A DNA stretch of 64,000 nucleotides from Thermanaerovibrio acidaminovorans DSM 6589. GTDB taxonomy: Bacteria; Synergistota; Synergistia; Synergistales; Synergistaceae. Below are positions 1-64,000 of this stretch, in pieces. The notes beneath the pieces are model-generated. The model did no database searches and was not told the origin of the DNA. It worked only from the letters and a program-made list of their open reading frames with translations. Every line of letters begins with the position of its first letter. Positions within the stretch are counted from its first letter, which is position 1. The DNA is taken from NCBI RefSeq assembly GCF_000024905.1, contig NC_013522.1, positions 1,302,001 to 1,366,000 of the forward strand. The letters are read 5' to 3'. The position numbers and the translations under genes were made by a program.

Positions 1-477
1 CGGGGAGGAGGGGACGAAGAGCACCTGCCCCTCCTGGATGGAGTCCGGGTTCCTTATCTCGTTGGCCCGCACCAGGTCCTTGACGGACACGCCGCTCCTG
101 GCGGCTATGGCGGAGAGGGTCTCCCCCTCCTGGACGGTCACCTGCTGGAAGGGCCTGTTGGCCTCCGCCGCCTCCCTCTCCTCCCGGACCTCATCGGCGT
201 CCCTTATCACCAGCCCGTCGTCCGACAGGCTGGGGGACTCGAAGGGGCCCACGCCGAACCGGTCGGCTCTCCCCTCCGCCGCCTTGGACTGGGTGGGGGA
301 TCCCACCTCCACCATCACGAACCCGCTGGCGCTTCGGGGAACCAGCCCGTCCTCCGACAGGCTCCCCCAGAGTAGCCCCGCCCTCTCGGAGGCCGCCAGG
401 GACAGGGCGGCGGAGGCGGACACCGCCGCCAGACAGAAGGCGGCGAGCCCCCACCTGCGTCGGGGTTTGAAACTCAC
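1..477 (-). CDS. LysM-domain secreted protein (C-terminus beyond window)
   Basis: Only the first 159 codons are present; the gene runs off the left edge. The GTG start at 477 follows a GGAGGAG ribosome site. The first 30 or so residues form a signal peptide (three arginines, then an Ala/Leu-rich core). A LysM module lies near residues 112-158 ([19 protein letters not shown], then [14 protein letters not shown]), a fold that binds peptidoglycan glycan. LysM proteins of this kind often continue into an M23 endopeptidase domain, but that part is not visible. It is the last gene seen of the fsa-rho run and lies 27 nt after the rho stop codon. Confidence 0.8.
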
Positions 478-504
478 AAGGATCTCCTCCCTTCCATTGG
501 GGCC

Positions 505-1878
505 TCAGGCCATCTTGACCGTGGCCAGGAAGTCCCGGTTGGTGGGTGTGTTCCTCAGCTTCTCCAGGATGAGGTTGAGGACCTCCGCCTCGTCCATGTT
601 GGCGATCCGCCGCCTGAGCACCCATATCCTCTGCAGGTCGTCCTCGGGGATCAGCAGGTCCTCCCTCCTGGTGCCGGACCTGGTTATGTCCACCGCGGGG
701 AAGATCCGCTGCTCGGATATCTTCCTGGAGAGGTGTATCTCCATGTTTCCGGTCCCCTTGAACTCCTCGTAGATCACGTCGTCCATGCGGCTGCCGGTCT
801 CCACCAGGGCGGTGCCTATGATGGTTAGGCTGCCCCCGTCCTCTATGTTCCTGGCGGCGCCGAAGAACCGCTTGGGGAAGTGGAGCGCCGCCGGGTCCAT
901 GCCGCCCGAGAGGGTCCTGCCCGAGGGGGCCACCACCAGGTTGGAGGCCCTGGCCAGCCGGGTTATGGAGTCCAGGAGGAGCACCACGTCCTTTCGGGCC
1001 TCCACCAGCCTCTTGGCCTTCTCCAGCGCCAGGGTGGCCACCCGGATGTGCTCCTCCGACGGCCGGTCGAAGGTGGAGGCTATAACCTCACCCCTTATGG
1101 ACCGGGACATGTCGGTGACCTCCTCGGGGCGCTCATCGATGAGGAGCACCATGAGGATCACCTCCGGGTGGTTCTGGGTCACCGCGTTGGCTATCTTCTT
1201 GAGCAGGGTGGTCTTCCCCGCCTTTGGGGGGGAGACTATGAGGGCCCGCTGTCCCTTGCCTATGGGGGCGAAGAGGTCTATCAGCCGGGTGGAGATCTCC
1301 CGGGAGGTGGTCTCCAGTCGTAGCCGGCTGTCGGGGAATATGGGGGTCAGGTGCTCGAAGAGGGGCCTGGACCTGGCCAGCTCCGGGTCCTGGTAGTTGA
1401 CGGTCTCCACCCTGACCAGGGCCTCGTAGTGCTCCTGGGTCTTGGGGGGACGGACCACCCCCCAGACCACGTCACCGTTCCGGAGGCCGAACTTCTTTAT
1501 CTGGGAGGGGGAGACGTATATGTCCGAGTCCCCGGGGAGAAGCCCCGGCCCCCGGAGGAACCCGTAGCCCTCCGGGAGGCACTCCAGCGTCCCCCCCCCC
1601 AGCCGCTGCCCCTGGGATGACGCCTGGGCCCCCATGATGGCCAGCACCAGCTCCTCCTTCTTCATGGCCGAGTAGCCGGTCACCTGGGCCTCCTTGGCCA
1701 GCCGCCGCAGTTCCGACACCCCCAGCTGGATCAGCTTGGCGAAGGAGTGCTTGGGCTGCTCCCTCTGGGTGGAGCGCTTCCGGTCCTCCCCCTTGTCCTT
1801 GGGCCTGGACTCCTCCAGGGGCTGCTCCGGCGACGGGGCCGCCTCCTGCTGGATCACCTGGTTCAGCCCCTCATCCAT
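505..1878 (-). CDS. rho: Transcription termination factor Rho
   Basis: Hexameric RNA-dependent ATPase that ends transcription. The 457 residues show a charged N-terminal extension (about 1-50), the Rho N-terminal helical region (about 45-85), a cold-shock-like RNA-binding domain (about 95-160), and the ATPase core. Walker A is PPKAGKTT near residues 217-224 and Walker B is [10 protein letters not shown] near 298. The DERPEEVT motif and the conserved C-terminal block with KRIFPA-like spacing are also present. The ATG overlaps the stop of the upstream aldolase gene by 8 nt, so the two are co-transcribed. The length is slightly above the usual 420 residues because of the N-terminal charged segment. 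Confidence 0.97.
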
Positions 1879-2527
1879 TGGCCTTCGACAGCTCCTGCCA
1901 GTCCTTGAGGAACCGGTCTATCCCCTGGTCCGTCAGCGGGTGATGGAAGAGGGAGGTTAGGACCTTGTAGGGGACGGTGGCTATGTGGGCCCCCGCCATG
2001 GCGGAGTCGATCACGTGCTTGGGGTGCCGGAGGCTGGCGGCTATTATCTCCGTCTCGATCCCGTGGATGGAGAAGACCTCCGCCACGTCCCGGACCAGGC
2101 CTATGCCGTCCTCGCCTATGTCGTCCAGCCGGCCCACGAAGGGGCTCACGTAGGAGGCGCCGGCGGCGGCGGCCAGGAGGGCCTGCTGGGGGGAGAAGAC
2201 CAATGTCACGTTGGTGCGGATCCCCTCGGAGGATAGCACCTTGACCGCCCTCATCCCCTCCGGGGTCATGGGTATCTTTATGACCACGTTGTCCCTCAGG
2301 GCCGCCAGCTCCCGGGCCTCGGCCACCATGCCGTCCGCCTCCAGGGAGATGACCTCCGCGCTGACCGGCCCGTCCACCATCTGGGCTATCTTCTTCACAT
2401 GGGAGTGGAAGTCCCGGACCCCCTCCCGGGCCACCAGGGTGGGGTTGGTGGTCACCCCGCTCACAACCCCCATGGAGATGGAGGACCTTATCTCCTCCAG
2501 GTTTGCAGTGTCCAGAAAGAACCTCAG
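1871..2527 (-). CDS. Fructose-6-phosphate aldolase / transaldolase-like, apparent CTG start
   Basis: Class I aldolase of the small transaldolase (FSA/TalC) family, which cleaves or forms ketose phosphates through a Schiff base. The catalytic lysine sits in [12 protein letters not shown] (about Lys84), and the family N-terminus [11 protein letters not shown] is present. That conserved N-terminus lies upstream of the first ATG (2473), and the reading frame has no ATG, GTG or TTG before an in-frame stop near 2590. A CTG at 2527 sits 6 nt after AAGGAGGAG and gives 218 residues, the normal family length. I infer CTG initiation. Whether the enzyme is a true transaldolase or an F6P aldolase cannot be told from sequence alone. 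Confidence 0.9.
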
Positions 2528-2596
2528 CTTGATCTCCTCCTTTTCTTTTCTGTCGAGATTTCCGGTCCCAATGGGGCCGGCGGGTCGCTAGAGGCG

Positions 2597-3043
2597 TCAG
2601 CGGATGGAGAACTCCACCCCCGCCAGCTTCCTTATGCCCCAGAACATGTCCACCCGATAACCGCCGCTGGGTAACGGGCTACCGTCCTCCCTGAGGAGGT
2701 AGAAGGCCTTCTTGCCCTCCCCCCGCTTGAGGGAGAGGGACTCCCGCTGGACGGTCCTGCCCTGATGGGACCATATTATGGACAGGTCCTCGTCCGAGGG
2801 GGAGCTGTATCGGAAGAACAGGCACACCTGCCGGGTGCCTGGGGGGAACTGGGAGGAGACGCCTTGGGGCTCCATGGAGTCGTCCAGGTCCAGGCAGGAC
2901 ACCGCGTCCCTTACCTCCAACCGGTCCACGAAGGCGCCGCCCCCGAAGACCCACACGCTCAGGACCAGGAGGATCCCGGCGGTGACGCACAGGATCTGGA
3001 CTCCCCTGTCACCCTGGCGGATCCTTTGGATGAGATTCCTCAT
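2597..3043 (-). CDS. Hypothetical single-pass membrane protein
   Basis: 148 residues. A short basic N-terminus is followed by one hydrophobic segment at about residues 17-36 (ILCVTAGILLVLSVWVFGGG). About 110 mostly polar residues then follow, with the look of a small beta-sandwich exported domain. The C-terminal motif YRVDMFWGIRKLAG resembles the carboxy-terminal strands of periplasmic accessory domains, but I recognise no family. It sits upstream of the aldolase-rho genes, about 69 nt away, and could be part of that transcript. Confidence 0.6.
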   Translation of the reverse strand: MRNLIQRIRQGDRGVQILCVTAGILLVLSVWVFGGGAFVDRLEVRDAVSCLDLDDSMEPQGVSSQFPPGTRQVCLFFRYSSPSDEDLSIIWSHQGRTVQRESLSLKRGEGKKAFYLLREDGSPLPSGGYRVDMFWGIRKLAGVEFSIR

Positions 3044-3086
3044 TGACAGACCTCCCTAGGCAGGCGGGGTAACGGTGCCAGATGGG

Positions 3087-3110
3087 GCACGCAACCGCCG
3101 CCGGTTGTGC
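3087..3110 (+). promoter_or_regulatory. Hairpin in leader of ECF S-component gene
   Basis: CAACCG-CCGC-CGGTTG with flanking GCAC/TGC pairing forms a strong stem about 80 nt before the start codon. It has no T-run after it. It may be part of a leader structure, since ECF S genes are often riboswitch-controlled, but no known riboswitch core was recognised. Confidence 0.3.
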
Positions 3111-3187
3111 ATGGCGAAGGGCGCGAACCGGTGGGAAAATCCATACAGGACAAGATACCACAAAAACGCAAAGGGAGGAACACCAAG

Positions 3188-3679
3188 ATGAAAGAACCGG
3201 TAAAGTTATCCAACCAGGTGGCCCTGGGGGCGCTTTGCGCCGCGGCGGTCACGGCTCTGACCATGGTGTCGGTACCGGTGCCGGGCTACAGGCTCTACTT
3301 CAACCTGGGGGAGGGGACCATATACCTCGCCGCCCTTCTCTTCGGGCCCCGGATCGGCATGGCGGCGGGGGGCCTTGGGGCCGCGCTGGGTGACCTGATC
3401 CTGGGGTATCCCATGTGGGCCCCCCTGTCTTTGGTGATCAAGGGGCTGGAGGGGGCAGTGGTGGGACATCTGGGCAGGCGCCTCAAGCCCCCGGTGGCCA
3501 TTGCGGCCGGGGCGGCGGTGATGATCGCGGGCTACACCGCCAGCGCCTGGGTCCTTTACGGCCCCGCGGCGGCGCCGGTGGAGGCCGTCACCGACCTGGT
3601 CCAGTCCTCGGTGGGGGCGTTGGGGGCCTTGGTGGCCCTGGGGGTCCTTGGGCGGGTGCTGAAGGACCGGGCGGATTGA
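3188..3679 (+). CDS. ECF transporter substrate-binding (S) component
   Basis: 163-residue integral membrane protein with about five to six hydrophobic helices. It has the ECF S-component signature after helix 2-3: a GPRxGMAAGGLGAALGDLILG segment, then PMWAPLSLVIKGLEG. S components bind a vitamin or similar small molecule and dock on a shared EcfT/EcfA1A2 energising module, which must lie elsewhere. The substrate cannot be assigned; the family is the broad HmpT/RibU-like group. The ATG at 3188 follows AAAGGGAGG. It is one of only two plus-strand genes here and converges on the NSS transporter to its right. Confidence 0.8.
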   Translation: MKEPVKLSNQVALGALCAAAVTALTMVSVPVPGYRLYFNLGEGTIYLAALLFGPRIGMAAGGLGAALGDLILGYPMWAPLSLVIKGLEGAVVGHLGRRLKPPVAIAAGAAVMIAGYTASAWVLYGPAAAPVEAVTDLVQSSVGALGALVALGVLGRVLKDRAD

Positions 3680-3688
3680 GGCGAAAGG

Positions 3689-3715
3689 GGGGGAGGGGCG
3701 GCAAGCCCATCCCCC
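3689..3715. terminator. Hairpin between convergent genes
   Basis: GGGGGAGGGGC - 5-nt loop - GCCCATCCCCC forms an 11-pair stem with one mismatch, lying in the 43-nt gap between two facing stop codons. It is well placed as a shared terminator, but neither side has a clean T-run. Confidence 0.45.
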
Positions 3716-3722
3716 GGGTGAA

Positions 3723-5054
3723 TCAGCGGAAGTTGCCCACGAAGACCCAGGCCACCGCTATTGGGGCCAGGATCCGGCACGCCAGGACCCAGAAGGTCTC
3801 CAGGGGCTTGGGTAGCGCACCGCCCCGGCGGACCTCCTGCCGGGCCCCCTCGAACCAGCTCCATCCGGCGAAGACGGAGATGAAGATGCCCCCCAGGGGA
3901 AGTAGCACGTTGCTGGATAGGAAGTCCATGGCGCCCAGGAAGTCCATGCCGAACACCCTGGGGAAGTGGTCCCCCAGGGAAAGGGCGGAGGGGATCCCCA
4001 GGAGGAAGCAGGCCAGCCCTATGATCCAGGCGGCCCTGCCCCTGTCCCAGCGGAACTCGTCCTTCATGTAGGCCACACAGACCTCCAGCAGGGACACCGA
4101 GGAGGTCACCGCGGCGAAGAAGAGGAGTGTGAAGAAGAGGAAGGAGAAGAGGGAGCCCATGGGCATCCGGGCGAAGACCGCGGGAAGGGTGACGAAGATG
4201 AGCCCTGGGCCGGAGGAGGGCTCCATGTTGAAGGCGAAGACCGCGGGGAAGATGACGAAGCCCACCAGGATGGCCACCGCCACGTTCATCACCGTGACGA
4301 TGAAGACCGAACTGGGCAGGGACTCCCGGTCGCTAAGGTAGCTGCCGTAGGTTATCATGCACCCCATGCCGATTGAGAGGGAGAAGAAGGCCTGGCCCAG
4401 GGCGCCCATGACGGTCCGGGCGGTGAGCTTGGAGATGTCCGGCTTCAGGTAGAACTCAACCCCCTTCATGGCCCCCTCCAGGGTGAGGGACCGGACCATG
4501 AGGATCGCCAGGATTATGTAGAGGGAGGGCATCATGACCTTGCAGTACCGCTCGATGCCGCCCCCCACCCCATTGTAGACTATCCATATGGTGGCCAGCA
4601 TGAAGGCCCCCTGGTAGGCGATCACCTGGACGTAGTCGTTGGTGAAGGTTTGGAAGGCCTCCGCGGCGCCCCCGGCGGCGGCCATGGACATGAGGGGTCC
4701 GAAGGACTTGAACATGTAGGCCACGGTCCAACCCGCCACCACCCCGTAGAAGGATAGGATCACGAAGCCGGCCACCACCCCGGCCCAGCCCACCATGGGC
4801 CAGAGTCCCCCCTTGAGCTTCCGGAAGGACCCCACAGCGTTCAGCCCCCCGCCTCGGCCTATGGCCATCTCCGCCAGCATTATGGGCATGCCGATGGCGG
4901 CCACCAGGATCAGGTACAGGACCACGAAGATCCCCCCGCCGCTGACGCCGGTGAGGTATGGGAACCGCCATATGTTCCCCAGCCCCACCGCGGACCCGGC
5001 GGCGGCCATGATGAAACCGAATTTGCTTCCCCACTGCTCCCTCCCTCTGGACAC
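3723..5054 (-). CDS. Sodium-dependent amino-acid transporter, NSS (SNF) family
   Basis: Secondary transporter with the LeuT fold. It carries the NSS start signature [29 protein letters not shown] in helix 1, the unwound region that coordinates Na+ and substrate. About 11 hydrophobic helices follow within 443 residues, the short bacterial form. The start is GTG at 5054, chosen because AAAGGGGTGG lies just upstream and because its paralogue at 8155-9498 begins at the equivalent place; an upstream ATG at 5108 would add a non-homologous tail. The substrate is probably a neutral or aromatic amino acid, by family only. The two paralogues match closely over their whole length. Confidence 0.92.
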   Translation of the reverse strand: [443 protein letters not shown]

Positions 5055-5221
5055 GGATACCACCCCTTTAAACGAAGGTAATTCAAGAAAACAGCCTAAT
5101 AAACACACACAAACAGACGATTTTGCTTTAACTACCTAACCGAGCTGACGCCACATCACCTCCGAGAACCCGTCGTTCAATAAACAACAAAGATCGGTGG
5201 CAAAATATGAAATTGCTAGAA

Positions 5222-5250
5222 TAAATACCCCCTATGCCTTCAAACGTCAA
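5222..5250 (-). promoter_or_regulatory. Probable promoter of left NSS transporter
   Basis: On the minus strand a TTGACG -35 (5245-5250) is followed by a 17-nt spacer and TATTTA (5222-5227). The -35 matches 5/6, while the -10 is weak. The second NSS gene has a similar TTGACA-N17-TTTATT arrangement, which supports both. Confidence 0.45.
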
Positions 5251-5269
5251 GCCTTTCTGGAATTTTACA

Positions 5270-5309
5270 GGAAAATAAAAACAATCACCCCCTTATGCAG
5301 GGGCGATTG
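5270..5309 (-). terminator. Second minus-strand hairpin with T-run
   Basis: On the minus strand CAATCGCCCC-8 nt-GGGGTGATTG (stem of 10 with one G-U) is followed by TTTTTATTTT. It lies 35 nt beyond the first hairpin after the DUF4392 gene, so it may be a tandem back-up terminator. Confidence 0.6.
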
Positions 5310-5343
5310 AATTAAGCAAAATAACTAAATATCTCCCTACAAT

Positions 5344-5370
5344 AAAAAGACGGCCCGGGGTCCACCGGCC
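5344..5370 (-). terminator. Terminator of pfkA-DUF4392 operon
   Basis: On the minus strand a GGCC-GG stem with a one-base bulge closes a 6-nt loop and runs into GTCTTTTTATT, 55 nt after the DUF4392 stop codon. Confidence 0.6.
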
Positions 5371-5424
5371 CATCCCCAATAAAACCTCCTAATTAATATG
5401 GATCCTCACAACACCCCTAAACCC

Positions 5425-6267
5425 CTACCCCAAGGACCCGTCCAGGGCCCTGGAGAGACCGATTAAAACCTCCCCCAGGACCGGAGGGTCGAAGCCGTCC
5501 ACCGACCGGGTCCTCCGGAGCCTGGCGCCGTCCACCGCCCCCAGGTCCAGCATGGCGTCCAACATGTCCAGCTCCGCCTCCGGGGAGGGGACCCAGCGGG
5601 GGCCGAAGGCAAGCCCCGCCAGGGCGTAGGCCCCCCAGTTGGACACGTCCACCGCCAGGGGCAGGTGGCTCTCCACCACCGAAAGACAACGGGCGAAGTC
5701 CCCCACCAGGGGGGATAGGGCATCCCGGTAGTTCCCCATCCCCGCCTCGTTGCCCCCATCCCCCACGGCGATCACCGTGGGCCCCTGGGGGGCGCTAAGG
5801 GCATCCAAGGCTATCTGATCCAGGGGCTCCACCCAGTGGGACACGTCCAACCCCCGCATGTTCCGGTAGGTGCCGTCCTGGGACCTGCCGATCCGCTCCA
5901 CGTAGACCAGGGCGTCCCACTCCAGGGGGTCCACCAGCCCGGGGGAGAAGGTCTCCCGGGGCACCCGGATGGCAGCCCCCGCGGCGGATACCGCATCCAG
6001 GCACCCCCGGTCGGTGATCACCTTGACCTCCTTCCCCGCCTCATGGAGGGCCCGGGCCAACCAGACCGCCCCCGGGGGGCCGTCGGTCTCGGGGGCCATG
6101 GCGGAGGGGATCATGAAGCCGGTGACCAAGACCACCCGCCGGGCCTCCCGGAGGGCCAGGGCGGCGCCATGGAGGCTGGAGGGGTCGAAGAACCGGGGGG
6201 CCATGCGGCCCGCCCGGTCGGAGGCCAGAAGATCCCCCAATTTCCGCAGGTCCATCGGATCCATCAT
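5425..6267 (-). CDS. DUF4392 protein, D-glutamate-cyclase-like
   Basis: 280 residues of the DUF4392 family, the domain found at the C-terminus of mammalian D-glutamate cyclase, which converts D-glutamate to 5-oxo-D-proline. Visible hallmarks are LVTGFMIP near the N-terminus, PGAVWLARAL, and the strongly conserved AVGDGGNEAGMGN near residue 185. The ATG at 6267 overlaps the pfkA stop as ATGA, so translation is coupled to phosphofructokinase. The activity is inferred from the family and has not been shown for stand-alone bacterial forms that I know of. A sugar- or amino-acid-damage role would also fit the pfkA linkage. Confidence 0.85.
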   Translation of the reverse strand: MMDPMDLRKLGDLLASDRAGRMAPRFFDPSSLHGAALALREARRVVLVTGFMIPSAMAPETDGPPGAVWLARALHEAGKEVKVITDRGCLDAVSAAGAAIRVPRETFSPGLVDPLEWDALVYVERIGRSQDGTYRNMRGLDVSHWVEPLDQIALDALSAPQGPTVIAVGDGGNEAGMGNYRDALSPLVGDFARCLSVVESHLPLAVDVSNWGAYALAGLAFGPRWVPSPEAELDMLDAMLDLGAVDGARLRRTRSVDGFDPPVLGEVLIGLSRALDGSLG

Positions 6268-7223
6268 ATGCTGAGGCAGTCCACCAGCTCCATCATCTCC
6301 GCGTTGAGGGGACGCTTCTCCTCCCAGGCGGTGGACATGGGGGGGGTGACTATCTTGCCGTTCACGTACCCCACCATGAAGCCCCTCTGGCCTTCGATGA
6401 GGGAGTTCACCGCCGCGGCCCCCATCCGGGACGCCAGGACCGCATCGAAGGAGGAGGGGGCCCCTCCCCGCTGGATGTGCCCCAGCACGGTTATCCGGGC
6501 CTCGTAACCCCCGGTGTCCTTCAGCTGGGAGGCCAGCTCCCCGGCGGACATGACCCCCTCCGCCAGGATTATCATGGAGTGGGTCTTGCCCCTCTGCCGG
6601 GCGTAGCGGAGCTTCTCGCACAGGTCCTCGATCTTGAAGGGCACCTCCGGCACCAGCACGTACTCCGCCCCGGAGGCCACTCCAACCTCTAGCGCCAGGA
6701 AGCCCGCGGACCGGCCCATGACCTCCACGATGAAGAGCCGGTCGTGGCTCGAAGCGGTGTCCCTCAGCTTCTGAACCGCCTCCAGGGCGGTGTTGCAGGC
6801 GGTGTCGAAACCGATGGTGTAGTCGGTCCCCGCTATGTCGTTGTCGATGGTGCCCGGTATGCCCGCCACCGGGAAGCCTATCTCGTGAAGCCTCCAGGCC
6901 CCCCGGAAGGAACCGTCGCCCCCTATGACCACCAGGGCGTCGATGTCGTACTCCTTCAGCCTGGCGTAGGCCTCGTTGACCCCCTCGGGGCGCCGGAAAC
7001 GTTCGCTCCGGGCGGTCCTCAGGATGGTGCCCCCCCGAAGGATTATCCCCCCCACGGAGCTCTTGGTGAGGGGGATCCCATCCCCGTCAAGGAGACCCTC
7101 GTAACCTCGCCGGAAGCCTATGACGTCAAGGCCCCGGTAGATGGCGGTCCTGGTGACCGCCCTTATGGCCGCGTTCATGCCCGGCGAGTCTCCGCCGCTG
7201 GTCAGCACCGCAATCCTCTTCAA
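6264..7223 (-). CDS. pfkA: ATP-dependent 6-phosphofructokinase
   Basis: Phosphorylates fructose 6-phosphate, the committed step of glycolysis. 319 residues, the standard bacterial PfkA length. Key motifs are TSGGDSPGMNAAIR at the N-terminus, GGDGSF at the ATP site, PGTIDNDI with the catalytic aspartate, and EVMGRSAG. The glycine after the aspartate in GGDGS and the glycine in PGTIDND are kept, which points to ATP rather than pyrophosphate as donor. The gene is the first of a two-gene unit with DUF4392. Confidence 0.97.
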   Translation of the reverse strand: MKRIAVLTSGGDSPGMNAAIRAVTRTAIYRGLDVIGFRRGYEGLLDGDGIPLTKSSVGGIILRGGTILRTARSERFRRPEGVNEAYARLKEYDIDALVVIGGDGSFRGAWRLHEIGFPVAGIPGTIDNDIAGTDYTIGFDTACNTALEAVQKLRDTASSHDRLFIVEVMGRSAGFLALEVGVASGAEYVLVPEVPFKIEDLCEKLRYARQRGKTHSMIILAEGVMSAGELASQLKDTGGYEARITVLGHIQRGGAPSSFDAVLASRMGAAAVNSLIEGQRGFMVGYVNGKIVTPPMSTAWEEKRPLNAEMMELVDCLSI

Positions 7224-7279
7224 AGCGCATCTCCCCTCTCCGCAGTTTAAAGAGCGCCGCCGAAGGGCCCCAAGGAAAT

Positions 7280-8029
7280 CTACTGCTTGGACAGCTCCTC
7301 CAACCTCCTGTTGACCGACTCGATCTCCCCGCTCAACTCCGACAGCCTGGACTCCAGCTCCCGCTTCTCCTTGGATAGCACCTCCAGCCTCTTTATGAGC
7401 CGGTCCGCCTCAAGCTTGGCCGCCGCCCGGCCCTGGAATAGCCTGGAGGGGTTATCCTTGTCCACGTCCCAGATGAAGTCTATCTTCTTACCCTCGGTGA
7501 TGGGGCTGACCCCGCCGTTTATGACCAGCCTAACGCTCCTGACACCCTCCAGAAGGTCCTTGTTGGTCTTCTGATCGTACCGGGGAAAGAAGACCAGCCC
7601 GTCTCTCTTGCCCTGGAGCTTGAAGTTGAACCGGGGGTCGTAGTCCACCGGCCTGTAGCTCTTTCCGTTTATAACCAGGCTCACCTGCTCATCGAAGGGG
7701 GCCATCCTCATGGATGGACCCAGGTTCTCAAACTCGATTCGGATAGGTATGGTCTCACCGACCCGCACGTTCTTTAGGAAGGTGTACTTGAAGTTCTCCA
7801 GCTCGTCCTTGGTCCACATGTTCTTGTCCGCCTCCGCCTGGATCATGGCCTCCACGTACTCCGCCGAGTAGTAAGTGGCCCTCACCTCCAGGCTTGAACC
7901 CAGCTTGTTGGTGTACTTCACCGACCGGGTCCACCTGGCCATGGCGTCGGTGAACGTGGAGGCCCCCGCACAGGAGGCCAGGAGCGTCATGACCAGGACC
8001 GCAAAGCCAAGTCGCATCAACCTAAGCAT
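7280..8029 (-). CDS. Hypothetical lipoprotein with C-terminal coiled coil
   Basis: 249 residues. The signal peptide ends in a lipobox (LLASC, Cys about residue 20), so the mature protein is probably lipid-anchored. The middle (about 90-180) looks like a beta-rich domain (PIRIEFENLGPSMRMAPF, then VRLVINGG). The last 50 residues (EADRLIKRLEVLSKEKRELE onward) are a heptad-repeat coiled coil. I do not recognise the family. It appears monocistronic, with its own likely promoter upstream and pfkA 56 nt downstream. Confidence 0.7.
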   Translation of the reverse strand: MLRLMRLGFAVLVMTLLASCAGASTFTDAMARWTRSVKYTNKLGSSLEVRATYYSAEYVEAMIQAEADKNMWTKDELENFKYTFLKNVRVGETIPIRIEFENLGPSMRMAPFDEQVSLVINGKSYRPVDYDPRFNFKLQGKRDGLVFFPRYDQKTNKDLLEGVRSVRLVINGGVSPITEGKKIDFIWDVDKDNPSRLFQGRAAAKLEADRLIKRLEVLSKEKRELESRLSELSGEIESVNRRLEELSKQ

Positions 8030-8067
8030 GTGTTCATCTCCCTCCGCTTTCTTGTGACACTGAAGAT

Positions 8068-8076
8068 ATTATCACA
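8068..8076 (-). promoter_or_regulatory. Extended -10 element upstream of lipoprotein gene
   Basis: The minus strand reads TGTGATAAT about 40 nt before the start codon, an extended -10 (TGnGATAAT). No good -35 is seen; a 10-bp palindrome CCTCATGAGG (8084-8093) lies between the -10 and the usual -35 position. Confidence 0.4.
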
Positions 8077-8103
8077 GGGGACACCTCATGAGGGGAGTTT
8101 AAC

Positions 8104-8131
8104 AAAACGAAGGGGGGGCCGAAGCCCCCCC
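8104..8131 (-). terminator. Rho-independent terminator of right NSS gene
   Basis: On the minus strand an 8-bp GGGGGGGC/GCCCCCCC stem is closed by a TTCG tetraloop and followed by TTCGTTTTGTT. It lies 24 nt after the NSS stop codon. Confidence 0.85.
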
Positions 8132-8154
8132 AGCGGGTTTTACCTGCGCGGGTA

Positions 8155-9498
8155 CTACCACTTGAGCCCCTTGACGAACACTATGGCGATCACCACCGGG
8201 GCGACCAGCCGGCAGATCCAGACCCATATGCCCTCAAAGACGAAGGGGAGACGCCCCTGGTTGGAGATCTCCTTCTTGCAGCCGTCAAGCCAGAACCAGC
8301 CGGCGAAGAGGGAGATGAGGATGCCGCCCAAGGGGAGCAACAGGTTGCTGGCCACGAAGTCCATGGCGTCCAGGAAGTCCTTGCCGGCTATCTTGGGGAA
8401 GTGCCCTCCCAGAGACAGGGCGGAGGGGACCCCCAAGAGGAAGATAACCAGCCCCAGAACCCAGGAGGCCTTGGCCCTGTCCCAGCCCAGCTCGTCCTTG
8501 AAGTAGGCCACGCAGACCTCCAACAGGGACACCGAGGAGGTTATGGCGGCGAAGAAGAGGAGCAGGAAGAACACGAAGGAGAAGACGGCCCCCATGGGCA
8601 TCTTGGAGAACACCGAGGGCAGGGTTATGAAGGTTAGCCCCGGCCCGGCAGCGGGCTCCATGTTGAAGGCGAACACCGCGGGGAATATGGCAAAACCCGC
8701 CAAGAAGGCCACCAGGGTGTCCAAGAAGGTAACGGTAAAGGCCGCAGAGGGGAGCGCCTCATCCTTGTTTAGATAGCTGCCGTAGGTGATCATGCAACCC
8801 ATGCCCAGCGACAGGGAGAAGAAGCCCTGCCCCAGGGCGGAAAGGACGGTGCCTCCGGTGACCTTGCTGAAGTCCGGCTTAAGGTAGAACTCGATGCCCT
8901 TCATGGCCCCGTCAAGGGTCACGGCCCTCAGGATGAGCACCAGCAACAGGAGGAAGAGACCGGGCATCATGACCTTGCAGTACTTCTCGATCCCCTCACC
9001 TATGCCCTTGAATACGATCCAGATGGTGCCGAACATGAAGAGCGCCTGATAGAGGATCACCTGGGTGGGGTTGGAGACGAAGGCCCCGAAGGCGTCCCCC
9101 GCCTTGCCCTGGGATGCCACCTCCATGAGGCCCGTGAAGGACTTGAGCATGTAGGCGATGGTCCAGCCCGCCACAACCCCATAGAAGGAGAGGATTATGA
9201 AACCTGCTATGACCCCCATCCAGCCCACCAGGGGCCAAGCGCCGCCCCCAAGCTTCTTGAAGGAGCCCACCGCGTTGAGCCCCGCACCACGCCCTATGGC
9301 CATCTCCGCCAGCATCACCGAGGCGCCGATGATGAAGACTATGGCCAGGTAGATGAGAACGAAGGCTCCGCCCCCGTTCATGCCCACCACGTAGGGGAAA
9401 CGCCATATGTTACCAAGCCCCACAGCAGAACCCGCCGCCGCCATTATGAAGCCCAACCTGCTGCCCCACTGTTCACGATCGTTGGTAGACACCACCAT
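8155..9498 (-). CDS. Sodium-dependent amino-acid transporter, NSS (SNF) family, second copy
   Basis: 447 residues, paralogous to the protein at 3723-5054. It has the same helix 1 signature (DREQWGSRLGFIMAAAGSAVG), the same GCMITYGSYL and SVSLLEVCVAY blocks and the same C-terminal helices. The ATG at 9498 is set by AGAGGAGTG immediately upstream. Expected role: Na+-coupled uptake of amino acids across the inner membrane. The two copies probably differ in substrate, but the helix differences do not allow an assignment. It is monocistronic, with its own promoter and a strong terminator. Confidence 0.92.
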   Translation of the reverse strand: MVVSTNDREQWGSRLGFIMAAAGSAVGLGNIWRFPYVVGMNGGGAFVLIYLAIVFIIGASVMLAEMAIGRGAGLNAVGSFKKLGGGAWPLVGWMGVIAGFIILSFYGVVAGWTIAYMLKSFTGLMEVASQGKAGDAFGAFVSNPTQVILYQALFMFGTIWIVFKGIGEGIEKYCKVMMPGLFLLLLVLILRAVTLDGAMKGIEFYLKPDFSKVTGGTVLSALGQGFFSLSLGMGCMITYGSYLNKDEALPSAAFTVTFLDTLVAFLAGFAIFPAVFAFNMEPAAGPGLTFITLPSVFSKMPMGAVFSFVFFLLLFFAAITSSVSLLEVCVAYFKDELGWDRAKASWVLGLVIFLLGVPSALSLGGHFPKIAGKDFLDAMDFVASNLLLPLGGILISLFAGWFWLDGCKKEISNQGRLPFVFEGIWVWICRLVAPVVIAIVFVKGLKW

Positions 9499-9659
9499 CA
9501 CTCCTCTTTTTCCAAATAAAAAACCTATAACCAATAAAAAATACAACAAAAACACCAAAAACACTTGCAATCTTTCCCCCAAACCACCCCCTCGGCGGGC
9601 TGAAGCTTAAATAATCGCCCCAGGACCGCTCAAGAAAAGTCTGTCGCATGGATGCAATA

Positions 9660-9688
9660 AATAAACCCTCCTCTCCCTGTTTTGTCAA
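9660..9688 (-). promoter_or_regulatory. Promoter of right NSS transporter
   Basis: On the minus strand a perfect TTGACA (9683-9688) has a 17-nt spacer to TTTATT (9660-9665), about 165 nt upstream of the start codon. Confidence 0.55.
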
Positions 9689-9740
9689 GTTAGATATTGT
9701 CATGTCAAAGCCGAAGGCGGGGTGATCAGGTAAAAAACCA

Positions 9741-9782
9741 GTTAAAAAGGCCCCGGGCCTCGCCATGGCGAGGCCCGGGGCC
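9741..9782 (-). terminator. Terminator of the rny-ymdB operon
   Basis: A perfect 34-nt palindrome (9749-9782, 16-bp stem centred on CCATGG) is followed on the minus strand by TTTTTAACTGGTTTTTT, 35 nt after the ymdB stop codon. Confidence 0.88.
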
Positions 9783-9817
9783 GGGACCACACGAAGAAAA
9801 CGAAACGTGAACCGGAG

Positions 9818-10609
9818 TTAAAGGTCTATCCGCACCCGCTGGATCGACAGGGCCAGCCCGGTGTGGGTGCAGATCTCCACCACCACCCCGCAGAACCTGA
9901 GGCGCTCGTCGCAGACCTCGAACTTGCTTGGGGTTCCGTAGATGAACCGGGGTATCACCGATTCGTACCTCATGCCTATCACCCCGCCGGAGCCGCCGGT
10001 CATGCCCGCGTCGGTTATGTAACCGGTGCCCTTGGGCAGCAGCTCCTCGTCGGCGGTCTGGACGTGGGTGTGGGTGCCTATCACCGCCGATACCCTGCCG
10101 TCCAGGAAGAGCCCCAGGGCCCGCTTCTCACTGGTGGTCTCCGCGTGGAAGTCCACCAGGACGCACCGAGCCTCCAGGGCCTCCAGCTCCTCCTGGGCCC
10201 TCCGGAAGGGGCAGTCTATGGGGTGCTGAAGGGCCCTGCCCTGGAGGTTGAGGACCCCCAGGCACATGTCCCCCTTGCGGTAGACCCCGCTGCCCCGCCC
10301 GGGCACCCCCGGCGGGTAGTTGGCGGGCCTGAGTATCCTCAGGTCCTCCGCCAGCATCTCCGCCGCCTCCCTCTTGTCGAAGCTGTGGTTGCCGCCGGTT
10401 ATCACGTCCACCCCGGCGGCGAAGAGCTCCTCCGCCACCGGCCTGGTAATGCCGAACCCCGCCGCGGCGTTCTCCCCGTTGGCCACAACGAAGTGGAAGG
10501 GCCCCCTCTCGGAGGCCAGGTCCTTCAGGACCCTGGGCAGAAGCCGCCGGCCCGGCTTGCCCATCACGTCCCCAACGAAGAGGACCCTCATGACCCCCGG
10601 GTCGATCAT
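9818..10609 (-). CDS. ymdB: YmdB-family metallophosphoesterase (cyclic-nucleotide phosphodiesterase)
   Basis: Binuclear-metal phosphoesterase; the Bacillus and Deinococcus homologues hydrolyse 2',3'-cyclic nucleotides. Motifs: [13 protein letters not shown] at the N-terminus, [27 protein letters not shown] and [11 protein letters not shown], which supply the metal-binding Asp, Asn and His residues. It follows rny in an ATGA overlap (start 10609); an internal ATG at 10591 would also give a good family N-terminus. Coupling to RNase Y matches the order known in Bacillus and suggests a shared part in RNA turnover. Confidence 0.93.
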
Positions 10610-12135
10610 TTGGCGTACTCCACCGCCCGGGTCTCCCTTATGAGGGTGACCTTTATCTGGCCCGGGTACTTCATCTCCTGCTCTATCTTGCGGGCTATGT
10701 CGTAGGCCAGCTTCTGCATGGCCCCATCGTCGGTCACCTGGGGGGAGACCGCCACCCGCACCTCCCGGCCCGCCTGGATGGCAAAGGCCTTGCTGACCCC
10801 GGAGAACTCCTTGGCCAGGGACTCCAGCTTCTCCAGCCTCTTGACGTAGGCGTCCAGGCTCTCCCGCCGGGCCCCGGGCCTGGAGGCGCTTATGGCGTCC
10901 GCCGCCGCCACCAGCACCGCATATATGGTGGTGGGCTCCTCGTCCTCGTGGTGGGACGCTATGGCGTTCACCACCTCGTGGGGCTCCCCATATCTCCTGG
11001 CCAGGTCCGCCCCTATGGCGGCGTGGGGACCCTCCACCTGGTGGTCCACCGCCTTGCCTATGTCGTGAAGGAGACCCGCCCGCCGGGCCAGGATCTCGTC
11101 CAGCCCCAGCTCTGAGGCCATGATCCCCGTGAGGTACGCCACCTCCAGGCTGTGCTGGAGGGCGTTCTGGCCGTAGCTGAACCGGAACTTGAGCTGCCCC
11201 AGGATCCGTATAAGCTCCGGGTTCATGGACTTGATCCCCGTCTGGAGCAACGCCCCCTCCCCGGCCTCCACGATCTCCTCCTCCACGTCCCGCTGGGCCT
11301 TCTCGATGATCTCCTCTATGCGGGCCGGGTGTATCCGCCCGTCCGCCACCAGCCGCTCCAACGCCAGCCGGGCAACCTCCCGGCGAACCGGATCGAAGCA
11401 GCTTATGGTCACCGCCTCTGGGGTGTCGTCCACTATGAGGTCCACCCCCGTGAGGGTCTCGAAGGTCCTTATGTTGCGCCCCTCACGGCCTATTATCCTA
11501 CCCTTCATCTCGTCCGAGGGCAGGGGCACCACGCTCACCGCCACCTCGGAGGTGTGCTCCGCGCTGCACCGCTGAATGGCGGTGGCTATTATCTCCCGGG
11601 CCTTGCGGTCCGACTCCCGCCGGGCCCTCTCCTCCATCTCCTTGAGCCGCAGGCCTATCAGATGGGCCGCCTCGTCCTCCACCTGCTTGAGGAGCAAATC
11701 CCGGGCCTCCTCCCTGGTCAGGGAGGCCACCTCCTCCAGCTTGGCGGTTATCTGGGACTCCCTCTCCGAAAGGGACTCCATCCGCTCCTCCAGCTGCCGC
11801 TGGCGGGCCTTCAGATCCTCCTCCCGCTTGGACAGGGCCTCCAGACGACGGTCCAGGGCCTCCTCCTTCTGCTCCAGGCGGCGCTCAGCCCGCTGAAGCT
11901 CGCTGCGCCGCTCCTTGGTCTCCCGCTCCACCTCCTGCCTCAACCGGAGGATCTCCTCCTTGGCCTCGGTGAGCATCTCCCGCTTGGACCTCTCCGCCGA
12001 CGCGGCGGCCTCCTTGAGGACCCGCTCCGCCTCGCTCAACGCGTCCTTGTTCCTCTTGGCGTCCAGATGACGGAGCAAAAGGAACACCACGGCGGCGCCC
12101 AAAGCGGCACCCGCCGCCATCATCACAAACGACAT
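10606..12135 (-). CDS. rny: Ribonuclease Y
   Basis: Membrane-anchored endoribonuclease that starts mRNA decay. The 509 residues show, in order, an N-terminal transmembrane helix (about 1-22), a long coiled coil (about 25-190), a KH domain with [15 protein letters not shown] (about 215-235), and an HD domain with [10 protein letters not shown] and [18 protein letters not shown]. The ATG at 12135 was chosen because it starts the anchor helix; an in-frame upstream start at 12219 would add an unrelated tail. A TATAAT promoter lies 90 nt upstream. Confidence 0.96.
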
Positions 12136-12224
12136 TCCATTCCCCCCTGTTCGGTTGTCAAGGTGCAGTTCGCTGATCCATCCGTAATCGTAGATCACCG
12201 GGGGCCCATGGCCCCTCACTGCGT

Positions 12225-12253
12225 ATTATATACCGACCGGGGAGACTTGTAGA
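12225..12253 (-). promoter_or_regulatory. Promoter of rny
   Basis: Minus strand TCTACA (12248-12253), 17-nt spacer, TATAAT (12225-12230). The transcript would begin near 12218 and carry a hairpin (GGGGCC-CAT-GGCCCC type, about 12201-12215) in its leader. Confidence 0.6.
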
Positions 12254-12256
12254 ACA

Positions 12257-14224
12257 TCACCCGCCCCCAAGGATCTCCATGATCCCCGGGAAGCGGCATC
12301 GAACCTCCCGGAGGAGCTCCCCATGGATGGCCCATTCCTCCACCAGACTGGCCGCGTCCTCCCGGGCGGCCTCCAGTAGCTCCAGGTCCCTGCTCAGGTC
12401 CGCCACCTTGAGCCCCATGTCACCGTGCTGGCTCAGGTGGTGAAGGGTGCCAGGCCCCCGCTCCGCCAGGTCCAGCTCCGCCACCTTGAACCCGTCGGAC
12501 AGCTCCTCCAGGGCCTTGAGCCTCTGGGGCACCGGCTCCCGGGACGACAGGAGCACGCACAGCCCGTCCGATCCTCCCCGGCCCACCCGGCCCCGCAGCT
12601 GGTGGAGCTGGCTCAGCCCCAGCATGTCCGCCCCCTCCACCACCATCACGGTGGCGTCCGGCACATCTATCCCAACCTCCAGTACGGTGGTGCCCACCAG
12701 GAGCCGGGAGCTCCCCTCCCTGAAGCGGAGGACCGCCGCCTCCTTCTCCTCCGAGGGCATCCGGCCGTGCACCAGCTGGGGGTTCGCCCAGCCCAGGGAC
12801 TCGCAGAGCTGCCGGTGACGGGACACCGCGGCGGAGGGACCCGCCTCCAGGGAGGGGCAGACCCAGAAGGCCCTTCCTCCCCTCTCCAGCTCTCCCACCA
12901 GCCGATCCAGCACCCGGCCCAGCCCCCGGGGGCCCATGGACATGGTGGTGACCCGGCCCCTCCCAGGGGGGGACTCACCCAGGGTGAGCACCTCCAGGTC
13001 CCCGTAGAGGGCCAGGGCCATGGTCCTGGGTATGGGGGTGGCGCTCACCATGAGGAGGCTCATCCGTCCCCCTCGGGTGAGGGCTGCCCGCTGGGACACG
13101 CCGAAGCGTTGCTGCTCGTCCACGATGGCCAGGGCGGATGCCTCCCCCAGGGCCTTCCGGAAGAGCAGGGCGGAGGTGCCGACGTAGAGCCCCGGCCCCG
13201 GTGAGGCATCCGCCCTTGTGTCCCCGGTTACCAGCTCCACCTTGAAGTCCGGGAGCAGCCGTCGGGCCACCTGGAAGGTCTGGCGGGCCAGGATCTCCGT
13301 GGGGGAGAGGAAGAGCACCGACCGGCCCCGCTTAAGATACAGGTGGGCGGCAAAGAGGGCCACCGCGGTCTTGCCGGACCCCACGTCCCCCTGGAGCAAC
13401 AGGTCGAACCTGCCCCGGTTGAAGGCCTGGGCTATGGCCCTCATGCAGGACTCCTGGGACCGGGTGGGGCGGAAGGGAAGGCTGGAGGCGTACTCCTCCA
13501 CGTCCGCCTCCCGGGCGGGGGCGGCGGGGGCGGCTCCCAGGGGCCTCATGCGCCGCCTGAGGGCGAAGCAGGCCTGCAGGAGGAGTAGCTCCTGGTAGGC
13601 AAGCCTCCGCCGGGCCTCCCGCCAAGAGGCCCCGGAGGAGGGCCAGTGGATCTCCCTTAAGGACCCCACCAGGTCCGGGAGGGACCTGCGGAACCGGATC
13701 TCCTCCGGTATGGGGTCCTCCGGGGGATCCTGGGAGGTCCGCTCCAGGGCGGACAGGATAAGGTTCCTCATCCACCAGGAGGGCAGGGCCCTGCTGGATG
13801 GGTATACGGGGACTATGCGTCCCAAGAGGGGGGATGAGCGGTCCAGCAGCTTGGGGTTAGCCATGCAGGGTCCCAGGGGGGAGGTCCGGACCGGGCCGTA
13901 GAGGAGGACCCGCTCCCCCGGCTGGGGCACCATGGGTCGGGGTCCGAAGACGAAGACCCACATGGTGCCCCCTCCGCCGGTCACCGGGTACCTCATGCCC
14001 CGGCGACCCATCATGGGGGAGGGTCTGCCGGCGGATCCCTCCACCAGGCACCTCCTGCCCGGCAGGGCCTCCGCGGGGGTGACCGGGCGGCGCAGGTCCT
14101 CGTAGCGCCTGGGGAGGAAGAGGAGGAGGTCCCCCAATGTGCGGATCCCCTCCTCCTCTAGGGCGGCGGATCGTTTGGGGCCCACACCCTTCAGGGACCC
14201 TACCGGGAGATCCGAGCAGATCAG
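12257..14224 (-). CDS. recG: ATP-dependent DNA helicase RecG, apparent CTG start
   Basis: Branch-migration helicase that rescues stalled replication forks. An N-terminal helix-hairpin segment (SLKGVGPKRSAALEEEGI) is followed by the wedge domain, Walker A GDVGSGKTAVAL, DEQQRFGV in place of the more usual DEQH, SATPIPRTM, and the C-terminal motifs VGTTVLEVGIDVP and QLRGRVGRG. The family N-terminus extends upstream of the first GTG (14185). A CTG at 14224 overlaps the divIVA stop as CTGA and gives 655 residues, so I take it as the start. If GTG is used, the protein lacks part of the family N-terminus. Confidence 0.93.
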   Translation of the reverse strand: MICSDLPVGSLKGVGPKRSAALEEEGIRTLGDLLLFLPRRYEDLRRPVTPAEALPGRRCLVEGSAGRPSPMMGRRGMRYPVTGGGGTMWVFVFGPRPMVPQPGERVLLYGPVRTSPLGPCMANPKLLDRSSPLLGRIVPVYPSSRALPSWWMRNLILSALERTSQDPPEDPIPEEIRFRRSLPDLVGSLREIHWPSSGASWREARRRLAYQELLLLQACFALRRRMRPLGAAPAAPAREADVEEYASSLPFRPTRSQESCMRAIAQAFNRGRFDLLLQGDVGSGKTAVALFAAHLYLKRGRSVLFLSPTEILARQTFQVARRLLPDFKVELVTGDTRADASPGPGLYVGTSALLFRKALGEASALAIVDEQQRFGVSQRAALTRGGRMSLLMVSATPIPRTMALALYGDLEVLTLGESPPGRGRVTTMSMGPRGLGRVLDRLVGELERGGRAFWVCPSLEAGPSAAVSRHRQLCESLGWANPQLVHGRMPSEEKEAAVLRFREGSSRLLVGTTVLEVGIDVPDATVMVVEGADMLGLSQLHQLRGRVGRGGSDGLCVLLSSREPVPQRLKALEELSDGFKVAELDLAERGPGTLHHLSQHGDMGLKVADLSRDLELLEAAREDAASLVEEWAIHGELLREVRCRFPGIMEILGGG

Positions 14225-14850
14225 GCCCCCTGTCCCTCCCGGGCGTCGCCGAAGATGTCCAGCACCTCGAAGGGGGCCTCCTGGACGTTGAAGGGGTCCT
14301 CGGGAATGGGGATACGCTCCACCTTCGGGGGCTTAGCCTCCCGGATCTGCGGGTCCGCCATGGGGGCCCCCTCCCGGTGGACCTCCGGGTCGCACATGCC
14401 CGATGGGGCCTCCTCCCGGATCATCATGTCGAACTTGGAGAGCATGGCCCGGAACTCCGCCACGTACTGGCAACGCACCTGGGTGAGCCGGTTCATCTCC
14501 CGGCGGAGGGAGCTCACCTGGGCCTCCGCGTCGGCGATCATCTTCTCCGCCCGGGCCTTGGCATCCGCCAGGATCGCCTCCGCCTGCTGATGGGCGGCCC
14601 GGACCCGCTCCTCCGCGCTCCGCTGGGCCAGGATCAGCGCCTCGTTCAGGGACTCCTTCAGGCCCTTGAACTCCTCCATCTGCTCCTTCATGGTCTCCAG
14701 GTCCCGCTCCAGCTCCTTGTTCCGCTGGATGTAGGCCTGGAGGCTCTCCGCCACCTGGTCCAGGAAGTCGTCCACCTCCGCGGTCTCGTACCCCCTGAAA
14801 CCCCTCTTGAACGACTGGTTCACCACGTCTAAGGGCGTAAGATAGCTCAA
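14221..14850 (-). CDS. divIVA: DivIVA-domain cell-division/polarity protein
   Basis: Coiled-coil protein that marks curved membrane at poles and septa. The N-terminal lipid-binding domain has LTPLDVVNQSFKRGFRGY and EVDDFLDQVAESL (residues 4-38). Long coiled coils follow (about 40-155), and the C-terminal 50 residues are Pro-rich and disordered. 209 residues, a typical length. It lies after yggS on the same strand but has its own TATAAT box, and its stop overlaps recG. The yggS-divIVA neighbourhood is a Gram-positive division-cluster arrangement. Confidence 0.92.
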   Translation of the reverse strand: MSYLTPLDVVNQSFKRGFRGYETAEVDDFLDQVAESLQAYIQRNKELERDLETMKEQMEEFKGLKESLNEALILAQRSAEERVRAAHQQAEAILADAKARAEKMIADAEAQVSSLRREMNRLTQVRCQYVAEFRAMLSKFDMMIREEAPSGMCDPEVHREGAPMADPQIREAKPPKVERIPIPEDPFNVQEAPFEVLDIFGDAREGQGA

Positions 14851-14911
14851 ACCGGTTCCCTCCCTAAGGTCTTTAAAGCCGGGGCTTGAACCCAGTGCCC
14901 CATGGCCCCAT

Positions 14912-14917
14912 ATTATA
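14912..14917 (-). promoter_or_regulatory. -10 element upstream of divIVA
   Basis: Perfect TATAAT on the minus strand just after the yggS stop codon, 62 nt before the divIVA start. The -35 region is AT-rich without a clear consensus. Confidence 0.5.
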
Positions 14918-14933
14918 AAACATAATCACAAAT

Positions 14934-15644
14934 TTAAAATCCCCTCCTGGGGCCGAAGAGGCAGGTGCCCAGCCGGACCATGGTGCTCCCCTCCATCACC
15001 GCCAGGGGGTAGTCGGAGCTCATGCCCATGGAGAGCTCCGGCAGATGGATCCCCAGGGCGGCCTCCAGCTGGTCCCTGAGCCTCCGGAGGGAGGCGAAGG
15101 AGGCCCGGATCCTGGCCTGGTCATCCACCAGAGGTCCCACCCCGAAGAGCCCCCTCAGCTCCAGCCGCTCGCACCGGGAGAGTATCATCTCCCCCAGGGG
15201 CTGTGCCAGGTCCGGGCTCACCCCGTGCTTGGAGGCCTCGCCGGAGATGTTGACCTCCATCAGGACCGGGCAGCGGGCGTCCGGGGTCTCCATCAGGACC
15301 CGGTTCAGGGAGCTGGCCAGCTCCAGGCTGTCCACCGTGTGGACCTGGTGGAAGGTCTCCAGGGCCTTTCGTACCTTGTTCCTCTGGAGGTGTCCTATCA
15401 TGATCCACTGGACGTCCAGGTCCTGGAGCTCCCGCCGCTTCTCCATGGCCTCCTGGACCCGGTTCTCCCCCACGATGCGAATCCCCGCCTGGGCGGCGGC
15501 CCGGACCGCCTGGGGCGGGTGGTTCTTGGTGACCGCCACCACCCGGACCTCCCCGGGGTCCCGCCCCACCGAGCCGGCCGCCCGTTCTATGGCCTCCATG
15601 GCAGCGGCCAGGTTATCCCTCACGTGCTCAAAGGACGTCACCAC
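14934..15644 (-). CDS. YggS-family pyridoxal-phosphate homeostasis protein
   Basis: PLP-binding protein of the YggS/PLPBP family, with a single TIM-barrel fold and no known enzymatic turnover. It buffers free pyridoxal phosphate. The lysine that holds PLP is in VVAVTKNHPP (about residue 38). Other family signatures are GENRVQEA, WIMIGHLQRNK, HTVDSLELA and the phosphate-binding LSMGMSSDYPLAV near the C-terminus. 236 residues is the normal length. The GTG start overlaps the end of the HlyD-like gene (GTGA), so both are translated together. Confidence 0.94.
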   Translation of the reverse strand: MVTSFEHVRDNLAAAMEAIERAAGSVGRDPGEVRVVAVTKNHPPQAVRAAAQAGIRIVGENRVQEAMEKRRELQDLDVQWIMIGHLQRNKVRKALETFHQVHTVDSLELASSLNRVLMETPDARCPVLMEVNISGEASKHGVSPDLAQPLGEMILSRCERLELRGLFGVGPLVDDQARIRASFASLRRLRDQLEAALGIHLPELSMGMSSDYPLAVMEGSTMVRLGTCLFGPRRGF

Positions 15645-16555
15645 AGCTGAACCCTTCCCTCCTTGGCCATCTGGCCGTCCACTATGACCGCCTCCCCAAG
15701 GGAGAGGCCCTTCATCACCAGGAACCGGTTGCCCCCTATGGGGCGTCCCTCCACGGGCCGGAAGGAGGAGATGTTCCCCCGGACCACGTATATGCCGGTC
15801 ACCCCATCCCGCTGGACCACGGACCTCTCGGGGATGGCGATCCCGTCGAACCGGCCCGCCTCCACCATGAGCTCCATGACCCGGCTAGTCACCACCTCCT
15901 CGGTCATCCATGGCAGGTCCATGTAGACCAGCGCCTTGGGGCCGTGGATCTCGTAGAACCGGACCTCCCCGAAGAGGTTAACCTCGAACCGGTCCCTCCG
16001 GACCGGCAGGGATCGAGCCTTAATGGACTCGGGCACCGTCCCGTCCAGGGGCACGTAGCCCAGGAACCGGATCTCCTGGGGGAACTCGATCACCTTCCCC
16101 ACCGGCTGCCCCGGGGAGGCGGTCCTGAGAGGGGGCGACGGCTCCGGCGCCACGGGGGGCAACTGGTCCCTCCGGTCCCAGAGGTAGGCGTAACGCCAGA
16201 TGCCCTCCATGCGGTCCAGCCGGGCCAGGAAGATCCCCTGGACCGGGGCCTTCACGTTCACCCCCCCCACCCGGGCCACCACCGCCCCGGCGGGGACCTT
16301 CACGGGCCCCTCCCCCCTGGGGTAGACCACCGGGCCGGAGGAGGGGGACCTCACCACCCGCTCCTGCCATATGAGGGCCCCCTTGACGGGGATCAGGTAC
16401 CACTCGGTCCAGGGGACCCCCCAGGTTATCCTGGGATTGGTCCTCTTGTGGTGGTCCACGTAGCTCAGGTACCCGAATACCCAGAGGACCGCCAGGGTGA
16501 TCAGCACCAGCCAGTAGATCACCCGCTTGGGTCCCGTGAGCTCCCCCCTAGCCAA
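15638..16555 (-). CDS. HlyD-like membrane-anchored protein of the yggS division locus
   Basis: 305 residues. A cytoplasmic basic start is followed by one transmembrane helix (about 12-30, VIYWLVLITLAVLWVFGYLSY), then an exported part with a biotinyl/lipoyl-like hairpin (VKVPAGAVVARVGGVNVKAP) as in HlyD/membrane-fusion proteins, and a C-terminal beta region. It lacks the long coiled-coil hairpin of export adaptors. Genes like this sit next to yggS and sepF in clostridial genomes, so a cell-division or envelope role is more likely than efflux. The start is a TTG overlapping the HAD gene; a GTG 33 nt downstream is an alternative. Confidence 0.7.
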   Translation of the reverse strand: MARGELTGPKRVIYWLVLITLAVLWVFGYLSYVDHHKRTNPRITWGVPWTEWYLIPVKGALIWQERVVRSPSSGPVVYPRGEGPVKVPAGAVVARVGGVNVKAPVQGIFLARLDRMEGIWRYAYLWDRRDQLPPVAPEPSPPLRTASPGQPVGKVIEFPQEIRFLGYVPLDGTVPESIKARSLPVRRDRFEVNLFGEVRFYEIHGPKALVYMDLPWMTEEVVTSRVMELMVEAGRFDGIAIPERSVVQRDGVTGIYVVRGNISSFRPVEGRPIGGNRFLVMKGLSLGEAVIVDGQMAKEGRVQLW

Positions 16556-17213
16556 CCTTCACCAGGGGACCTATGGTCCCCGGCAGGTCCGCCACGGACC
16601 CCAGCACTAGCCGGGCCCCGGCGGACTGGAGCTCCTCCGGGCGGAAGGGGCCGGTGGCCACCCCGACGGGCACCACCTTGGCCCTCAGGGCGCACTCCAT
16701 GTCCACGTCGGTGTCCCCCACGTACAGGGCCTCCTCCGGGCTTATCCCCATCCTGGACAGGGCCTCCAGCAGCATGTCCGGCTCCGGCTTGGCGGGCAGG
16801 CCGGACTCCAGCCCGATGGCCACGTCCAGCAACTCCATGAGCCCCATCCTCTGGGCCACCACTCCCACCATGTTCCGGTTGGACACCACCCCGAGCCTTA
16901 GACCCATGGCCTTGAGGGCCTCGAGGGCCGCGAGGGCCCCCTCTATGGGCCTTATCATGGAGTGCTCCAGGTGCCGGTACCGGCTCCTGTAGGCCTCCAC
17001 CCACCGGGGGTCGTACCCGCCGAAGAGGCGCCGAAGGGACAGATCGAAGGGCAACCCTATGGTGCCCATCAGGTCCTGGTGGGTTATGGGCCTCAGGCCC
17101 TCATCCTCCGCCAGCAGGTTAAGGCAGTGGGTCACCGCGTGGCTGGAGTCCACCAGGGTCATGTCGAAATCGAACACCACCCCCCGGGGGGAGAGATCAA
17201 ATTTAGCTTTCAT
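16548..17213 (-). CDS. HAD-superfamily hydrolase, phosphoglycolate-phosphatase type
   Basis: 221 residues. Motif I is VFDFDMTLVDSS (nucleophile and acid Asp, about residues 15-17). Motif II is VVSNRN. Motif III is a lysine in GLPAKPEPDM, and motif IV is YVGDTDVDMECA. A helical C1 cap lies between motif I and II. It probably removes phosphate from a small metabolite; phosphoglycolate and pyrophosphate are the common substrates of this branch, but specificity cannot be read from the sequence. It overlaps the methyltransferase upstream (TAATG) and the HlyD-like gene downstream. Confidence 0.87.
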   Translation of the reverse strand: MKAKFDLSPRGVVFDFDMTLVDSSHAVTHCLNLLAEDEGLRPITHQDLMGTIGLPFDLSLRRLFGGYDPRWVEAYRSRYRHLEHSMIRPIEGALAALEALKAMGLRLGVVSNRNMVGVVAQRMGLMELLDVAIGLESGLPAKPEPDMLLEALSRMGISPEEALYVGDTDVDMECALRAKVVPVGVATGPFRPEELQSAGARLVLGSVADLPGTIGPLVKVG

Positions 17214-18397
17214 TACTTGTCGACCTCCATCAGTATGCCCTTTAGGTACTCCCCCTGGGGAACCTGGGGGGAGACCGGGTGATCCCAGGGCTGGGCGGGC
17301 CTGTGGATGACCCTCACCTGGGCGGATCTGTCCAGGGCCCCCTTCAGGGCCAGCTCCAGCAACGCATCATGGGACACCGCGTGGCTACAGGAGCCGAACA
17401 GGACGAAGCCCCCGGAGAGGACCAGGTTGATGGCCCTCACCATCAGCTCCCGGTAGCCCCTCATGGCCCCCTCCAGGTTCCGCCTGGAGGGGGCGAAGGG
17501 GGGCGGATCCATTATAACTAAATTAAACTTCTCCCCTCGCTGGTCGAGCCCCTTGAGCAGGTCGAAGGCGTTGCCCTCCAGGAGGGTCACCCTCTCCTGG
17601 AGTCCCAGGCCGCGGGCGGACCAGAGGGCGTTGGAGAGGGCCAGGGGGGACTGCTCCACCAGCACCGCCTCCCGGGCCCCCAGGGCGAGCAGGTTCAGCG
17701 ACAGGTGGCCCTGGTAGGAGAAGGCGTCCAGCACCCTAGCCCCCTCCAGGGGCAGGCGGGACAGGTCCTCCGCCCAGTCCCGGGTGTCCAGGTAGAGACC
17801 GGTCTTCTGGCCCTTCAGGACCGGCACCCGCTGGGGGACCCGCCCCAGGGGGACCGTCAGGTCCTGGTCCAGGGAGCCGATGAGGACCCGCACGTCCTCC
17901 TGGAGGCCCTCCTTGGGCAGGTGCTTCCCGGTGTTCTTCAGCACCACGGACCGGATGGAGGGCACCGCCTCCAGGAGGCACCGGACGAAGAGGTCCAGGT
18001 TCCTGATCCACCCCAGGTGGGACAGCTGGAGCACCGCGGTGGATCCGTAGAGGTCCACCACCGCGGCGGGCAATCCGTCCGACTCCCCGTGGACCAGCCG
18101 AAAGGCCTGGACCCCTCTCGAGCGGGCCATGGGGATCCGCCAGGAGGCGGCGGAGGCCAGGCGCCTGGAGAGGACCGCCCCCAGGTCCTCGGCGGGTCCG
18201 AAGCCCAGGATCCGGACCGCTATGTCCGAGGGGCCGAGGAGGCCGAAGGCCACCGGGCGGCGGTCCAGCAGGACCTCCACCAGGTCCCCCATCTCCCCCT
18301 GGGAGTGGGCCACCGCCCCCCGGTAGATCCAGGGATGGCGCCTTGCGATGCCCTCCGAGGCGGAGGGCTTGAGGTGCACCTTGGGCAGGTGGCTCAT
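17213..18397 (-). CDS. Class I SAM-dependent rRNA methyltransferase, RlmI/RlmK-like
   Basis: 394 residues. An N-terminal PUA domain (about 1-80, with HPWIYRGAV and VAFGLLGPSDIAVRIL) is followed by a linker domain with GESDGLPAAVVDLYG. The Rossmann methyltransferase contains VLDAFSYQGHLSLN (SAM motif I) and the catalytic MDPPPFAPSR, a variant of the NPP[YF] motif for cytosine C5 or guanine methylation. The family modifies 23S rRNA; the exact base cannot be stated. Start ATG overlaps the folE2 stop (ATGA). Confidence 0.9.
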   Translation of the reverse strand: MSHLPKVHLKPSASEGIARRHPWIYRGAVAHSQGEMGDLVEVLLDRRPVAFGLLGPSDIAVRILGFGPAEDLGAVLSRRLASAASWRIPMARSRGVQAFRLVHGESDGLPAAVVDLYGSTAVLQLSHLGWIRNLDLFVRCLLEAVPSIRSVVLKNTGKHLPKEGLQEDVRVLIGSLDQDLTVPLGRVPQRVPVLKGQKTGLYLDTRDWAEDLSRLPLEGARVLDAFSYQGHLSLNLLALGAREAVLVEQSPLALSNALWSARGLGLQERVTLLEGNAFDLLKGLDQRGEKFNLVIMDPPPFAPSRRNLEGAMRGYRELMVRAINLVLSGGFVLFGSCSHAVSHDALLELALKGALDRSAQVRVIHRPAQPWDHPVSPQVPQGEYLKGILMEVDK

Positions 18398-19164
18398 GGC
18401 CGGATCACCTCCGCCACCGCGTCGTGGTCGTGGATGCTCTCGTGGCTAACCACCCGGACCCTGAGGGACTCCACCCGGGGGTCCTCCAAGAGCCGGGCGG
18501 CGCAGTCCCTGGCCAGGTCCTCCACGAACCGGGGCCTCATGTAGGCCCCTTCGGTTACGAACCGTTCGTCCTGGCGCTTGAGCACCGGGTAGACCGGGGA
18601 CGAGGCGTTCTCCTCCGCCACCGCCACCAGCTCCTCGATCCAGATCATGCGCCGGGATCCCACCTCTATGGTGACGTGGGCCCGCTGGTTGTGGGCCCCG
18701 AAGCTGGATATCTCCCGGGAGCATGGGCAGAGGGTCTTCACCGGCACCTTCACCGCCAGGCGGAAGGACAGGTCCTCCCCCCGGAGGGAGGCCAGGACCC
18801 GGCACCGGACCTCCAGGGGGCAGGGGATCCGGGTCACCGGCGAGGCCTTGGGGACGAAGAAGGGGAACCGGACCTCCGCCTCGGAGGCGCTGGCCCCCAG
18901 GGAGGAGGACAGGGAGGAGAGCAGCTCCCGGGCGGATGAGGGGCAGGGGACCCGGCCGTCCCACTGGAGGACCAGCTGGGCTATCCTGCTCATGTGGGAG
19001 CCCCGCACGTCCGGCGGCAGGTCGGTGAAGGCGCAGAAGCGCCCCACGGTGTGTAGCGCGGGTCCCTCCATGGATAGCACCTCCATGGGCCGCTTGATCC
19101 CCCGGACCCCCACCCGGTTCAGGCCTATGCCCCTCAGGTCCCGTTCGGACTGGAGGTCCCTCAC
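18394..19164 (-). CDS. folE2: GTP cyclohydrolase FolE2 (type IB)
   Basis: Makes 7,8-dihydroneopterin triphosphate from GTP, the entry step for queuosine and folate. The family hallmark is the cysteine motif VKTLCPCSREIS (about residues 147-158). GSHMSRIAQLV and the terminal HESIHDHDAVAEV are also present. The GTG start at 19164 overlaps the queD stop as GTGA and gives 256 residues with the conserved RVGVRGIKRP beginning. FolE2 does not need zinc in the way FolE does and is often found in bacteria facing zinc limitation. Pairing with queD suggests supply of the queuosine pathway. Confidence 0.93.
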   Translation of the reverse strand: MRDLQSERDLRGIGLNRVGVRGIKRPMEVLSMEGPALHTVGRFCAFTDLPPDVRGSHMSRIAQLVLQWDGRVPCPSSARELLSSLSSSLGASASEAEVRFPFFVPKASPVTRIPCPLEVRCRVLASLRGEDLSFRLAVKVPVKTLCPCSREISSFGAHNQRAHVTIEVGSRRMIWIEELVAVAEENASSPVYPVLKRQDERFVTEGAYMRPRFVEDLARDCAARLLEDPRVESLRVRVVSHESIHDHDAVAEVIRP

Positions 19165-19526
19165 CGCCGGTCCTCCCGGAGGAACAGGGCGGAGCAGTCG
19201 GGGCTCTCGAAGACCTCCACGGACTCCAGGCGTCGGTTGGGGGCCTCCAGCCGGTCCGCCAGGGCCTCGAAGATCCACCGGCTCAACGCCTCGGCGGTGG
19301 GCTGTTCCAGCAGGTCGTTGAGGCACGAGTGGTCCAGCCTGGAGAGGACCATCTCCTCCACCAGTCCCTTGAGCTCCGTGAAGTCCATTATCATCCCCTC
19401 CGGGTCCGGGGAGCCCTCCAGGGTGATCACGAACGAGTAGGTGTGCCCGTGCAGGGCCTCGCACCGGCCCTTGTACCTGGGCAACCAGTGGGCGGCGCTG
19501 AAGCTGAAGCGCCTCTTGAGCTTCAT
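19161..19526 (-). CDS. queD: 6-carboxytetrahydropterin synthase QueD
   Basis: Small pterin synthase (121 residues) acting after FolE2 to make 6-carboxy-5,6,7,8-tetrahydropterin for queuosine. Zinc ligands are the His of FSAAHW and the two His of ALHGHTYSF. The catalytic Cys is in RCEALHGH, and the LDHSCLND and PTAEALSRWIF motifs are present, as is the C-terminal Glu of VEVFESPD. No queE or queC was seen in this window, so the remaining steps lie elsewhere. First gene of a six-gene operon ending at yggS. Confidence 0.92.
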   Translation of the reverse strand: MKLKRRFSFSAAHWLPRYKGRCEALHGHTYSFVITLEGSPDPEGMIMDFTELKGLVEEMVLSRLDHSCLNDLLEQPTAEALSRWIFEALADRLEAPNRRLESVEVFESPDCSALFLREDRR

Positions 19527-19562
19527 GGTCTTTACCTTCCCTTCGATGGCTAGATGGCCTTC

Positions 19563-19591
19563 ATTTTAGCATCATACCCACCGGGGCTGAA
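19563..19591 (-). promoter_or_regulatory. Probable promoter of the queD operon
   Basis: Minus strand TTCAGC (19586-19591), 17-nt spacer, TGC-TAAAAT extended -10 (19563-19571). It starts about 30 nt upstream of the queD ATG. No preQ1 riboswitch-like aptamer fits in the short leader. Confidence 0.5.
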
Positions 19592-19605
19592 GGGAAGGGG
19601 TCCCC

Positions 19606-20460
19606 TCACAGCCCCAGCCGGGTCTGGGATGGGGTACCCTCCCCCAGTCCCAGGAGGCCCGCCATGGCCAGGGCGGACTTGAGGGCGCTACCCCCCACGC
19701 AGTTGTTGAACATGACGAAGACCCGGGGCACCCGCTGGGCGTGCCGCAGCGCCAGGTCCCTCCAAGGCCTCAGCTCCTGGGCGGGGTACACGTAGTTCCC
19801 CCGCTCCTCCGGGGTGGGGAAGGGTCCACCGCCGGTGCCCCTCCCGTGGAGGCGGGCTATGGCACCCCAGGTGGCGGTGAGGTGCCAGGGCATGGCCCCA
19901 TGGGGGGAAAGATCGGCTCCAACCAGGGCCAGGTTCTGATCCCGGGCGGTCTCAAGCAGCCCCTCCAGTGGGCCCGAGGCGAACCACCGGGGGTTCCTCA
20001 GCTCCACCGCCAGGGGCCAGCCGGGGGAGAGCTCCCGGATGGCGGAGAGGTAGTCCAGCGCCTCCCCGGAGGGCTCGAAGGATGGGGGGAACTGGAAGAG
20101 CAGGTACCCCAGCTTTCCGGAGGACCGGAGGGGCTCCAGCGCCTCCAGGAAGGCGGCATAGAGCCTCCGGCGGACCCTGGGGGGAACCATGTGGCGGAGC
20201 ACCCGATCCGCCCCCTGGGGCCTGGCCCAGGCGGGCAGGGCCTGGGACCTCACCGGGTGGTGGGTGAAGAGGCCGAAGGCCTTGACCCCCAGTAGGAAGC
20301 CCTTGGGGACCGACACGGAGATCCGGAAGACCGCCTCCGCCCTGGGCAGGGCGTAAAAGGTGGACCCCACCTCCAGGGCCCCGAAGGGGGCCTCCAGGGG
20401 GGCCCGCCTGTCCCGGCCCTTCAGGTCCTTCAGGGCGCAAAGACCGATCCGCACGTCCAA
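19606..20460 (-). CDS. DUF72 (YecE-like) protein
   Basis: 284 residues, a TIM-barrel family of unknown activity. Signatures are RIGLCALKD at the start, EVGSTFYALP, FLLGVKAFGLFTHH, LLFQFPPSF, AVELRNPRWF and the C-terminal VPRVFVMFNNCVGGSALKSAL. The start is TTG at 20460, seven nt after a full GGAGG (GGAGGTGA); longer frames lack a ribosome site. It is divergent from glnN, about 160 nt away, and monocistronic as far as can be seen. Confidence 0.85.
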   Translation of the reverse strand: MDVRIGLCALKDLKGRDRRAPLEAPFGALEVGSTFYALPRAEAVFRISVSVPKGFLLGVKAFGLFTHHPVRSQALPAWARPQGADRVLRHMVPPRVRRRLYAAFLEALEPLRSSGKLGYLLFQFPPSFEPSGEALDYLSAIRELSPGWPLAVELRNPRWFASGPLEGLLETARDQNLALVGADLSPHGAMPWHLTATWGAIARLHGRGTGGGPFPTPEERGNYVYPAQELRPWRDLALRHAQRVPRVFVMFNNCVGGSALKSALAMAGLLGLGEGTPSQTRLGL

Positions 20461-20539
20461 TTCATCACCTCCCTCTGCTCCATTCGATTTTGCACCACCC
20501 ATGGCGGCCCTTCAAGCCCAGTGGGCTCCAGATCACAAT

Positions 20540-20583
20540 CGATTAAATCGCTCGTTAGACTTGCATGATATCAAACATCATGC
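20540..20583. promoter_or_regulatory. Two palindromes upstream of glnN
   Basis: CGATT-A-AATCG (20540-20550) and GCATGAT-7 nt-ATCATGC (20563-20583) lie in the gap between DUF72 and glnN. The second ends 38 nt before the glnN start codon. They could be operator sites or a leader hairpin. They do not match the GlnR/TnrA consensus TGTNA-N7-TNACA. Confidence 0.4.
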
Positions 20584-20621
20584 TACAACTAGCCATATTT
20601 TTGGGATGAGAGGTGGTAGTT

Positions 20622-22721
20622 ATGGGAGATAGGCCTACATGCGTGTTCGGATGCGACGTCTTCGACCGGCGGGCCATGAGGGAGCGGCTTCCCCGGGAGG
20701 TGTACGCCCGGCTCCTGGAGGTGATGGAGGGGACCGGCAAGCTGGACGAGGCCATCGCGGGGGTCATAGCCTCCGCCATGAAGGAGTGGGCGGTGTCTCG
20801 GGGGGCCACCCACTACGCCCACTGGTTCCATCCCCGGAACGAGATGACCGCGGAGAAGCACATGGCGTTCCTCACCGTGGACGGGGACGGGACCCCGCTG
20901 GAGTCCTTCAGCGCCTTCGAGCTGATCCAGGGGGAGCCGGACGCATCCAGCTTCCCCTGCGGGAGCGTCAGGTCCACCTTCGAGGCCCGGGGGTACACCG
21001 CCTGGGATCCCTCCAGCCCCGCCTTCGTGGTGCGGAGCGAGCGGGGGGGCACCCTATGCGTGCCGTCGGTTTTCATCGCCTTCGACGGGACGCCGCTGGA
21101 CATGAAGACCCCGCTCCTTCGGGCCCTGAGCGCCCTGGAGGGGCGGGCCTTAAGGATATCCCGCCTGTTCGGCAACCGGGGGGTCCGGTGGATAAAGATG
21201 ACCTGCGGGGCGGAGCAGGAGTTCTTCCTCATCGACTCCGACCGGGCCAGGAGGCGGCCGGACATCCTCCACTGTGGACGGACCCTGATAGGGGCGGAGC
21301 CCCCCAAGGGCCAGCAGATGGAGGACCACTACTTCGGGTCCATCCACCACCGGGCGCTGGGGTACATGGAGGAGGTGGAGGAGGAGCTGCTGCGGCTGGG
21401 GGTGGCGGTGAAGACCCGGCACAACGAGGTGGCCCCCTGTCAGTTCGAGTTCGCCCCCCAGCACTGCGAGGCCAACCTGGCGTGCGACCAGAACCAGGTG
21501 ATGATGCTCACCATGCGGCGGCTGGCCCACAGGCACGGGCTGAGGCTGCTCCTCCACGAGAAGCCCTTCGCCAACCTGAACGGCAGCGGCAAGCACGTGA
21601 ACTTCTCCCTGGTGGACAGCGAGGGGCGGAACCTGCTCTCCCCCTCGTCGAACCCCCGCCGGAACGTGCAGTTCCTCACGTACCTGGCGGCCTTCGTGCT
21701 GGGGCTCTGGGAGCACGGGGGGCTTCTCAGGGCCGCCACCGCGTGTCCTGGGAACACCCATCGCCTGGGAGGGCACGAGGCGCCGCCGGTGATCATGAGC
21801 ATCTACCTGGGGGAGGTGATAACCCGGGTGCTGGACCGGATAGACGAGGAGATCGACCAGATCGGGGGCAGGCGTCCCATGGACCTGGGGCTCAATCGGC
21901 TACCATCCATCCGAGCGGACAACACGGACCGGAACCGGACCGCCCCCATAGCCTTCACGGGGAACAAGCTTGAGTTCCGCTCCCCGGGCTCGTCCCAGTC
22001 CATCGCGGGGCCCCTCACCATGCTGGCCGCCATCTGGGCCAGGGGGCTGGACTGGATAGGGGACCGGATGGAGGCCAGGATCGCCTCCGGCATGGAGCCC
22101 AAGGACGCGGCGCTGGAGGCGGTGAGGGAGGCGGTCCGGGTGGCCCGGGGGGTCATCTTCGAGGGGAACTGCTACAGCCCCGAGTGGGAGGCGGAGGCTC
22201 GGAGGAGGGGGCTTCTGGTGGCCAAGGGACCCACCGAGGCCCTGTCCCGGCTGATAGCCCGGGAGAACGTGGAGCTTTTGAGCTCCCTGAAGGTCATGTC
22301 TCCCGGGGAGTGCGAGACCTTCTGCCAGACCCGGCTGGAACAGCACGTGAAGTGGACCCGGATAGAGATGGGGGTCATGAGGTCCATGCTGCTGGAGGGG
22401 GTACTGCCCGCCCTCAAGCGCAGCGCCGCCCTGGAGGCGGAGGCCCTTAGTGCGTTCAGGGCCGCTGGGCTCTCCCCCAAGGGGGACCCGCTGGAGGCCC
22501 TGCTGGGGGACCTGGAGGCGGTCCGGGATGGGGTGAGGGGCCTCGAGGGCTCCATGGAGGACCTCAAGGCCCAGCCGGACCTCTTCGAGGCCTGCCGGGC
22601 CTCGGAGGAGTGCGTGGAGGTGATGAACCGGATCCGGGAGGCGGTGGACCGGGCGGAGGAGGCCTGTCCCTGGGATCTGTGGCCCTACCCCCGCTACCGG
22701 GAGCTGCTCTCCCTGGGCTAG
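20622..22721 (+). CDS. glnN: Glutamine synthetase type III
   Basis: ATP-dependent amidation of glutamate with ammonia. At 699 residues it is in the range of the large GSIII (GlnN) class, not GlnA. Hallmarks are GCDVFDRRAMRERLP at the N-terminus, the HWFHP motif, EQEFFLID (metal and glutamate site), NEVAPCQFEF, NGSGKHVNFSL and GNTHRLGGHEAPP. The ATG at 20622 follows AGAGGTGG; a GTG at 20613 has no ribosome site. This is the second plus-strand gene of the window. It ends tail-to-tail with the dynamin-like gene, the stop codons sharing CTAG. Confidence 0.95.
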   Translation: MGDRPTCVFGCDVFDRRAMRERLPREVYARLLEVMEGTGKLDEAIAGVIASAMKEWAVSRGATHYAHWFHPRNEMTAEKHMAFLTVDGDGTPLESFSAFELIQGEPDASSFPCGSVRSTFEARGYTAWDPSSPAFVVRSERGGTLCVPSVFIAFDGTPLDMKTPLLRALSALEGRALRISRLFGNRGVRWIKMTCGAEQEFFLIDSDRARRRPDILHCGRTLIGAEPPKGQQMEDHYFGSIHHRALGYMEEVEEELLRLGVAVKTRHNEVAPCQFEFAPQHCEANLACDQNQVMMLTMRRLAHRHGLRLLLHEKPFANLNGSGKHVNFSLVDSEGRNLLSPSSNPRRNVQFLTYLAAFVLGLWEHGGLLRAATACPGNTHRLGGHEAPPVIMSIYLGEVITRVLDRIDEEIDQIGGRRPMDLGLNRLPSIRADNTDRNRTAPIAFTGNKLEFRSPGSSQSIAGPLTMLAAIWARGLDWIGDRMEARIASGMEPKDAALEAVREAVRVARGVIFEGNCYSPEWEAEARRRGLLVAKGPTEALSRLIARENVELLSSLKVMSPGECETFCQTRLEQHVKWTRIEMGVMRSMLLEGVLPALKRSAALEAEALSAFRAAGLSPKGDPLEALLGDLEAVRDGVRGLEGSMEDLKAQPDLFEACRASEECVEVMNRIREAVDRAEEACPWDLWPYPRYRELLSLG

Positions 22722-23941
22722 TCCCGGGGGGATATCTCCCGCTCTATCTCCTCAAGCTGCCGGAGGAGGTGGGTCAGCTCCCGGCCCCGCTCCTCCAGCC
22801 GGTCCTGGGCGGCGGACTTTAGGTCCATGGCCTCCTCCGCCGCCCGGGCCATGTCCCCCCGGGAGGAGGCGGATATCCGGCGGGCCTGGTCCTGGAGGCG
22901 TTGGACCACCAGATCCGGGAGATCCCGCCTCAGGCGATCTAGCTCCCGGTCCATCCGGGCCACCAGGGAGTCCACGTCCTTCATGACCAGCGCCTCCGCG
23001 TCGGACCTGCGCAGCCGAAGCTCCTCCACGCCGGACAGGAACCGGTCTATCCGGTCCTTCAGGACCTGGACCGGCTGTCTCAGGGAGTCCAGCTCCACCG
23101 AGGCGGAGGCGGAGATGGAGCCCACCACGGAGAGCAGGCGCCTTTCGTTGGCGGAGAGCTGGATCCGGGTCCCCTGGGACTTGAGGGTGGAGGACAGGTG
23201 CTCCCTCAGGGCCGCAAGGCCCCAGGCGAACGGGTCCTGGTGGCTGAGCCGGGCGGAGACGGGGAAGACCGGCAAGGGGCGGGAGAGCTCCCGCTCCACC
23301 GCGGAGGATAGGTAGCGGATCATCCGGTCCAGCTCATCCCGGGAGAGGAAGTCGATCTTGTTGAGCACCAGGATGACCTCCGGGACGGTGGATGACAGGT
23401 CCTTGAGCAGCGCCATCTCCCTGGCGGACATGGGGGAGTCCACCGAGAGGGCGAACAGGGCCAGGTCTATGCGGGGGAGGTACTCCCGGGCCTCCTGGGT
23501 CTGGGAGGAGTGGAGGCTCTCGAAGCCCGGGGTGTCCACCAGGACCAGGCCCCCCTGGAGGAAGGGGGAGGGGCACCTGACCAGGGCCCAGCGGACCTGG
23601 AGGCGGTTGCCCGGGTTCAGGTCCTCGGAGACGAAGGACTGGAGCTGATCGATTGGCAGGTCCCGGGTGGAGCCGTCCCGGAAGGTGACCGTTAGGCCCG
23701 GTTCCCCGTGCTCCAGGAGGGTTATCACGTTGGTGAGGGGTAGAGCGCCGGTGGGGAGCACCAAGGATCCCACCAGGGCGTTGAGCAGGGTGGACTTGCC
23801 CCGCTTGAACTCCCCCACCGCCGCCACGTAGAGTCGGCCCCGGGAGAGCCTGGAGCGCACCTCCTCCAGCACCTCCCGGTGGGAGGGTTGAAGGTCCAGG
23901 GCCTCCAGCCTGCGGAGGGCCAAGAGAAGCGGACTGGACAT
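22718..23941 (-). CDS. Dynamin-family GTPase
   Basis: 407 residues. G1 is VGEFKRGKSTLLNAL (about residues 43-57), G2 a threonine near LPLTNVITL, G3 DTPGFESLH and G4 LNKIDFL. The second half is helical with coiled-coil segments, and no transmembrane helix is evident, so it looks like a short bacterial dynamin-like protein. Such proteins remodel or protect membranes. The ATG at 23941 follows GGAGGTGG. It lies downstream of the SLH porin but behind that gene's terminator. Confidence 0.85.
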   Translation of the reverse strand: MSSPLLLALRRLEALDLQPSHREVLEEVRSRLSRGRLYVAAVGEFKRGKSTLLNALVGSLVLPTGALPLTNVITLLEHGEPGLTVTFRDGSTRDLPIDQLQSFVSEDLNPGNRLQVRWALVRCPSPFLQGGLVLVDTPGFESLHSSQTQEAREYLPRIDLALFALSVDSPMSAREMALLKDLSSTVPEVILVLNKIDFLSRDELDRMIRYLSSAVERELSRPLPVFPVSARLSHQDPFAWGLAALREHLSSTLKSQGTRIQLSANERRLLSVVGSISASASVELDSLRQPVQVLKDRIDRFLSGVEELRLRRSDAEALVMKDVDSLVARMDRELDRLRRDLPDLVVQRLQDQARRISASSRGDMARAAEEAMDLKSAAQDRLEERGRELTHLLRQLEEIEREISPRD

Positions 23942-23979
23942 GGGGGACCACCTCCGGGGGGTATGGTATCACCCGGGGG

Positions 23980-24019
23980 GCAAAAAAGAAAGGACGCGGG
24001 GGATATCCCCCGCGTCCTT
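23980..24019 (-). terminator. Terminator of SLH porin gene
   Basis: A 30-nt perfect palindrome (23990-24019, AAGGACGCGGGGGAT and its complement) is followed on the minus strand by TCTTTTTTG, 12 nt beyond the porin stop codon. Confidence 0.88.
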
Positions 24020-24030
24020 CAGGGTTGCGC

Positions 24031-25488
24031 TTAGAACACCACGTGGGTCCGGAACCGAACCAGGTTGTCGTCCCCGGAGAAACCGCTGGGGTTGTCGGTG
24101 CCGTAGTCGATCTTGTCGTAGACCAGCTCGAACTTAACCGCCGGGTTGTACTGGTAGGCCACCCCGAAGGTGTAGTTCTTGGTGTCGTCCACACCGGCGC
24201 CGGACACATCGGCGGTCAGATAGCGCTGGAAGGTGGACCACTTGTCGTTCCACTTCTGCTCGGCGCGGGCGAAGAACACGGTGGTATCGTCGTTGCTGCT
24301 AGCTGCTGCACCACGGTTCGCCAGGACCTCGGCACCATAGTTGCTGTAGGCACTGGAGTCCCTGTCGCCGGTCATCACGAAGGAATCGTCGATCTTTGCG
24401 TACTCGAGCCACAGGCTGGTGAACTTGAGCAGGTCCTGCTTCACGTCCAGGATGACCTTGTAGGCCACCGGGGAGTCGTTAGACACGGTACCCCACAGGT
24501 TCTGCTTGTAGTAGGCGCCCTTCAGGGACACGGAGGGGTTGAACTTGAACTCCATATCGGCCCCGTAGGTGTTGTCGACATCGGGGCTAGCGGTCCTAGA
24601 GCCCTCCGCGTAGTCGTAGCTCCTCCAGACCCCCATGACGCCCAGGCGGAACTGCTCGTTGAAGTTGAAGTCCATCCGGGCGCCGTACATGAAGTACTCG
24701 TCCACGGAATCGATGCCATCGTCCCAGTGGCTCACGAAGGCATCGAAGTCCACCATCCCGAAGCTCTTCTGGAACCGGAAGCCCTTGAGGGTCCAGTCGC
24801 CCACGAAGGCCTCGTTGTCCACATAGAGGCCCCTCTCGTCCTCCCAGTCGATGTTCTGCAGACCAGCGGTCATGGTGATGTCGTAGGGCAGCTTGGTGGT
24901 CACGTAGTAGTAGTCCCACTTGGCGCTGTCGTAGCCCTGGCTGTCGTGCTTGTAACCGAGCCTGGAGGTGAAGGTGGTGGTCTCGTTGATCCGCTTCTTG
25001 ATCCAGATGCGGTAACGGTTCAGGGAGAACTCGTTCTTGCCGTCAAAGTCGTACTTGGTGTTGTCCTCGTTGGCGAACTTGGCGTCGAAGCGGAACTCAC
25101 CGGCGAGGCTCCAGCCCCCCAGGTCCTTCTCGAGCACCGCCACCCGGCTGTCCAGCTTGTCAACCTTCACACCCAGGGCGTCTAGCTCGTCCTTGAACTC
25201 CACAACCAGCTTCTTCAGCATCTCCACGTCCTGCTTGCTGGCCTTGTCAAGGTCCACCTTGGCAAGCGCCCGGGCAACTATGGACGCCATCTCGTAACGG
25301 GTGGCGGGCTGACCGCCCTTGTAGGAACCGTCGGGATAGCCGGAGATGACCCCCTTGGAGGCCAGCTGGCTCACCGCATCGTAAGCCCAGTGGTTCATGG
25401 GAACGTCCATGAACGGGTTGGCCGCGAAGGCCGGCGCAGCGAAGGCCACGAGAAGGGCCGCCGCGAAAAGCACAAAGCTCTTCTTCAT
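24031..25488 (-). CDS. Outer-membrane porin with N-terminal SLH domain
   Basis: 485 residues. Signal peptide about 1-22 (ending AAPAFA), then one S-layer-homology domain (FMDVPMNHWAYDAVSQLAS, about 25-75) that binds cell-wall polymer in the periplasm. A coiled coil follows (about 85-130), and then a beta-barrel rich in alternating aromatic strands ending in a terminal Phe (FRTHVVF). This is the Omp-alpha/SlpA type found in Synergistota, Thermus and similar lineages, which tethers the outer membrane and forms pores. A strong promoter, a long leader and a strong terminator suggest a very abundant monocistronic product. Confidence 0.9.
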   Translation of the reverse strand: MKKSFVLFAAALLVAFAAPAFAANPFMDVPMNHWAYDAVSQLASKGVISGYPDGSYKGGQPATRYEMASIVARALAKVDLDKASKQDVEMLKKLVVEFKDELDALGVKVDKLDSRVAVLEKDLGGWSLAGEFRFDAKFANEDNTKYDFDGKNEFSLNRYRIWIKKRINETTTFTSRLGYKHDSQGYDSAKWDYYYVTTKLPYDITMTAGLQNIDWEDERGLYVDNEAFVGDWTLKGFRFQKSFGMVDFDAFVSHWDDGIDSVDEYFMYGARMDFNFNEQFRLGVMGVWRSYDYAEGSRTASPDVDNTYGADMEFKFNPSVSLKGAYYKQNLWGTVSNDSPVAYKVILDVKQDLLKFTSLWLEYAKIDDSFVMTGDRDSSAYSNYGAEVLANRGAAASSNDDTTVFFARAEQKWNDKWSTFQRYLTADVSGAGVDDTKNYTFGVAYQYNPAVKFELVYDKIDYGTDNPSGFSGDDNLVRFRTHVVF

Positions 25489-25726
25489 TGTCTTGTTACC
25501 CCCTTGAGTCTGTATTTTAGACCTCGGAACCGGCGAAGACCCGGGGGAAAGCCCATCCGCAAGAACCCTAGTTCCCTTGCACTCAAGGCGGATCCCACAA
25601 GCCGTCCCGGACCCAAAGGCCCCCGAAACTCCGCTCGCCCTTTATGGCTTGGGGGCATCCACACCTCCTTTCCCGCCCTCAGGGGTCACAGCGAAGCTCC
25701 AAGCTATGTCATGGTCCTCACCGGGT

Positions 25727-25755
25727 ACTATACATGAACCCCCCGAAAATGACAA
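25727..25755 (-). promoter_or_regulatory. Strong promoter of SLH porin gene
   Basis: Minus strand TTGTCA (25750-25755), 17-nt spacer, TATAGT (25727-25732), each 5/6 to consensus with ideal spacing. Confidence 0.75.
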
Positions 25756-25776
25756 GGGGCGGGATGGGCCCGCCCC
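25747..25776 (-). terminator. Terminator of the LPS/rhodanese operon
   Basis: Stem GGGGCGGG/CCCGCCCC (25756-25763 with 25769-25776, 5-nt loop), then TTGTCATTTT on the minus strand, 25 nt after the rhodanese stop codon. The T-rich tail contains the -35 of the porin promoter. Confidence 0.75.
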
Positions 25777-25801
25777 GAAAATTCATCCGCCAAATGACCT
25801 A

Positions 25802-26872
25802 CTACGGCCGACCGGTGGAGACCGGAAGGTCCGGCATCCCCGCCCAACGCTGGAAACCCTCGTCCACGTTCCTGGCGTAGTAGCCGCTCATCCTGAGCGC
25901 CACGCAAGCGTAGGCCCCCCTGACCCCCGCGGTGTCGTAAACGATCACCACGTCCTGGGGAGAGACCCCAAGACCCTCCATCAGGGCCCGGATCTCATCC
26001 TGACCCTTCAACGCCCCCTCCTTGGTGAAGAGGCTGTCGAACGGAAGGTGCAAAGCCCCGGGTATCCGGCCACCCCGCCGCTCCTGGAAGAACCGGGCAC
26101 CCTCGTACTCCGGCTGGGTCCTCACGTCTATCACCTTGACCTTGTCCAGGTTCTCAGAAAGCCACTTGATGTCCACGTTCCACCGGGTGTCGTCCTTGTC
26201 GGAAAGCCGGGGCATCCTGCCCCCCTTGCCCCGGTGAGGCACCAGGTCCCGCCGACCGCCGGAGCTCAGCCAGCCGGTGTACCCCCCCTCCAGGATCTTC
26301 ACCTTCCTGATCCCGTAGCTCCTCATGACCCAGAACAGGAAACCCTCCTGCCCCCAGCCCCCAAGATCCCCGTAGACCACCACGGTCCTCTCCCCATCAA
26401 CCCCAAGGGCACCAAGCCGCCGGGCCAGCTCCGGCATGGGAAGCCGGACCCCCCAGCCGCTGTCCCCAGGACGCCCACCCAACCGAACAAAATGGGTCCA
26501 CTCGGCGTTCACCGCCCCGGGCACGTGACCCTTCAGGTACAGCGCCTGGGCCCGGGCGTCCAGCACCACCACCCTGCCAAGGTTCGCCGCAAGCCAGGAG
26601 GGGGTCACGTAGACCTCCTCCCGCTTCAGGAACTCCACATCCTTGAAGACCTCCTGGGCGGTCATGCCCCGAACCTCCTCCTTGGGCGCCTCCTTCTCCT
26701 TGGGCGCCTCCTTAGACTCCAAGGTCACATCCGAAGAGGCACCAGGGATTGAAACGGGGGCGGAAACCGGGACGTCCACCGACACGGGGGGAGCAACCTC
26801 CGACGCCATGCACTCCCCTGACCCCAGAACGAAAATTAAACCAAAGACCGACGCAAAACCGCGAAAACTCAA
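25802..26872 (-). CDS. Exported tandem rhodanese-domain protein lacking catalytic cysteines
   Basis: About 356 residues from a TTG at 26872, placed 9 nt after AAGGAGG; ATGs at 26878 and 26896 are alternatives. Signal peptide about 1-25, a Pro/Lys/Glu-rich linker to about 80, then two rhodanese domains with VVLDARAQALYLKGHVPGA and VIDVRTQPEYEGARF. The active-site loops read VVVYGDLGGWGQEG and VIVYDTAGVRGAY, so the cysteine is Gly in the first and Asp in the second. Sulfur transfer by the usual mechanism is therefore unlikely, and a binding or scaffold role in the periplasm is possible. Last gene of the LPS supercluster, 39 nt after the ligase. Confidence 0.8.
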   Translation of the reverse strand: MSFRGFASVFGLIFVLGSGECMASEVAPPVSVDVPVSAPVSIPGASSDVTLESKEAPKEKEAPKEEVRGMTAQEVFKDVEFLKREEVYVTPSWLAANLGRVVVLDARAQALYLKGHVPGAVNAEWTHFVRLGGRPGDSGWGVRLPMPELARRLGALGVDGERTVVVYGDLGGWGQEGFLFWVMRSYGIRKVKILEGGYTGWLSSGGRRDLVPHRGKGGRMPRLSDKDDTRWNVDIKWLSENLDKVKVIDVRTQPEYEGARFFQERRGGRIPGALHLPFDSLFTKEGALKGQDEIRALMEGLGVSPQDVVIVYDTAGVRGAYACVALRMSGYYARNVDEGFQRWAGMPDLPVSTGRP

Positions 26873-26911
26873 TATCATCACCCTCCTTGTCATCAACAGC
26901 CAAATCGGAAT

Positions 26912-28174
26912 TCACCCCAAAGCCCGCCGGCCAACCCTGCAGTGAAGTCCCGCCGCAATCCCCGCCAAGGCCCAGGCGAACATGCCGCTGGTGCTCCGAC
27001 CCGATACGATGAGCCCCGATGCCCACCCGGAAAGGACAAGCCCACCCATGGCCCCCAGGACACCCAATGCCAGGGGATGCCTGAGACCATACCGGCGAAC
27101 CGCCCCAAAGCACATCCGCAAAATTCCTAGAACGATCCCCCCGTAGAACAGAAATCCGGAGAAACCCACCGAGACCGCCAGATCCAACGGGTCACTGTGC
27201 GCATGACTTGGCCCCCCGGTGGGGTTGGCCGATCTCCACGCCCCTAAGCTCTCCACATCCCTGCACATGACATACACCCGGTCAAACCTGCCCAACCCCC
27301 AGCCCCAAAGGGGCCTCTGCTTGAGCAGATCCCAGGAAATGGCCCATATGGTGCTCCTGTGGGTGGTAAAAGCCTTCATATCCCACCGCTTCAGGGCGGA
27401 AAGCTGGGTGAACTCCCGAAACACCGCTGACCGGGCGGAAGGGAACAAGACCACCCCCGAGATCAACATGAAAGAGATCCCCCCCAACAGCAAGAGGAGC
27501 CTGGCCCTGATCCTCCCCCTGCCCATAAAGAGGACAGACAGGACCACCATCCCACAGCCGAAAAGGGCCCCCAGCATGGCGGCGCTGCTGCGGGATAACA
27601 CCGCACAGAGGCCGCAAACCACAACCAGGACCAGGTCAAGGGCCCCGTCCATCATGTTCCGGGCCATGACAGCCTCAGCAAGGAACATGGGCATCAACAT
27701 CTGTCCCAAAGTCCCGTAGTAGACCATACCCTTGTAATCAAAAAGGCCAATCCACGGCCCAACCCCAGCAACGTAAGCCACCGCACCAACAGAAACTATA
27801 AGCAGGGCCAAAAGGCAAGCGAAGCGAAAGCGGCGCAAGGCCCCCACACCTGGCCTCGACATGTAAACCAAGCCCATGAAAGCCCCCAACACCGCCTCCA
27901 GGATCAGGCTGTACCCCTTCACCGCCTCATCAAACCCGATGAAGTTGGCCATCTCCGACAGGACCCCCATCACCAAAAGGCCCCGCACAGACCACCCCAC
28001 GTACCTGGGGATCCCGCTACCGATACCCCTCCATAGGCGCCCCTTGATCATGAAGGCCAGGGCGATGAGGAAAAAAAGGTACCTGGCCACCGGCCCGAGA
28101 GGGGTTGCCACAAAGGCTGACAGGAAAGACAACTGAAACCCCTTAATGCACCTATCCGACTCAGACGAGCCCAT
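26912..28174 (-). CDS. O-antigen ligase / polymerase family membrane protein
   Basis: 420 residues with about 11-12 hydrophobic helices. The long periplasmic loop near residues 255-345 bears the RPLWGWGLGRF motif and HAHSDPLDLAVSVGFSG, with the His typical of WaaL/Wzy-C proteins. It should join polymer from undecaprenyl carrier to the lipid A core, though ligase and polymerase cannot be separated by sequence. The ATG at 28174 shares one base with the stop of the ELM1-like gene. It sits at the far end of the core-LPS genes, consistent with a late step. Confidence 0.82.
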   Translation of the reverse strand: MGSSESDRCIKGFQLSFLSAFVATPLGPVARYLFFLIALAFMIKGRLWRGIGSGIPRYVGWSVRGLLVMGVLSEMANFIGFDEAVKGYSLILEAVLGAFMGLVYMSRPGVGALRRFRFACLLALLIVSVGAVAYVAGVGPWIGLFDYKGMVYYGTLGQMLMPMFLAEAVMARNMMDGALDLVLVVVCGLCAVLSRSSAAMLGALFGCGMVVLSVLFMGRGRIRARLLLLLGGISFMLISGVVLFPSARSAVFREFTQLSALKRWDMKAFTTHRSTIWAISWDLLKQRPLWGWGLGRFDRVYVMCRDVESLGAWRSANPTGGPSHAHSDPLDLAVSVGFSGFLFYGGIVLGILRMCFGAVRRYGLRHPLALGVLGAMGGLVLSGWASGLIVSGRSTSGMFAWALAGIAAGLHCRVGRRALG

Positions 28175-29361
28175 CAAACACCCCACCGGAAGACAAGCTT
28201 TCCCGCCAGCCACTCCGCCGACCTCCTCGCCTCGTTAAAACCCCATACGCGGCCAGGATCCTCGGGTATCACCGGACGACCCTGACCGTCAACCATGGGC
28301 ATCTCCCGCTTCCACAACCCCCACTCCTCGATACGCCCCTCCCGCCTCAGGGCGGAGAAGAGCTCGTCGAACCGGCTGGAGCCGAAGACCGCCCCACCGG
28401 GGGCCAGCCCCGCCGCGGCGGCCCGGCGGCTCAGCCTGGAGAGACCCTGCCTCAGCCCCCCGGGACGCTCCACCCGCATGAGCACCACCCGGTGCCCCGC
28501 GGTGGCCGCCTCGGACACCATGGACACCGAGTCCTCGGTGCAGAAGATCCGGGTGCACAGCCCCAGCATCCCCGGCACCGGGTTGCCGGAACACCGCCCG
28601 GCGGGAAGGTACATCCTCACCGCCCCGCTACCCTTGAGGAGCCGCCCCAGCTCCTCCTCAGCCTCCCGGGAGGTCCGCCGGGAGGTGGTGACGTAAAGGT
28701 CCGCCCCGAAGGCCTCCGCCCGACGGAGCAGAACCCCCACCTCCCGCCTTATCCACCGGGGGGTAACCCGGTAGTTCCGGTCGTCACCACCCACCAGCAG
28801 CCCCCAGCGCCTCACCGACCGGGGGGGGAACAGGTCCCCAAGGGCCCTGCCCTCCGCCTCCAACGCCCCGGGGTCCACCGAGTTGGGTGCCCCGAGGGTG
28901 GGGAACACGTTGCTCCGCCGGGGGGGATGATCGTGCTCGGGCACTATGGCGTAGTCGAAGGGGTCCAACCCGAGCAACGACGGGGTCATGACGGTCACGC
29001 TCACCGCCCCCAGAAGGACCCCCAGAGCCAGATTGTAAGGGGCACAGCGGCTCCCGGCGGACAGGACCACCACCCGGCCACCCAGGACCGGGTTGCCGCC
29101 GAAGGCCCGGTAAAGCTCCCCGCCGAAGGCCCCCAGCCACTCCCGGGACCTGCGGCGACCACCGGACCGAAGGAACAGGGAGGAGAGCCGGGCCCTGGCG
29201 AGAGACACCCCCCCAAGACGCGGCACCTCCCGCTCCTCCACCCTCAAGGATATGTCCCTATCCGCCAGGGCCCGGCCCAACCACAGGGCGATCCCCCGGC
29301 TCTGGTTGACGTGACCCGCCACCCCGTCGCTCAGGATGAGGAGCCTGGCAGTGAGCCCCAT
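28174..29361 (-). CDS. ELM1/GtrOC1-like putative nucleoside-diphosphate-sugar transferase
   Basis: 395 residues. The N-terminus LLILSDGVAGHVNQSRGIA and the mid-protein VGGDDRNYRVTPRWI match the ELM1 (DUF1022) family, whose bacterial members occur in LPS and O-antigen regions and are thought to be GT-B-type glycosyltransferases. CTEDSVSMVSEAATAGHRVVLM fits the C-terminal donor-binding half. A core-sugar transfer step is inferred from fold and location; the sugar is unknown. It follows kdnA by about 24 nt. Confidence 0.72.
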   Translation of the reverse strand: MGLTARLLILSDGVAGHVNQSRGIALWLGRALADRDISLRVEEREVPRLGGVSLARARLSSLFLRSGGRRRSREWLGAFGGELYRAFGGNPVLGGRVVVLSAGSRCAPYNLALGVLLGAVSVTVMTPSLLGLDPFDYAIVPEHDHPPRRSNVFPTLGAPNSVDPGALEAEGRALGDLFPPRSVRRWGLLVGGDDRNYRVTPRWIRREVGVLLRRAEAFGADLYVTTSRRTSREAEEELGRLLKGSGAVRMYLPAGRCSGNPVPGMLGLCTRIFCTEDSVSMVSEAATAGHRVVLMRVERPGGLRQGLSRLSRRAAAAGLAPGGAVFGSSRFDELFSALRREGRIEEWGLWKREMPMVDGQGRPVIPEDPGRVWGFNEARRSAEWLAGKLVFRWGV

Positions 29362-29385
29362 GGTACCTCCGGTCCGTCCTGGAAC

Positions 29386-30585
29386 CTAAAGGGCCTTGGC
29401 CCCCGCCCGGATGGCGCCGATCAGGGCCTCCACCCGGGCGTCGTCCATCACTATGTCCAGCCCAAAGACCGCGGCACGCTCCAGGATCGAGTGAGTAACC
29501 GGCCACTCCACCGGCCGGTAGGAGGGCACGTGGTCCGCATGATGACAGTCGTAGGGACACCGGACCCGGGAGTAGACCTTGCCGTCCCTCAGGGTGTCCC
29601 AGTGACGGGCGTAGTGCCATGTGTTGTCGCTCAGGATCCCGCAACCGAAGCCCGCCTCCTTGGCGGCCCGCTGGAACCGGCGGGCGGACTCCCCGTCGGG
29701 CAGCAGGAAAACGATCTGGGTGGCCAGCTCCCCCTCCGGATCGGGCAACACCCGGGTCTTCAGCCCAAGATCCCTAACCTCCGACAACACCCGGTCCCGG
29801 GTGGACCTAAGCATCCCGATGGCGGTGTCAAGCTTATCCAGCCCCACCAGCCCCAGGGCCCCCTGGATCTCGCTCATCCGGAAGTTGAACCCGAGGCACG
29901 CCTTCCTCTCCGCCCCCCGGTCGATGGACTTGTCGTGCACGTGACCGTGGTCGTGGTAGTACTCCATCCGGTGATACAGCTCCTGGTCGGAGGTGAGCAC
30001 CATGCCCCCCTCACCCACGGTGACTATCTTGTAGGGATCCAGGCTGAAGGTGCCCCACAGCCCCATGGACCCGCAGTAGCGCCCCTTGTAGGTGGCCCCC
30101 ATGGCCTGACAAGCGTCCTCGAAGAGCATGAGGCCGTAGTCGTCACACACCCGCTTGAAGGCGTCCATGTCCGCGGAGGCGCCGAACATGTGGACCGGCA
30201 TCACCGCCCTCGTCCGCTCGCTCACCAGGTCCTCCACGCAGTTGGGATCCAGGTTCAGGCTCTCGTCTATCTCCCCCAGCACCGGGATGGCGCCGCACTC
30301 CAGGATGGCCTCCACGCTGGCTATGAACGTGAAGGGGGTGGTGATCACCTCGTCCCCGGGCCCTATGCCGCAGGCCTTCAGCGCCACGTAGAGGGCCGCG
30401 CTCCCGGAGGAGACCCCCAGGGCGTGACGGGCGCCGAACTTCCTGGCGCAGGCCCCCTCGAACTCCTCCACCTTGTATATGTCGTTCCTGACCCCCTGGA
30501 AGGAGTAACGATGAACTATCCTCCGGCGGAGCACGTCCGCCACCGCGTCTATCTCCCTCTGATCGAAGAGCTCAAATCCCGGCAT
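29386..30585 (-). CDS. kdnA: DegT-family aminotransferase, predicted 8-amino-Kdo transaminase
   Basis: PLP enzyme of the DegT/DnrJ/EryC1 fold, 399 residues. The PLP lysine is in SLDPYKIVTVGEGG (about Lys186) and FEDACQAMG holds the ring-binding Asp. It begins MPGFELF, as I recall for Shewanella KdnA, which converts 8-keto-Kdo to 8-amino-3,8-dideoxy-manno-octulosonate (Kdo8N). The DHGHVHD and RGAE segments also resemble that subgroup. It is directly next to a KdnB-like oxidase and the Kdo genes, which makes the assignment much stronger than for a generic DegT enzyme. The ATG at 30585 follows the kdnB stop by 1 nt. Confidence 0.78.
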   Translation of the reverse strand: MPGFELFDQREIDAVADVLRRRIVHRYSFQGVRNDIYKVEEFEGACARKFGARHALGVSSGSAALYVALKACGIGPGDEVITTPFTFIASVEAILECGAIPVLGEIDESLNLDPNCVEDLVSERTRAVMPVHMFGASADMDAFKRVCDDYGLMLFEDACQAMGATYKGRYCGSMGLWGTFSLDPYKIVTVGEGGMVLTSDQELYHRMEYYHDHGHVHDKSIDRGAERKACLGFNFRMSEIQGALGLVGLDKLDTAIGMLRSTRDRVLSEVRDLGLKTRVLPDPEGELATQIVFLLPDGESARRFQRAAKEAGFGCGILSDNTWHYARHWDTLRDGKVYSRVRCPYDCHHADHVPSYRPVEWPVTHSILERAAVFGLDIVMDDARVEALIGAIRAGAKAL

Positions 30586-30586
30586 C

Positions 30587-31741
30587 CTAGTACGCCTCCT
30601 TGTAAATGGCCACACAGGCCCTCTTGTCCATCACCCTCGGGTTGTTCTCCATGGGACGGGCCACCGCCATGGCCCGGTCCGCCATCTCATCGAAGTGCCT
30701 CTCCTCTATGCCCGCCTTGAGCTCCGAGAGCCTGCAAGGCAACTCAAGGTCCATCACCAGCTCCTCCAGCAGCTCCGCCAGGGCGAAGGCCGCCTCCCGC
30801 CGGGGCCAGCCGTCGGATGCGCCACCCAAGAGGCCGTAGGCCTCCGCGTAACGATCAACACAGGCCACCGCGTTGTGTCTGGCCACGTAGGGGATCAGAA
30901 GCGCGTTGGCACAACCGTGCCCCACCCCAAACATGCCCCCAAGAGGGTAGGCCAACGAGTGACAGGCACCAACCCCCGCATTGGCCAGCGCTACCCCGCC
31001 GTAGTAGGACCCAAGCAGCATGTCGCTCCTGGCCCTCAAATCCCGGCCATTCCATGTGGCGGTGCGGATGCTGGAGCCGATGAGCCGCATCGCCTCCCGG
31101 GCGAACATGTCGCTGAAGGGACTGGCGCTCCTGCCGCTGAAGGCCTCCAGGGCGTGCACCAGCGCGTCCATCCCGGTGCTGGCGGTCACCGCCGGGGGCA
31201 TGGTGACCGTGAGCTCCGGATCCAAAAGGCTCACGTCCGGGAAGAGCTTCTCGTCGTTTATGCCCCCCTTGAAACCGTCGCTCTTCCGGATCAACACCGC
31301 AGTGAAGGTCACCTCCGAACCGGTGCCCGCGGTGGTGGGGATCATCACCTTGGGAACCCCTGGGTTCCTCACCAGCCCAAGACCCTGATAACGGGCGGCA
31401 CTACCCTCGTTGGTTATGAGGACGCTCACCGCCTTGGCCACGTCAAGACAGCTCCCTCCACCTAGCCCCACCACCGCCTGACAGTCGTGCTCCCGGGCCA
31501 GCTCCGCCACCGCATCGGTGGTCTCCACCGAAGGCTCGGGCTCCACCCCGGCGAACACGAAGGGCTCAACCCCAGCCCCCTCAAGGTACGAACAGATCCG
31601 GTCCGCCACACCCAAGGACTCCATGGTGGAATCGGTGACCAAAACCGCCCGATCCGCCCCCAGGGACCTCACCACCTCTCCAACCGAGGCGGAAACGCCA
31701 CAGCCAAACCTCATCCTGCCCGCTACCCTAGCATCGAACAT
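30587..31741 (-). CDS. kdnB: Iron-containing alcohol dehydrogenase, predicted Kdo 8-oxidase
   Basis: 384 residues of the group III metal-dependent alcohol dehydrogenases. GGGSCLDVAKAV binds the dinucleotide. The metal ligands are Asp192 and His196 (TGMDALVHALEAF), His261 (ACHSLAYPLGG) and His275 (GVGHGCANAL), all intact. In Shewanella the KdnB enzyme oxidises the C8 hydroxyl of Kdo so that KdnA can aminate it. That role is inferred from the adjacent kdnA and from lying 16 nt after waaA in a Kdo operon; a general butanol-dehydrogenase-type function is the alternative. Confidence 0.75.
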   Translation of the reverse strand: MFDARVAGRMRFGCGVSASVGEVVRSLGADRAVLVTDSTMESLGVADRICSYLEGAGVEPFVFAGVEPEPSVETTDAVAELAREHDCQAVVGLGGGSCLDVAKAVSVLITNEGSAARYQGLGLVRNPGVPKVMIPTTAGTGSEVTFTAVLIRKSDGFKGGINDEKLFPDVSLLDPELTVTMPPAVTASTGMDALVHALEAFSGRSASPFSDMFAREAMRLIGSSIRTATWNGRDLRARSDMLLGSYYGGVALANAGVGACHSLAYPLGGMFGVGHGCANALLIPYVARHNAVACVDRYAEAYGLLGGASDGWPRREAAFALAELLEELVMDLELPCRLSELKAGIEERHFDEMADRAMAVARPMENNPRVMDKRACVAIYKEAY

Positions 31742-31757
31742 CTCTCAACACCACCTC

Positions 31758-33005
31758 TTATCTGCACCCCTCGTCAAGGAGGGACAACACCCGGTCCGCA
31801 ACCCTACGGGACGCGCCGGACAACCCATCCAACAGACCACAAGGATCAATTTTACACCCAGAAGTTAGTATTTGAATTAACTTAGCCCCCATGTCCTCCC
31901 CGGAGGCCACCGGGAACCCGCAGCCCCCGCGGACCATCCGGTCCCTAACCTCCGCGAAGTCCTCCATGTGGGGACCGAATAACACCGGCACGGACCAGCA
32001 GGCGGGCTCCAGGGGGTTCTGCCCCCCCTTGGGCACAAGACTCCCCCCCACGAAGGCCACCCGGGCCAGGCCGTACAGGCCGAAGAGCACCCCCACCCGG
32101 TCCACCACCACCACGTCGACCCCGCCGGCTAGTCCCGCAAGGCCCGGGTCCTCGGAGAACCGCACCGCTCGCAACCCCTCCCGGGAGCAGAGCTCAAGAC
32201 ACTCGGACGCCCTCTCAGGATGCCGGGGCACCAGCGCCAGCTTGAGACCCCCCACCACCCCCCGGGCCATCCGGTAGGCCACCAGCACCTCCCGATCCTC
32301 CCCAGGATGAGTGCTCCCCGCCACGAACAGATCCCCCCGAAAGGCGTAGCCCGACAGGTCCTCCGTCCCCCGGCGACTGAGCACCGCATCCACCTTCACG
32401 TCCCCAACGGGACCCAAGACCCCCTCCGGCACCCCAAGCTCCAGGAACCGCTCCCGGTCCAAACCAGTCCTGGGGAAGACCGAGTCGAAACAGCCCAGAA
32501 GGTCCCGGTAGAGCCACCCGAGGGCCCTCATCCGCCGGTAGGAGCGGTCCGACACCCGGCCGTTGGCCAACACCAGCCGAACTCCCCTCCGCCGGGCCTC
32601 CCATATCATCACCGGCCAGAGCTCGGTCTCCATCACCACGTAAACCCTGGGGTCCAACCCATCCAGGAAGCGCCTGACGAAGCCCACCCGGTCCCACGGG
32701 TAGGCCACCACCAGGTCCACCCCCGGCACCGACGATGCCACCCTAAGACCCGTCTCGGTGATGGAGCTCAACGCCAGGGACCCGGCGAACCCCATGTGCC
32801 TCAGGGCGCTAACCACCGGCGACGCGGCCTGGACCTCCCCCACGGAGACCCCGTGAAGCCACACCACCGGACCCCCCAAACGGGGAACCCGCCCCCGCCG
32901 CTCCTCCACCCGGCTGTAGCGCCCCGCCAGCCTCCGGGAAAGAAGGCCGAAAGCGGAGCTCACCAGGGACGACACCGCCCAGCGGGAGATGGGGCCCAAC
33001 CTCAA
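31758..33005 (-). CDS. waaA: Kdo (3-deoxy-D-manno-octulosonate) transferase
   Basis: Inner-membrane-associated GT-B transferase that adds CMP-activated Kdo to lipid IVA, 415 residues. Visible are WLHGVSVGEVQAA with the catalytic Glu, VVMETELWPVMIWEARRRG, ANGRVSDRSYRR, VAGSTHPGEDREVL, and GGSLVPKGGQNPLEPA with the nucleotide site. The TTG start overlaps kdsD (TTGA). If Kdo8N is made here, this enzyme would have to accept CMP-Kdo8N. Number of residues added (one, two or more) is not predictable from sequence. Confidence 0.95.
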   Translation of the reverse strand: MRLGPISRWAVSSLVSSAFGLLSRRLAGRYSRVEERRGRVPRLGGPVVWLHGVSVGEVQAASPVVSALRHMGFAGSLALSSITETGLRVASSVPGVDLVVAYPWDRVGFVRRFLDGLDPRVYVVMETELWPVMIWEARRRGVRLVLANGRVSDRSYRRMRALGWLYRDLLGCFDSVFPRTGLDRERFLELGVPEGVLGPVGDVKVDAVLSRRGTEDLSGYAFRGDLFVAGSTHPGEDREVLVAYRMARGVVGGLKLALVPRHPERASECLELCSREGLRAVRFSEDPGLAGLAGGVDVVVVDRVGVLFGLYGLARVAFVGGSLVPKGGQNPLEPACWSVPVLFGPHMEDFAEVRDRMVRGGCGFPVASGEDMGAKLIQILTSGCKIDPCGLLDGLSGASRRVADRVLSLLDEGCR

Positions 33006-34006
33006 GCCACCCCCGCCTTCAGGAGGTCATGCAGGTGAACTATCCCCTCCACCCGGGCACCATCAACCACCAAAACCACCGATATCTCCATCTCCTCCAT
33101 GAGCTTGAGGGCCTCCGCCGCCAGCTTGTCCCGGCCCATCACCTTGGGGTTCCGGGTCATCACCTCCCCAACGGGCCTCTCCAGGGACCCTACCCCCTCC
33201 CTCTCCATGAGGCGCCTCAGGTCCCCGTCGGTGAAGATACCCACCAGCTCCCCCGAGGGCCCCTCCACCGCCACCGCCCCGTAACCCTTGTCGGTGATGG
33301 CGAAGAGGGCCTCCTTGACCGACGCGTCCCGGCTGACCCGGGGCACCCGGTCCCCAACGGCCATCACGTCCTCCAGGCGCAGGAGCAACCTCCTCCCCAG
33401 TGCACCCCCGGGGTGGAAAAGGGCGAAGTCCTCCACCCGAAGGCCCAACAGCCGGGTCACCATCCCCGCCAGGGCGTCCCCCACCGCCAGCTGAAGGGTG
33501 GTGCTGCTGGTGGGGGCGATCCCCAACGGATCCGCCTCCCGACCCACCGAACAGTCCAACACCACGTCCGCCGACAGCCCAAGGGGGGAGTCCCTACGCC
33601 CCGTTAGGGCTATCACAGGACAGCCTATCCGGCGAAAGAAGGGCACCATCTCCAAAACCTCCCGGGTGGTGCCGCTGTTGCTGAGGAAGAGCCCCACGTC
33701 GTCCCGGCACACCATCCCCAGGTCCCCGTGAGATCCCTCAGCAGCGTGCAGAAAGAAGGCGGGACAACCCAGGGACGCCAATGTGGCGGCGATCTTGCGG
33801 CCTATGAGCCCCGACTTCCCAAGGCCACAGACCACCACCCGGCCGGAACAGGAGGCCACCATCCTGGCGGCCCTGACCAGCTCGAGCCCCATCCTCGATG
33901 CCCCATCCTCCAACGCCCGGGCCTCCTGCCGGATCACCTGAAGCCCCACCTCCAACAGCTCCAGGTCCCCCACCCTCGAAAGGTCCCGCTCGTAGGGCAA
34001 CATCAT
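33002..34006 (-). CDS. kdsD: D-arabinose-5-phosphate isomerase with CBS pair
   Basis: Converts ribulose 5-phosphate to arabinose 5-phosphate, the first step to Kdo. 334 residues: SIS domain about 40-175 ([22 protein letters not shown], then [13 protein letters not shown] and the SNSGTTREV loop), and two CBS domains about 210-330. This is the KpsF/KdsD/GutQ architecture. Placement between kdsA and waaA identifies the Kdo role. The ATG at 34006 overlaps the kdsA stop as ATGA; a TTG two codons upstream is possible. Confidence 0.95.
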
Positions 34007-34854
34007 GGCCAATCAACCCAATCCAAGCAGGCGAAGCCGTCCTCCATGGCCCGGTCCCAGATCCCCTTCGCCTCCTCCAGGAGACGCCGGAAGAGCCGAA
34101 GGGGCACCATGTTGGGACCGTCGCTGGGGGCCGAGTCCGGGTCCTGATGGACCTCCAGAAACAGGGCGTCCACCCCAAGGGAGGCGGCACACCTGAGCAG
34201 GGGCCGGACGAACCGCCTGTCCCCACCGCTCCTGCCCCCAAGCCCCCCCATGGACTGGACGCTGTGGGTGGCGTCGAACACCACGGGACACCCCAACCCC
34301 CTCATGATGGGGAAGGACCGGAAGTCCACCACCAGCTGCCTGTAACCGAACACGCTACCCCTCTCGCAGAGCAACACCCGCCGGTTCCCCACGGACCTGC
34401 ACTTGTCCACCACCGACGCCATGTCCTCAGGGGCCAGGAACTGGGCCTTCTTCACGTTCAACACCCGGCCGGTGGCGGCGGCGGCCAGCACCAGGTCCGT
34501 CTGACGACACAGGAACGCGGGGATCTGAAGGATCTGCACCGCCTCCGCCACCGCCCCCACCTGATGGGTCTCGTGAACGTCGGTCAGCACCGGGACCCCA
34601 AGGCGCCGGTGAACCTCCGAGAGGATCCGGAGCCCCTCCTCCATCCCGGGCCCCCGGAAGCTGTCCTTGGAGGTCCGGTTAGCCTTGTCGAAGGACCCCT
34701 TGAAGACGTAGCCCACCCCAAGGTCCTCACAGACCCTAAGACACGCCTCCCCTATCATCAGCGCGTGGTCCAGCCCCTCCAGGGCACAGGGCCCGGCTAT
34801 CACCGCAAGCCGCCCAGCACCGAAGCTGACCCCGCTCTCCTCGAAACCGATCAA
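34003..34854 (-). CDS. kdsA: 3-deoxy-8-phosphooctulonate synthase
   Basis: Condenses arabinose 5-phosphate with phosphoenolpyruvate to Kdo 8-phosphate. 283 residues, TIM barrel, with [50 protein letters not shown] and [17 protein letters not shown]. The Cys in GPCALEG is the position that separates metal-dependent enzymes, so the metal-dependent class is likely. The TTG start overlaps the kdsB stop (GATTGATC). Confidence 0.96.
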
Positions 34855-35588
34855 TCGAGCTCCCCCCTGTCCCTAAGGTATTCCTCCAGGGCCCTAACGT
34901 CCTCCTCGGTGTCGATCTCTATGGTGTCCCGCTCGGTTATGACGCACTTTATGGACCGGCCCATCTCCAACACCCGGAGCATCTCCAGGCTCTCCACCCT
35001 CTCCAGGGGCGTAACCTCCCAGGAGGCGAACTCCATGAGCAAAGAACGCCGGTAGGCGTAGGGGCCTATGTGCTTGTACCACCGGTCGTTCCGGTTCCTC
35101 GGATAGGGTATGGGGGACCGGCTGAAGTAGAGGGCCCTCATGTTGAGATCAAACACCATCTTCACCACGCTGGGGGAGGACACCTCCTCCTCCCGCTCGA
35201 TCCTCTTGGCCAACACCGCCAACTGACAGGACGGATCCCCCTCCAGGGCCTCCACCAGGGAGCCTATCATGTCGGGCCCCACCAGCGGATCGTCCCCCTG
35301 GACGTTCAACACCAGGTGATACTCCGGAAGCTGCCTGGCCACGTAGGCCACCCGGTCGGTTCCGGAGGGCAACTCCGGAGGGGTCATCCAGGCCTCCCCG
35401 CCGGCGGACCGGACCACCCGGGCTATCTCCTCGTGATCGGTGGCCACTATCACCCGATCCACCGGGGATCCAACGACCCCCGCCAACACCCGCTCAACCA
35501 GCGTCCTGCCCCCTATCCTCATCAGCGCCTTGGCCCGAAGCCTGGTGCTGCCATACCTGGCGGGTATCACCGCCAAAACTCCTGCCAT
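34851..35588 (-). CDS. kdsB: CMP-Kdo synthetase
   Basis: Couples CTP with Kdo (or Kdo8N) to the CMP-sugar used by WaaA. 245 residues, with [16 protein letters not shown] at the nucleotide site, NVQGDDPLV, and [13 protein letters not shown] plus HIGPYAYRR. The normal length and motifs favour an active enzyme. Its first 95 nt overlap the end of the lpxK fusion in a different frame; the ATG start is set by the conserved N-terminus. Confidence 0.95.
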
Positions 35589-37809
35589 CGAAAACTCCTC
35601 CCCTCACTTCGCCAGGATCCCAAAACCCCCGGGACACCATGTCCAATCTCTCCCAGAGAAGGCACAGCAAATCCCAACCCAACTCCCGGGCGGCAAAATC
35701 CACCACCCGGTCCAGAGCCCCCCGAGGCCCCATGCGTCTCGATCCCTCCTGCCCCATCCGGTGCCTAAGGTCCGGATCGGACAATATCCGCTCCAGGCAA
35801 TCCGCCAGGGCCACCGGGTCCCGGGGACAGAGCTCCTCACTGTCCCCCAGAAGCCTCTTCTGGACCCGCTTCCCCAGGCTGTCCAACGACACAACCGGCA
35901 CCCCAAGCCCGGCGCAGATCTGGTTCGCGGTACCCCCGAGGCCCAAAACCACCTGGGCCCCCAGGGCGGCAACCCCAACGCCGCACCTGCACACCCGGAA
36001 CAGGCTATCCCCCACCAGGGGCGACCACCCATCCCCAACCGGGAGACCAAGCTCCCCCAGGGGACCGGACACGTCCAGGCTCAAGGCGGGGACCCACAGG
36101 AACGAACAGCCAAGCCTGCCCCCAAGCTCCAGACACGCCCGGGCTATCACCGGAAGGTCCTTCAGGTACCCGGAACGGCTCCCGGGAAGGACCAACACCC
36201 GGTGGCCAGAGGAGCCCTCCCAAGGGTCCACCCCCCCCACATCCGCCAGGTCCATTATGGGGTTCCCGTCGAACCGGGCATCCACACCCCTCGATGCCAA
36301 CTCCTCCCGGGTCTCCCGGTCCCTTGTCCACACCGCCAGGGCCCGGTGCCTCAGGAGGAACCCCTCGATACGCCAGTGACCGGACAGGTACACCGTCTTG
36401 GCGGTGGCCAAAAGCAAAGGCCTCATCCCCCGGCCCCACAGGGCGTGAAGGAAGAGGTACACATCCCCCACGCACAAGGGGGTCCTCCGGGGAGCCCCCC
36501 TCCAGGCCGCCAGCTGGCGGATCAGCTGAGCCGCCAGCCCGCTCCGCAGATCCTCCAGAAGGTACCGCCAGCCGTACTTGACCAGCCCACCGCTGGGCAT
36601 GCTCAAGACCGGGGAGGACACCGGAAAGCCCCCCTCCCGGTACTCCACCCCCTCCCCCACCAGGGGGAAGGCCTCCACCCGTGCGGCGGGGAACCTGGCC
36701 TTGAGGCGACCACAGAGCACCGCTCCAATGGCGTCCTCCCCGTGACCGTTGGAGGCCACCACGAACCGGGGTGCCAACACCTCCGCCAGCTCCCGAAGGA
36801 ATCGGGGCTCGTCCTCGATCCCCACCCGGACCCGAAGCACCGAAAGGGGAAGCCTGAAATGGTACCCCCCGGGCAGGTTCATCAGGTCCTTCTCGGTGCA
36901 CACCAGCCACCGGGCCCCTAGCCTCTCCGCCTCATCCTCCAGGGCCATCAGGTCACCGGGACCGAACCGGTGATGGTCCCTGAAGGGCCGGAAGGAGGCC
37001 ACCTGAACCCCCCGCCCCTCGAGGAGCCCAAGGAAGCTCATTGGGTTGCCTATGGCGCAGAAGGCCAGCACCGGCCCCCGGGGGTCGCCTCCGGACCAGC
37101 CGTCCACCAGCAGGGAGGACCTGAAGATCCGGTCCGGCCTCACGTGCCGGCGGATCTCCGCCTCAAGCCCCTCCAGCTCCTGAGCACCCACCTGGTCCGC
37201 CTTGGTTATTATCACCAGATCCGCCCTCCTCAAGGACTTCACCGGCTCCCGAAGCATCCCCGCGGGGAACATGAGCCCGTTGCCGAAGGGACAGGTGGCA
37301 TCCACCAACACCAGATCCGCGTCCCGGGCCAGCTGACGGTGCTGGAAGCAGTCGTCCGCCACCGCCACCTGAACCCCCAGGGACCTCAAAAGCCTCACCC
37401 CCGCCACCCTGTCCCGGGAGACCACCACCGGCGTGCCCCGGAGCTTCCGGGCCAACATGAGGGGCTCGTCCCCGTAGATCCTCCGCTCCCCATCGGGGGG
37501 CACCACCAGGGGCTCACACCCTCCAGCTCCGCTGTAGCCCCGGCTCACCACCCCGGGCCTCAAGCCCAGGGAGAACACCAACCTGCAGAGGGCCTCCACC
37601 ATGGGGGTCTTGTTGGTTCCTCCAAGGGTCAGGTTCCCCACGCTCACCACCGGCAGGGGCCCCTCGGTGGCGCAGAGTAGGCCGTGATCGTACATGAAGT
37701 TCCGCCCCAGCACCCACCACTTGGACACCAGGTGCAACGGCGACAGCAGCCACCAGGGGGAGGGGCCCCCGCGGGATATGTGCCTCAGGTAGCTGTCAAG
37801 AAGCCCCAT
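35494..37809 (-). CDS. LpxK fused to an LpxB-related glycosyltransferase-like domain
   Basis: 771 residues in two parts. Residues about 1-335 are tetraacyldisaccharide 4'-kinase (LpxK: VVSVGNLTLGGTNKTPMVE, VVSRGY, DDCFQHRQLARDADLVLVDA, CTEKDLMNLP), which adds the 4'-phosphate to lipid A. Residues about 340-735 resemble the lipid-A-disaccharide-synthase-related family of GT-B-like proteins (VASNGHGEDAIGAVL, LLPGSRSGYLKDLPVI, GLGGTANQICAGLGVPVV). The P-loop reads GGTNKTP where the family has GGTGKTP. The last ~32 residues overlap kdsB and look non-homologous. I found no stop or shift at the join, so I read one fused protein. Confidence 0.85.
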   Translation of the reverse strand: MGLLDSYLRHISRGGPSPWWLLSPLHLVSKWWVLGRNFMYDHGLLCATEGPLPVVSVGNLTLGGTNKTPMVEALCRLVFSLGLRPGVVSRGYSGAGGCEPLVVPPDGERRIYGDEPLMLARKLRGTPVVVSRDRVAGVRLLRSLGVQVAVADDCFQHRQLARDADLVLVDATCPFGNGLMFPAGMLREPVKSLRRADLVIITKADQVGAQELEGLEAEIRRHVRPDRIFRSSLLVDGWSGGDPRGPVLAFCAIGNPMSFLGLLEGRGVQVASFRPFRDHHRFGPGDLMALEDEAERLGARWLVCTEKDLMNLPGGYHFRLPLSVLRVRVGIEDEPRFLRELAEVLAPRFVVASNGHGEDAIGAVLCGRLKARFPAARVEAFPLVGEGVEYREGGFPVSSPVLSMPSGGLVKYGWRYLLEDLRSGLAAQLIRQLAAWRGAPRRTPLCVGDVYLFLHALWGRGMRPLLLATAKTVYLSGHWRIEGFLLRHRALAVWTRDRETREELASRGVDARFDGNPIMDLADVGGVDPWEGSSGHRVLVLPGSRSGYLKDLPVIARACLELGGRLGCSFLWVPALSLDVSGPLGELGLPVGDGWSPLVGDSLFRVCRCGVGVAALGAQVVLGLGGTANQICAGLGVPVVSLDSLGKRVQKRLLGDSEELCPRDPVALADCLERILSDPDLRHRMGQEGSRRMGPRGALDRVVDFAARELGWDLLCLLWERLDMVSRGFWDPGEVRGGVFDGRSFGGDTRQVWQHQASGQGADEDRGQDAG

Positions 37810-39553
37810 GACCGAACTGGGCCCTCACCAGCGACGCGTACCGCCCGTCCAGGGCCATGAGCTCCCGGTGGGTCCCCTGCTCCACGATGACCCCCTGGTG
37901 AAGCACCAGGATCCGGTCCGCCCGGCGCACCGTGGAGAGCCTATGGGCCAGGATGAAGGACGTCCTCCCCTCCATGACCCGCTCCAACGACTCCTGGATG
38001 GTTCGCTCCACCTCCGCGTCCAGCGAGGAGGTGGCCTCGTCCAGGATCAGTATGGCCGGATCCCTTATGATGGCCCGGGCTATGGCCACCCGCTGCCTCT
38101 GGCCACCGCTCAAGGTCACCCCCCGCTCCCCTATCTCGGTCTGGTAACCATCCGGGAGGGACTCTATGAAGTCCCCGATCCCCGCCAGGTGGGCCGCCTG
38201 ACGGATCTGATCCATGGTGGCCCCCTCAAACCCATAGGCTATGTTGAAGGCGAAGCTGCCCTTCATCAGCACCGGATCCTGGAGCACCACCCCGACCCGA
38301 CGCCTCAGATACCGGGGATCCAGCTCCCTCACGTCCACCCGGTCTATCAAAACCCTGCCCCGGACCGGGTCGAAAAACCGGGGGATCAGGTCCGCCAACG
38401 TGGACTTCCCCGCCCCGGTGGACCCGACCAACGCAACCCTCTCCCCGGGGGACACGGTGAGATCCACCCCCCGAAGCACCCAGGGAAGGTCCTCCCCGTA
38501 CCGGAACCAGACCCCCTCAAAGTCCACCCGGCCGCGGATGACCGGCGGCCGCAACATCCCCGACGAGGGGGCCTCCTCCGGCTGGTCCAGCACCTCGAAG
38601 ACCCGCTCCGCCGCCGCAAGGGCCTGCTGTACCCGGCCGAAGACCCGGCTCAAGACCCTTATGGGCTGCACCATCAGCCCCAGATAGGTGAGGAACGCCA
38701 TGAGCTGACCGGCGGTTATGTCCCCCCTCACCACGTGACTGCCCCCAAGCCATATGATGAACCCCATGGCGGCCATGAGGATCAGCTCCACTACCCCCTC
38801 CAGCAAACCCCGGAGCTGGGTGCCCCTCATCAGGGCCCCGAAGTGGGACCGGTTCTCCTCCGCGAACCTACGGTACTCCATCTCCTCGGTGGCGAAGGCC
38901 CTCACCACCTTCATGGCCCCCAAGGCCTCCTGGGCGGAGGCGGACACCCGGGCCAGGCGCTCTTGGATGGCGTGGCCCACCTGCCTCATCCTGGCGGTAG
39001 TGAACCCGATCACCAATGCCGCCATGGGAAGGATCACGAAGGTGGCCAACGTCAGCCTCCAGTTCAAAGTCAAAAGGAACCCCACTATGGCCACGAAGGT
39101 GACCCCCTGGACCACCAGGTCCACCAGCACGGAGGAGACCAGGTCCTGAAGGAACGCCACGTCACCGGTTATCCGGGACAGCAACTCCCCGGTCCTCTTG
39201 GAGTACAGGTACCCCAACGGCAACCGCTGCACCTTCCGGTACAGGGCCAGCCTAAGATCGAAGAGCACCCGTTGCCCCACCCAGGTCATGAGATAGGTCT
39301 GCCAGTAGTAGAAGAACCCCTTCAGGGCGTAGATCCCCACTATGCCACCGATGATGAGCCCAAGCAGACCCCGGTTCCTGTCTATCAGGACCTTGTCCAC
39401 CAGGTTCTTTATGAGCCACGGGGGTATCACCCCCAGCACCGAGGCCAGCACCATGCAGGCCACGCCAAGCATTAGCCTGCCCCGGTGAGGCCTCAGGAAC
39501 CCAAGGAGCCGCCCATACACCCCGCCCCCCAAATCACCCATCCAACGCTTCAT
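37796..39553 (-). CDS. msbA: Lipid A flippase MsbA-type ABC transporter
   Basis: 585-residue half-transporter. Six-helix membrane domain (about 1-310), then the ATPase domain with Walker A VGSTGAGKST, Q-loop, signature LSGGQRQRVAIARA and Walker B ILILDEATSSLDAE. It should flip core-lipid A across the inner membrane. The ATG at 39553 overlaps the lpxB stop (ATGA). A much longer frame to 40300 exists but its N-terminal part is antisense noise over lpxB. Confidence 0.93.
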   Translation of the reverse strand: MKRWMGDLGGGVYGRLLGFLRPHRGRLMLGVACMVLASVLGVIPPWLIKNLVDKVLIDRNRGLLGLIIGGIVGIYALKGFFYYWQTYLMTWVGQRVLFDLRLALYRKVQRLPLGYLYSKRTGELLSRITGDVAFLQDLVSSVLVDLVVQGVTFVAIVGFLLTLNWRLTLATFVILPMAALVIGFTTARMRQVGHAIQERLARVSASAQEALGAMKVVRAFATEEMEYRRFAEENRSHFGALMRGTQLRGLLEGVVELILMAAMGFIIWLGGSHVVRGDITAGQLMAFLTYLGLMVQPIRVLSRVFGRVQQALAAAERVFEVLDQPEEAPSSGMLRPPVIRGRVDFEGVWFRYGEDLPWVLRGVDLTVSPGERVALVGSTGAGKSTLADLIPRFFDPVRGRVLIDRVDVRELDPRYLRRRVGVVLQDPVLMKGSFAFNIAYGFEGATMDQIRQAAHLAGIGDFIESLPDGYQTEIGERGVTLSGGQRQRVAIARAIIRDPAILILDEATSSLDAEVERTIQESLERVMEGRTSFILAHRLSTVRRADRILVLHQGVIVEQGTHRELMALDGRYASLVRAQFGHGAS

Positions 39554-40677
39554 CGGGACGCCATCTCCGAAACTACCTCCTCCCAGAGGTCCAAGGCCCC
39601 GGCCCTCCCAAGCAGGGTCCGCCCCTCCCGAAAGGCGGAAAGCCACCCGCGGAGCCCCTCCGGGTCCTCCACCTGCCGCAACACCCCCAGGATCCTGCGG
39701 CCCAACAGGTCCCCTCTCACCGCCCCCTGCAGTAGCTCCGGGTAGAGCTCCCTGCCCAGGAGGATGTTGGGCAGGGCACAATGGGGGGACCTCACCAGGA
39801 GCCGGGCCAGGGCCATGGACAACCACGACGTCCTGTAGGCCACCACACCTGGACGGCCCACCAACATGGCCTCCAGCGACACGGTGCCGCTGGCCATCAC
39901 CGCCCCAACCGAGCGGGCCAGGAGGGAAACCCCGTCCTCCCGGCTCACCTCCACCCCCAATGGGCCCAACAGGTCCCCCATCCACCGGGCCACGTCCTCC
40001 CCTAGGGAGGACGCCACGGAGAAGACCGGCCGATACCCCTCCCCCTTGAGGAGCTCCGCCGCCCGGGCGAAGGGCGGAAGGTGACGCCTCACCTCCCCCC
40101 CACGGCTTCCGGGCATGAAGGCCACCGTACGGCAGGAGGGATCCAGCTCCGCCTGGGATATCCGGTCCAGGAGCGGATGACCCACGAAGGCGGACCGGCA
40201 GCGGTGATCCTGCAGGAACCGGTGCTCGAAGGGGAACAGGGGAAGGCACAGGTCGAAGAGCTCCCTGAGGTGCCTGACCCTGCCGGAGCGCCAGGCCCAC
40301 ACCGCCGGGGGCACCAGGCTAACCATGGGCCCCCGGTAACCCTCCCGCCGGATCCGCCGGGCCAGGGGCAGGTGGAAGTCCGGGCTGTCGGTCAGCACCA
40401 CGCAGGAGGGGTTGGCCCGGGCCACCTCAAGGGCGATCCGGTCCCGGAGGCGGATGAGCCTCCCCAGGGCCCCAAGGGCCTCGGTGAACCCCATCACCTG
40501 GAGCTCCCCCATGTCCCACCGGGTCTCCACCCCCGCCTCCCTGCACCTGGGACCCCCCATGCCCCACAGGCGGAAGCCCCGCCGGGAGAGGCGGAACGCC
40601 AGATCCCCCAGGTAGCGGTCCCCCGAGGCCTCCCCACAACTCACGAAGACGGACAACCGGACACCCCCAGGACGCAT
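39550..40677 (-). CDS. lpxB: Lipid-A-disaccharide synthase
   Basis: Joins UDP-diacylglucosamine and lipid X to make the lipid A disaccharide. About 375 residues: VSCGEASGDRYLG at the N-terminus, LTDSPDFHLPLARR, VPPAVWAWRSGRV, PLFPFEHRF, and VMASGTVSLEAMLVGRP with the donor site. The ATG at 40677 follows GGAGGG and overlaps lpxI by 37 nt. A TTG at 40656 would also suit the family N-terminus. Confidence 0.95.
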   Translation of the reverse strand: MRPGGVRLSVFVSCGEASGDRYLGDLAFRLSRRGFRLWGMGGPRCREAGVETRWDMGELQVMGFTEALGALGRLIRLRDRIALEVARANPSCVVLTDSPDFHLPLARRIRREGYRGPMVSLVPPAVWAWRSGRVRHLRELFDLCLPLFPFEHRFLQDHRCRSAFVGHPLLDRISQAELDPSCRTVAFMPGSRGGEVRRHLPPFARAAELLKGEGYRPVFSVASSLGEDVARWMGDLLGPLGVEVSREDGVSLLARSVGAVMASGTVSLEAMLVGRPGVVAYRTSWLSMALARLLVRSPHCALPNILLGRELYPELLQGAVRGDLLGRRILGVLRQVEDPEGLRGWLSAFREGRTLLGRAGALDLWEEVVSEMASR

Positions 40678-41450
40678 ATGCCCTCCGACTGGGCCATGGG
40701 GACGAAGACCTGGGGCTCCAGGATGATGGTCCGCCCCGCCTCCACCGCCAGACACTTGAGCGACGCGCTGGCCATCCGCTTCAGCGTGTGGGGTCCCACG
40801 GTGGGGATGTCGTACCTCTCGTCCTGGTCCGCCCTCATCATCTTCACCACCGTGCCCCCCCGGCAGAGGGAGCCCGCCCTAAGGAGGGTGGCGTCAGTGC
40901 CCTCCATGGCCTCCACCGCCACCACGCTCCGCCTATGCACCACCACCGTCTGGCCAAAGGAGAGCCCCACTATCCTGCGGGCCACGGAGACCCCGTACTC
41001 CACGTCCGACAGCTGCCACGGGAACGGCTCAGGCCCCGCCACGTGCCCCAGGGGGGCCATCAGGTCCAGGATGAGGTCCCGGTAGGACCTCACCTCCATC
41101 CCCGCCTCCTCGAAGGCCCTCACCACCGCCCCTAGTAGGCTGTGATCGTCCCGGTCCCTCAGCCCCTCCACCAGGTCCTTCACCCGCTGATCCAGCATGG
41201 CGGGCTGGTATAGCAGCGTCTTGGGCACCACACCCGCCATGTAGACCCGCTGAACCCCCCTGGAGGCCATGTCCATCAACGTGCCCCCCAGGTCCAACCG
41301 GTGCAGGGACACCACCTCCAAGGCGTACTTGGATATGCCCCCCGCCTTCTCCCGGAACGAATAGATCACCGGCGGCTCACCCAGGTCGGTGAGACGCCGC
41401 GCTATCTCCACCGGCAGGTCCCCCTCGCCGGCTATAAGCGCCACAACCAA
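40641..41450 (-). CDS. lpxI: UDP-2,3-diacylglucosamine pyrophosphatase LpxI
   Basis: Cleaves UDP-diacylglucosamine to lipid X, in place of LpxH. 269 residues of the DUF1009/LpxI family: LIAGEGDLPVEIARR, GKVPKTLL-like GVVPKTLLYQ, GRDRDDHSLLGAVVR-like DRDDHSLLGAV, EAMEGTDATLLRAG, and VVKMMRADQDERYDIPTVGP with the catalytic/metal Asp residues. The start codon is TTG or the GTG six nt downstream; GGAAGGGGG precedes both. Confidence 0.93.
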   Translation of the reverse strand: MVVALIAGEGDLPVEIARRLTDLGEPPVIYSFREKAGGISKYALEVVSLHRLDLGGTLMDMASRGVQRVYMAGVVPKTLLYQPAMLDQRVKDLVEGLRDRDDHSLLGAVVRAFEEAGMEVRSYRDLILDLMAPLGHVAGPEPFPWQLSDVEYGVSVARRIVGLSFGQTVVVHRRSVVAVEAMEGTDATLLRAGSLCRGGTVVKMMRADQDERYDIPTVGPHTLKRMASASLKCLAVEAGRTIILEPQVFVPMAQSEGICVLGVSGCPSS

Positions 41451-41482
41451 AGGCCCAAGCCCCCTTCCGAAAAATAACCCGG

Positions 41483-42553
41483 TCAGTCCCCCCGACGGAC
41501 CATGAACAGCCCCGCGACCCCAAAGACCAGGTTCGGCACCCAGGCGGCCACCACCGGCGGCAGGTACGACGCCTCCCCCAATGACTGGCAGAACGAGAGC
41601 ACCACATAATAGAGGAAGACGATCACCACGCTCAACCCCAACCCAACCCCGGCGCCGCCGGATCTCTGGGGACGCACCCCCGCCGAGGCCCCCACCAGGG
41701 CCAACACCAGGCTAGCCCACGGAACCGCCAGCCGGAGATGAAACATCACCCGGAGCTTAGTGGCGTCGCTGCCCTGCCGCTCCATCAGCCCTATCTGCTC
41801 CGCCATCTGGAAGACGCTCATCTGGGACGGGTCCGTCGACTGGGCCTCCACCCTGGCGGGAGACAGGTCCAGCCTCAAGGACTCCCGGGCGAAGGAGTAG
41901 AGGAACTTGACACCCCCGTCGGGGGCCACTTCGAAGGTCTTACCCTCCTCCATGGTCCACTTGCCATCCCGCCACACCGCCCGCCGGGCGGATGTGAGCC
42001 TGGACAGACGACCTCCCTCGAACTCCTGCACCAGGACCCCCTCCATCTCCCCAGTCCGGGGGCGGATCCGGTCCATGTATATCACCCGCCGGAGCCCCGA
42101 GGAGCCCTCCTCCCTAAGGAACATGCGCTCCTTGAACTCCGGGGGCCTCTCCCTCATAATCTCATAGGCCAACACGTTCCTTGCGGCCCGCTCCGACAGG
42201 GGCACCACCGTCTCATTGAGGACGAAGGTCACCACCGACGCCAGGGCGGAGGCCACGACCAGGGGGCGAACCATCCGGCGAAAGGGGACCCCGCAGGCCT
42301 TGAGGGCCACTATCTCCGAGTGGGACGACAGCTTCCCGAAACCCATCAGCGCCCCAAGCAGGCTCCCCATGGGTATGGTGGTCACCACCACCCCGGGCAG
42401 ATAGTACAGGAAGAGCCGCACCACCACCCCAAGGGAGACCCCCCGCTGGATCACCAGGTCCGCTATCCTGAAGAGCAGGCTCCCCGCCACCATGAGCACC
42501 GTGAAGGCCGCCACCCCGAAGGCGAAGGGGCCTAGCAGCTCCATCAGTATCAA
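41483..42553 (-). CDS. LptF/LptG-family LPS export permease
   Basis: YjgP/YjgQ permease, 356 residues: about three helices, a periplasmic beta-jellyroll-like region (about 130-260), and three more helices. It would work with LptB and the Lpt bridge to carry LPS out. Only one permease is encoded here, where many genomes have an lptF-lptG pair. The start is uncertain. TTG at 42553 has no ribosome site, whereas family similarity extends upstream to an AGG-CCT-AGG run preceded by GGGAGGGGGAGGG. In that stretch only an ATA (42583) or CTG (42562) could act as start. Confidence 0.88.
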   Translation of the reverse strand: MILMELLGPFAFGVAAFTVLMVAGSLLFRIADLVIQRGVSLGVVVRLFLYYLPGVVVTTIPMGSLLGALMGFGKLSSHSEIVALKACGVPFRRMVRPLVVASALASVVTFVLNETVVPLSERAARNVLAYEIMRERPPEFKERMFLREEGSSGLRRVIYMDRIRPRTGEMEGVLVQEFEGGRLSRLTSARRAVWRDGKWTMEEGKTFEVAPDGGVKFLYSFARESLRLDLSPARVEAQSTDPSQMSVFQMAEQIGLMERQGSDATKLRVMFHLRLAVPWASLVLALVGASAGVRPQRSGGAGVGLGLSVVIVFLYYVVLSFCQSLGEASYLPPVVAAWVPNLVFGVAGLFMVRRGD

Positions 42554-42572
42554 CCGGTCCAGGTGACCGAAC

Positions 42573-43061
42573 CTAGGCCTTATGACCCTCCCCCTCCCTC
42601 CGGTTCCTCAACAGTATCCTCTCGCACGCATCCCTCACCGCCCCGGCCCCGGCACGGCTGGGGGTGACGTAATCCGCCAGGCGCAACGCCTCCGGCCGGC
42701 CATCGCAGGGCACAACCCCGTAGCCGCACCACTCGAGACACTCCAGGTCCGGCAGGTCATCCCCCATGTAGGCCACCTCATCCTGGGATATCCCCATCTC
42801 CTCCGCCCACCGTCGAAGCACCGGTAGCTTGTCATAGACCCCCTGGACGCACAGGTCTATCCCAAGGTCCCTGGCCCGGGCGGAGGTGGAGTCGCTGTGC
42901 CGGCCGCTCAGGAAGGCCACCCTGACCCCCGCGGCCTGAAGGAGCTTTATGCCCATCCCGTCCTGGATGTGGTACCTCTTGCTCTCCACCCCGGCGGAAT
43001 CGAAGGAGACCCCCCCATCGGTCAACGTGCCGTCCACGTCCATGACGAAGAGCCGGATCAA
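42573..43061 (-). CDS. kdsC: Kdo-8-phosphate phosphatase
   Basis: HAD enzyme, C0 class without cap, 162 residues; makes free Kdo. FVMDVDGTLTDGG (motif I with both Asp), FLSGRHSD (motif II), and YMGDDLPDLECLEWCG (motif IV). The TTG at 43061 follows GGAGGAGGA and overlaps the lpxA stop (TTGA). Free Kdo is the substrate that KdnB would oxidise, so this step feeds the Kdo8N branch as well. Confidence 0.94.
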   Translation of the reverse strand: MIRLFVMDVDGTLTDGGVSFDSAGVESKRYHIQDGMGIKLLQAAGVRVAFLSGRHSDSTSARARDLGIDLCVQGVYDKLPVLRRWAEEMGISQDEVAYMGDDLPDLECLEWCGYGVVPCDGRPEALRLADYVTPSRAGAGAVRDACERILLRNRREGEGHKA

Positions 43062-43870
43062 TCCTCCTCCACCTCCGACCGATGGGCCCAGGGGGTCCAG
43101 CCCCTGCGGCACCGGGACATGAACTCCCAAAGCTCCCTCACCACCGGATCCTGGCCACACTCCTCCAGGAGGCTCTTCAGCCCCTGCCTGAGCGGCAGGG
43201 AACCGGTCCTGAGCAGATCGTACACCTCCCGGATCCGGCGCCTCTCCTCCGGGGTGAACCCCTGGCGCCTCAAGCCCACCTTGTTCAGCCCATGGATCCG
43301 GGCGGGACGCCCGTCCGCCAGGGTGAAGGGGGGCACGTCCTTAACCACCTTGCTCAATCCACCTATCATGCAGGACCGGCCGATGGTGACGAACTGGTGA
43401 ACCCCCGCCATGCCCCCTATGGTGACCCGGTCACCCACCCTGGCGTAGCCCGCCAGACCCACCTTGTTGGCCAACACGCAACGCTCCCCAACCTCCACGT
43501 TGTGCCCCAGGTGACAGCCCTCCATCAGATACGTCCCGTCCCCCACCCGGGTCTCGTTGCCCTCCCCGGAGGCCCGGTGAATGGTCACGTTCTCCCTAAT
43601 AACCACCCCGGAACCTATCCGCACCCAACTCTCCTCCCCCTTGAACCCGAAGTCCTGGGGGTCCCTGCCCAGAACCACATGGTCGTATATCCGGCAGGAG
43701 GGGCCTATCTCCACGCAATCGCATATCCTGACGAAGGCCCCCAGCTCGGTGCCACGGCCTATCCTGACCCGGCGATCTATCACACAGTAGGGGCCAATCA
43801 CCACCCCATCCTCTATCTGAGCCTCGGGATCTACCTGAGCGGTGGGATGAACCGCCACGGACACGATCAA
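43058..43870 (-). CDS. lpxA: UDP-GlcNAc acyltransferase LpxA
   Basis: First step of lipid A, 3-O-acylation of UDP-GlcNAc. 270 residues, left-handed beta-helix with hexapeptide repeats to about 190 and a helical C-terminal region. The catalytic His is in CHLGHNVEVG (about His123). The TTG start overlaps the fabZ stop in the same GATTGATC form seen at kdsA and kdsC. Confidence 0.95.
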   Translation of the reverse strand: MIVSVAVHPTAQVDPEAQIEDGVVIGPYCVIDRRVRIGRGTELGAFVRICDCVEIGPSCRIYDHVVLGRDPQDFGFKGEESWVRIGSGVVIRENVTIHRASGEGNETRVGDGTYLMEGCHLGHNVEVGERCVLANKVGLAGYARVGDRVTIGGMAGVHQFVTIGRSCMIGGLSKVVKDVPPFTLADGRPARIHGLNKVGLRRQGFTPEERRRIREVYDLLRTGSLPLRQGLKSLLEECGQDPVVRELWEFMSRCRRGWTPWAHRSEVEED

Positions 43871-44322
43871 TCCCCCCCCTTCGTAAGGTTACTGGACAGG
43901 GCGAAGCCCAACACCGCCTGGGCGGCCAGCTCCCCATCCACCGTTCCGGTGACCGACACCTTGCCCATCCTGCCCCGGAACTTGAGCATCCTGGCCTCGG
44001 TGATCAGCTGATCCCCGGGACGCACCGGCCTACGGAACTTGGCGTCCTCCACGGAGGTCAGGAAAGCGGTCATCCCCTCCAGCCCCGGAACCCGGGACAC
44101 CAGACAGGCCGCCACCTGCCCCATGGCCTCCAGGATGAGCACCCCGGGCATCACCGGCTCCGACGGGAAGTGACCCTGAAAGAAGGGCTCGTTCACCGTC
44201 ACGTTCTTGAGCCCCACCACCCGGTCCTCACCCACCTCCAGGATCCGATCCACCAGCAGAAACGGATACCGGTGAGGCAGGAACTCCATTATCTTCAGTA
44301 TGTCCATGGCATCTACCCCCAT
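43867..44322 (-). CDS. fabZ: 3-hydroxyacyl-ACP dehydratase FabZ
   Basis: Hot-dog enzyme of fatty-acid synthesis, 151 residues. LPHRYPFLLVDR, then catalytic His in FQGHFPSEPVMPG (about His51) and Glu in LILEAMGQV (about Glu65). It shares 3-hydroxyacyl-ACP with LpxA and LpxD, which explains the linkage. The ATG at 44322 directly abuts the lpxC stop; an ATG at 44307 with a better ribosome site is also possible. Confidence 0.95.
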   Translation of the reverse strand: MGVDAMDILKIMEFLPHRYPFLLVDRILEVGEDRVVGLKNVTVNEPFFQGHFPSEPVMPGVLILEAMGQVAACLVSRVPGLEGMTAFLTSVEDAKFRRPVRPGDQLITEARMLKFRGRMGKVSVTGTVDGELAAQAVLGFALSSNLTKGGD

Positions 44323-45159
44323 CTATCCTTCATTATCCGATACAAGGCCCCCAAGGGCCCTCAAGACCGCCACCGCCCGATGGTGGATCCCGTGCCCGGT
44401 CCGGATGGACACGAAGGCCCCCCGGACCGGACGGCCCACCAACGCCAGGTCCCCCAAAAGGTCAAGCACCTTGTGCCCCAGACACTCCTCCCTGAAGGGC
44501 AGATGGGACCGGTTCATGGGCCCCTCCCGGTCTATCACCAGCGCGTTGTCCAACCCCCCGCCCCTTATGAGCCCCCGGGAGAGCAGGGCCTCCACCTCCT
44601 CCCGAAATCCGAAGGTCCTGCAGGGGGCTATCCTGCCAACGAAGGTCCCCGCATCCACCGGGAACTCCCCGTACACGGTGCCTAGCGGGGTCCCCGGGTA
44701 GTCCAGGAGGCACGACACCTTGAGACCATCGAACGGGTAGGCGCACAGTATCCTGCCCCCCGCGGGATCCTCGAAGGCCAGGGGGGACGTGACACCCACG
44801 GGCTCCACATCCCCCGCCTCCACCCTAGCGTCCACCAGGGCCCGGACGAAGGGCATGGCGCTGCCATCCAGGATAGGCACCTCCGGCCCCTCCACCTCTA
44901 TGAGGACCTGCCAGATGTCCAGCCCCGCCAGGGCCCCCAAGAGGTGCTCCAAGGTCTCCACCGACCGGCACCCCACCTCCACGTGGGTCCTCCGGTCACC
45001 GCTGCAGGGGCGCCACCGGTGGGCCGGCACCGGCCCATCGCCGGAGGAGAACCATATCCCCGGGAGATGGAAGGGGCGGACCGTGACGCCGCAGGTCCGG
45101 CCGGAGTGCAACCCCACCCCCTCAAAGGACACCTCCCCACGGAGGCCGAAGCACCTCAC
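44323..45159 (-). CDS. lpxC: UDP-3-O-acyl-GlcNAc deacetylase LpxC
   Basis: Zinc deacetylase and committed step of lipid A. 278 residues: EGVGLHSGR near the N-terminus, zinc His in SVETLEHLLGAL (about His72), catalytic IEVEGPEVPILDGSA, and HKVLDLLGDLAL with the second His and Asp. The GTG at 45159 overlaps the lpxD stop (GTGA). Not fused with FabZ, unlike some Bacteroidota. Confidence 0.95.
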   Translation of the reverse strand: MRCFGLRGEVSFEGVGLHSGRTCGVTVRPFHLPGIWFSSGDGPVPAHRWRPCSGDRRTHVEVGCRSVETLEHLLGALAGLDIWQVLIEVEGPEVPILDGSAMPFVRALVDARVEAGDVEPVGVTSPLAFEDPAGGRILCAYPFDGLKVSCLLDYPGTPLGTVYGEFPVDAGTFVGRIAPCRTFGFREEVEALLSRGLIRGGGLDNALVIDREGPMNRSHLPFREECLGHKVLDLLGDLALVGRPVRGAFVSIRTGHGIHHRAVAVLRALGGLVSDNEG

Positions 45160-46181
45160 GCCCCATCCCCCCGGCGGGACTCCAGGTCCCTCACCCGGGC
45201 CTCCAGGGCCTTCAAGCGCTCCAACAGGTCCGGCAGGCGCCGGACCAGCCCCTGAAGCCTCAGCTCCTCCCGGTGGTCCCGGGCGGGGAAGCCGGAGACG
45301 AAGGAGCCCGCCGGCAGGTCCTTCACCACCCCTCCCCGGGCGGCGATGACGCACCGGTCACCCACCGTGACGTGATCCCTCACCCCCGACTGGGCGGCCA
45401 TCACCACCGACCGGCCCAGCCGGGCGCTGCCCGCCACCCCCGAGTAGGCCACCAGCACCGAGTTAGGGCCGATCTCGCAGTTGTGGGCCACGTGAACGTG
45501 GTCGTCCATCTTGACCCCCTCCATAACCCGGGTGGCCCCCACGGTGGCCCTGTCCACGGTGGAGCAGGATCCCATCTCCACCCGATCCCCCAGGACAGCT
45601 ATCCCTATCTGGGGAACCTTGATCCGCTCACCATCCGCCCCCTCCACGAAGCCGAACCCGTCGCAGCCCACCACCGCACAGCTGTGGATCCGGCAGTGGG
45701 CTCCCACCTCACAGCGGTCCTGAACCACCGAGAAGGCCTGGAGCACCGACCCGGCTCCGATCCTGGCCATCCTCCCCACGTAGACGAAGGCCTGCAGCCA
45801 CGCCCCGTCCTCCACCACCGCACCCTGCTCCACCACGCAGTAGGGACCCACGTGAACCCCCATGCCTATGGAGGCCTCCGGATGGATCACCGCGGTGGGA
45901 TGCAACCCCTGGAACTCCAGGGGGGGATCGAAGCACTCCAGGGCCCGGACCCAGGCCCCGTCCAGGTCCTCCACCTCCACCCCCCACAGGGGGGGCCTCA
46001 CCAACCCCTTGAGGGCCACCAGCCCCGCGGGACCCACCGAAACGCCCAGGGGCCCCCGGCTCCTCCAGAAGATCACGTGCCCCTCCGCTGGCTCATGGGG
46101 GGGACACACCCCAACAACCTCAATGGACCCATCCCCCACAGGACGGCCCCCTATGATTGAAGCGAACTCATCCAAGCGCAA
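45156..46181 (-). CDS. lpxD: UDP-3-O-acylglucosamine N-acyltransferase LpxD
   Basis: 341 residues: an N-terminal uridine-binding domain (about 1-95), a long left-handed beta-helix, and a C-terminal coiled helix (VRRLPDLLERLKALEARVRD). The active-site His is in VHVAHNCEIG. The TTG at 46181 was chosen because GGAGGTG lies 8 nt upstream; a longer in-frame start at 46196 would place the ribosome site inside the gene. It lies next to the unknown envelope gene, where skp is found in Proteobacteria. Confidence 0.94.
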   Translation of the reverse strand: MRLDEFASIIGGRPVGDGSIEVVGVCPPHEPAEGHVIFWRSRGPLGVSVGPAGLVALKGLVRPPLWGVEVEDLDGAWVRALECFDPPLEFQGLHPTAVIHPEASIGMGVHVGPYCVVEQGAVVEDGAWLQAFVYVGRMARIGAGSVLQAFSVVQDRCEVGAHCRIHSCAVVGCDGFGFVEGADGERIKVPQIGIAVLGDRVEMGSCSTVDRATVGATRVMEGVKMDDHVHVAHNCEIGPNSVLVAYSGVAGSARLGRSVVMAAQSGVRDHVTVGDRCVIAARGGVVKDLPAGSFVSGFPARDHREELRLQGLVRRLPDLLERLKALEARVRDLESRRGDGA

Positions 46182-46204
46182 GGCCAACACCTCCAACGGG
46201 GGAA

Positions 46205-47479
46205 CTAAAGGTTGCTCAGGAACATGAGGCTCACCGGGTCATCGTATCGGGAGTCGTAACGGATCTCCACCGAGAAGTGATCCGAGAGCCGGCGTCCTAA
46301 CCCAATCCGTTTGCCACCCCTATCACCGATGGCCATGTGCAGATAGAAGTCATCGGGCAATACATCGGTATTTACCCGAAGGAACCACTCTCCACCGGGA
46401 TAGGTCCGCTCTACACCCGCCCACAGATACTGGAGGATCCGCCACTTGAGCCCCCAACGGCTCTCCACCGACAGGTCGACGCCATCCACCACCCACTCAC
46501 CGTAGGCCTCCATCCACCAGGAGGGTAAGAGCTGCACCTTCCGGCCCAGGTGAACTCCCCCTTCGCTGGACCGGCCATCCGAAAGGGCGTGGGCCGCCAC
46601 CCAACCCCAGATCACGTAACGGCGGCTGTCCAGCTCCATCAAGAGCTCCCCAATGGGGGCGGGCCTAACCTCCGCCCGGGCCTCCACCTCCAGCCTGCCC
46701 GCCAGGGAGCCGGATTCAGCCGAACGGCACAGGTGGCTGGCCGCCTGGGAGGACCTGCCCCTCAGGTACTCCACCGGAAGCCCCAGGAAGGCGGAGGCCC
46801 CGGTGAGGGCCTCATCCCTCATCTCACCCAGGACCAGGGCGGGCAGCGTGGAGGACCTGACCCGAGGGTTCAAGGCAAGCACCAGGGGCTCCCCGGGAGT
46901 GAGGGACACGTTCAAGACCCCCTCTGCGGGGGTGACCACCGCCCGGAAGCCCCGCATTCGCCTGGAGCAGACCTCCTGCACCAGCTCCTCCAGGGCCCGC
47001 CTGCCCCAGGTGAAAGCCTCGTTGGGAAGACCCTGAAGCTGGGGCTCCAACTCGGACGACAGATCCCCCAAGTCCTTCTCGATCCAGCTCGAAACAGGTT
47101 CCCTCCAACTCCCCGCTGCGGCGGTAACCCTCCATGAGCGGCCGTTCAAGGGAGTCAGACGAACCTTGAGCAGGTCCCCGTCGGCGGAGGCCTCCACCCG
47201 ATAGCCCTCGAAGAGCCGGCCGCAGACCATCTCCAGTATCCTCAGCCGCTCCCCCTGAGGACGGGAGGTGCCCATCTCCCGGTAGACCGCCAGCACGGTC
47301 CTCTCCACCGAGGGGACAAGCCACCGGGGCACCCCCTCCACCAAGGCCTTCGGGGCACCCAGGGCCAGGCCACACCAGGCCAAAACGAGGGCCGCGGCAA
47401 AAGCCGCAGCCCTCGCCGAAGTCCTAAGATCAGCTCCCCTAGAACATGTCGCCGAATCCGAAGTGGGTCCTGGTCTCAT
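46205..47479 (-). CDS. Uncharacterised envelope protein between bamA and lpxD
   Basis: Up to 424 residues. A hydrophobic Ala/Leu signal segment (about 22-40, ending GLALGA) is followed by an alpha/beta N-terminal region (about 45-200, with helices and repeating strands). The remainder looks like amphipathic beta strands with many Trp, Tyr and Gly (WWMEAYGEWVVDGVDLSVES), ending in FLSNL. It may be an outer-membrane barrel or a BamA-associated protein. The only in-frame ATG (47479) overlaps bamA by 41 nt. No good start lies between the bamA stop and the signal, so initiation is uncertain. No family recognised. Confidence 0.65.
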   Translation of the reverse strand: MRPGPTSDSATCSRGADLRTSARAAAFAAALVLAWCGLALGAPKALVEGVPRWLVPSVERTVLAVYREMGTSRPQGERLRILEMVCGRLFEGYRVEASADGDLLKVRLTPLNGRSWRVTAAAGSWREPVSSWIEKDLGDLSSELEPQLQGLPNEAFTWGRRALEELVQEVCSRRMRGFRAVVTPAEGVLNVSLTPGEPLVLALNPRVRSSTLPALVLGEMRDEALTGASAFLGLPVEYLRGRSSQAASHLCRSAESGSLAGRLEVEARAEVRPAPIGELLMELDSRRYVIWGWVAAHALSDGRSSEGGVHLGRKVQLLPSWWMEAYGEWVVDGVDLSVESRWGLKWRILQYLWAGVERTYPGGEWFLRVNTDVLPDDFYLHMAIGDRGGKRIGLGRRLSDHFSVEIRYDSRYDDPVSLMFLSNL

Positions 47480-49184
47480 CGTCCCCCTGGGCGTAGTCCA
47501 GCCGAAGGTTCCCCAGCGGGGTCTTGACCCTTATGCCTATGCCCTTCGACTGGGCCAGGTCCGAAAGGTCCATCCCCTCGCCATCGGACTTCTTCCACGC
47601 CTTCCCCGCATCGTAGAAGAACACCAGCGAGAAGTTGTCCTCCACCGGCAGCCGCAGCTCCGCGTTGAAGAGCAGCATCTCCTCACCCCGGAACCGGTTG
47701 TCCTTGTACCCCCTCAGCGTGGAGGTACCCCCCACCAGGTACATCTCACCCCAGGGTATGTCACCGCTCCCCCAGCCCGCCCGGGCCCTCAAGGCCAGAA
47801 GCACCGGGTTGTCCTCGCTCTTGGAGCCGAAGTCCAGGTAATCCATCAGCTTCTTGAGTGGCGTGTAGAAACGGGCCTCCAGCCAGTACTTGGTGTAGTC
47901 CCAGTCGCCCCCCAGGGACGAGAACCCCTTCTCGAAGTTCACCGTCTCCACGTCACCCTTGGGATAAGACAAGTAAGGATCCATGGTGTTCCTCGTAAGG
48001 CTAGCGGTTACGGAGAAGTTTTTGCCGTCCTCCATCTCCCGCCTCTCCTCCGGGGTCCTGTTGGAATCACCGGAGGTGACAGTGTTCTCCACCTTATGCC
48101 AGTCAAGGGTCACGAACCAGCTCAGCTGGTCGTTACCACGGAACTTCCGGCCCGCCCCCACGTAGGCGCCGATCTTCTCCTGATCGTAGGTGAAGCGCCA
48201 GTTGTTGTTCTCGTCGTAGTAGTCGTAGTCGGTCCACTTGCGCTTGTAGACCCCAGCGTTCCAGGAGTAGGTGTCCTGATCCATGTAGGGCTGGCTGTAA
48301 TAGACCCAATACTGCTCGTTGTCTCCCAACTCAAACCCGGCGGAAAGGTTCGTTCCGAGACCCTGCCAGTTGCTGTCGCTGTAGCTCAATCCGCCGCTCC
48401 AGCCGCTCTGGCTGCCGTGACCTACCGAAAGACCCAACTTGCCCGTCTTGGCCTCCTCCACCGTGAGGATAAGATCCATAACCACCGGATCCTCGGTGGG
48501 CTCGAAACCCACGCTTATGTCCTCAAAGTAGCCCTTGGCCTGGAGGCGGTTCAGGGAGTGACGAAGCACCGTGGCGTTGAACAGGTCACCCTTCTTGAGC
48601 TTCAGCTCCCGGCGGATCACGTAATCCTTGGTCTTCTTGTTCCCCTGGATCACCACCTCCCCGACCCGGGGCTCCAGGATGGTGACCTCCACCACCCCGT
48701 CCTTCACCTCCACATCCTGGACCCGCATCATAACGTACCCATCCTTGCGGTACTTGTCGGTGATCCGCTGAAGGTCGTTCCTGAAGAAGGTCCGGTTGAA
48801 GATGTTGCCCGGGGAGGTGAAGCAGAGGGCCTTCAGCTCCTCCTCCCGGTAGGCCACGTTGCCCTTGAAGCGGAGTGCCTGGACCACCGGGTTCTCCTTC
48901 ACGGTGAACACCACCCGAACCCCCTCGGGCACCTCCTCAACCCGGTAGTCCACCGTCTCGTAGAACCCCAGGTCGTAGATGGCATCCCGGTCCCTGTCAA
49001 GCTTCTCGTAGCTAAGGGGCTGACCCACCTTGGTGGACAGGGCCCCCGTGACGTAGGACGCCACGGTCCTCTCGAGCCCCTCCACCTCCACCGCCGCCAC
49101 GTTGGCCCCCTCCTCCGCCAACGAGGGAACCGCCAAGACTGCAACCAGCAGCGAAACCAAGCACAAAACGCGCCACACCCTCAC
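47439..49184 (-). CDS. bamA: Outer-membrane assembly factor BamA (Omp85)
   Basis: Inserts beta-barrel proteins into the outer membrane. 581 residues from the GTG at 49184. Signal peptide about 1-23; three POTRA domains (about 29-98, 99-173, 174-255) with GNVAYREEELKA and GNKKTKDYVIRRELKLKKGDLFN; and a 16-strand-type barrel with VGGTSTLRGY, the conserved lid-loop motif, and the terminal FGFGDMF. Proteobacterial BamA usually has five POTRAs, so this is a short form. A TATAAT box lies 43 nt upstream. First gene of the LPS supercluster. Confidence 0.95.
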   Translation of the reverse strand: MRVWRVLCLVSLLVAVLAVPSLAEEGANVAAVEVEGLERTVASYVTGALSTKVGQPLSYEKLDRDRDAIYDLGFYETVDYRVEEVPEGVRVVFTVKENPVVQALRFKGNVAYREEELKALCFTSPGNIFNRTFFRNDLQRITDKYRKDGYVMMRVQDVEVKDGVVEVTILEPRVGEVVIQGNKKTKDYVIRRELKLKKGDLFNATVLRHSLNRLQAKGYFEDISVGFEPTEDPVVMDLILTVEEAKTGKLGLSVGHGSQSGWSGGLSYSDSNWQGLGTNLSAGFELGDNEQYWVYYSQPYMDQDTYSWNAGVYKRKWTDYDYYDENNNWRFTYDQEKIGAYVGAGRKFRGNDQLSWFVTLDWHKVENTVTSGDSNRTPEERREMEDGKNFSVTASLTRNTMDPYLSYPKGDVETVNFEKGFSSLGGDWDYTKYWLEARFYTPLKKLMDYLDFGSKSEDNPVLLALRARAGWGSGDIPWGEMYLVGGTSTLRGYKDNRFRGEEMLLFNAELRLPVEDNFSLVFFYDAGKAWKKSDGEGMDLSDLAQSKGIGIRVKTPLGNLRLDYAQGDDETRTHFGFGDMF

Positions 49185-49226
49185 GGGACCACCCACCCTC
49201 TGCTCTCGTTCTGTTGCGGTCTAAAC

Positions 49227-49232
49227 ATTATA
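49227..49232 (-). promoter_or_regulatory. -10 element upstream of bamA
   Basis: Perfect TATAAT on the minus strand between the bamA start and the stop codon of the upstream gene. The -35 position lacks consensus. It is the only promoter-like site seen at the head of the LPS cluster. Confidence 0.45.
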
Positions 49233-49258
49233 AGGTATGAAGTCCCCCAGTAGGAGGG

Positions 49259-49834
49259 TCACTGCCCCTCCAGGGCCCTCTGACCCGCCCTAAGCAGGAT
49301 CAGGGCCTCGTCCAGCCCCAGCGAGGGCCGGGACTCCCCGGGACGCTCCGCCGGGGGCACTGCATGGGACCCCTTGGGGGACACACCGGACTCCGCAACC
49401 CTAGGTTGCCTGGACCTGGCGACCCCCTCCGCCGCCCTGGCGGGGGCCACCGAAACCACCCTCACCGGCGGAGACGCAGGATCCAACCGCTGGGGCGGCA
49501 CCGCATCCACCAGCTTGACGTCCGGGACGGGCCTCTCCTCCCGGGGAACCGATGCGGACGGGACGGGGACCCCATCCCCCACCGCTAAGGGCTCCACCGA
49601 GGCCAGGAGGGCCAGCAACGCCATGGCGGCCCCCACCAGGGCGGGACTCCACCGGGCACCGGCCTTCGCGGGGGCACCCGCCACCAGATGGGACACGTGA
49701 TCCCTCAATGACCGGGCCTCCGCCTCCAGGCACTGGCTCTCCGCCAGGGCGCTGTCCCACATGGAGGCCTCCACCGCCCGGGTGAGCCTCTCCAGCCAGC
49801 GCCTCACCCGCTTGAGCCTCAACTCCACATCCAA
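49259..49834 (-). CDS. Single-pass membrane protein downstream of sigma factor
   Basis: 191 residues. A basic, helical N-terminal part (about 1-62) precedes one transmembrane helix (about 66-82, VGAAMALLALLASVEPL), then a Pro/Val/Ala-rich exported stretch and a short helix at the end. The layout (cytoplasmic helix, one membrane pass, exported tail) next to a sigma gene resembles an anti-sigma factor. There is no HxxxCxxC zinc anti-sigma motif. Function unproven; 68 nt after the sigma stop. Confidence 0.55.
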   Translation of the reverse strand: MDVELRLKRVRRWLERLTRAVEASMWDSALAESQCLEAEARSLRDHVSHLVAGAPAKAGARWSPALVGAAMALLALLASVEPLAVGDGVPVPSASVPREERPVPDVKLVDAVPPQRLDPASPPVRVVSVAPARAAEGVARSRQPRVAESGVSPKGSHAVPPAERPGESRPSLGLDEALILLRAGQRALEGQ

Positions 49835-49902
49835 GGGAAACCACCCCCACCCTCAAGGATCCCGACACTTAACGTTATCCCCGAAGGGCATCGAAAAGTG
49901 GA

Positions 49903-50466
49903 TCAGGCCCCCCCAAGGGAGAGCACCTCCCGGAGCTTGGCCAGCGCCCTCCTCCTTATCTTGTGGATGTAGCTCACGTCCAGCCCCTTCTCCTCCGCCA
50001 GCTCCCGGGCGCTCATGTCCTCCAGGACCAGGGATCGCACCACGTCCGCCTCCCTCTCCGAGAGAGCCCCCAGGGCCAGCTGAAGGTCCATGGTCCAATC
50101 CAACCGACTGAAGCCGTCCTCCCAGGGACCCAGCTCCTCCAACACCTGATCCTCCACCGGGATCGGCGAGGACCCCTCCACCCGGGATAGGAAGTTTATC
50201 ATCCTTCCCCGGATCCTGTAGTAGGCGTAGGTGGAGAACCGATGTCCCCGGCTCGGGTCGAAGTTGTCCACCGCCTCCAGGAGGCCCAGCATCCCCTCCT
50301 GGACCACGTCCTGGTAGGCCCGGTTCCCAAGCCGACGGGCCAGCCAGAACACCATGGGACGGTACGCCAGGATCAGCTCCTCCCGGGCCTCCTGGTCCCC
50401 CTGGGCCAACCGGGCCCAAAGGGCCTCCTCGTCACCCCCTGGACCAACCATAGACTCGGATGACAA
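49903..50466 (-). CDS. RNA polymerase sigma factor, sigma-70 family (SigH-like size)
   Basis: About 187 residues. Region 2 has LILAYRPMVFWLARRLGN, DVVQEGMLGLLEAVDNFDPSRG and RFSTYAYYRIRGRMINF (core binding and -10 melting). Region 4 has LSEREADVVRSL with helix-turn-helix ARELAEEKGLDVSYIHKIRRRALAKLR. Region 3 is short. This fits a group 3 sigma resembling SigH, not FliA, which is separate at 57047. The start is a TTG (50466) or the preceding GTG (50469), after GGGGGTGG. Regulon unknown. Confidence 0.82.
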   Translation of the reverse strand: MSSESMVGPGGDEEALWARLAQGDQEAREELILAYRPMVFWLARRLGNRAYQDVVQEGMLGLLEAVDNFDPSRGHRFSTYAYYRIRGRMINFLSRVEGSSPIPVEDQVLEELGPWEDGFSRLDWTMDLQLALGALSEREADVVRSLVLEDMSARELAEEKGLDVSYIHKIRRRALAKLREVLSLGGA

Positions 50467-50521
50467 CACACCACCCCCAATCCTATAGACGACCCACGGG
50501 AATTCTACCACAAGGGGGGCG

Positions 50522-51157
50522 TCACTCCCCCAGGGGGCTATCCGGGTAGCCCATCAGGTGGTGCCGGTCGTTGGTGAAGCACAGCATCCGGAAGTCCCCA
50601 TAGACGTCCACGGCGCTTATGGAGCAGTTGTCCACCCGGAGGTGCCAGAAGACCTTGAGGTCCCTCACCTTGAGCAGCACCCCCATGAGGACCCTCAACG
50701 CGTAACCGTGGGACACCAGCACCGCCCTCTCCTCCCCAAGGATCCCGGAGCTCTCCACAAAGTCCTCCAGCCTTCCGGTTATGGAGGCCAGATCCTCCCC
50801 CCCAGGCGGGGTCCTGCCAAAGGGGTCCTGGCGCCATAGCCGGTACTCCTCCCCGTACCGCTCCTCTATCTCACGGACGGTGAGCCCCTCCCAGCGGCCG
50901 AAGTCCAGCTCCGTGAGCCGCGGGTCCACCCGAAGATCCGATGAGCCCGCCTCCGCCAGCGCCTCCCCCAGACACCGGGCCCTCACCAGGGGGCTCGAGT
51001 AGATCCCCGTGGGCTCCCACCGGACGATCCGCCGGACGGTGAGCTCCACCTGCTTCATCCCCTCCTCATCGCAGGGGACGTCGGTTCGCCCCTGGTAGCG
51101 GAAACTGGCGTTCCAGCCGGTCCTGCCGTGCCTCACCAACAAGATCCTGCAAGCCAA
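50522..51157 (-). CDS. Histidine phosphatase family protein
   Basis: Phosphoglycerate-mutase-like fold, 211 residues. LLVRHGRTGWN carries the phosphorylated His (about residue 9), YSSPLVRARCLGEAL follows, and the C-terminal VLVSHGYALRVLMG has the second His. It may be a CobC-like or general phosphatase; no cobalamin genes are nearby. The TTG at 51157 is set by GGAGGTGA 5 nt upstream; the ATG at 51172 overlaps that ribosome site. Confidence 0.88.
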   Translation of the reverse strand: MACRILLVRHGRTGWNASFRYQGRTDVPCDEEGMKQVELTVRRIVRWEPTGIYSSPLVRARCLGEALAEAGSSDLRVDPRLTELDFGRWEGLTVREIEERYGEEYRLWRQDPFGRTPPGGEDLASITGRLEDFVESSGILGEERAVLVSHGYALRVLMGVLLKVRDLKVFWHLRVDNCSISAVDVYGDFRMLCFTNDRHHLMGYPDSPLGE

Positions 51158-51182
51158 AAGGGTCACCTCCATGGCCGGGTCA

Positions 51183-51215
51183 TAAAAAAATCCCCCTCCT
51201 AGACCGAAGGGGGAT
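51183..51215 (-). terminator. Terminator of tRNA operon
   Basis: Minus strand stem ATCCCCC/GGGGGAT with a 12-nt loop followed by TTTTTTT, 8 nt after the end of tRNA-Thr. Confidence 0.85.
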
Positions 51216-51222
51216 CATCCTC

Positions 51223-51298
51223 TGGAGCCGGCGGGCGGACTCGAACCGCCGACCTGCGCATTACGAGTGCGCTGCTCTACCTGCTGAGCTACACCGGC
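51223..51298 (-). tRNA. tRNA-Thr (anticodon CGT)
   Basis: 76 nt with encoded CCA. Acceptor GCCGGTG pairs with CGCCGGC, and the anticodon loop CTCGTAA sits on a GCGCA/TGCGC stem. TTCGAGTCC forms the T-loop. Last of three tRNAs in the operon. Confidence 0.95.
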
Positions 51299-51307
51299 AC
51301 GTGTCTG

Positions 51308-51383
51308 TGGCGGTCCCAACGGGATTCGAACCCGTGCCGCCGCCTTGAAAGGGCGGTGTCCTAGACCACTAGACGATGGGACC
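51308..51383 (-). tRNA. tRNA-Glu (anticodon TTC)
   Basis: 76 nt with encoded CCA. Acceptor GGTCCCA/TGGGACC, anticodon loop CTTTCAA on a CCGCC/GGCGG stem, T-loop GGTTCGAATCC. Confidence 0.95.
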
Positions 51384-51395
51384 CACTTCTACTCC

Positions 51396-51471
51396 TGGTG
51401 AGCCGTGTGGGATTCGAACCCACGACACCCGGATTAAAAGTCCGGTGCTCTACCAACTGAGCTAACGGCTC
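51396..51471 (-). tRNA. tRNA-Lys (anticodon TTT)
   Basis: 76 nt with encoded CCA. Acceptor GAGCCGT/ACGGCTC, anticodon loop CTTTTAA on a CCGGA/TCCGG stem. First tRNA after the promoter. Confidence 0.95.
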
Positions 51472-51484
51472 GCCACATCGGATG

Positions 51485-51512
51485 ATTCTACAGGAAAAAC
51501 CGCCCTAGTCAA
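51485..51512 (-). promoter_or_regulatory. Promoter of the tRNA operon
   Basis: Minus strand TTGACT (51507-51512), 16-nt spacer, TAGAAT (51485-51490), each 5/6. The -35 runs through the last codons and stop (TAG) of argH. Transcription would begin about 7 nt before tRNA-Lys. Confidence 0.75.
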
Positions 51513-52896
51513 GGCTCCCGGAGCCCAGCCACGACTCGAGAAGCCGGGCCCCCTCCTCTCTCTGCCTCCTCACCTCCGAGGGGCTGGTGCCCCCGTAGGT
51601 GCACCGCCGCTCCACCGACGTCCTTATATCCAACAGGGGAAGCAGGTCCTCCCCCGCCTCGGGGATGAACCTCATTATCTCATCCAACCTGAGCCCGTGC
51701 AACCGCCGCCCCTGGTCCACACACCACCGGACCAGGCGCCCCACCTTCTCGTGGGCCTCCCGGAAGGGCACCCGCCGCATCACCAGGTACTCCGCCACGT
51801 CGGTGGCCAGGGCCAACCCGTCGGAGAAGCACTCCATGGCCCTGGTCTGGTCCACCTCCACCCGCTCCAGAAGGGCGGACAGCACCTCCAGCACTGACCC
51901 TGTCACGCTCAGGCTCTCGAAAAGACCCCGCTTGTCCTCCTGGAGGTCCCGGTTGTACGTCAGCGGCAGCCCCTTCACCATGCACGCCAGGTCCACAAAC
52001 CGGCCCAGCACCCCCGACGCCTTACCCCGGGACAGCTCCAGCACATCCGGGTTCTTCTTCTGGGGCATCATGCTGGAACCGGTGCAGAACTGGTCCGGAA
52101 GGTCCAGCCAGCCGAACTCCCGGGAGGCGTAGATTATCAGGTCCTCGCAGAGCCTGCTCCAGTGAAGCGCGCAGGATACGCAGAAGTAGTGAGCGTCCAG
52201 CAACGCGTCCCGCTGAGCCACCGAGTCCAGGCTGTTCTGGGTGGGCCCCTCGAAGCCCAGCTCCCGGGCCACCATGAACCGGTCCAGCGGAAGCGTGGAC
52301 CCCGCCAGGGCCCCGGAACCCAGGGGACACCGGGATATGGACATCAAGGCCAAGTCCAGCCGGTCCCCGTCCCGGAGGAACGCCCAGAAGTGGGACATCC
52401 AGTAGTGCCCAAGGCTTATGGGCTGGGCCTGCTGCAGATGGGTGTAGCCGGGCACTATCACCTCCTGATGACGCTCCGACAGCTCCAGCAACACCTTCAG
52501 AAGGCCCCCCAGGGCCCCCTTGAGCTCCTTGAGCCTGCGACGCAGGTGCAACCTCACCGCGGTGGCCACCTGGTCGTTCCTACTACGGCCCGAGTGGAGC
52601 TTGGCCCCCGAGGGCCCCACCTTGGCGGTGAGCCGGGCCTCCACGTTCATGTGAACATCCTCCAGGGCCGGATCGGGCTCGAAGGACCCGTTCCGGATCT
52701 CCTCCAGGATCTCGCTCAGCCCCTCCTCTATGCGCCGAAGGTCCTCCTGGGATATTATCCCAACCCGCTCAAGCATCCTGGCGTGGGCCAGGCTGCCCCG
52801 GATGTCGTCCTCCGCCAGGCACCAGTCCAGATCCAGCGACTGGGTGAAGTCCCGGACCCTAACGTCCGTCTCCCCCCTGAACCTACCCTTCCACAA
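51505..52896 (-). CDS. argH: Argininosuccinate lyase
   Basis: Last step of arginine synthesis, 463 residues, fumarase/aspartase fold. Conserved HMNVEARL, SGRSRNDQVATAVRLHLR, GYTHLQQAQPISLGHYW, and the signature loop GSSMMPQKKNPDVLELSRGK with the catalytic Ser. The start is the TTG at 52896, after GGAGGTGA, and overlaps the DUF501 gene by 14 nt. No other arg gene is adjacent. Confidence 0.96.
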   Translation of the reverse strand: MWKGRFRGETDVRVRDFTQSLDLDWCLAEDDIRGSLAHARMLERVGIISQEDLRRIEEGLSEILEEIRNGSFEPDPALEDVHMNVEARLTAKVGPSGAKLHSGRSRNDQVATAVRLHLRRRLKELKGALGGLLKVLLELSERHQEVIVPGYTHLQQAQPISLGHYWMSHFWAFLRDGDRLDLALMSISRCPLGSGALAGSTLPLDRFMVARELGFEGPTQNSLDSVAQRDALLDAHYFCVSCALHWSRLCEDLIIYASREFGWLDLPDQFCTGSSMMPQKKNPDVLELSRGKASGVLGRFVDLACMVKGLPLTYNRDLQEDKRGLFESLSVTGSVLEVLSALLERVEVDQTRAMECFSDGLALATDVAEYLVMRRVPFREAHEKVGRLVRWCVDQGRRLHGLRLDEIMRFIPEAGEDLLPLLDIRTSVERRCTYGGTSPSEVRRQREEGARLLESWLGSGSLD

Positions 52897-53473
52897 GAGA
52901 CTCACCTCCACATCCGGGTCCTCCGCACTCCAAGGCCCCCACCTCCAGGGCCAGCCAGGAAGCCATTGGGTGGTACCCAAGCCCCAGCCAGGAGGCCACG
53001 TGCAGGTGAAGACACTTGGCGCCGAAGCCATGGACGAAGCCAGCCCCACCGACCCCCCTGCCCCATATGGCCCGAAGCAACCCCGGATCCCTCCGCACCC
53101 TGGAGGCCTCCCAGGGACCCAGCAGGCTCCCCCTGAGACGGGCGTGCATCAGATGATAAACCCTCATCTCGTCCAAACGGGACCCCATGGCCAGCTCCAT
53201 CCTGCCCACCGCCCCACGGGACTCCCTCTCGGCGCACCGGACCGCCAGATGGGGACACACCAGCCAGAAGGTGGTGGGGAAGGGCCCCCTGGCCCCCAGG
53301 GGCCCGCAGAACAGGACCCGGGGAAAGCCCCGCCGGCACGGGGCGCAGAACCCCTTAACCACCGACAGGTCCCTTATCCGATCCGGCGGGGTCCAGGGGA
53401 CCTCAAGAGAGCCGGGGGGAACGTAGAAAACCGGGGGGCAGCCGCCCCCCGGCGCGTGCACCTGCCACCTCAT
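52883..53473 (-). CDS. DUF501 family protein
   Basis: 196 residues. The Cys-rich family pattern is visible: FCAPCRRGFPRVL, TFWLVCPHLAVRCAERESRGAVGRMEL, and CLHLHVASWLG near the C-terminus. Cys and His spacing suggests metal binding. Function unknown; the gene is commonly found with S1-domain and septum-formation genes in Gram-positives. The ATG overlaps the S1 gene stop (ATGA), so the two are coupled. Confidence 0.82.
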   Translation of the reverse strand: MRWQVHAPGGGCPPVFYVPPGSLEVPWTPPDRIRDLSVVKGFCAPCRRGFPRVLFCGPLGARGPFPTTFWLVCPHLAVRCAERESRGAVGRMELAMGSRLDEMRVYHLMHARLRGSLLGPWEASRVRRDPGLLRAIWGRGVGGAGFVHGFGAKCLHLHVASWLGLGYHPMASWLALEVGALECGGPGCGGESLVEG

Positions 53474-53892
53474 CGCTTCCCCGGCTTCCTCTTACCTCCC
53501 CTGGAGTCCTTCATCTTGCTGTTCAGGTCGGCTATCTTCTCGTCGCTGGCCTTGAGGAACATGGAGAGCTTCTTCTCGAAGTCCATCTCCCCACCCCCAC
53601 CGTAGCCCCGCTGGGGGGGCCGGCTCTCCCGGGGCTTCAGGGCCTTGATGGAGAGGTCTATCCGTCCTCGCTCGTCGATCTTGATGACCTTGGCGGTCAC
53701 CTTCTGCTGGAGCTCCAGGACGTCCTCCACCTTCTTGACGTAGCTGTGGGACAGCTCCGATATGTGGACCATCGCCTTCTGGCCGTTCTCCAGCCGGACG
53801 AAGGCCCCATAGGGAGCTATGTGCTCCACCGTCCCGGTGACCACGTCACCCACGTTCACCCCGGCGGTAGTTGCCGTCTTGTCTTCCACCAT
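53470..53892 (-). CDS. S1 RNA-binding domain protein
   Basis: 140 residues. A single S1 domain (about 12-82: VGDVVTGTVEHIAPYGAFVRL, AMVHISELSHSYVKKVEDVL, KVIKIDERGRIDLSIKAL), then a Gly/Arg/Pro-rich stretch and a basic helical tail. It resembles the YugI/YabR general stress S1 proteins that bind RNA or ribosomes. Start ATG after a GAGCGGCAA leader with a weak ribosome site. Confidence 0.87.
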   Translation of the reverse strand: MVEDKTATTAGVNVGDVVTGTVEHIAPYGAFVRLENGQKAMVHISELSHSYVKKVEDVLELQQKVTAKVIKIDERGRIDLSIKALKPRESRPPQRGYGGGGEMDFEKKLSMFLKASDEKIADLNSKMKDSRGGKRKPGKR

Positions 53893-53942
53893 TTGCCGCT
53901 CGACCCTCCAGTTTTATGTCGTCTGTCCCCCAGGGGGGAAAC

Positions 53943-54551
53943 CTAAAGCCACACCCAGCGGATCGGATCCTCCGCCCCGAAGACCCTCACCATGAGGAGC
54001 CGAGCGGGCTTGCCACCCGATTGGGCCCCATGGTACCACAACAGAAGCCTCCCGGACCTCTTGTCCAAAACGCTTCGCTTCACTATGTCCCTCATTATAG
54101 GGTAGAAAAGGGCCATGGCGCTAGCCCCCTTCAGCTCCATGGGAGCATATCTTATGCGGTTTGACCTCTCCTGGGGCAGGGAGGCCACCAGCCCAAGCCC
54201 CTCCAGCACCGCAGGGCACCTGCCAAGGGGCACGGTCCCAACCCAAGGCTCCTTCTCCCGCACCCGGAACCCAAGCACCCGCCCTTCCGGGAGGGAGAGC
54301 CCCCCGGACACCCTGACGGACCTGGGGTCCAGCACCCACCGGGAGGCGGAGGCCACCCGCACGGACCGCCAGCGGACGAAGGAGGCGGAGATGAACCGGG
54401 CCTCCAGTGCCCGACGAATCACCCGGAGCTCCCGGTGGGGAAGGCCGCCCAGGACTCGGCCCATCCGGGACCGCAGGCCGCTCCTCACCCTCACCCGGCC
54501 AAGGAAGATCCGGCCCAGGGCCTCCAGGGCCCAGTCCAACGTCCCCCTCAC
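53943..54551 (-). CDS. Hypothetical protein
   Basis: 202 residues, strongly basic, starting at a GTG that overlaps the preceding stop (GTGA). It begins with an Arg-rich helix region (RVRVRSGLRSRMGRVLGGLP), then a beta-rich middle with GGLSLPEGRVLGFRVREK. No signal peptide or membrane helix. No family recognised. It is coupled to the gene upstream and lies between the FapA-linked genes and the S1 protein, so a flagellum-associated or RNA-related role are both only guesses. Confidence 0.6.
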   Translation of the reverse strand: MRGTLDWALEALGRIFLGRVRVRSGLRSRMGRVLGGLPHRELRVIRRALEARFISASFVRWRSVRVASASRWVLDPRSVRVSGGLSLPEGRVLGFRVREKEPWVGTVPLGRCPAVLEGLGLVASLPQERSNRIRYAPMELKGASAMALFYPIMRDIVKRSVLDKRSGRLLLWYHGAQSGGKPARLLMVRVFGAEDPIRWVWL

Positions 54552-55093
54552 AGGGGCTCGTCCTTGAGGGCCTCCAGGGCCCTGATCACCCGGCCGAAGG
54601 GCTCCAACACCTCCATGGTCTCCCCCAGCGAGACCAGCTGCTCGAAGACCTTGCTCGCCTGCTGAAGCTGATCCTTGGTGAGCACCACCCTCACCGGGGA
54701 GCTTATGGGATCCACCTGAAGCAGGAACTCCAGCTCCCCCTGGAGATCCGCCTGACCCGTCCGGTCCAGGGGCGCCAGGGAGGTGGACTCCACCAGGGCG
54801 GTGGGCCCCTTGCCGTGCTGGCGCACCGCCCCCAGGGCGTCCATCTCCCTCACCAACCACAGGCTGGGGCGGACCTCAAGGGCGTCCACCAGACCCTTCA
54901 CGATCACGTCCTCCTTCAGGTACACATCCAGGGCCCCCCCGTAGAGGATCCGCTCTATCTTGGTGGGCCTCAAGGGCTCCGTGTACCTGAAATCCAAGGG
55001 GACCCCCCGGTTATCCACCACCAGGGCGGCCCCCACGTAAAGCCCGTCCCTCTCGTCCACCACCACGTAAGCGGCGCTCACCCCAGAGGCCAT
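54548..55093 (-). CDS. Hypothetical protein
   Basis: 181 residues from an ATG at 55093 after GGAGGG. An alpha/beta N-terminal half (SAAYVVVDERDGLYVGAALVVDNRGVPLDFRYTEP) resembles small sensor-like folds. The C-terminal 60 residues are helical (LTKDQLQQASKVFEQLVSLG). Soluble, no obvious catalytic motif, no family recognised. Co-transcribed with its neighbours on both sides. Confidence 0.62.
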   Translation of the reverse strand: MASGVSAAYVVVDERDGLYVGAALVVDNRGVPLDFRYTEPLRPTKIERILYGGALDVYLKEDVIVKGLVDALEVRPSLWLVREMDALGAVRQHGKGPTALVESTSLAPLDRTGQADLQGELEFLLQVDPISSPVRVVLTKDQLQQASKVFEQLVSLGETMEVLEPFGRVIRALEALKDEPL

Positions 55094-55106
55094 ACAATCC
55101 CTCCGC

Positions 55107-55421
55107 TCAACCGTAAACCTCAAAGGACCCGGAAGCTCCACCCTCCGGATCCCCCGGGCCCTCCTTCGGTCCACCACCCCGCTTGTTCCCTCGACGACCG
55201 CCGCCGGATCCAGCTTCCCTCTCGGCGGCCCCTTCCAGGGGCCTGTCGGCGCTGGAGGCCTCCGCCTCCGCCAGGCGCCTACGCTGATCCTCCTGCCTCC
55301 GCTGGGACTCCACCTGGCGGGAGGCCGCAAGGGCGGCGGAGAGGGGGTCCTTGGGCGCCTCCTGGGCCCTCTGCTCCAGGTTCCACATGGATAGCTGCCA
55401 GTCCACGGGCCGCAAAGACAC
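55107..55421 (-). CDS. Small charged hypothetical protein
   Basis: 104 residues. A helical, Gln/Arg/Glu-rich N-terminal half (VDWQLSMWNLEQRAQE, then SRQVESQRRQEDQRRRLAEA) is followed by a Gly/Lys-rich low-complexity tail. No signal. GTG start at 55421 after GGGGGTGATG. It sits 13 nt after fapA and is probably a cytoplasmic accessory protein of that group; unknown function. Confidence 0.55.
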   Translation of the reverse strand: MSLRPVDWQLSMWNLEQRAQEAPKDPLSAALAASRQVESQRRQEDQRRRLAEAEASSADRPLEGAAEREAGSGGGRRGNKRGGGPKEGPGDPEGGASGSFEVYG

Positions 55422-55434
55422 GGACCATCACCCC

Positions 55435-57027
55435 CTAGTAGTCGAAGGGCTTTATCCTTATCTCCCCTTCCTCCACCGCGAAGCTGACGAACTTCTGATC
55501 CGATCGGACTATGTAGTTCATGCCCCGGATGGAGACCACCACCCCGTTGTGACAGGTCCCCTTCACCCGGACCCGCCCGGAGGCCTTGCTGCTCTCCACC
55601 TCCGCCTCGATGGCCGCCATCCGCTTCTCCAGGACCGATATCTGCCCCTGAAGCTGGAACTTGGCCCGGGTGAGGCGCACCATGAGTGCCCTCTTCTGGT
55701 CGTCCAGCAGGTCCCGCTCCTCCAGCTTCTTGAGGTAACCCAGGTTGGTGTTCACGTCCCCCATCTTGGCCTTCAGGTCCTTGAGGGACTCCACGATCCT
55801 CCGCCTCTCCTCCATGAGCTCCGGCGGGACCCCCACCACCACCTCGGTCTTGGTGCCCATCTCGCTCCCCAAGGTCTCGCACACCACCTCGATGCCCGCC
55901 TGGACCCGGCCCCCAACGATCTGCCCCTTCTTGCTCCCCTGGACGATCACCGAGCCCCGGGCGGAAACCTGGCTGTGCATTATGGCCTCCGATACCCTTA
56001 CGTCCCCCCCGGCTCTCACGTGGGCCTGATCTATGTAGGCGCAGGACACGTCCCCCTTGGCCTCCAGCAGGGCCTTGCCGGTCCCCCGGACCCCTACCTT
56101 TATGACCATGTTGCCCTCACAGGAAAGGTGCGCCCCCTCCACCACCCCGTCCACGAACAGGTCCCCCCCGGCCTTCACCGAGAAGCCCTCCCGGACGGAG
56201 CCGCGGACCATCACGGGCCCCACGAACTGGATGTTCCCGACCCCGTAGTCCACATCCCCCTTCACCTCGAAGAGGGGCAACACGCACAGCTTGCCGTCCT
56301 TTATGGACAGGTGCCCGTCCTGGGCGGCGTAGAGGTGCATCCGGTCCTCGGACATCTCGGTGCCGGAACCCGCCGGAAGGTTCTTGTCCTTGGGCGCCTG
56401 GGCCTTTATGGGCTTCCCCATGACGGTCATCCCGTCTTGCCCAGGCACCGGGGGGGTCTTCTCCGCCAGCTCCTGTCCCTTGAGGACGTTTATCACCGTC
56501 CCCAGGTCCTTCATGTCCACCCGCTTGCCCTCCTGGGTCTCCTTGGGCTTCAGTCGCTGGAGGTCCACCTTGTAGACTATGGCCGCGTCCTTGCCGTGCA
56601 CCACCTCGCGGCCCCGGGCCACCTCCACCCACTGGTTCAGGTGCGACCCCGACGCCAGGGCCCGGATCACGTCCGCCTTAAAGCCCTCCACAACCCCGTG
56701 ATCCCGCAGGAACCGCTCTATGTCCTCCGGGGACGGTAATGGAAGCTTCCCCAAGGGGGGCGTCAGTTTCATGGAGCAGCTGAGGCCGTCCTCGGATATC
56801 CGGATCTCCATCTTGGCGGGACGGTCCAGGTCGGTCTTCCGCTCCGCTATCTTGACGCTCTCGCCGGTGCGCTCCTGGACCGCCCTGGCCACCAGCTGAC
56901 CATCGTAGTCCTCTATCTGCTTCTCCTTGAGGAGGGCCACCACATCGGACAGCACCAGCTCCCCTTCGGGCTCCACAGTGAGGTATATCCCGTCATCCCT
57001 GACGCTCAGCTTGAAAGGCCGATCCAA
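55435..57027 (-). CDS. DUF342 (FapA) family protein of the flagellar region
   Basis: 530 residues. An N-terminal small domain (about 1-80) and a second one rich in conserved SCSMKLTPP and PSPEDIERFLRDHGVV precede the FapA beta-solenoid core (about 170-400: EVKGDVDYGVGNIQFVGPVMVRGSV, GDLFVDGVVEGAHLSCEGNM). A coiled coil follows (about 395-470) and a terminal beta unit. Polar FapA helps place the flagellum in Vibrio; here the position beside fliA supports a motility link. The TTG start follows GGGAGGTG. Confidence 0.85.
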   Translation of the reverse strand: MDRPFKLSVRDDGIYLTVEPEGELVLSDVVALLKEKQIEDYDGQLVARAVQERTGESVKIAERKTDLDRPAKMEIRISEDGLSCSMKLTPPLGKLPLPSPEDIERFLRDHGVVEGFKADVIRALASGSHLNQWVEVARGREVVHGKDAAIVYKVDLQRLKPKETQEGKRVDMKDLGTVINVLKGQELAEKTPPVPGQDGMTVMGKPIKAQAPKDKNLPAGSGTEMSEDRMHLYAAQDGHLSIKDGKLCVLPLFEVKGDVDYGVGNIQFVGPVMVRGSVREGFSVKAGGDLFVDGVVEGAHLSCEGNMVIKVGVRGTGKALLEAKGDVSCAYIDQAHVRAGGDVRVSEAIMHSQVSARGSVIVQGSKKGQIVGGRVQAGIEVVCETLGSEMGTKTEVVVGVPPELMEERRRIVESLKDLKAKMGDVNTNLGYLKKLEERDLLDDQKRALMVRLTRAKFQLQGQISVLEKRMAAIEAEVESSKASGRVRVKGTCHNGVVVSIRGMNYIVRSDQKFVSFAVEEGEIRIKPFDY

Positions 57028-57046
57028 ATCAGCACACCTCCCGTTT

Positions 57047-57784
57047 CTAAAGGAGCTTGGAGCGCAACATGGCTATGGCCCGCCCGTGAAGCTGGGAGGC
57101 CCTGGACTCGGTCACCCCCAGAACCGCCCCCACCTCCTTGAGGGTCAGCCCCTCCTGGTAGTAGAGGGAGAGGAGCAACCGCTCCCTCTCGGGCAGCTCC
57201 TCCAGGGCCCGCCGCACCAGGGCCAGCTCCTCCCGGCGCTCCACCTCCTCCTGGGGGGAGGGGGACGGGTCCTCCAAGAGGCCATCCCGCTTGACCTCCC
57301 CGTCCTCCAGGCCCAGGACCTCATCCAGGGACACCACGTAGGATCGGCTGGCGATCTCCAAAAGCTCCCTGTAGCTCTTTTCGTTCATCCCTAGCCTCTC
57401 CATTAGGGCCTCGTCGTCCAGAAGGGTGCCCTCCGCAGCCGCCTCCTCCATGGCCCGCTCCAGCCGCTGAAGCTTGTCCCTCCCGGTCCGGGATATCCAG
57501 TCATACCGGCGAAGCTCGTCCAGGATGGCCCCCCTTATCCGGGGCACCGCGAAGGTCTGGAAACAGAAGCCCCTGGAGGGGTCGAACCGGTCCATGGCGT
57601 CCAGGAGCCCCATTACGCCGAAGCTAAGTATGTCGTCGTAGTCCAGTCCCGGCGGCGGGGTCACCGCCATGCGACCCGCCACATACTTGACCAGCGGAAT
57701 ATACCTCTTGACGATCCTCTCCCGGTTCTCCCCCGTGGGCTCCTTGGCGTAGGCCTCCCACAGGATGGCGTCGTCGGACCTCAC
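57047..57784 (-). CDS. fliA: Flagellar sigma factor FliA (sigma-28)
   Basis: 245 residues. Region 2: RYIPLVKYVAGRMAVTPPPGLDYDDILSFGVMGLLDAMDRFDPSRG, FQTFAVPRIRGAILDELR. Region 3 (WISRTGRDKLQRLERAM) and region 4 (LPERERLLLSLYYQEGLTLKEVGAVLGVTESRASQLHGRAI) are complete. It directs transcription of late flagellar and chemotaxis genes. Last in the Bacillus-like che order. No anti-sigma FlgM gene is visible here. Confidence 0.94.
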   Translation of the reverse strand: MRSDDAILWEAYAKEPTGENRERIVKRYIPLVKYVAGRMAVTPPPGLDYDDILSFGVMGLLDAMDRFDPSRGFCFQTFAVPRIRGAILDELRRYDWISRTGRDKLQRLERAMEEAAAEGTLLDDEALMERLGMNEKSYRELLEIASRSYVVSLDEVLGLEDGEVKRDGLLEDPSPSPQEEVERREELALVRRALEELPERERLLLSLYYQEGLTLKEVGAVLGVTESRASQLHGRAIAMLRSKLL

Positions 57785-57788
57785 GGGA

Positions 57789-58841
57789 TCACCTCTTGAG
57801 CAGAAGGATGAGCACCAGCAGGAAGAGTCCCAGGGCCCCCAGGAACAACGCCAGCGGACCGCCCCTGGGGGCGGACATGGGCTCCGGCCGGGAGGTGGGG
57901 GAAACCCGGATCTTCATGTCCCGGGACATCTTGAAGACCGCGGATATGCCATCCGACACCGCCAGCTTCACCACCGCATCCCCCGCCGGGGACCTCTCCA
58001 CCGACTCCACCGGAAACTCCGCGTTGCGCCCCGCCCTGGCCAGGAAGCGGCCAATTAGCCTCCCCAGGGGGCCCGAGTCGTCCAGGTCCACCGGGACCAC
58101 CGCCCCCACGTTCAGCTCCCCCACGCTCAACCCCTTGACCGGGTCCAGGTAGGGCTTGCAGGCCAAGGTTAGCTCCGAGGGCTTCGACTTGGTATCCTCC
58201 TTCTGCTGTTTAGGCTCTGGGACCTCATCCCGCCTCCCGAGGCTCGACATGTCCAACCGGATCCGGTGGAACCGCTCCACCTCCAGGGTGCAACTGACGT
58301 CAAGCTTGAGGGACTGGGACAGGGCCTCCTTGAGCGAATGGGCCTTGGCCGGGGCGGAGGACGGGTCCCTGAAGAGGGAGTTTATGGCGGTGGGGGGGAA
58401 GAGCCTCTCCAGCAGGGACTCCATCTGCTTGTACAGGCTCCTGTCCGGGGAGGCCGGGATGGACCTTATGGCGGCCCGGACAGACTCCCAGCCGGCGTAG
58501 ACATCGAAGGACTCCGGTAGCCCCCCCGCCCCGACCCAAAAGGTGAGGTCCTTAACCTCCCCTGTTATGCCCTCCGCCACGTAGCAGAAGGCCCCCTGGA
58601 CGTCACCCCTGCGGCGGGTCTCGAACCGCCCCTTCACCGCCACATAAGTGGGGGCCGCCGCCCTCAGCATGGCAACGGCCTTCTCGTAGTCCACCCCCGA
58701 GGAGGTGATGGCGCTCAGGACCGCCTCCTTGGGACACCCCAAAAGGGACGCCAGATCCTCCACCACGTGGGCGGGGATCAGCGAAGCCAGGCTATCGGGC
58801 ACCGGTGTCACATCACCCGGCGGGAAACGTTCATCCATCAA
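57789..58841 (-). CDS. Hypothetical tail-anchored protein between cheD and fliA
   Basis: 350 residues. Residues about 18-60 (LIPAHVVEDLASLLGCPKEAVLSAI, GVDYEKAVAML) resemble a UBA-type three-helix fold. A beta-rich region follows (VAVKGRFETRRRGDVQGAFCYVAEG), then a central helical part, a lysine-rich linker (KQQKEDTKSKPSE), and a second alpha/beta domain (about 230-315). It ends in one C-terminal transmembrane helix (LALFLGALGLFLLVLILLL) with KR after it. The cytoplasmic bulk would be held at the membrane. No known family; the gene spacing (8 nt to cheD, 4 nt to fliA) places it in the motility operon. Confidence 0.6.
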   Translation of the reverse strand: MMDERFPPGDVTPVPDSLASLIPAHVVEDLASLLGCPKEAVLSAITSSGVDYEKAVAMLRAAAPTYVAVKGRFETRRRGDVQGAFCYVAEGITGEVKDLTFWVGAGGLPESFDVYAGWESVRAAIRSIPASPDRSLYKQMESLLERLFPPTAINSLFRDPSSAPAKAHSLKEALSQSLKLDVSCTLEVERFHRIRLDMSSLGRRDEVPEPKQQKEDTKSKPSELTLACKPYLDPVKGLSVGELNVGAVVPVDLDDSGPLGRLIGRFLARAGRNAEFPVESVERSPAGDAVVKLAVSDGISAVFKMSRDMKIRVSPTSRPEPMSAPRGGPLALFLGALGLFLLVLILLLKR

Positions 58842-58849
58842 ATGCCCCC

Positions 58850-59341
58850 CTAGAGCTCCTTGACCCCGGTGCCAAGGGTCTTGACCACCAGGACCCAGGT
58901 GTCGGTGGAGAACTCAACACTACGGCCCTTGCTACCCCCCACGTCGGATGCCACCAGGGGCACCCCGAACTTGGCCAGCATGGCAGTGGTGGCCTCCACG
59001 TTCCTGGCCCCAACCGCCAGGAGGGAGCTCTCCTTGCCGGGGATGTTGAACATCTGGGCCCCGCCGGCCATCTTGGCCTTCAGCTTGGACTTGTTGACCC
59101 CCAGCTCCATCAGCTTGTCCATCATGAGGGGCACCGCCGTGTCGGCGAACTTGCCGGGCTTCAAGACCTCCTTGGCGTCCCGGCTGTCCGGAAGCATTAT
59201 GTGGGCCATGGCGGCCACCCTGGCGGCCTGATCGTATATGACCAGACCTATGCAGGACCCCAGCCCCAGAGTTATCAGCGTGGCGGGGTGCCTCACCGCC
59301 ACCAGGTCCGCCATCCCAACGTGTATAGCGGAGGTCGACAT
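58850..59341 (-). CDS. cheD: Chemoreceptor glutamine deamidase CheD
   Basis: 163 residues. Deamidates receptor glutamines and, bound to CheC, raises CheC phosphatase activity. Catalytic Cys30 in LGLGSCIGLVIYD and His47 in AHIMLPDS; the Thr-rich C-terminal SVEFSTDTW is present. Gene order cheC-cheD is as in Bacillus and Thermotoga. Four nt separate it from cheC. Confidence 0.95.
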   Translation of the reverse strand: MSTSAIHVGMADLVAVRHPATLITLGLGSCIGLVIYDQAARVAAMAHIMLPDSRDAKEVLKPGKFADTAVPLMMDKLMELGVNKSKLKAKMAGGAQMFNIPGKESSLLAVGARNVEATTAMLAKFGVPLVASDVGGSKGRSVEFSTDTWVLVVKTLGTGVKEL

Positions 59342-59344
59342 GGG

Positions 59345-59974
59345 CTAGAGCACCCCCAATCTCTTAAGGAGCACTTCCAGCGACCCAGGATCGGGGACCA
59401 TGATCACCATACCTCGGGCCTCTGCGTCGGAGTCCTGGATCTTGAGGGTGGTCTTCACCAGAAGGGCGGTGTCACCCATTATGCCGAACATGGCGGCCAC
59501 CACGTCCATTATGGAGCCCAGCATGTCGTGGGCCACCGCCGGCACTGACACGGGAAGGGCCCAGCCGGTCATGGAAGACAGGGCGTTCAGGAAGGCCCCG
59601 AGGATTATGTTGCCCACCTCCGCCAGGGCGCTGTCCCTTATCTGCATCCGGACCTCCTCCTCCATGGAGCTCAGGTCCATGGAGATGAGAAGATCCGCCA
59701 GGGTGGACGCCTCCTCCTCGTACATGAGGAATATGATGTTGCAGGAGAACTCCCCGTCCGCCCGGATCAACACCCCGCACGCCAGGTCCTCGGGGGAACC
59801 GTAGTGGTTGGCTATCTCGTAGACCGAGACCAGCTCCGCCACCGGAACGTCCATGTCCACCATGCGGCCCAATAGCTTGGACAGTGCGGTGGCGGCGTTG
59901 CCGGCCCCTATGTTCCCCACCTCCCTTATGGCGTCCATCTGAATGCTGTTGAAGGAATCGAAATCAACCGACAT
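59345..59974 (-). CDS. cheC: CheY-phosphatase CheC
   Basis: 209 residues. Two active-site helices: DAIREVGNIGAGNAATALS and SALAEVGNIILGAFLNALS, each with the Glu-Asn pair used to strip phosphate from CheY-P. The ATG at 59974 gives the usual N-terminus; an in-frame ATG at 59998 is eight codons upstream. With CheD it forms an adaptation loop that is independent of receptor methylation. Confidence 0.95.
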   Translation of the reverse strand: MSVDFDSFNSIQMDAIREVGNIGAGNAATALSKLLGRMVDMDVPVAELVSVYEIANHYGSPEDLACGVLIRADGEFSCNIIFLMYEEEASTLADLLISMDLSSMEEEVRMQIRDSALAEVGNIILGAFLNALSSMTGWALPVSVPAVAHDMLGSIMDVVAAMFGIMGDTALLVKTTLKIQDSDAEARGMVIMVPDPGSLEVLLKRLGVL

Positions 59975-60011
59975 GGCCTCACCCAAACCCTCTTCCATCC
60001 AAGGTACGCCC

Positions 60012-62051
60012 CTACAGGGAGGCGGCGTCCAATATCAGGGCCACATTGCCATCCCCCAGGATTGTGGCCCCCGCCACGCCCCGGACCTTCTGCAACAGCT
60101 TGCCCAGAGGCTTTATCACTATCTCCTGCTGGCCCACGAAGTCGTCCACCACGAAGCCTATGCGGTTCCTGTCCCGGCCCACCCGGACCACCACCACCGG
60201 ATGCTCCTCCACCCCCTCCCGATCCACCGGGGTTGAGAGGATCCCCGCCAGGTCCGAAAGGGTCAGTATCTCTCCCCTCACGGTGGTCACCGGGGTACCG
60301 TGCACGTACTTTATTTCGCTCTTGGGCACCAGCAGGGTCTCCTCCACGTTCTCCAGCGATATGGCGTAGATCTCATCCCCCACCCGGATCAGCAGGGCCA
60401 ACACTATGGCCAGCGTCAAGGGCAACCTTATGACCACCCGGGTCCCCTCTCCGAGCTTAGAAAACACCTGGAACTGGCCCCCCAGGGACTCCACCTTGCT
60501 CTTCACCGCGTCCATGCCAACTCCACGGCCTGAGAGGTCCGTAACCACGTCGGCGGTGCTGAACCCAGGTAGCAGGATGAGCCGGATGGCCTCCTCGTCG
60601 GTCATCATCTGGGCCTGCTCGGCGGTCACTATGCCCCGCTCCACCGCCTTCCGCCTTACCTTGGCGGTGTCTATCCCACGGCCGTCGTCCTGAACCTCTA
60701 TGATGACCCCGTTGCCCTCCTGATAGGCCGCCACGGTGATGGTCCCCTCCCGGGGCTTGCCGTTCCTCTCCCTCTCCTCCGGGCTCTCCAGCCCATGGTC
60801 CAGGGAGTTCCTGAGCAGGTGAACCATGGGGTCCCCTATCTCGTCTATGACCGTCCGGTCCAGCTCGGTCTCCCGGCCCTCCACCACCAGCCGGACCTCC
60901 TTGCCCATCTGACGGGACAGGTCCCTCACCAGCCGGGGCAGCCGGTCGAACACCATGGAGACCGGCACCATCCGGAGCTTGGTGACCAGCTCCTGGATCT
61001 CGCCGGATATGCGCCCCAGCTGGGACAGGGGCTCGTCGAAGGCCTTTATCTTGGTCTCCTGGGCCAGCCGCTCTATCCTGGCCCGGCCGATCACCAGCTC
61101 CCCCACCAGGTTCATGAGCTTGTCAAGGCGCCCTATGTCCACCCGGACAGTGCGGCTACCCTTCTTGGAACCCTGCTGGGGCGCCTGGGCCGCACCCGCC
61201 TGAGGCTGCTGCCCCTGGGAAACCTGGGGGGTTCCAGAGGAGGACTGCTCCTCCTCGTCTTCGTCGTCCTCCATGTCCCCTATGGAGAGCCCACCGTCCT
61301 CGTCGAAGTTGAGGGGCGTCACCTCCACCGACGCCACCTCGCTTATGGAGGACGCCACCGACGACAGCGCCTCCCCGGTCTCATGGGTGGCCACGTAGAC
61401 CCAGAACTCGGTGTCGAAGGCCTCCCTCTCCAGGTCCTCCACCCCGGGCTGGGTCTTTATCAGCTCCCCCATCTCCCCAAGACGGGTCACCACCATGTAG
61501 GCCCGGGCGGCCTTCAACATGCAACTGGGGCTCAAAGCCACCCTGAGCTCGTAGACCGCCATCCCCTGATGACGGGCCTCCTTCACCCAACCCCTCTCCT
61601 GCTCGGTGAGCTCCACCTTCTTCCCCACCTTGGCGGGCTTGGCGGCGGGGGCCTCGTGGGCCTTGTTGACCAAACGGTGGAGCTGCTCCACCAGGGCCTT
61701 CACGTCCACGTCCTTGTCGCTACCCCCACCCCTTATGTTGTCCACCATGGCGGTTATGGCATCCAGACACTTGAAGAGCAGGTCCACGTCCTCGGAGTTG
61801 AGCACGTGCTCTCCGCTGCGGGCTAACCCCAGCAGATCCTCCATGGCGTGGGTCAGACCCGCCATGGAGTCGAAGCCCATGGTGGCGGACATGCCCTTGA
61901 AGGTGTGGGCCACCCGGAATATCTCGTTTATTATGCCCATGTCGGACTGGTTCTGCTCCGCCGCCAGGAGCAGCTCGTTCAGGTTCTTCAGCTGATCCGT
62001 TGCCTCGTCCAGAAACGCTCCTATGTACTGACTCATGTCCATGTTGGTCAT
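60012..62051 (-). CDS. cheA: Chemotaxis histidine kinase CheA
   Basis: 679 residues. P1 HPt with phosphorylated His49 (RVAHTFKGMSA), a P2-like region (about 155-260) with an acidic linker, P3 dimerisation (GRLDKLMNLVGELVIGRARIERLA), and P4 kinase (N-box HLLRNSLDHGLESP, G1 DDGRGIDT, G2 GRGVGMDAV). The CheW-like P5 is at the C-terminus. It phosphorylates CheY and CheB. No cheW, cheY or cheR is found in this window, so those must be elsewhere. Confidence 0.97.
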   Translation of the reverse strand: MTNMDMSQYIGAFLDEATDQLKNLNELLLAAEQNQSDMGIINEIFRVAHTFKGMSATMGFDSMAGLTHAMEDLLGLARSGEHVLNSEDVDLLFKCLDAITAMVDNIRGGGSDKDVDVKALVEQLHRLVNKAHEAPAAKPAKVGKKVELTEQERGWVKEARHQGMAVYELRVALSPSCMLKAARAYMVVTRLGEMGELIKTQPGVEDLEREAFDTEFWVYVATHETGEALSSVASSISEVASVEVTPLNFDEDGGLSIGDMEDDEDEEEQSSSGTPQVSQGQQPQAGAAQAPQQGSKKGSRTVRVDIGRLDKLMNLVGELVIGRARIERLAQETKIKAFDEPLSQLGRISGEIQELVTKLRMVPVSMVFDRLPRLVRDLSRQMGKEVRLVVEGRETELDRTVIDEIGDPMVHLLRNSLDHGLESPEERERNGKPREGTITVAAYQEGNGVIIEVQDDGRGIDTAKVRRKAVERGIVTAEQAQMMTDEEAIRLILLPGFSTADVVTDLSGRGVGMDAVKSKVESLGGQFQVFSKLGEGTRVVIRLPLTLAIVLALLIRVGDEIYAISLENVEETLLVPKSEIKYVHGTPVTTVRGEILTLSDLAGILSTPVDREGVEEHPVVVVRVGRDRNRIGFVVDDFVGQQEIVIKPLGKLLQKVRGVAGATILGDGNVALILDAASL

Positions 62052-62095
62052 CGGCTATCCGCCTCCAGGTTCACGGGATTTTTAGAGTCTAGAAC

Positions 62096-63190
62096 CTAAG
62101 GACCCACGGTCCAGCGATGAAAGGCCTCCGGCATCTCGTAGAGAGGGATCACCTCGTCCGCTATGCCAGCCTCCACCACCGCCCTAGGCATGCCATAGAC
62201 AACGCAAGTCTCTGGGCTCTCCGCCAAGATTATCCCTCCCTTTCGGTGCAGCGCCAGGGCTCCGTCCGCCCCGTCCCTGCCCATGCCGGTCAGGACCGCC
62301 GCCACCACCGAACCGCCCACCACGTCCGCCACGCTCATGAACAACATGTCCGCCGCGGGCTTCACGGATCTGACCGGTGGAGCGTCGGAGAGTCTGCAGA
62401 CCAGGTCCGCACCGGATCTGTCCACCACCATATGATAACCTCCAGGGGCTATCACCGCCATACCCCTTTGCGGTTTTAATCCATCGTAGCCCTCCACCAC
62501 CTTCAGCTGGCTAGCGTCGTCCAGCCTCTCGGCGAAGGAGGCGGTAAAACCCCGGGGCATGTGCTGAACCACCAGGACGGGACAGGGGAAGTCCTTCCTT
62601 ATGGCGGGGATCACCTCCTGAAGGGCCCTGGGCCCCCCGGTGGAGGAGGCGATGAGCAACAGATCCACCCGCTGGGGCCTCCTCCTGGGCGCCGTAGCCG
62701 CCGCAGGGGCGGAGGGCTGGGACACCGGGGGCTGAGGCCGCCTCTCCGGAGGGAACCTGCGAAGGCCGAGCCGGCTCCGGTCCACCGTGCTGGCCACCCA
62801 GACCTTCTGCTTGAGCTCCTCCTCCACCTTGTTCATGTCCAGGGATATGGTGCCCGACGGCTTGGTTACGAAATCCACCGCCCCCAGCGACAGGGCCTGC
62901 AACGTCACCTCCGCCCCCTCCCGGGTCAGGCTGGAAACCATCACCACCGGGGTGGGACGCCGCTCCATTATCTCCTTGAGCGCCTCCAGGCCGTTCTTCC
63001 GGGGCATCTCCACGTCCAGGGTTATCACGTCCGGCGAGGCCTCCTGCAACTTCTGAAGGGCCTCCTCCCCGTCCCTGACCCGGGCCACCACCTCGAAACG
63101 GCCATCGGAGGAAAGGATGTCGCCGATGACCTTGCGCATGAAGGCCGAGTCGTCCACCACCATAACCCTTATCTTTCTGCTGGTCGTCAT
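62096..63190 (-). CDS. cheB: Chemotaxis methylesterase CheB
   Basis: 364 residues. Response-regulator domain (about 1-120) with VVDDSAFMRKVI and the phosphorylated Asp59 in ITLDVEMP. A Pro/Gln-rich linker of about 40 residues follows. The methylesterase domain has the catalytic Ser in LIASSTGGPRALQEV, the His of VVQHMPRGFTASFA, and the Asp in LTGMGRDGADG. It removes receptor methyl groups or deamidates. The ATG overlaps the PilZ gene stop (ATGA). Confidence 0.96.
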   Translation of the reverse strand: MTTSRKIRVMVVDDSAFMRKVIGDILSSDGRFEVVARVRDGEEALQKLQEASPDVITLDVEMPRKNGLEALKEIMERRPTPVVMVSSLTREGAEVTLQALSLGAVDFVTKPSGTISLDMNKVEEELKQKVWVASTVDRSRLGLRRFPPERRPQPPVSQPSAPAAATAPRRRPQRVDLLLIASSTGGPRALQEVIPAIRKDFPCPVLVVQHMPRGFTASFAERLDDASQLKVVEGYDGLKPQRGMAVIAPGGYHMVVDRSGADLVCRLSDAPPVRSVKPAADMLFMSVADVVGGSVVAAVLTGMGRDGADGALALHRKGGIILAESPETCVVYGMPRAVVEAGIADEVIPLYEMPEAFHRWTVGP

Positions 63191-63870
63191 GGCGCATCTC
63201 TCCCCTGGCGGGAATTAAGTTCCTGGGTCCGTATGAACTCTATTATATACTTTTCCGACCATCCCGGGATGGACTCGAAGGAGGATCCGCAGTCTAACAG
63301 CCCGTCGGCGGTCCTCTCCACCCTTGTCAGCCTGAGCACCGCCGGCACCCCCGCCTCCCCGAAGGGTAGCATGCCCAGGAACGAGTCCTCCCTGGACAGC
63401 CGGTAGGGGAACGCCAGCCTGAACCGGATGCCCCCAAGGCTCAGGTCAACCCCCACAGCCCGGAGCCAACGGCCCGACAGGGGGGAACGGTGCTCCACCT
63501 CCAGGGGGAACACCCTGAACTCCTTGACGCAGCTTACCCTGAGGTAGCGCCGGCGCTGAACCCTCTCCACCGGACCTGAGATCCTCACCCACAGCAGGGG
63601 CACCGGGGACGAGAGGTCGCTCCGGACCACCACACAACTGCCCCTCATGGGGGACCGGGAGTCCTCGGATATCACCTCGCACTCCATGTCCCGGTAGACC
63701 GGCAACAGCCCCCCCTTGAACATGGGGTGCGCCAGCGCCACCATGCCGTCCCTCAAATCCTCCACCCGGCTAGCGTAGGTCCCCTTGAAGAGCCCGTCGT
63801 GGACCTTGAACTCCGCCTTGGCCCCAACGGGGAACTCCGCCACGCCCGCATTCGACCCCTGAGACCCCAA
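63187..63870 (-). CDS. PilZ-domain protein, YcgR-like flagellar brake
   Basis: 227 residues. An N-terminal YcgR-like beta domain (about 1-105) precedes a PilZ domain with the c-di-GMP motif RRRYLRV (RxxxR) and DLSLGGIRF (D/NxSxxG), about 110-180. c-di-GMP binding should let it slow the flagellar motor. The start is TTG at 63870 after GGGGGTGG; a TTG at 63885 is possible. It lies between a probable flhG and cheB, a position not occupied in Bacillus subtilis. Confidence 0.85.
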   Translation of the reverse strand: MGSQGSNAGVAEFPVGAKAEFKVHDGLFKGTYASRVEDLRDGMVALAHPMFKGGLLPVYRDMECEVISEDSRSPMRGSCVVVRSDLSSPVPLLWVRISGPVERVQRRRYLRVSCVKEFRVFPLEVEHRSPLSGRWLRAVGVDLSLGGIRFRLAFPYRLSREDSFLGMLPFGEAGVPAVLRLTRVERTADGLLDCGSSFESIPGWSEKYIIEFIRTQELNSRQGRDAP

Positions 63871-63888
63871 GGAGACCACCCCCAAACA

Positions 63889-64000
63889 TCAGGACTTGAG
63901 CCGCATCCTCCTGCCCAGCCGCAGCATGAACGCCTTGAGCCCCCGCCCCTGGGGGGCCTCCTGGTCCTGCCCCCCGGACACCAGCCTCCGGGCTATAACC
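63889..64000 (-). CDS. Probable FlhG (MinD-like ATPase), C-terminal fragment
   Basis: The last 36 codons before a TGA at 63889-63891 are seen: a basic ending (RLVSGGQDQEAPQGRG, then AFMLRLGRRMRLKS). The rest lies beyond the window. The identity rests mainly on position, because flhF-flhG precede the che genes in related orders; the fragment itself has no diagnostic motif. Confidence 0.45.
   Translation of the reverse strand, partial: VIARRLVSGGQDQEAPQGRGLKAFMLRLGRRMRLKS

Follow-up and report, generated by a model that had tools for sequence, protein, structure and literature searches.

The Omp85 superfamily is defined by a 16-stranded barrel (PMC13067283). Its Omp85/TpsB proteins, including BamA, TamA and FhaC, carry N-terminal POTRA-type domains directly before the C-terminal outer membrane (OM) barrel, and in bacteria with a Lol pathway the lipoproteins BamB-E of the BAM complex have their periplasmic domains fixed to the OM beside BamA. 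How diderm Terrabacteria assemble OM proteins (OMPs) with BamA alone is a question of recent reviews; these bacteria lack OM lipoproteins and run BamA without the known accessory lipoprotein subunits, perhaps with unknown factors (PMC13067283, PMC11784454), and barrels might in principle hold accessory domains in place instead (PMC11784454). BamG of Bacteroidota is a precedent for a BAM subunit that is itself an integral OMP (PMC12611786, PMC12578637). Here we describe X, an exported protein of 424 residues encoded between bamA and lpxD in Thermanaerovibrio acidaminovorans (Synergistota), which is predicted to be a shrunken BamA look-alike with three POTRA domains on a tiny 10-stranded barrel.

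Locus, distribution and gene order

Gene X lies in the stretch of 64,000 nucleotides analysed in this work (the window; Table 1). An exported protein in the gap between bamA and lpxD had been proposed in the initial annotation, and the ORF, its homologues and a predicted N-terminal export signal confirm it. Both neighbours were verified by their domains, an Omp85 barrel with POTRAs for BamA and a hexapeptide acyltransferase for LpxD. The ATG of X is preceded by AGGGGG and falls inside the 3' end of bamA, and the start of lpxD is at most a few tens of bases past the X stop codon. The start region (47440-47479 and the homologous loci) is thus within bamA. An ATG is missing there in several homologues, and the true start codon may lie further in than the ATG at 47479. 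On the other side of bamA, between it and a WhiG-like sigma factor, a 191-aa protein without family (49259-49834, minus strand) has a relative at the same place in another genome (G098, L071:3872-4417, E 2e-8).

Table 1. Features of the bamA-X-lpxD region, with positions in the window.
Feature	Position	Strand	Basis
bamA, three POTRAs and Omp85 barrel, 41-nt overlap with X	47439..49196	-	ORF and domain matches
Gene X, 424 codons, three predicted POTRA-like domains and 10-stranded barrel	46205..47479	-	ORF, homologues, AF2 model
Predicted signal peptide region of X; counting from the ATG at 47479, about 41 residues	47357..47479	-	sequence
Predicted POTRA-like domain 1, mature residues 3-69, beta-alpha-alpha-beta-beta	47150..47350	-	DSSP on AF2 model
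Predicted POTRA-like domain 2, mature residues 76-154	46895..47131	-	AF2 model; in-register profile match to domain 1
Predicted POTRA-like domain 3, mature residues 161-244	46625..46876	-	AF2 model
Predicted 10-stranded beta-barrel, mature residues 247-383; C-terminal Leu and ionisable residues of the inner face invariant	46208..46618	-	AF2 model, alignment
lpxD, directly downstream of X	45156..46196	-	ORF and domain matches
lpxC, fabZ, lpxA, kdsC, lptG (after lpxD in the window)			

X has no match in Pfam or NCBIfam, searches of PHROGs and of PDB sequences gave nothing significant, and 30 relatives of X have no consistent Pfam match. That X is a real gene is clear from its homologues, found by sequence in 53 of 61 relatives, from its detection by profile in 157 of 188 Synergistota genomes, nearly always as a single copy, and from the 29 checkable loci: in all 29 loci of the order that hold the three genes, bamA, X and lpxD follow one another on one strand (the contig of a thirtieth locus, outside this count, ends before lpxD). 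When only good Synergistota genomes are considered, X is present in 103 of 116, and it comes after bamA in every locus inspected. The deepest families (G062-G065) have the order bamA-X-skp-lpxD-lpxC-fabZ-lpxA, followed by kdsC-lptG where the contig extends that far. A scan of contigs with a four-sequence profile returned one relative only, from Synergistales, and lacks the sensitivity to rule out other phyla. Two candidate relatives were set aside: mt-EngA, whose PDB match (E 0.59) spans only about 50 residues, and an 807-aa frame of two genomes (G049 and G057), which matches X residues 26-95 weakly and whose visible ends are unlike X.

The initial annotation had X occupying the position of skp, the gene of Skp (OmpH), which adjoins bamA and lpxD in many Proteobacteria. 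A replacement of Skp by X is rejected, because skp is kept elsewhere in the T. acidaminovorans genome (G000:C1:719510), away from the cluster, and stands beside X in the bamA-X-skp-lpxD order of the deep branches. Skp is likewise encoded elsewhere in Synergistales genomes; OmpH genes were found separately from X, which lacks a match to the OmpH domain (PF03938), and the folds of Skp and X are unrelated. The "skp slot" is therefore a positional description only, skp having moved out of the cluster in Synergistales.

Predicted fold and relation to the Omp85 superfamily

A barrel and a POTRA-like N-terminus had been anticipated, and AlphaFold2 (AF2) models agree. The model of mature X (mean pLDDT 91, pTM 0.79) is assigned by DSSP three successive beta-alpha-alpha-beta-beta units, the order of a POTRA domain, and then ten antiparallel strands; the strands at 224-231 and 235-244 were counted with POTRA-like domain 3, which leaves ten for the barrel and puts both of its ends on the periplasmic side. 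Three such units and ten strands were again obtained, at lower confidence (pLDDT 77), for a member of another family, f12, that shares about 25% identity with the other homologues. Foldseek searches against the PDB returned only Omp85-family chains (BamA, TamA, Toc75 and CdiB/FhaC) among the top 48 matches of the X model (best E 1.7e-9) and the top 50 of the f12 model (best E 4e-7), the first match of X outside Omp85 being TMB10_163, a designed transmembrane barrel (target TM 0.53). The full-length TM-scores of X against Omp85 proteins are low, about 0.2, so the similarity is domain by domain and not global. A viral fold search brought up generic small barrels only. Domains 1 and 2 are alike by profile (E 1e-4) and domains 2 and 3 weakly so; POTRA HMMs do not match X. 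The architecture of three periplasmic POTRA-like domains followed by a small closed 10-stranded barrel is well supported by the models, and neither a confident match to an unrelated enzyme nor a soluble non-barrel fold was encountered.

The ten barrel strands of the model (247-257, 264-277, 280-291, 297-308, 311-319, 323-333, 337-344, 349-356, 361-368 and 375-382) make up the C-terminal third of X, where the aromatic, amphipathic strands pointed out in the initial annotation are indeed present. Their hydrophobic/polar alternation is 1.57, versus 0.75 for shuffled strands (0/20,000), and the conserved face is the polar one (1/20,000 shuffles), with E265, H269, E283, E287, E316, E364 and D368 invariant and R272, R300, R304 and R342 near-invariant. 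A charged interior with a hydrophobic exterior is the pattern of a membrane barrel and speaks against a soluble barrel for X; together with the signal sequence, this predicted inside-out amphipathic barrel would suit an OM location. Loops between strands have 2-6 residues and the five outer ones 3-6, so that little of X would protrude at the surface. The barrel, its core salt-bridged, probably anchors X in the membrane and is not a pore, a receptor or an omptin-type enzyme. Ten strands and conserved ionisable barrel residues would suit an OM enzyme of the 10-stranded omptin type or one that modifies lipid A, but the conserved charges point into the barrel interior within the membrane, the outer loops are short, and omptin, PagL, PagP and LpxR were found neither by sequence nor among the best folds, which makes an enzymatic role very improbable. 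A closed, loop-poor barrel with a periplasmic arm could also be a structural OM component, such as a peptidoglycan or S-layer anchor with the POTRA-like domains as spacers, and OM tethers do differ in Terrabacteria (PMC13067283); however, SLH, OmpA-like and other wall-binding domains were not found in X, and X is fixed to bamA and not to tether genes, so we regard this role as improbable.

X is built like a miniature Omp85, yet it is not an Omp85 protein by definition, because both AF2 models have 10 strands instead of 16, the HMMs remain unmatched and the loop-6 motif is absent. The Omp85/ShlB barrel HMMs have no Pfam match in X of the window or in deep homologues, and no Omp85 match was found among 30 members; the loop-6 motif (V/I/L)RG(F/Y) occurs in none of 34 X sequences, compared with 27 of 28 BamAs. 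The C-terminal residue of X is Leu in all 34, whereas Omp85/TpsB proteins end in Phe. The one to seven POTRAs N-terminal of an Omp85 barrel do have a counterpart in X, by predicted fold only. Comparison of X with BamA by hhalign yielded nothing, in a test that is weak for short POTRAs since POTRAs 1 and 2 of BamA fail it too, and the POTRA similarity of X to Omp85 could reflect common descent or convergence. The same features bear on whether X is a self-standing TamA-like factor that inserts or exports its own class of substrates parallel to BamA. The order of POTRAs and barrel is shared with TamA, FhaC and BamA, the leading Foldseek matches are Omp85 proteins, and detection of TamB in the relatives is weak, which could leave a Tam-like task vacant. 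The ten strands with their packed charged core and lack of any sign of a lateral gate, and the missing loop-6 motif, argue against such a factor, which we consider unlikely.

Loss of X and evolution of BamA

In the seven X-less loci inspected, lpxD comes after bamA with nothing X-sized between them, and lpxC is kept. The BamA tree requires six independent changes between presence and absence of X; X has been lost at least six times independently while BamA stayed, and is therefore dispensable over evolution. The initial annotation had suggested checking for co-occurrence of X with a short, three-POTRA BamA, an idea that is rejected: BamA has three POTRAs with or without X, and N-terminal and loop extensions account for the greater length of the BamA frames in G003 and G007. 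X-less genomes sit on longer branches of the BamA tree; a faster evolution of BamA after loss of X was likewise rejected, as control genes lengthen too on a fixed tree and the excess of BamA falls short of significance (p 0.06). Some further observations concern these genomes and their relatives. No fabZ frame was found in the cluster of G003 and G007 (L133, L134), both X-less, and G003 has three Omp85 matches. Extra divergent Omp85-type frames occur in some relatives (L083:1519-3687, L085:1040-3367, L086 and L087), and one extra frame of this type begins like a patatin-like Omp85 (GGGTKGFAH).

X could alternatively place lipid A/LPS or phospholipid as an OM-anchored periplasmic adaptor, since it stands in one gene run with lpxD-lpxC-fabZ-lpxA and lptG in the lineages seen. 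This role is weakened by the independence of the LpxC, LpxD and LptD-type genes from X: lpxD and lpxC are kept in all seven X-less loci, and the genome of T. acidaminovorans encodes elsewhere an LptD_N protein of LptD size, for which reason X as a stand-in for LptD was also rejected. The lpx clusters house skp and bamA as well, neither of which has an LPS role, and we rate the adaptor as rather improbable. The protein in question (L090:166-1887, at about 1296022 of G000:C1) has 573 residues, an LptD_N domain and a strand-rich C-terminus. Among the 61 genomes of the order, Pfam LptD and LptD_2 have no match, though LPS genes are present.

Proposed role in OM protein assembly

We propose, with a probability of roughly one in two, that X, anchored by its barrel, is an accessory subunit of the BAM complex, or modulates it, in Synergistota, a lineage without recognisable BamB-E; a TamA-like factor, a role in LPS or lipid placement and a structural tether are ranked behind it, in that order. 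Several considerations favour the BAM accessory role. The BamD model scored above its cut-off in none of 61 genomes, with the positive controls detected; the reviews of Terrabacteria leave room for additional factors, and X, with POTRA-like domains on a minimal barrel and co-encoded with BamA, fits the description of a barrel-attached accessory (PMC11784454); and BamG sets the precedent for an integral subunit. The overlap with bamA and the fixed linkage to it, through the order and in the deep-branching families, also speak for this role. Against it are the at least six losses of X with BamA kept, which indicate that X is not indispensable, and the evolution of BamA, which is not detectably faster than that of other genes after the loss; gene order alone fits an LPS role equally, as the lpx genes come next.

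According to this proposal, X would be an integral OM protein whose 10-stranded barrel, inserted by BamA itself, serves only as an anchor, and whose arm of three periplasmic POTRA-like domains would lie alongside BamA's own POTRAs and bind nascent OMPs, Skp or the BamA POTRAs. X would thus do the job of BamB-E, which also hold periplasmic domains at the OM; unlike these lipid-anchored proteins, with their unrelated folds, X would be anchored by a barrel that needs BamA for its insertion. BamG resembles X as a lineage-specific integral OMP and is a shown BAM subunit, but it is an essential 14-stranded FadL-family barrel without POTRAs, whereas X has POTRA-like domains and has repeatedly been lost. 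The signal, the POTRA-like fold, the 10-stranded inside-out barrel, the linkage to bamA and the phylum-wide presence of X are predicted with good support; the contact with BamA, the binding of substrates and the role in assembly are inferred. A wider and more tentative suggestion is that X founds a separate class of 10-stranded, POTRA-bearing OM barrels and, in a diderm phylum that lacks OM lipoproteins, is the functional equivalent of BamB-E anchored by a barrel.

The predicted ten-stranded POTRA-barrel would break the sixteen-strand rule for POTRA-bearing OM barrels of the Omp85 type. X provides a specific, testable and phylum-wide candidate for an OMP-assembly factor of the kind sought in diderm Terrabacteria, and this previously unnamed protein may be the missing BAM helper where the usual helper lipoproteins are absent.
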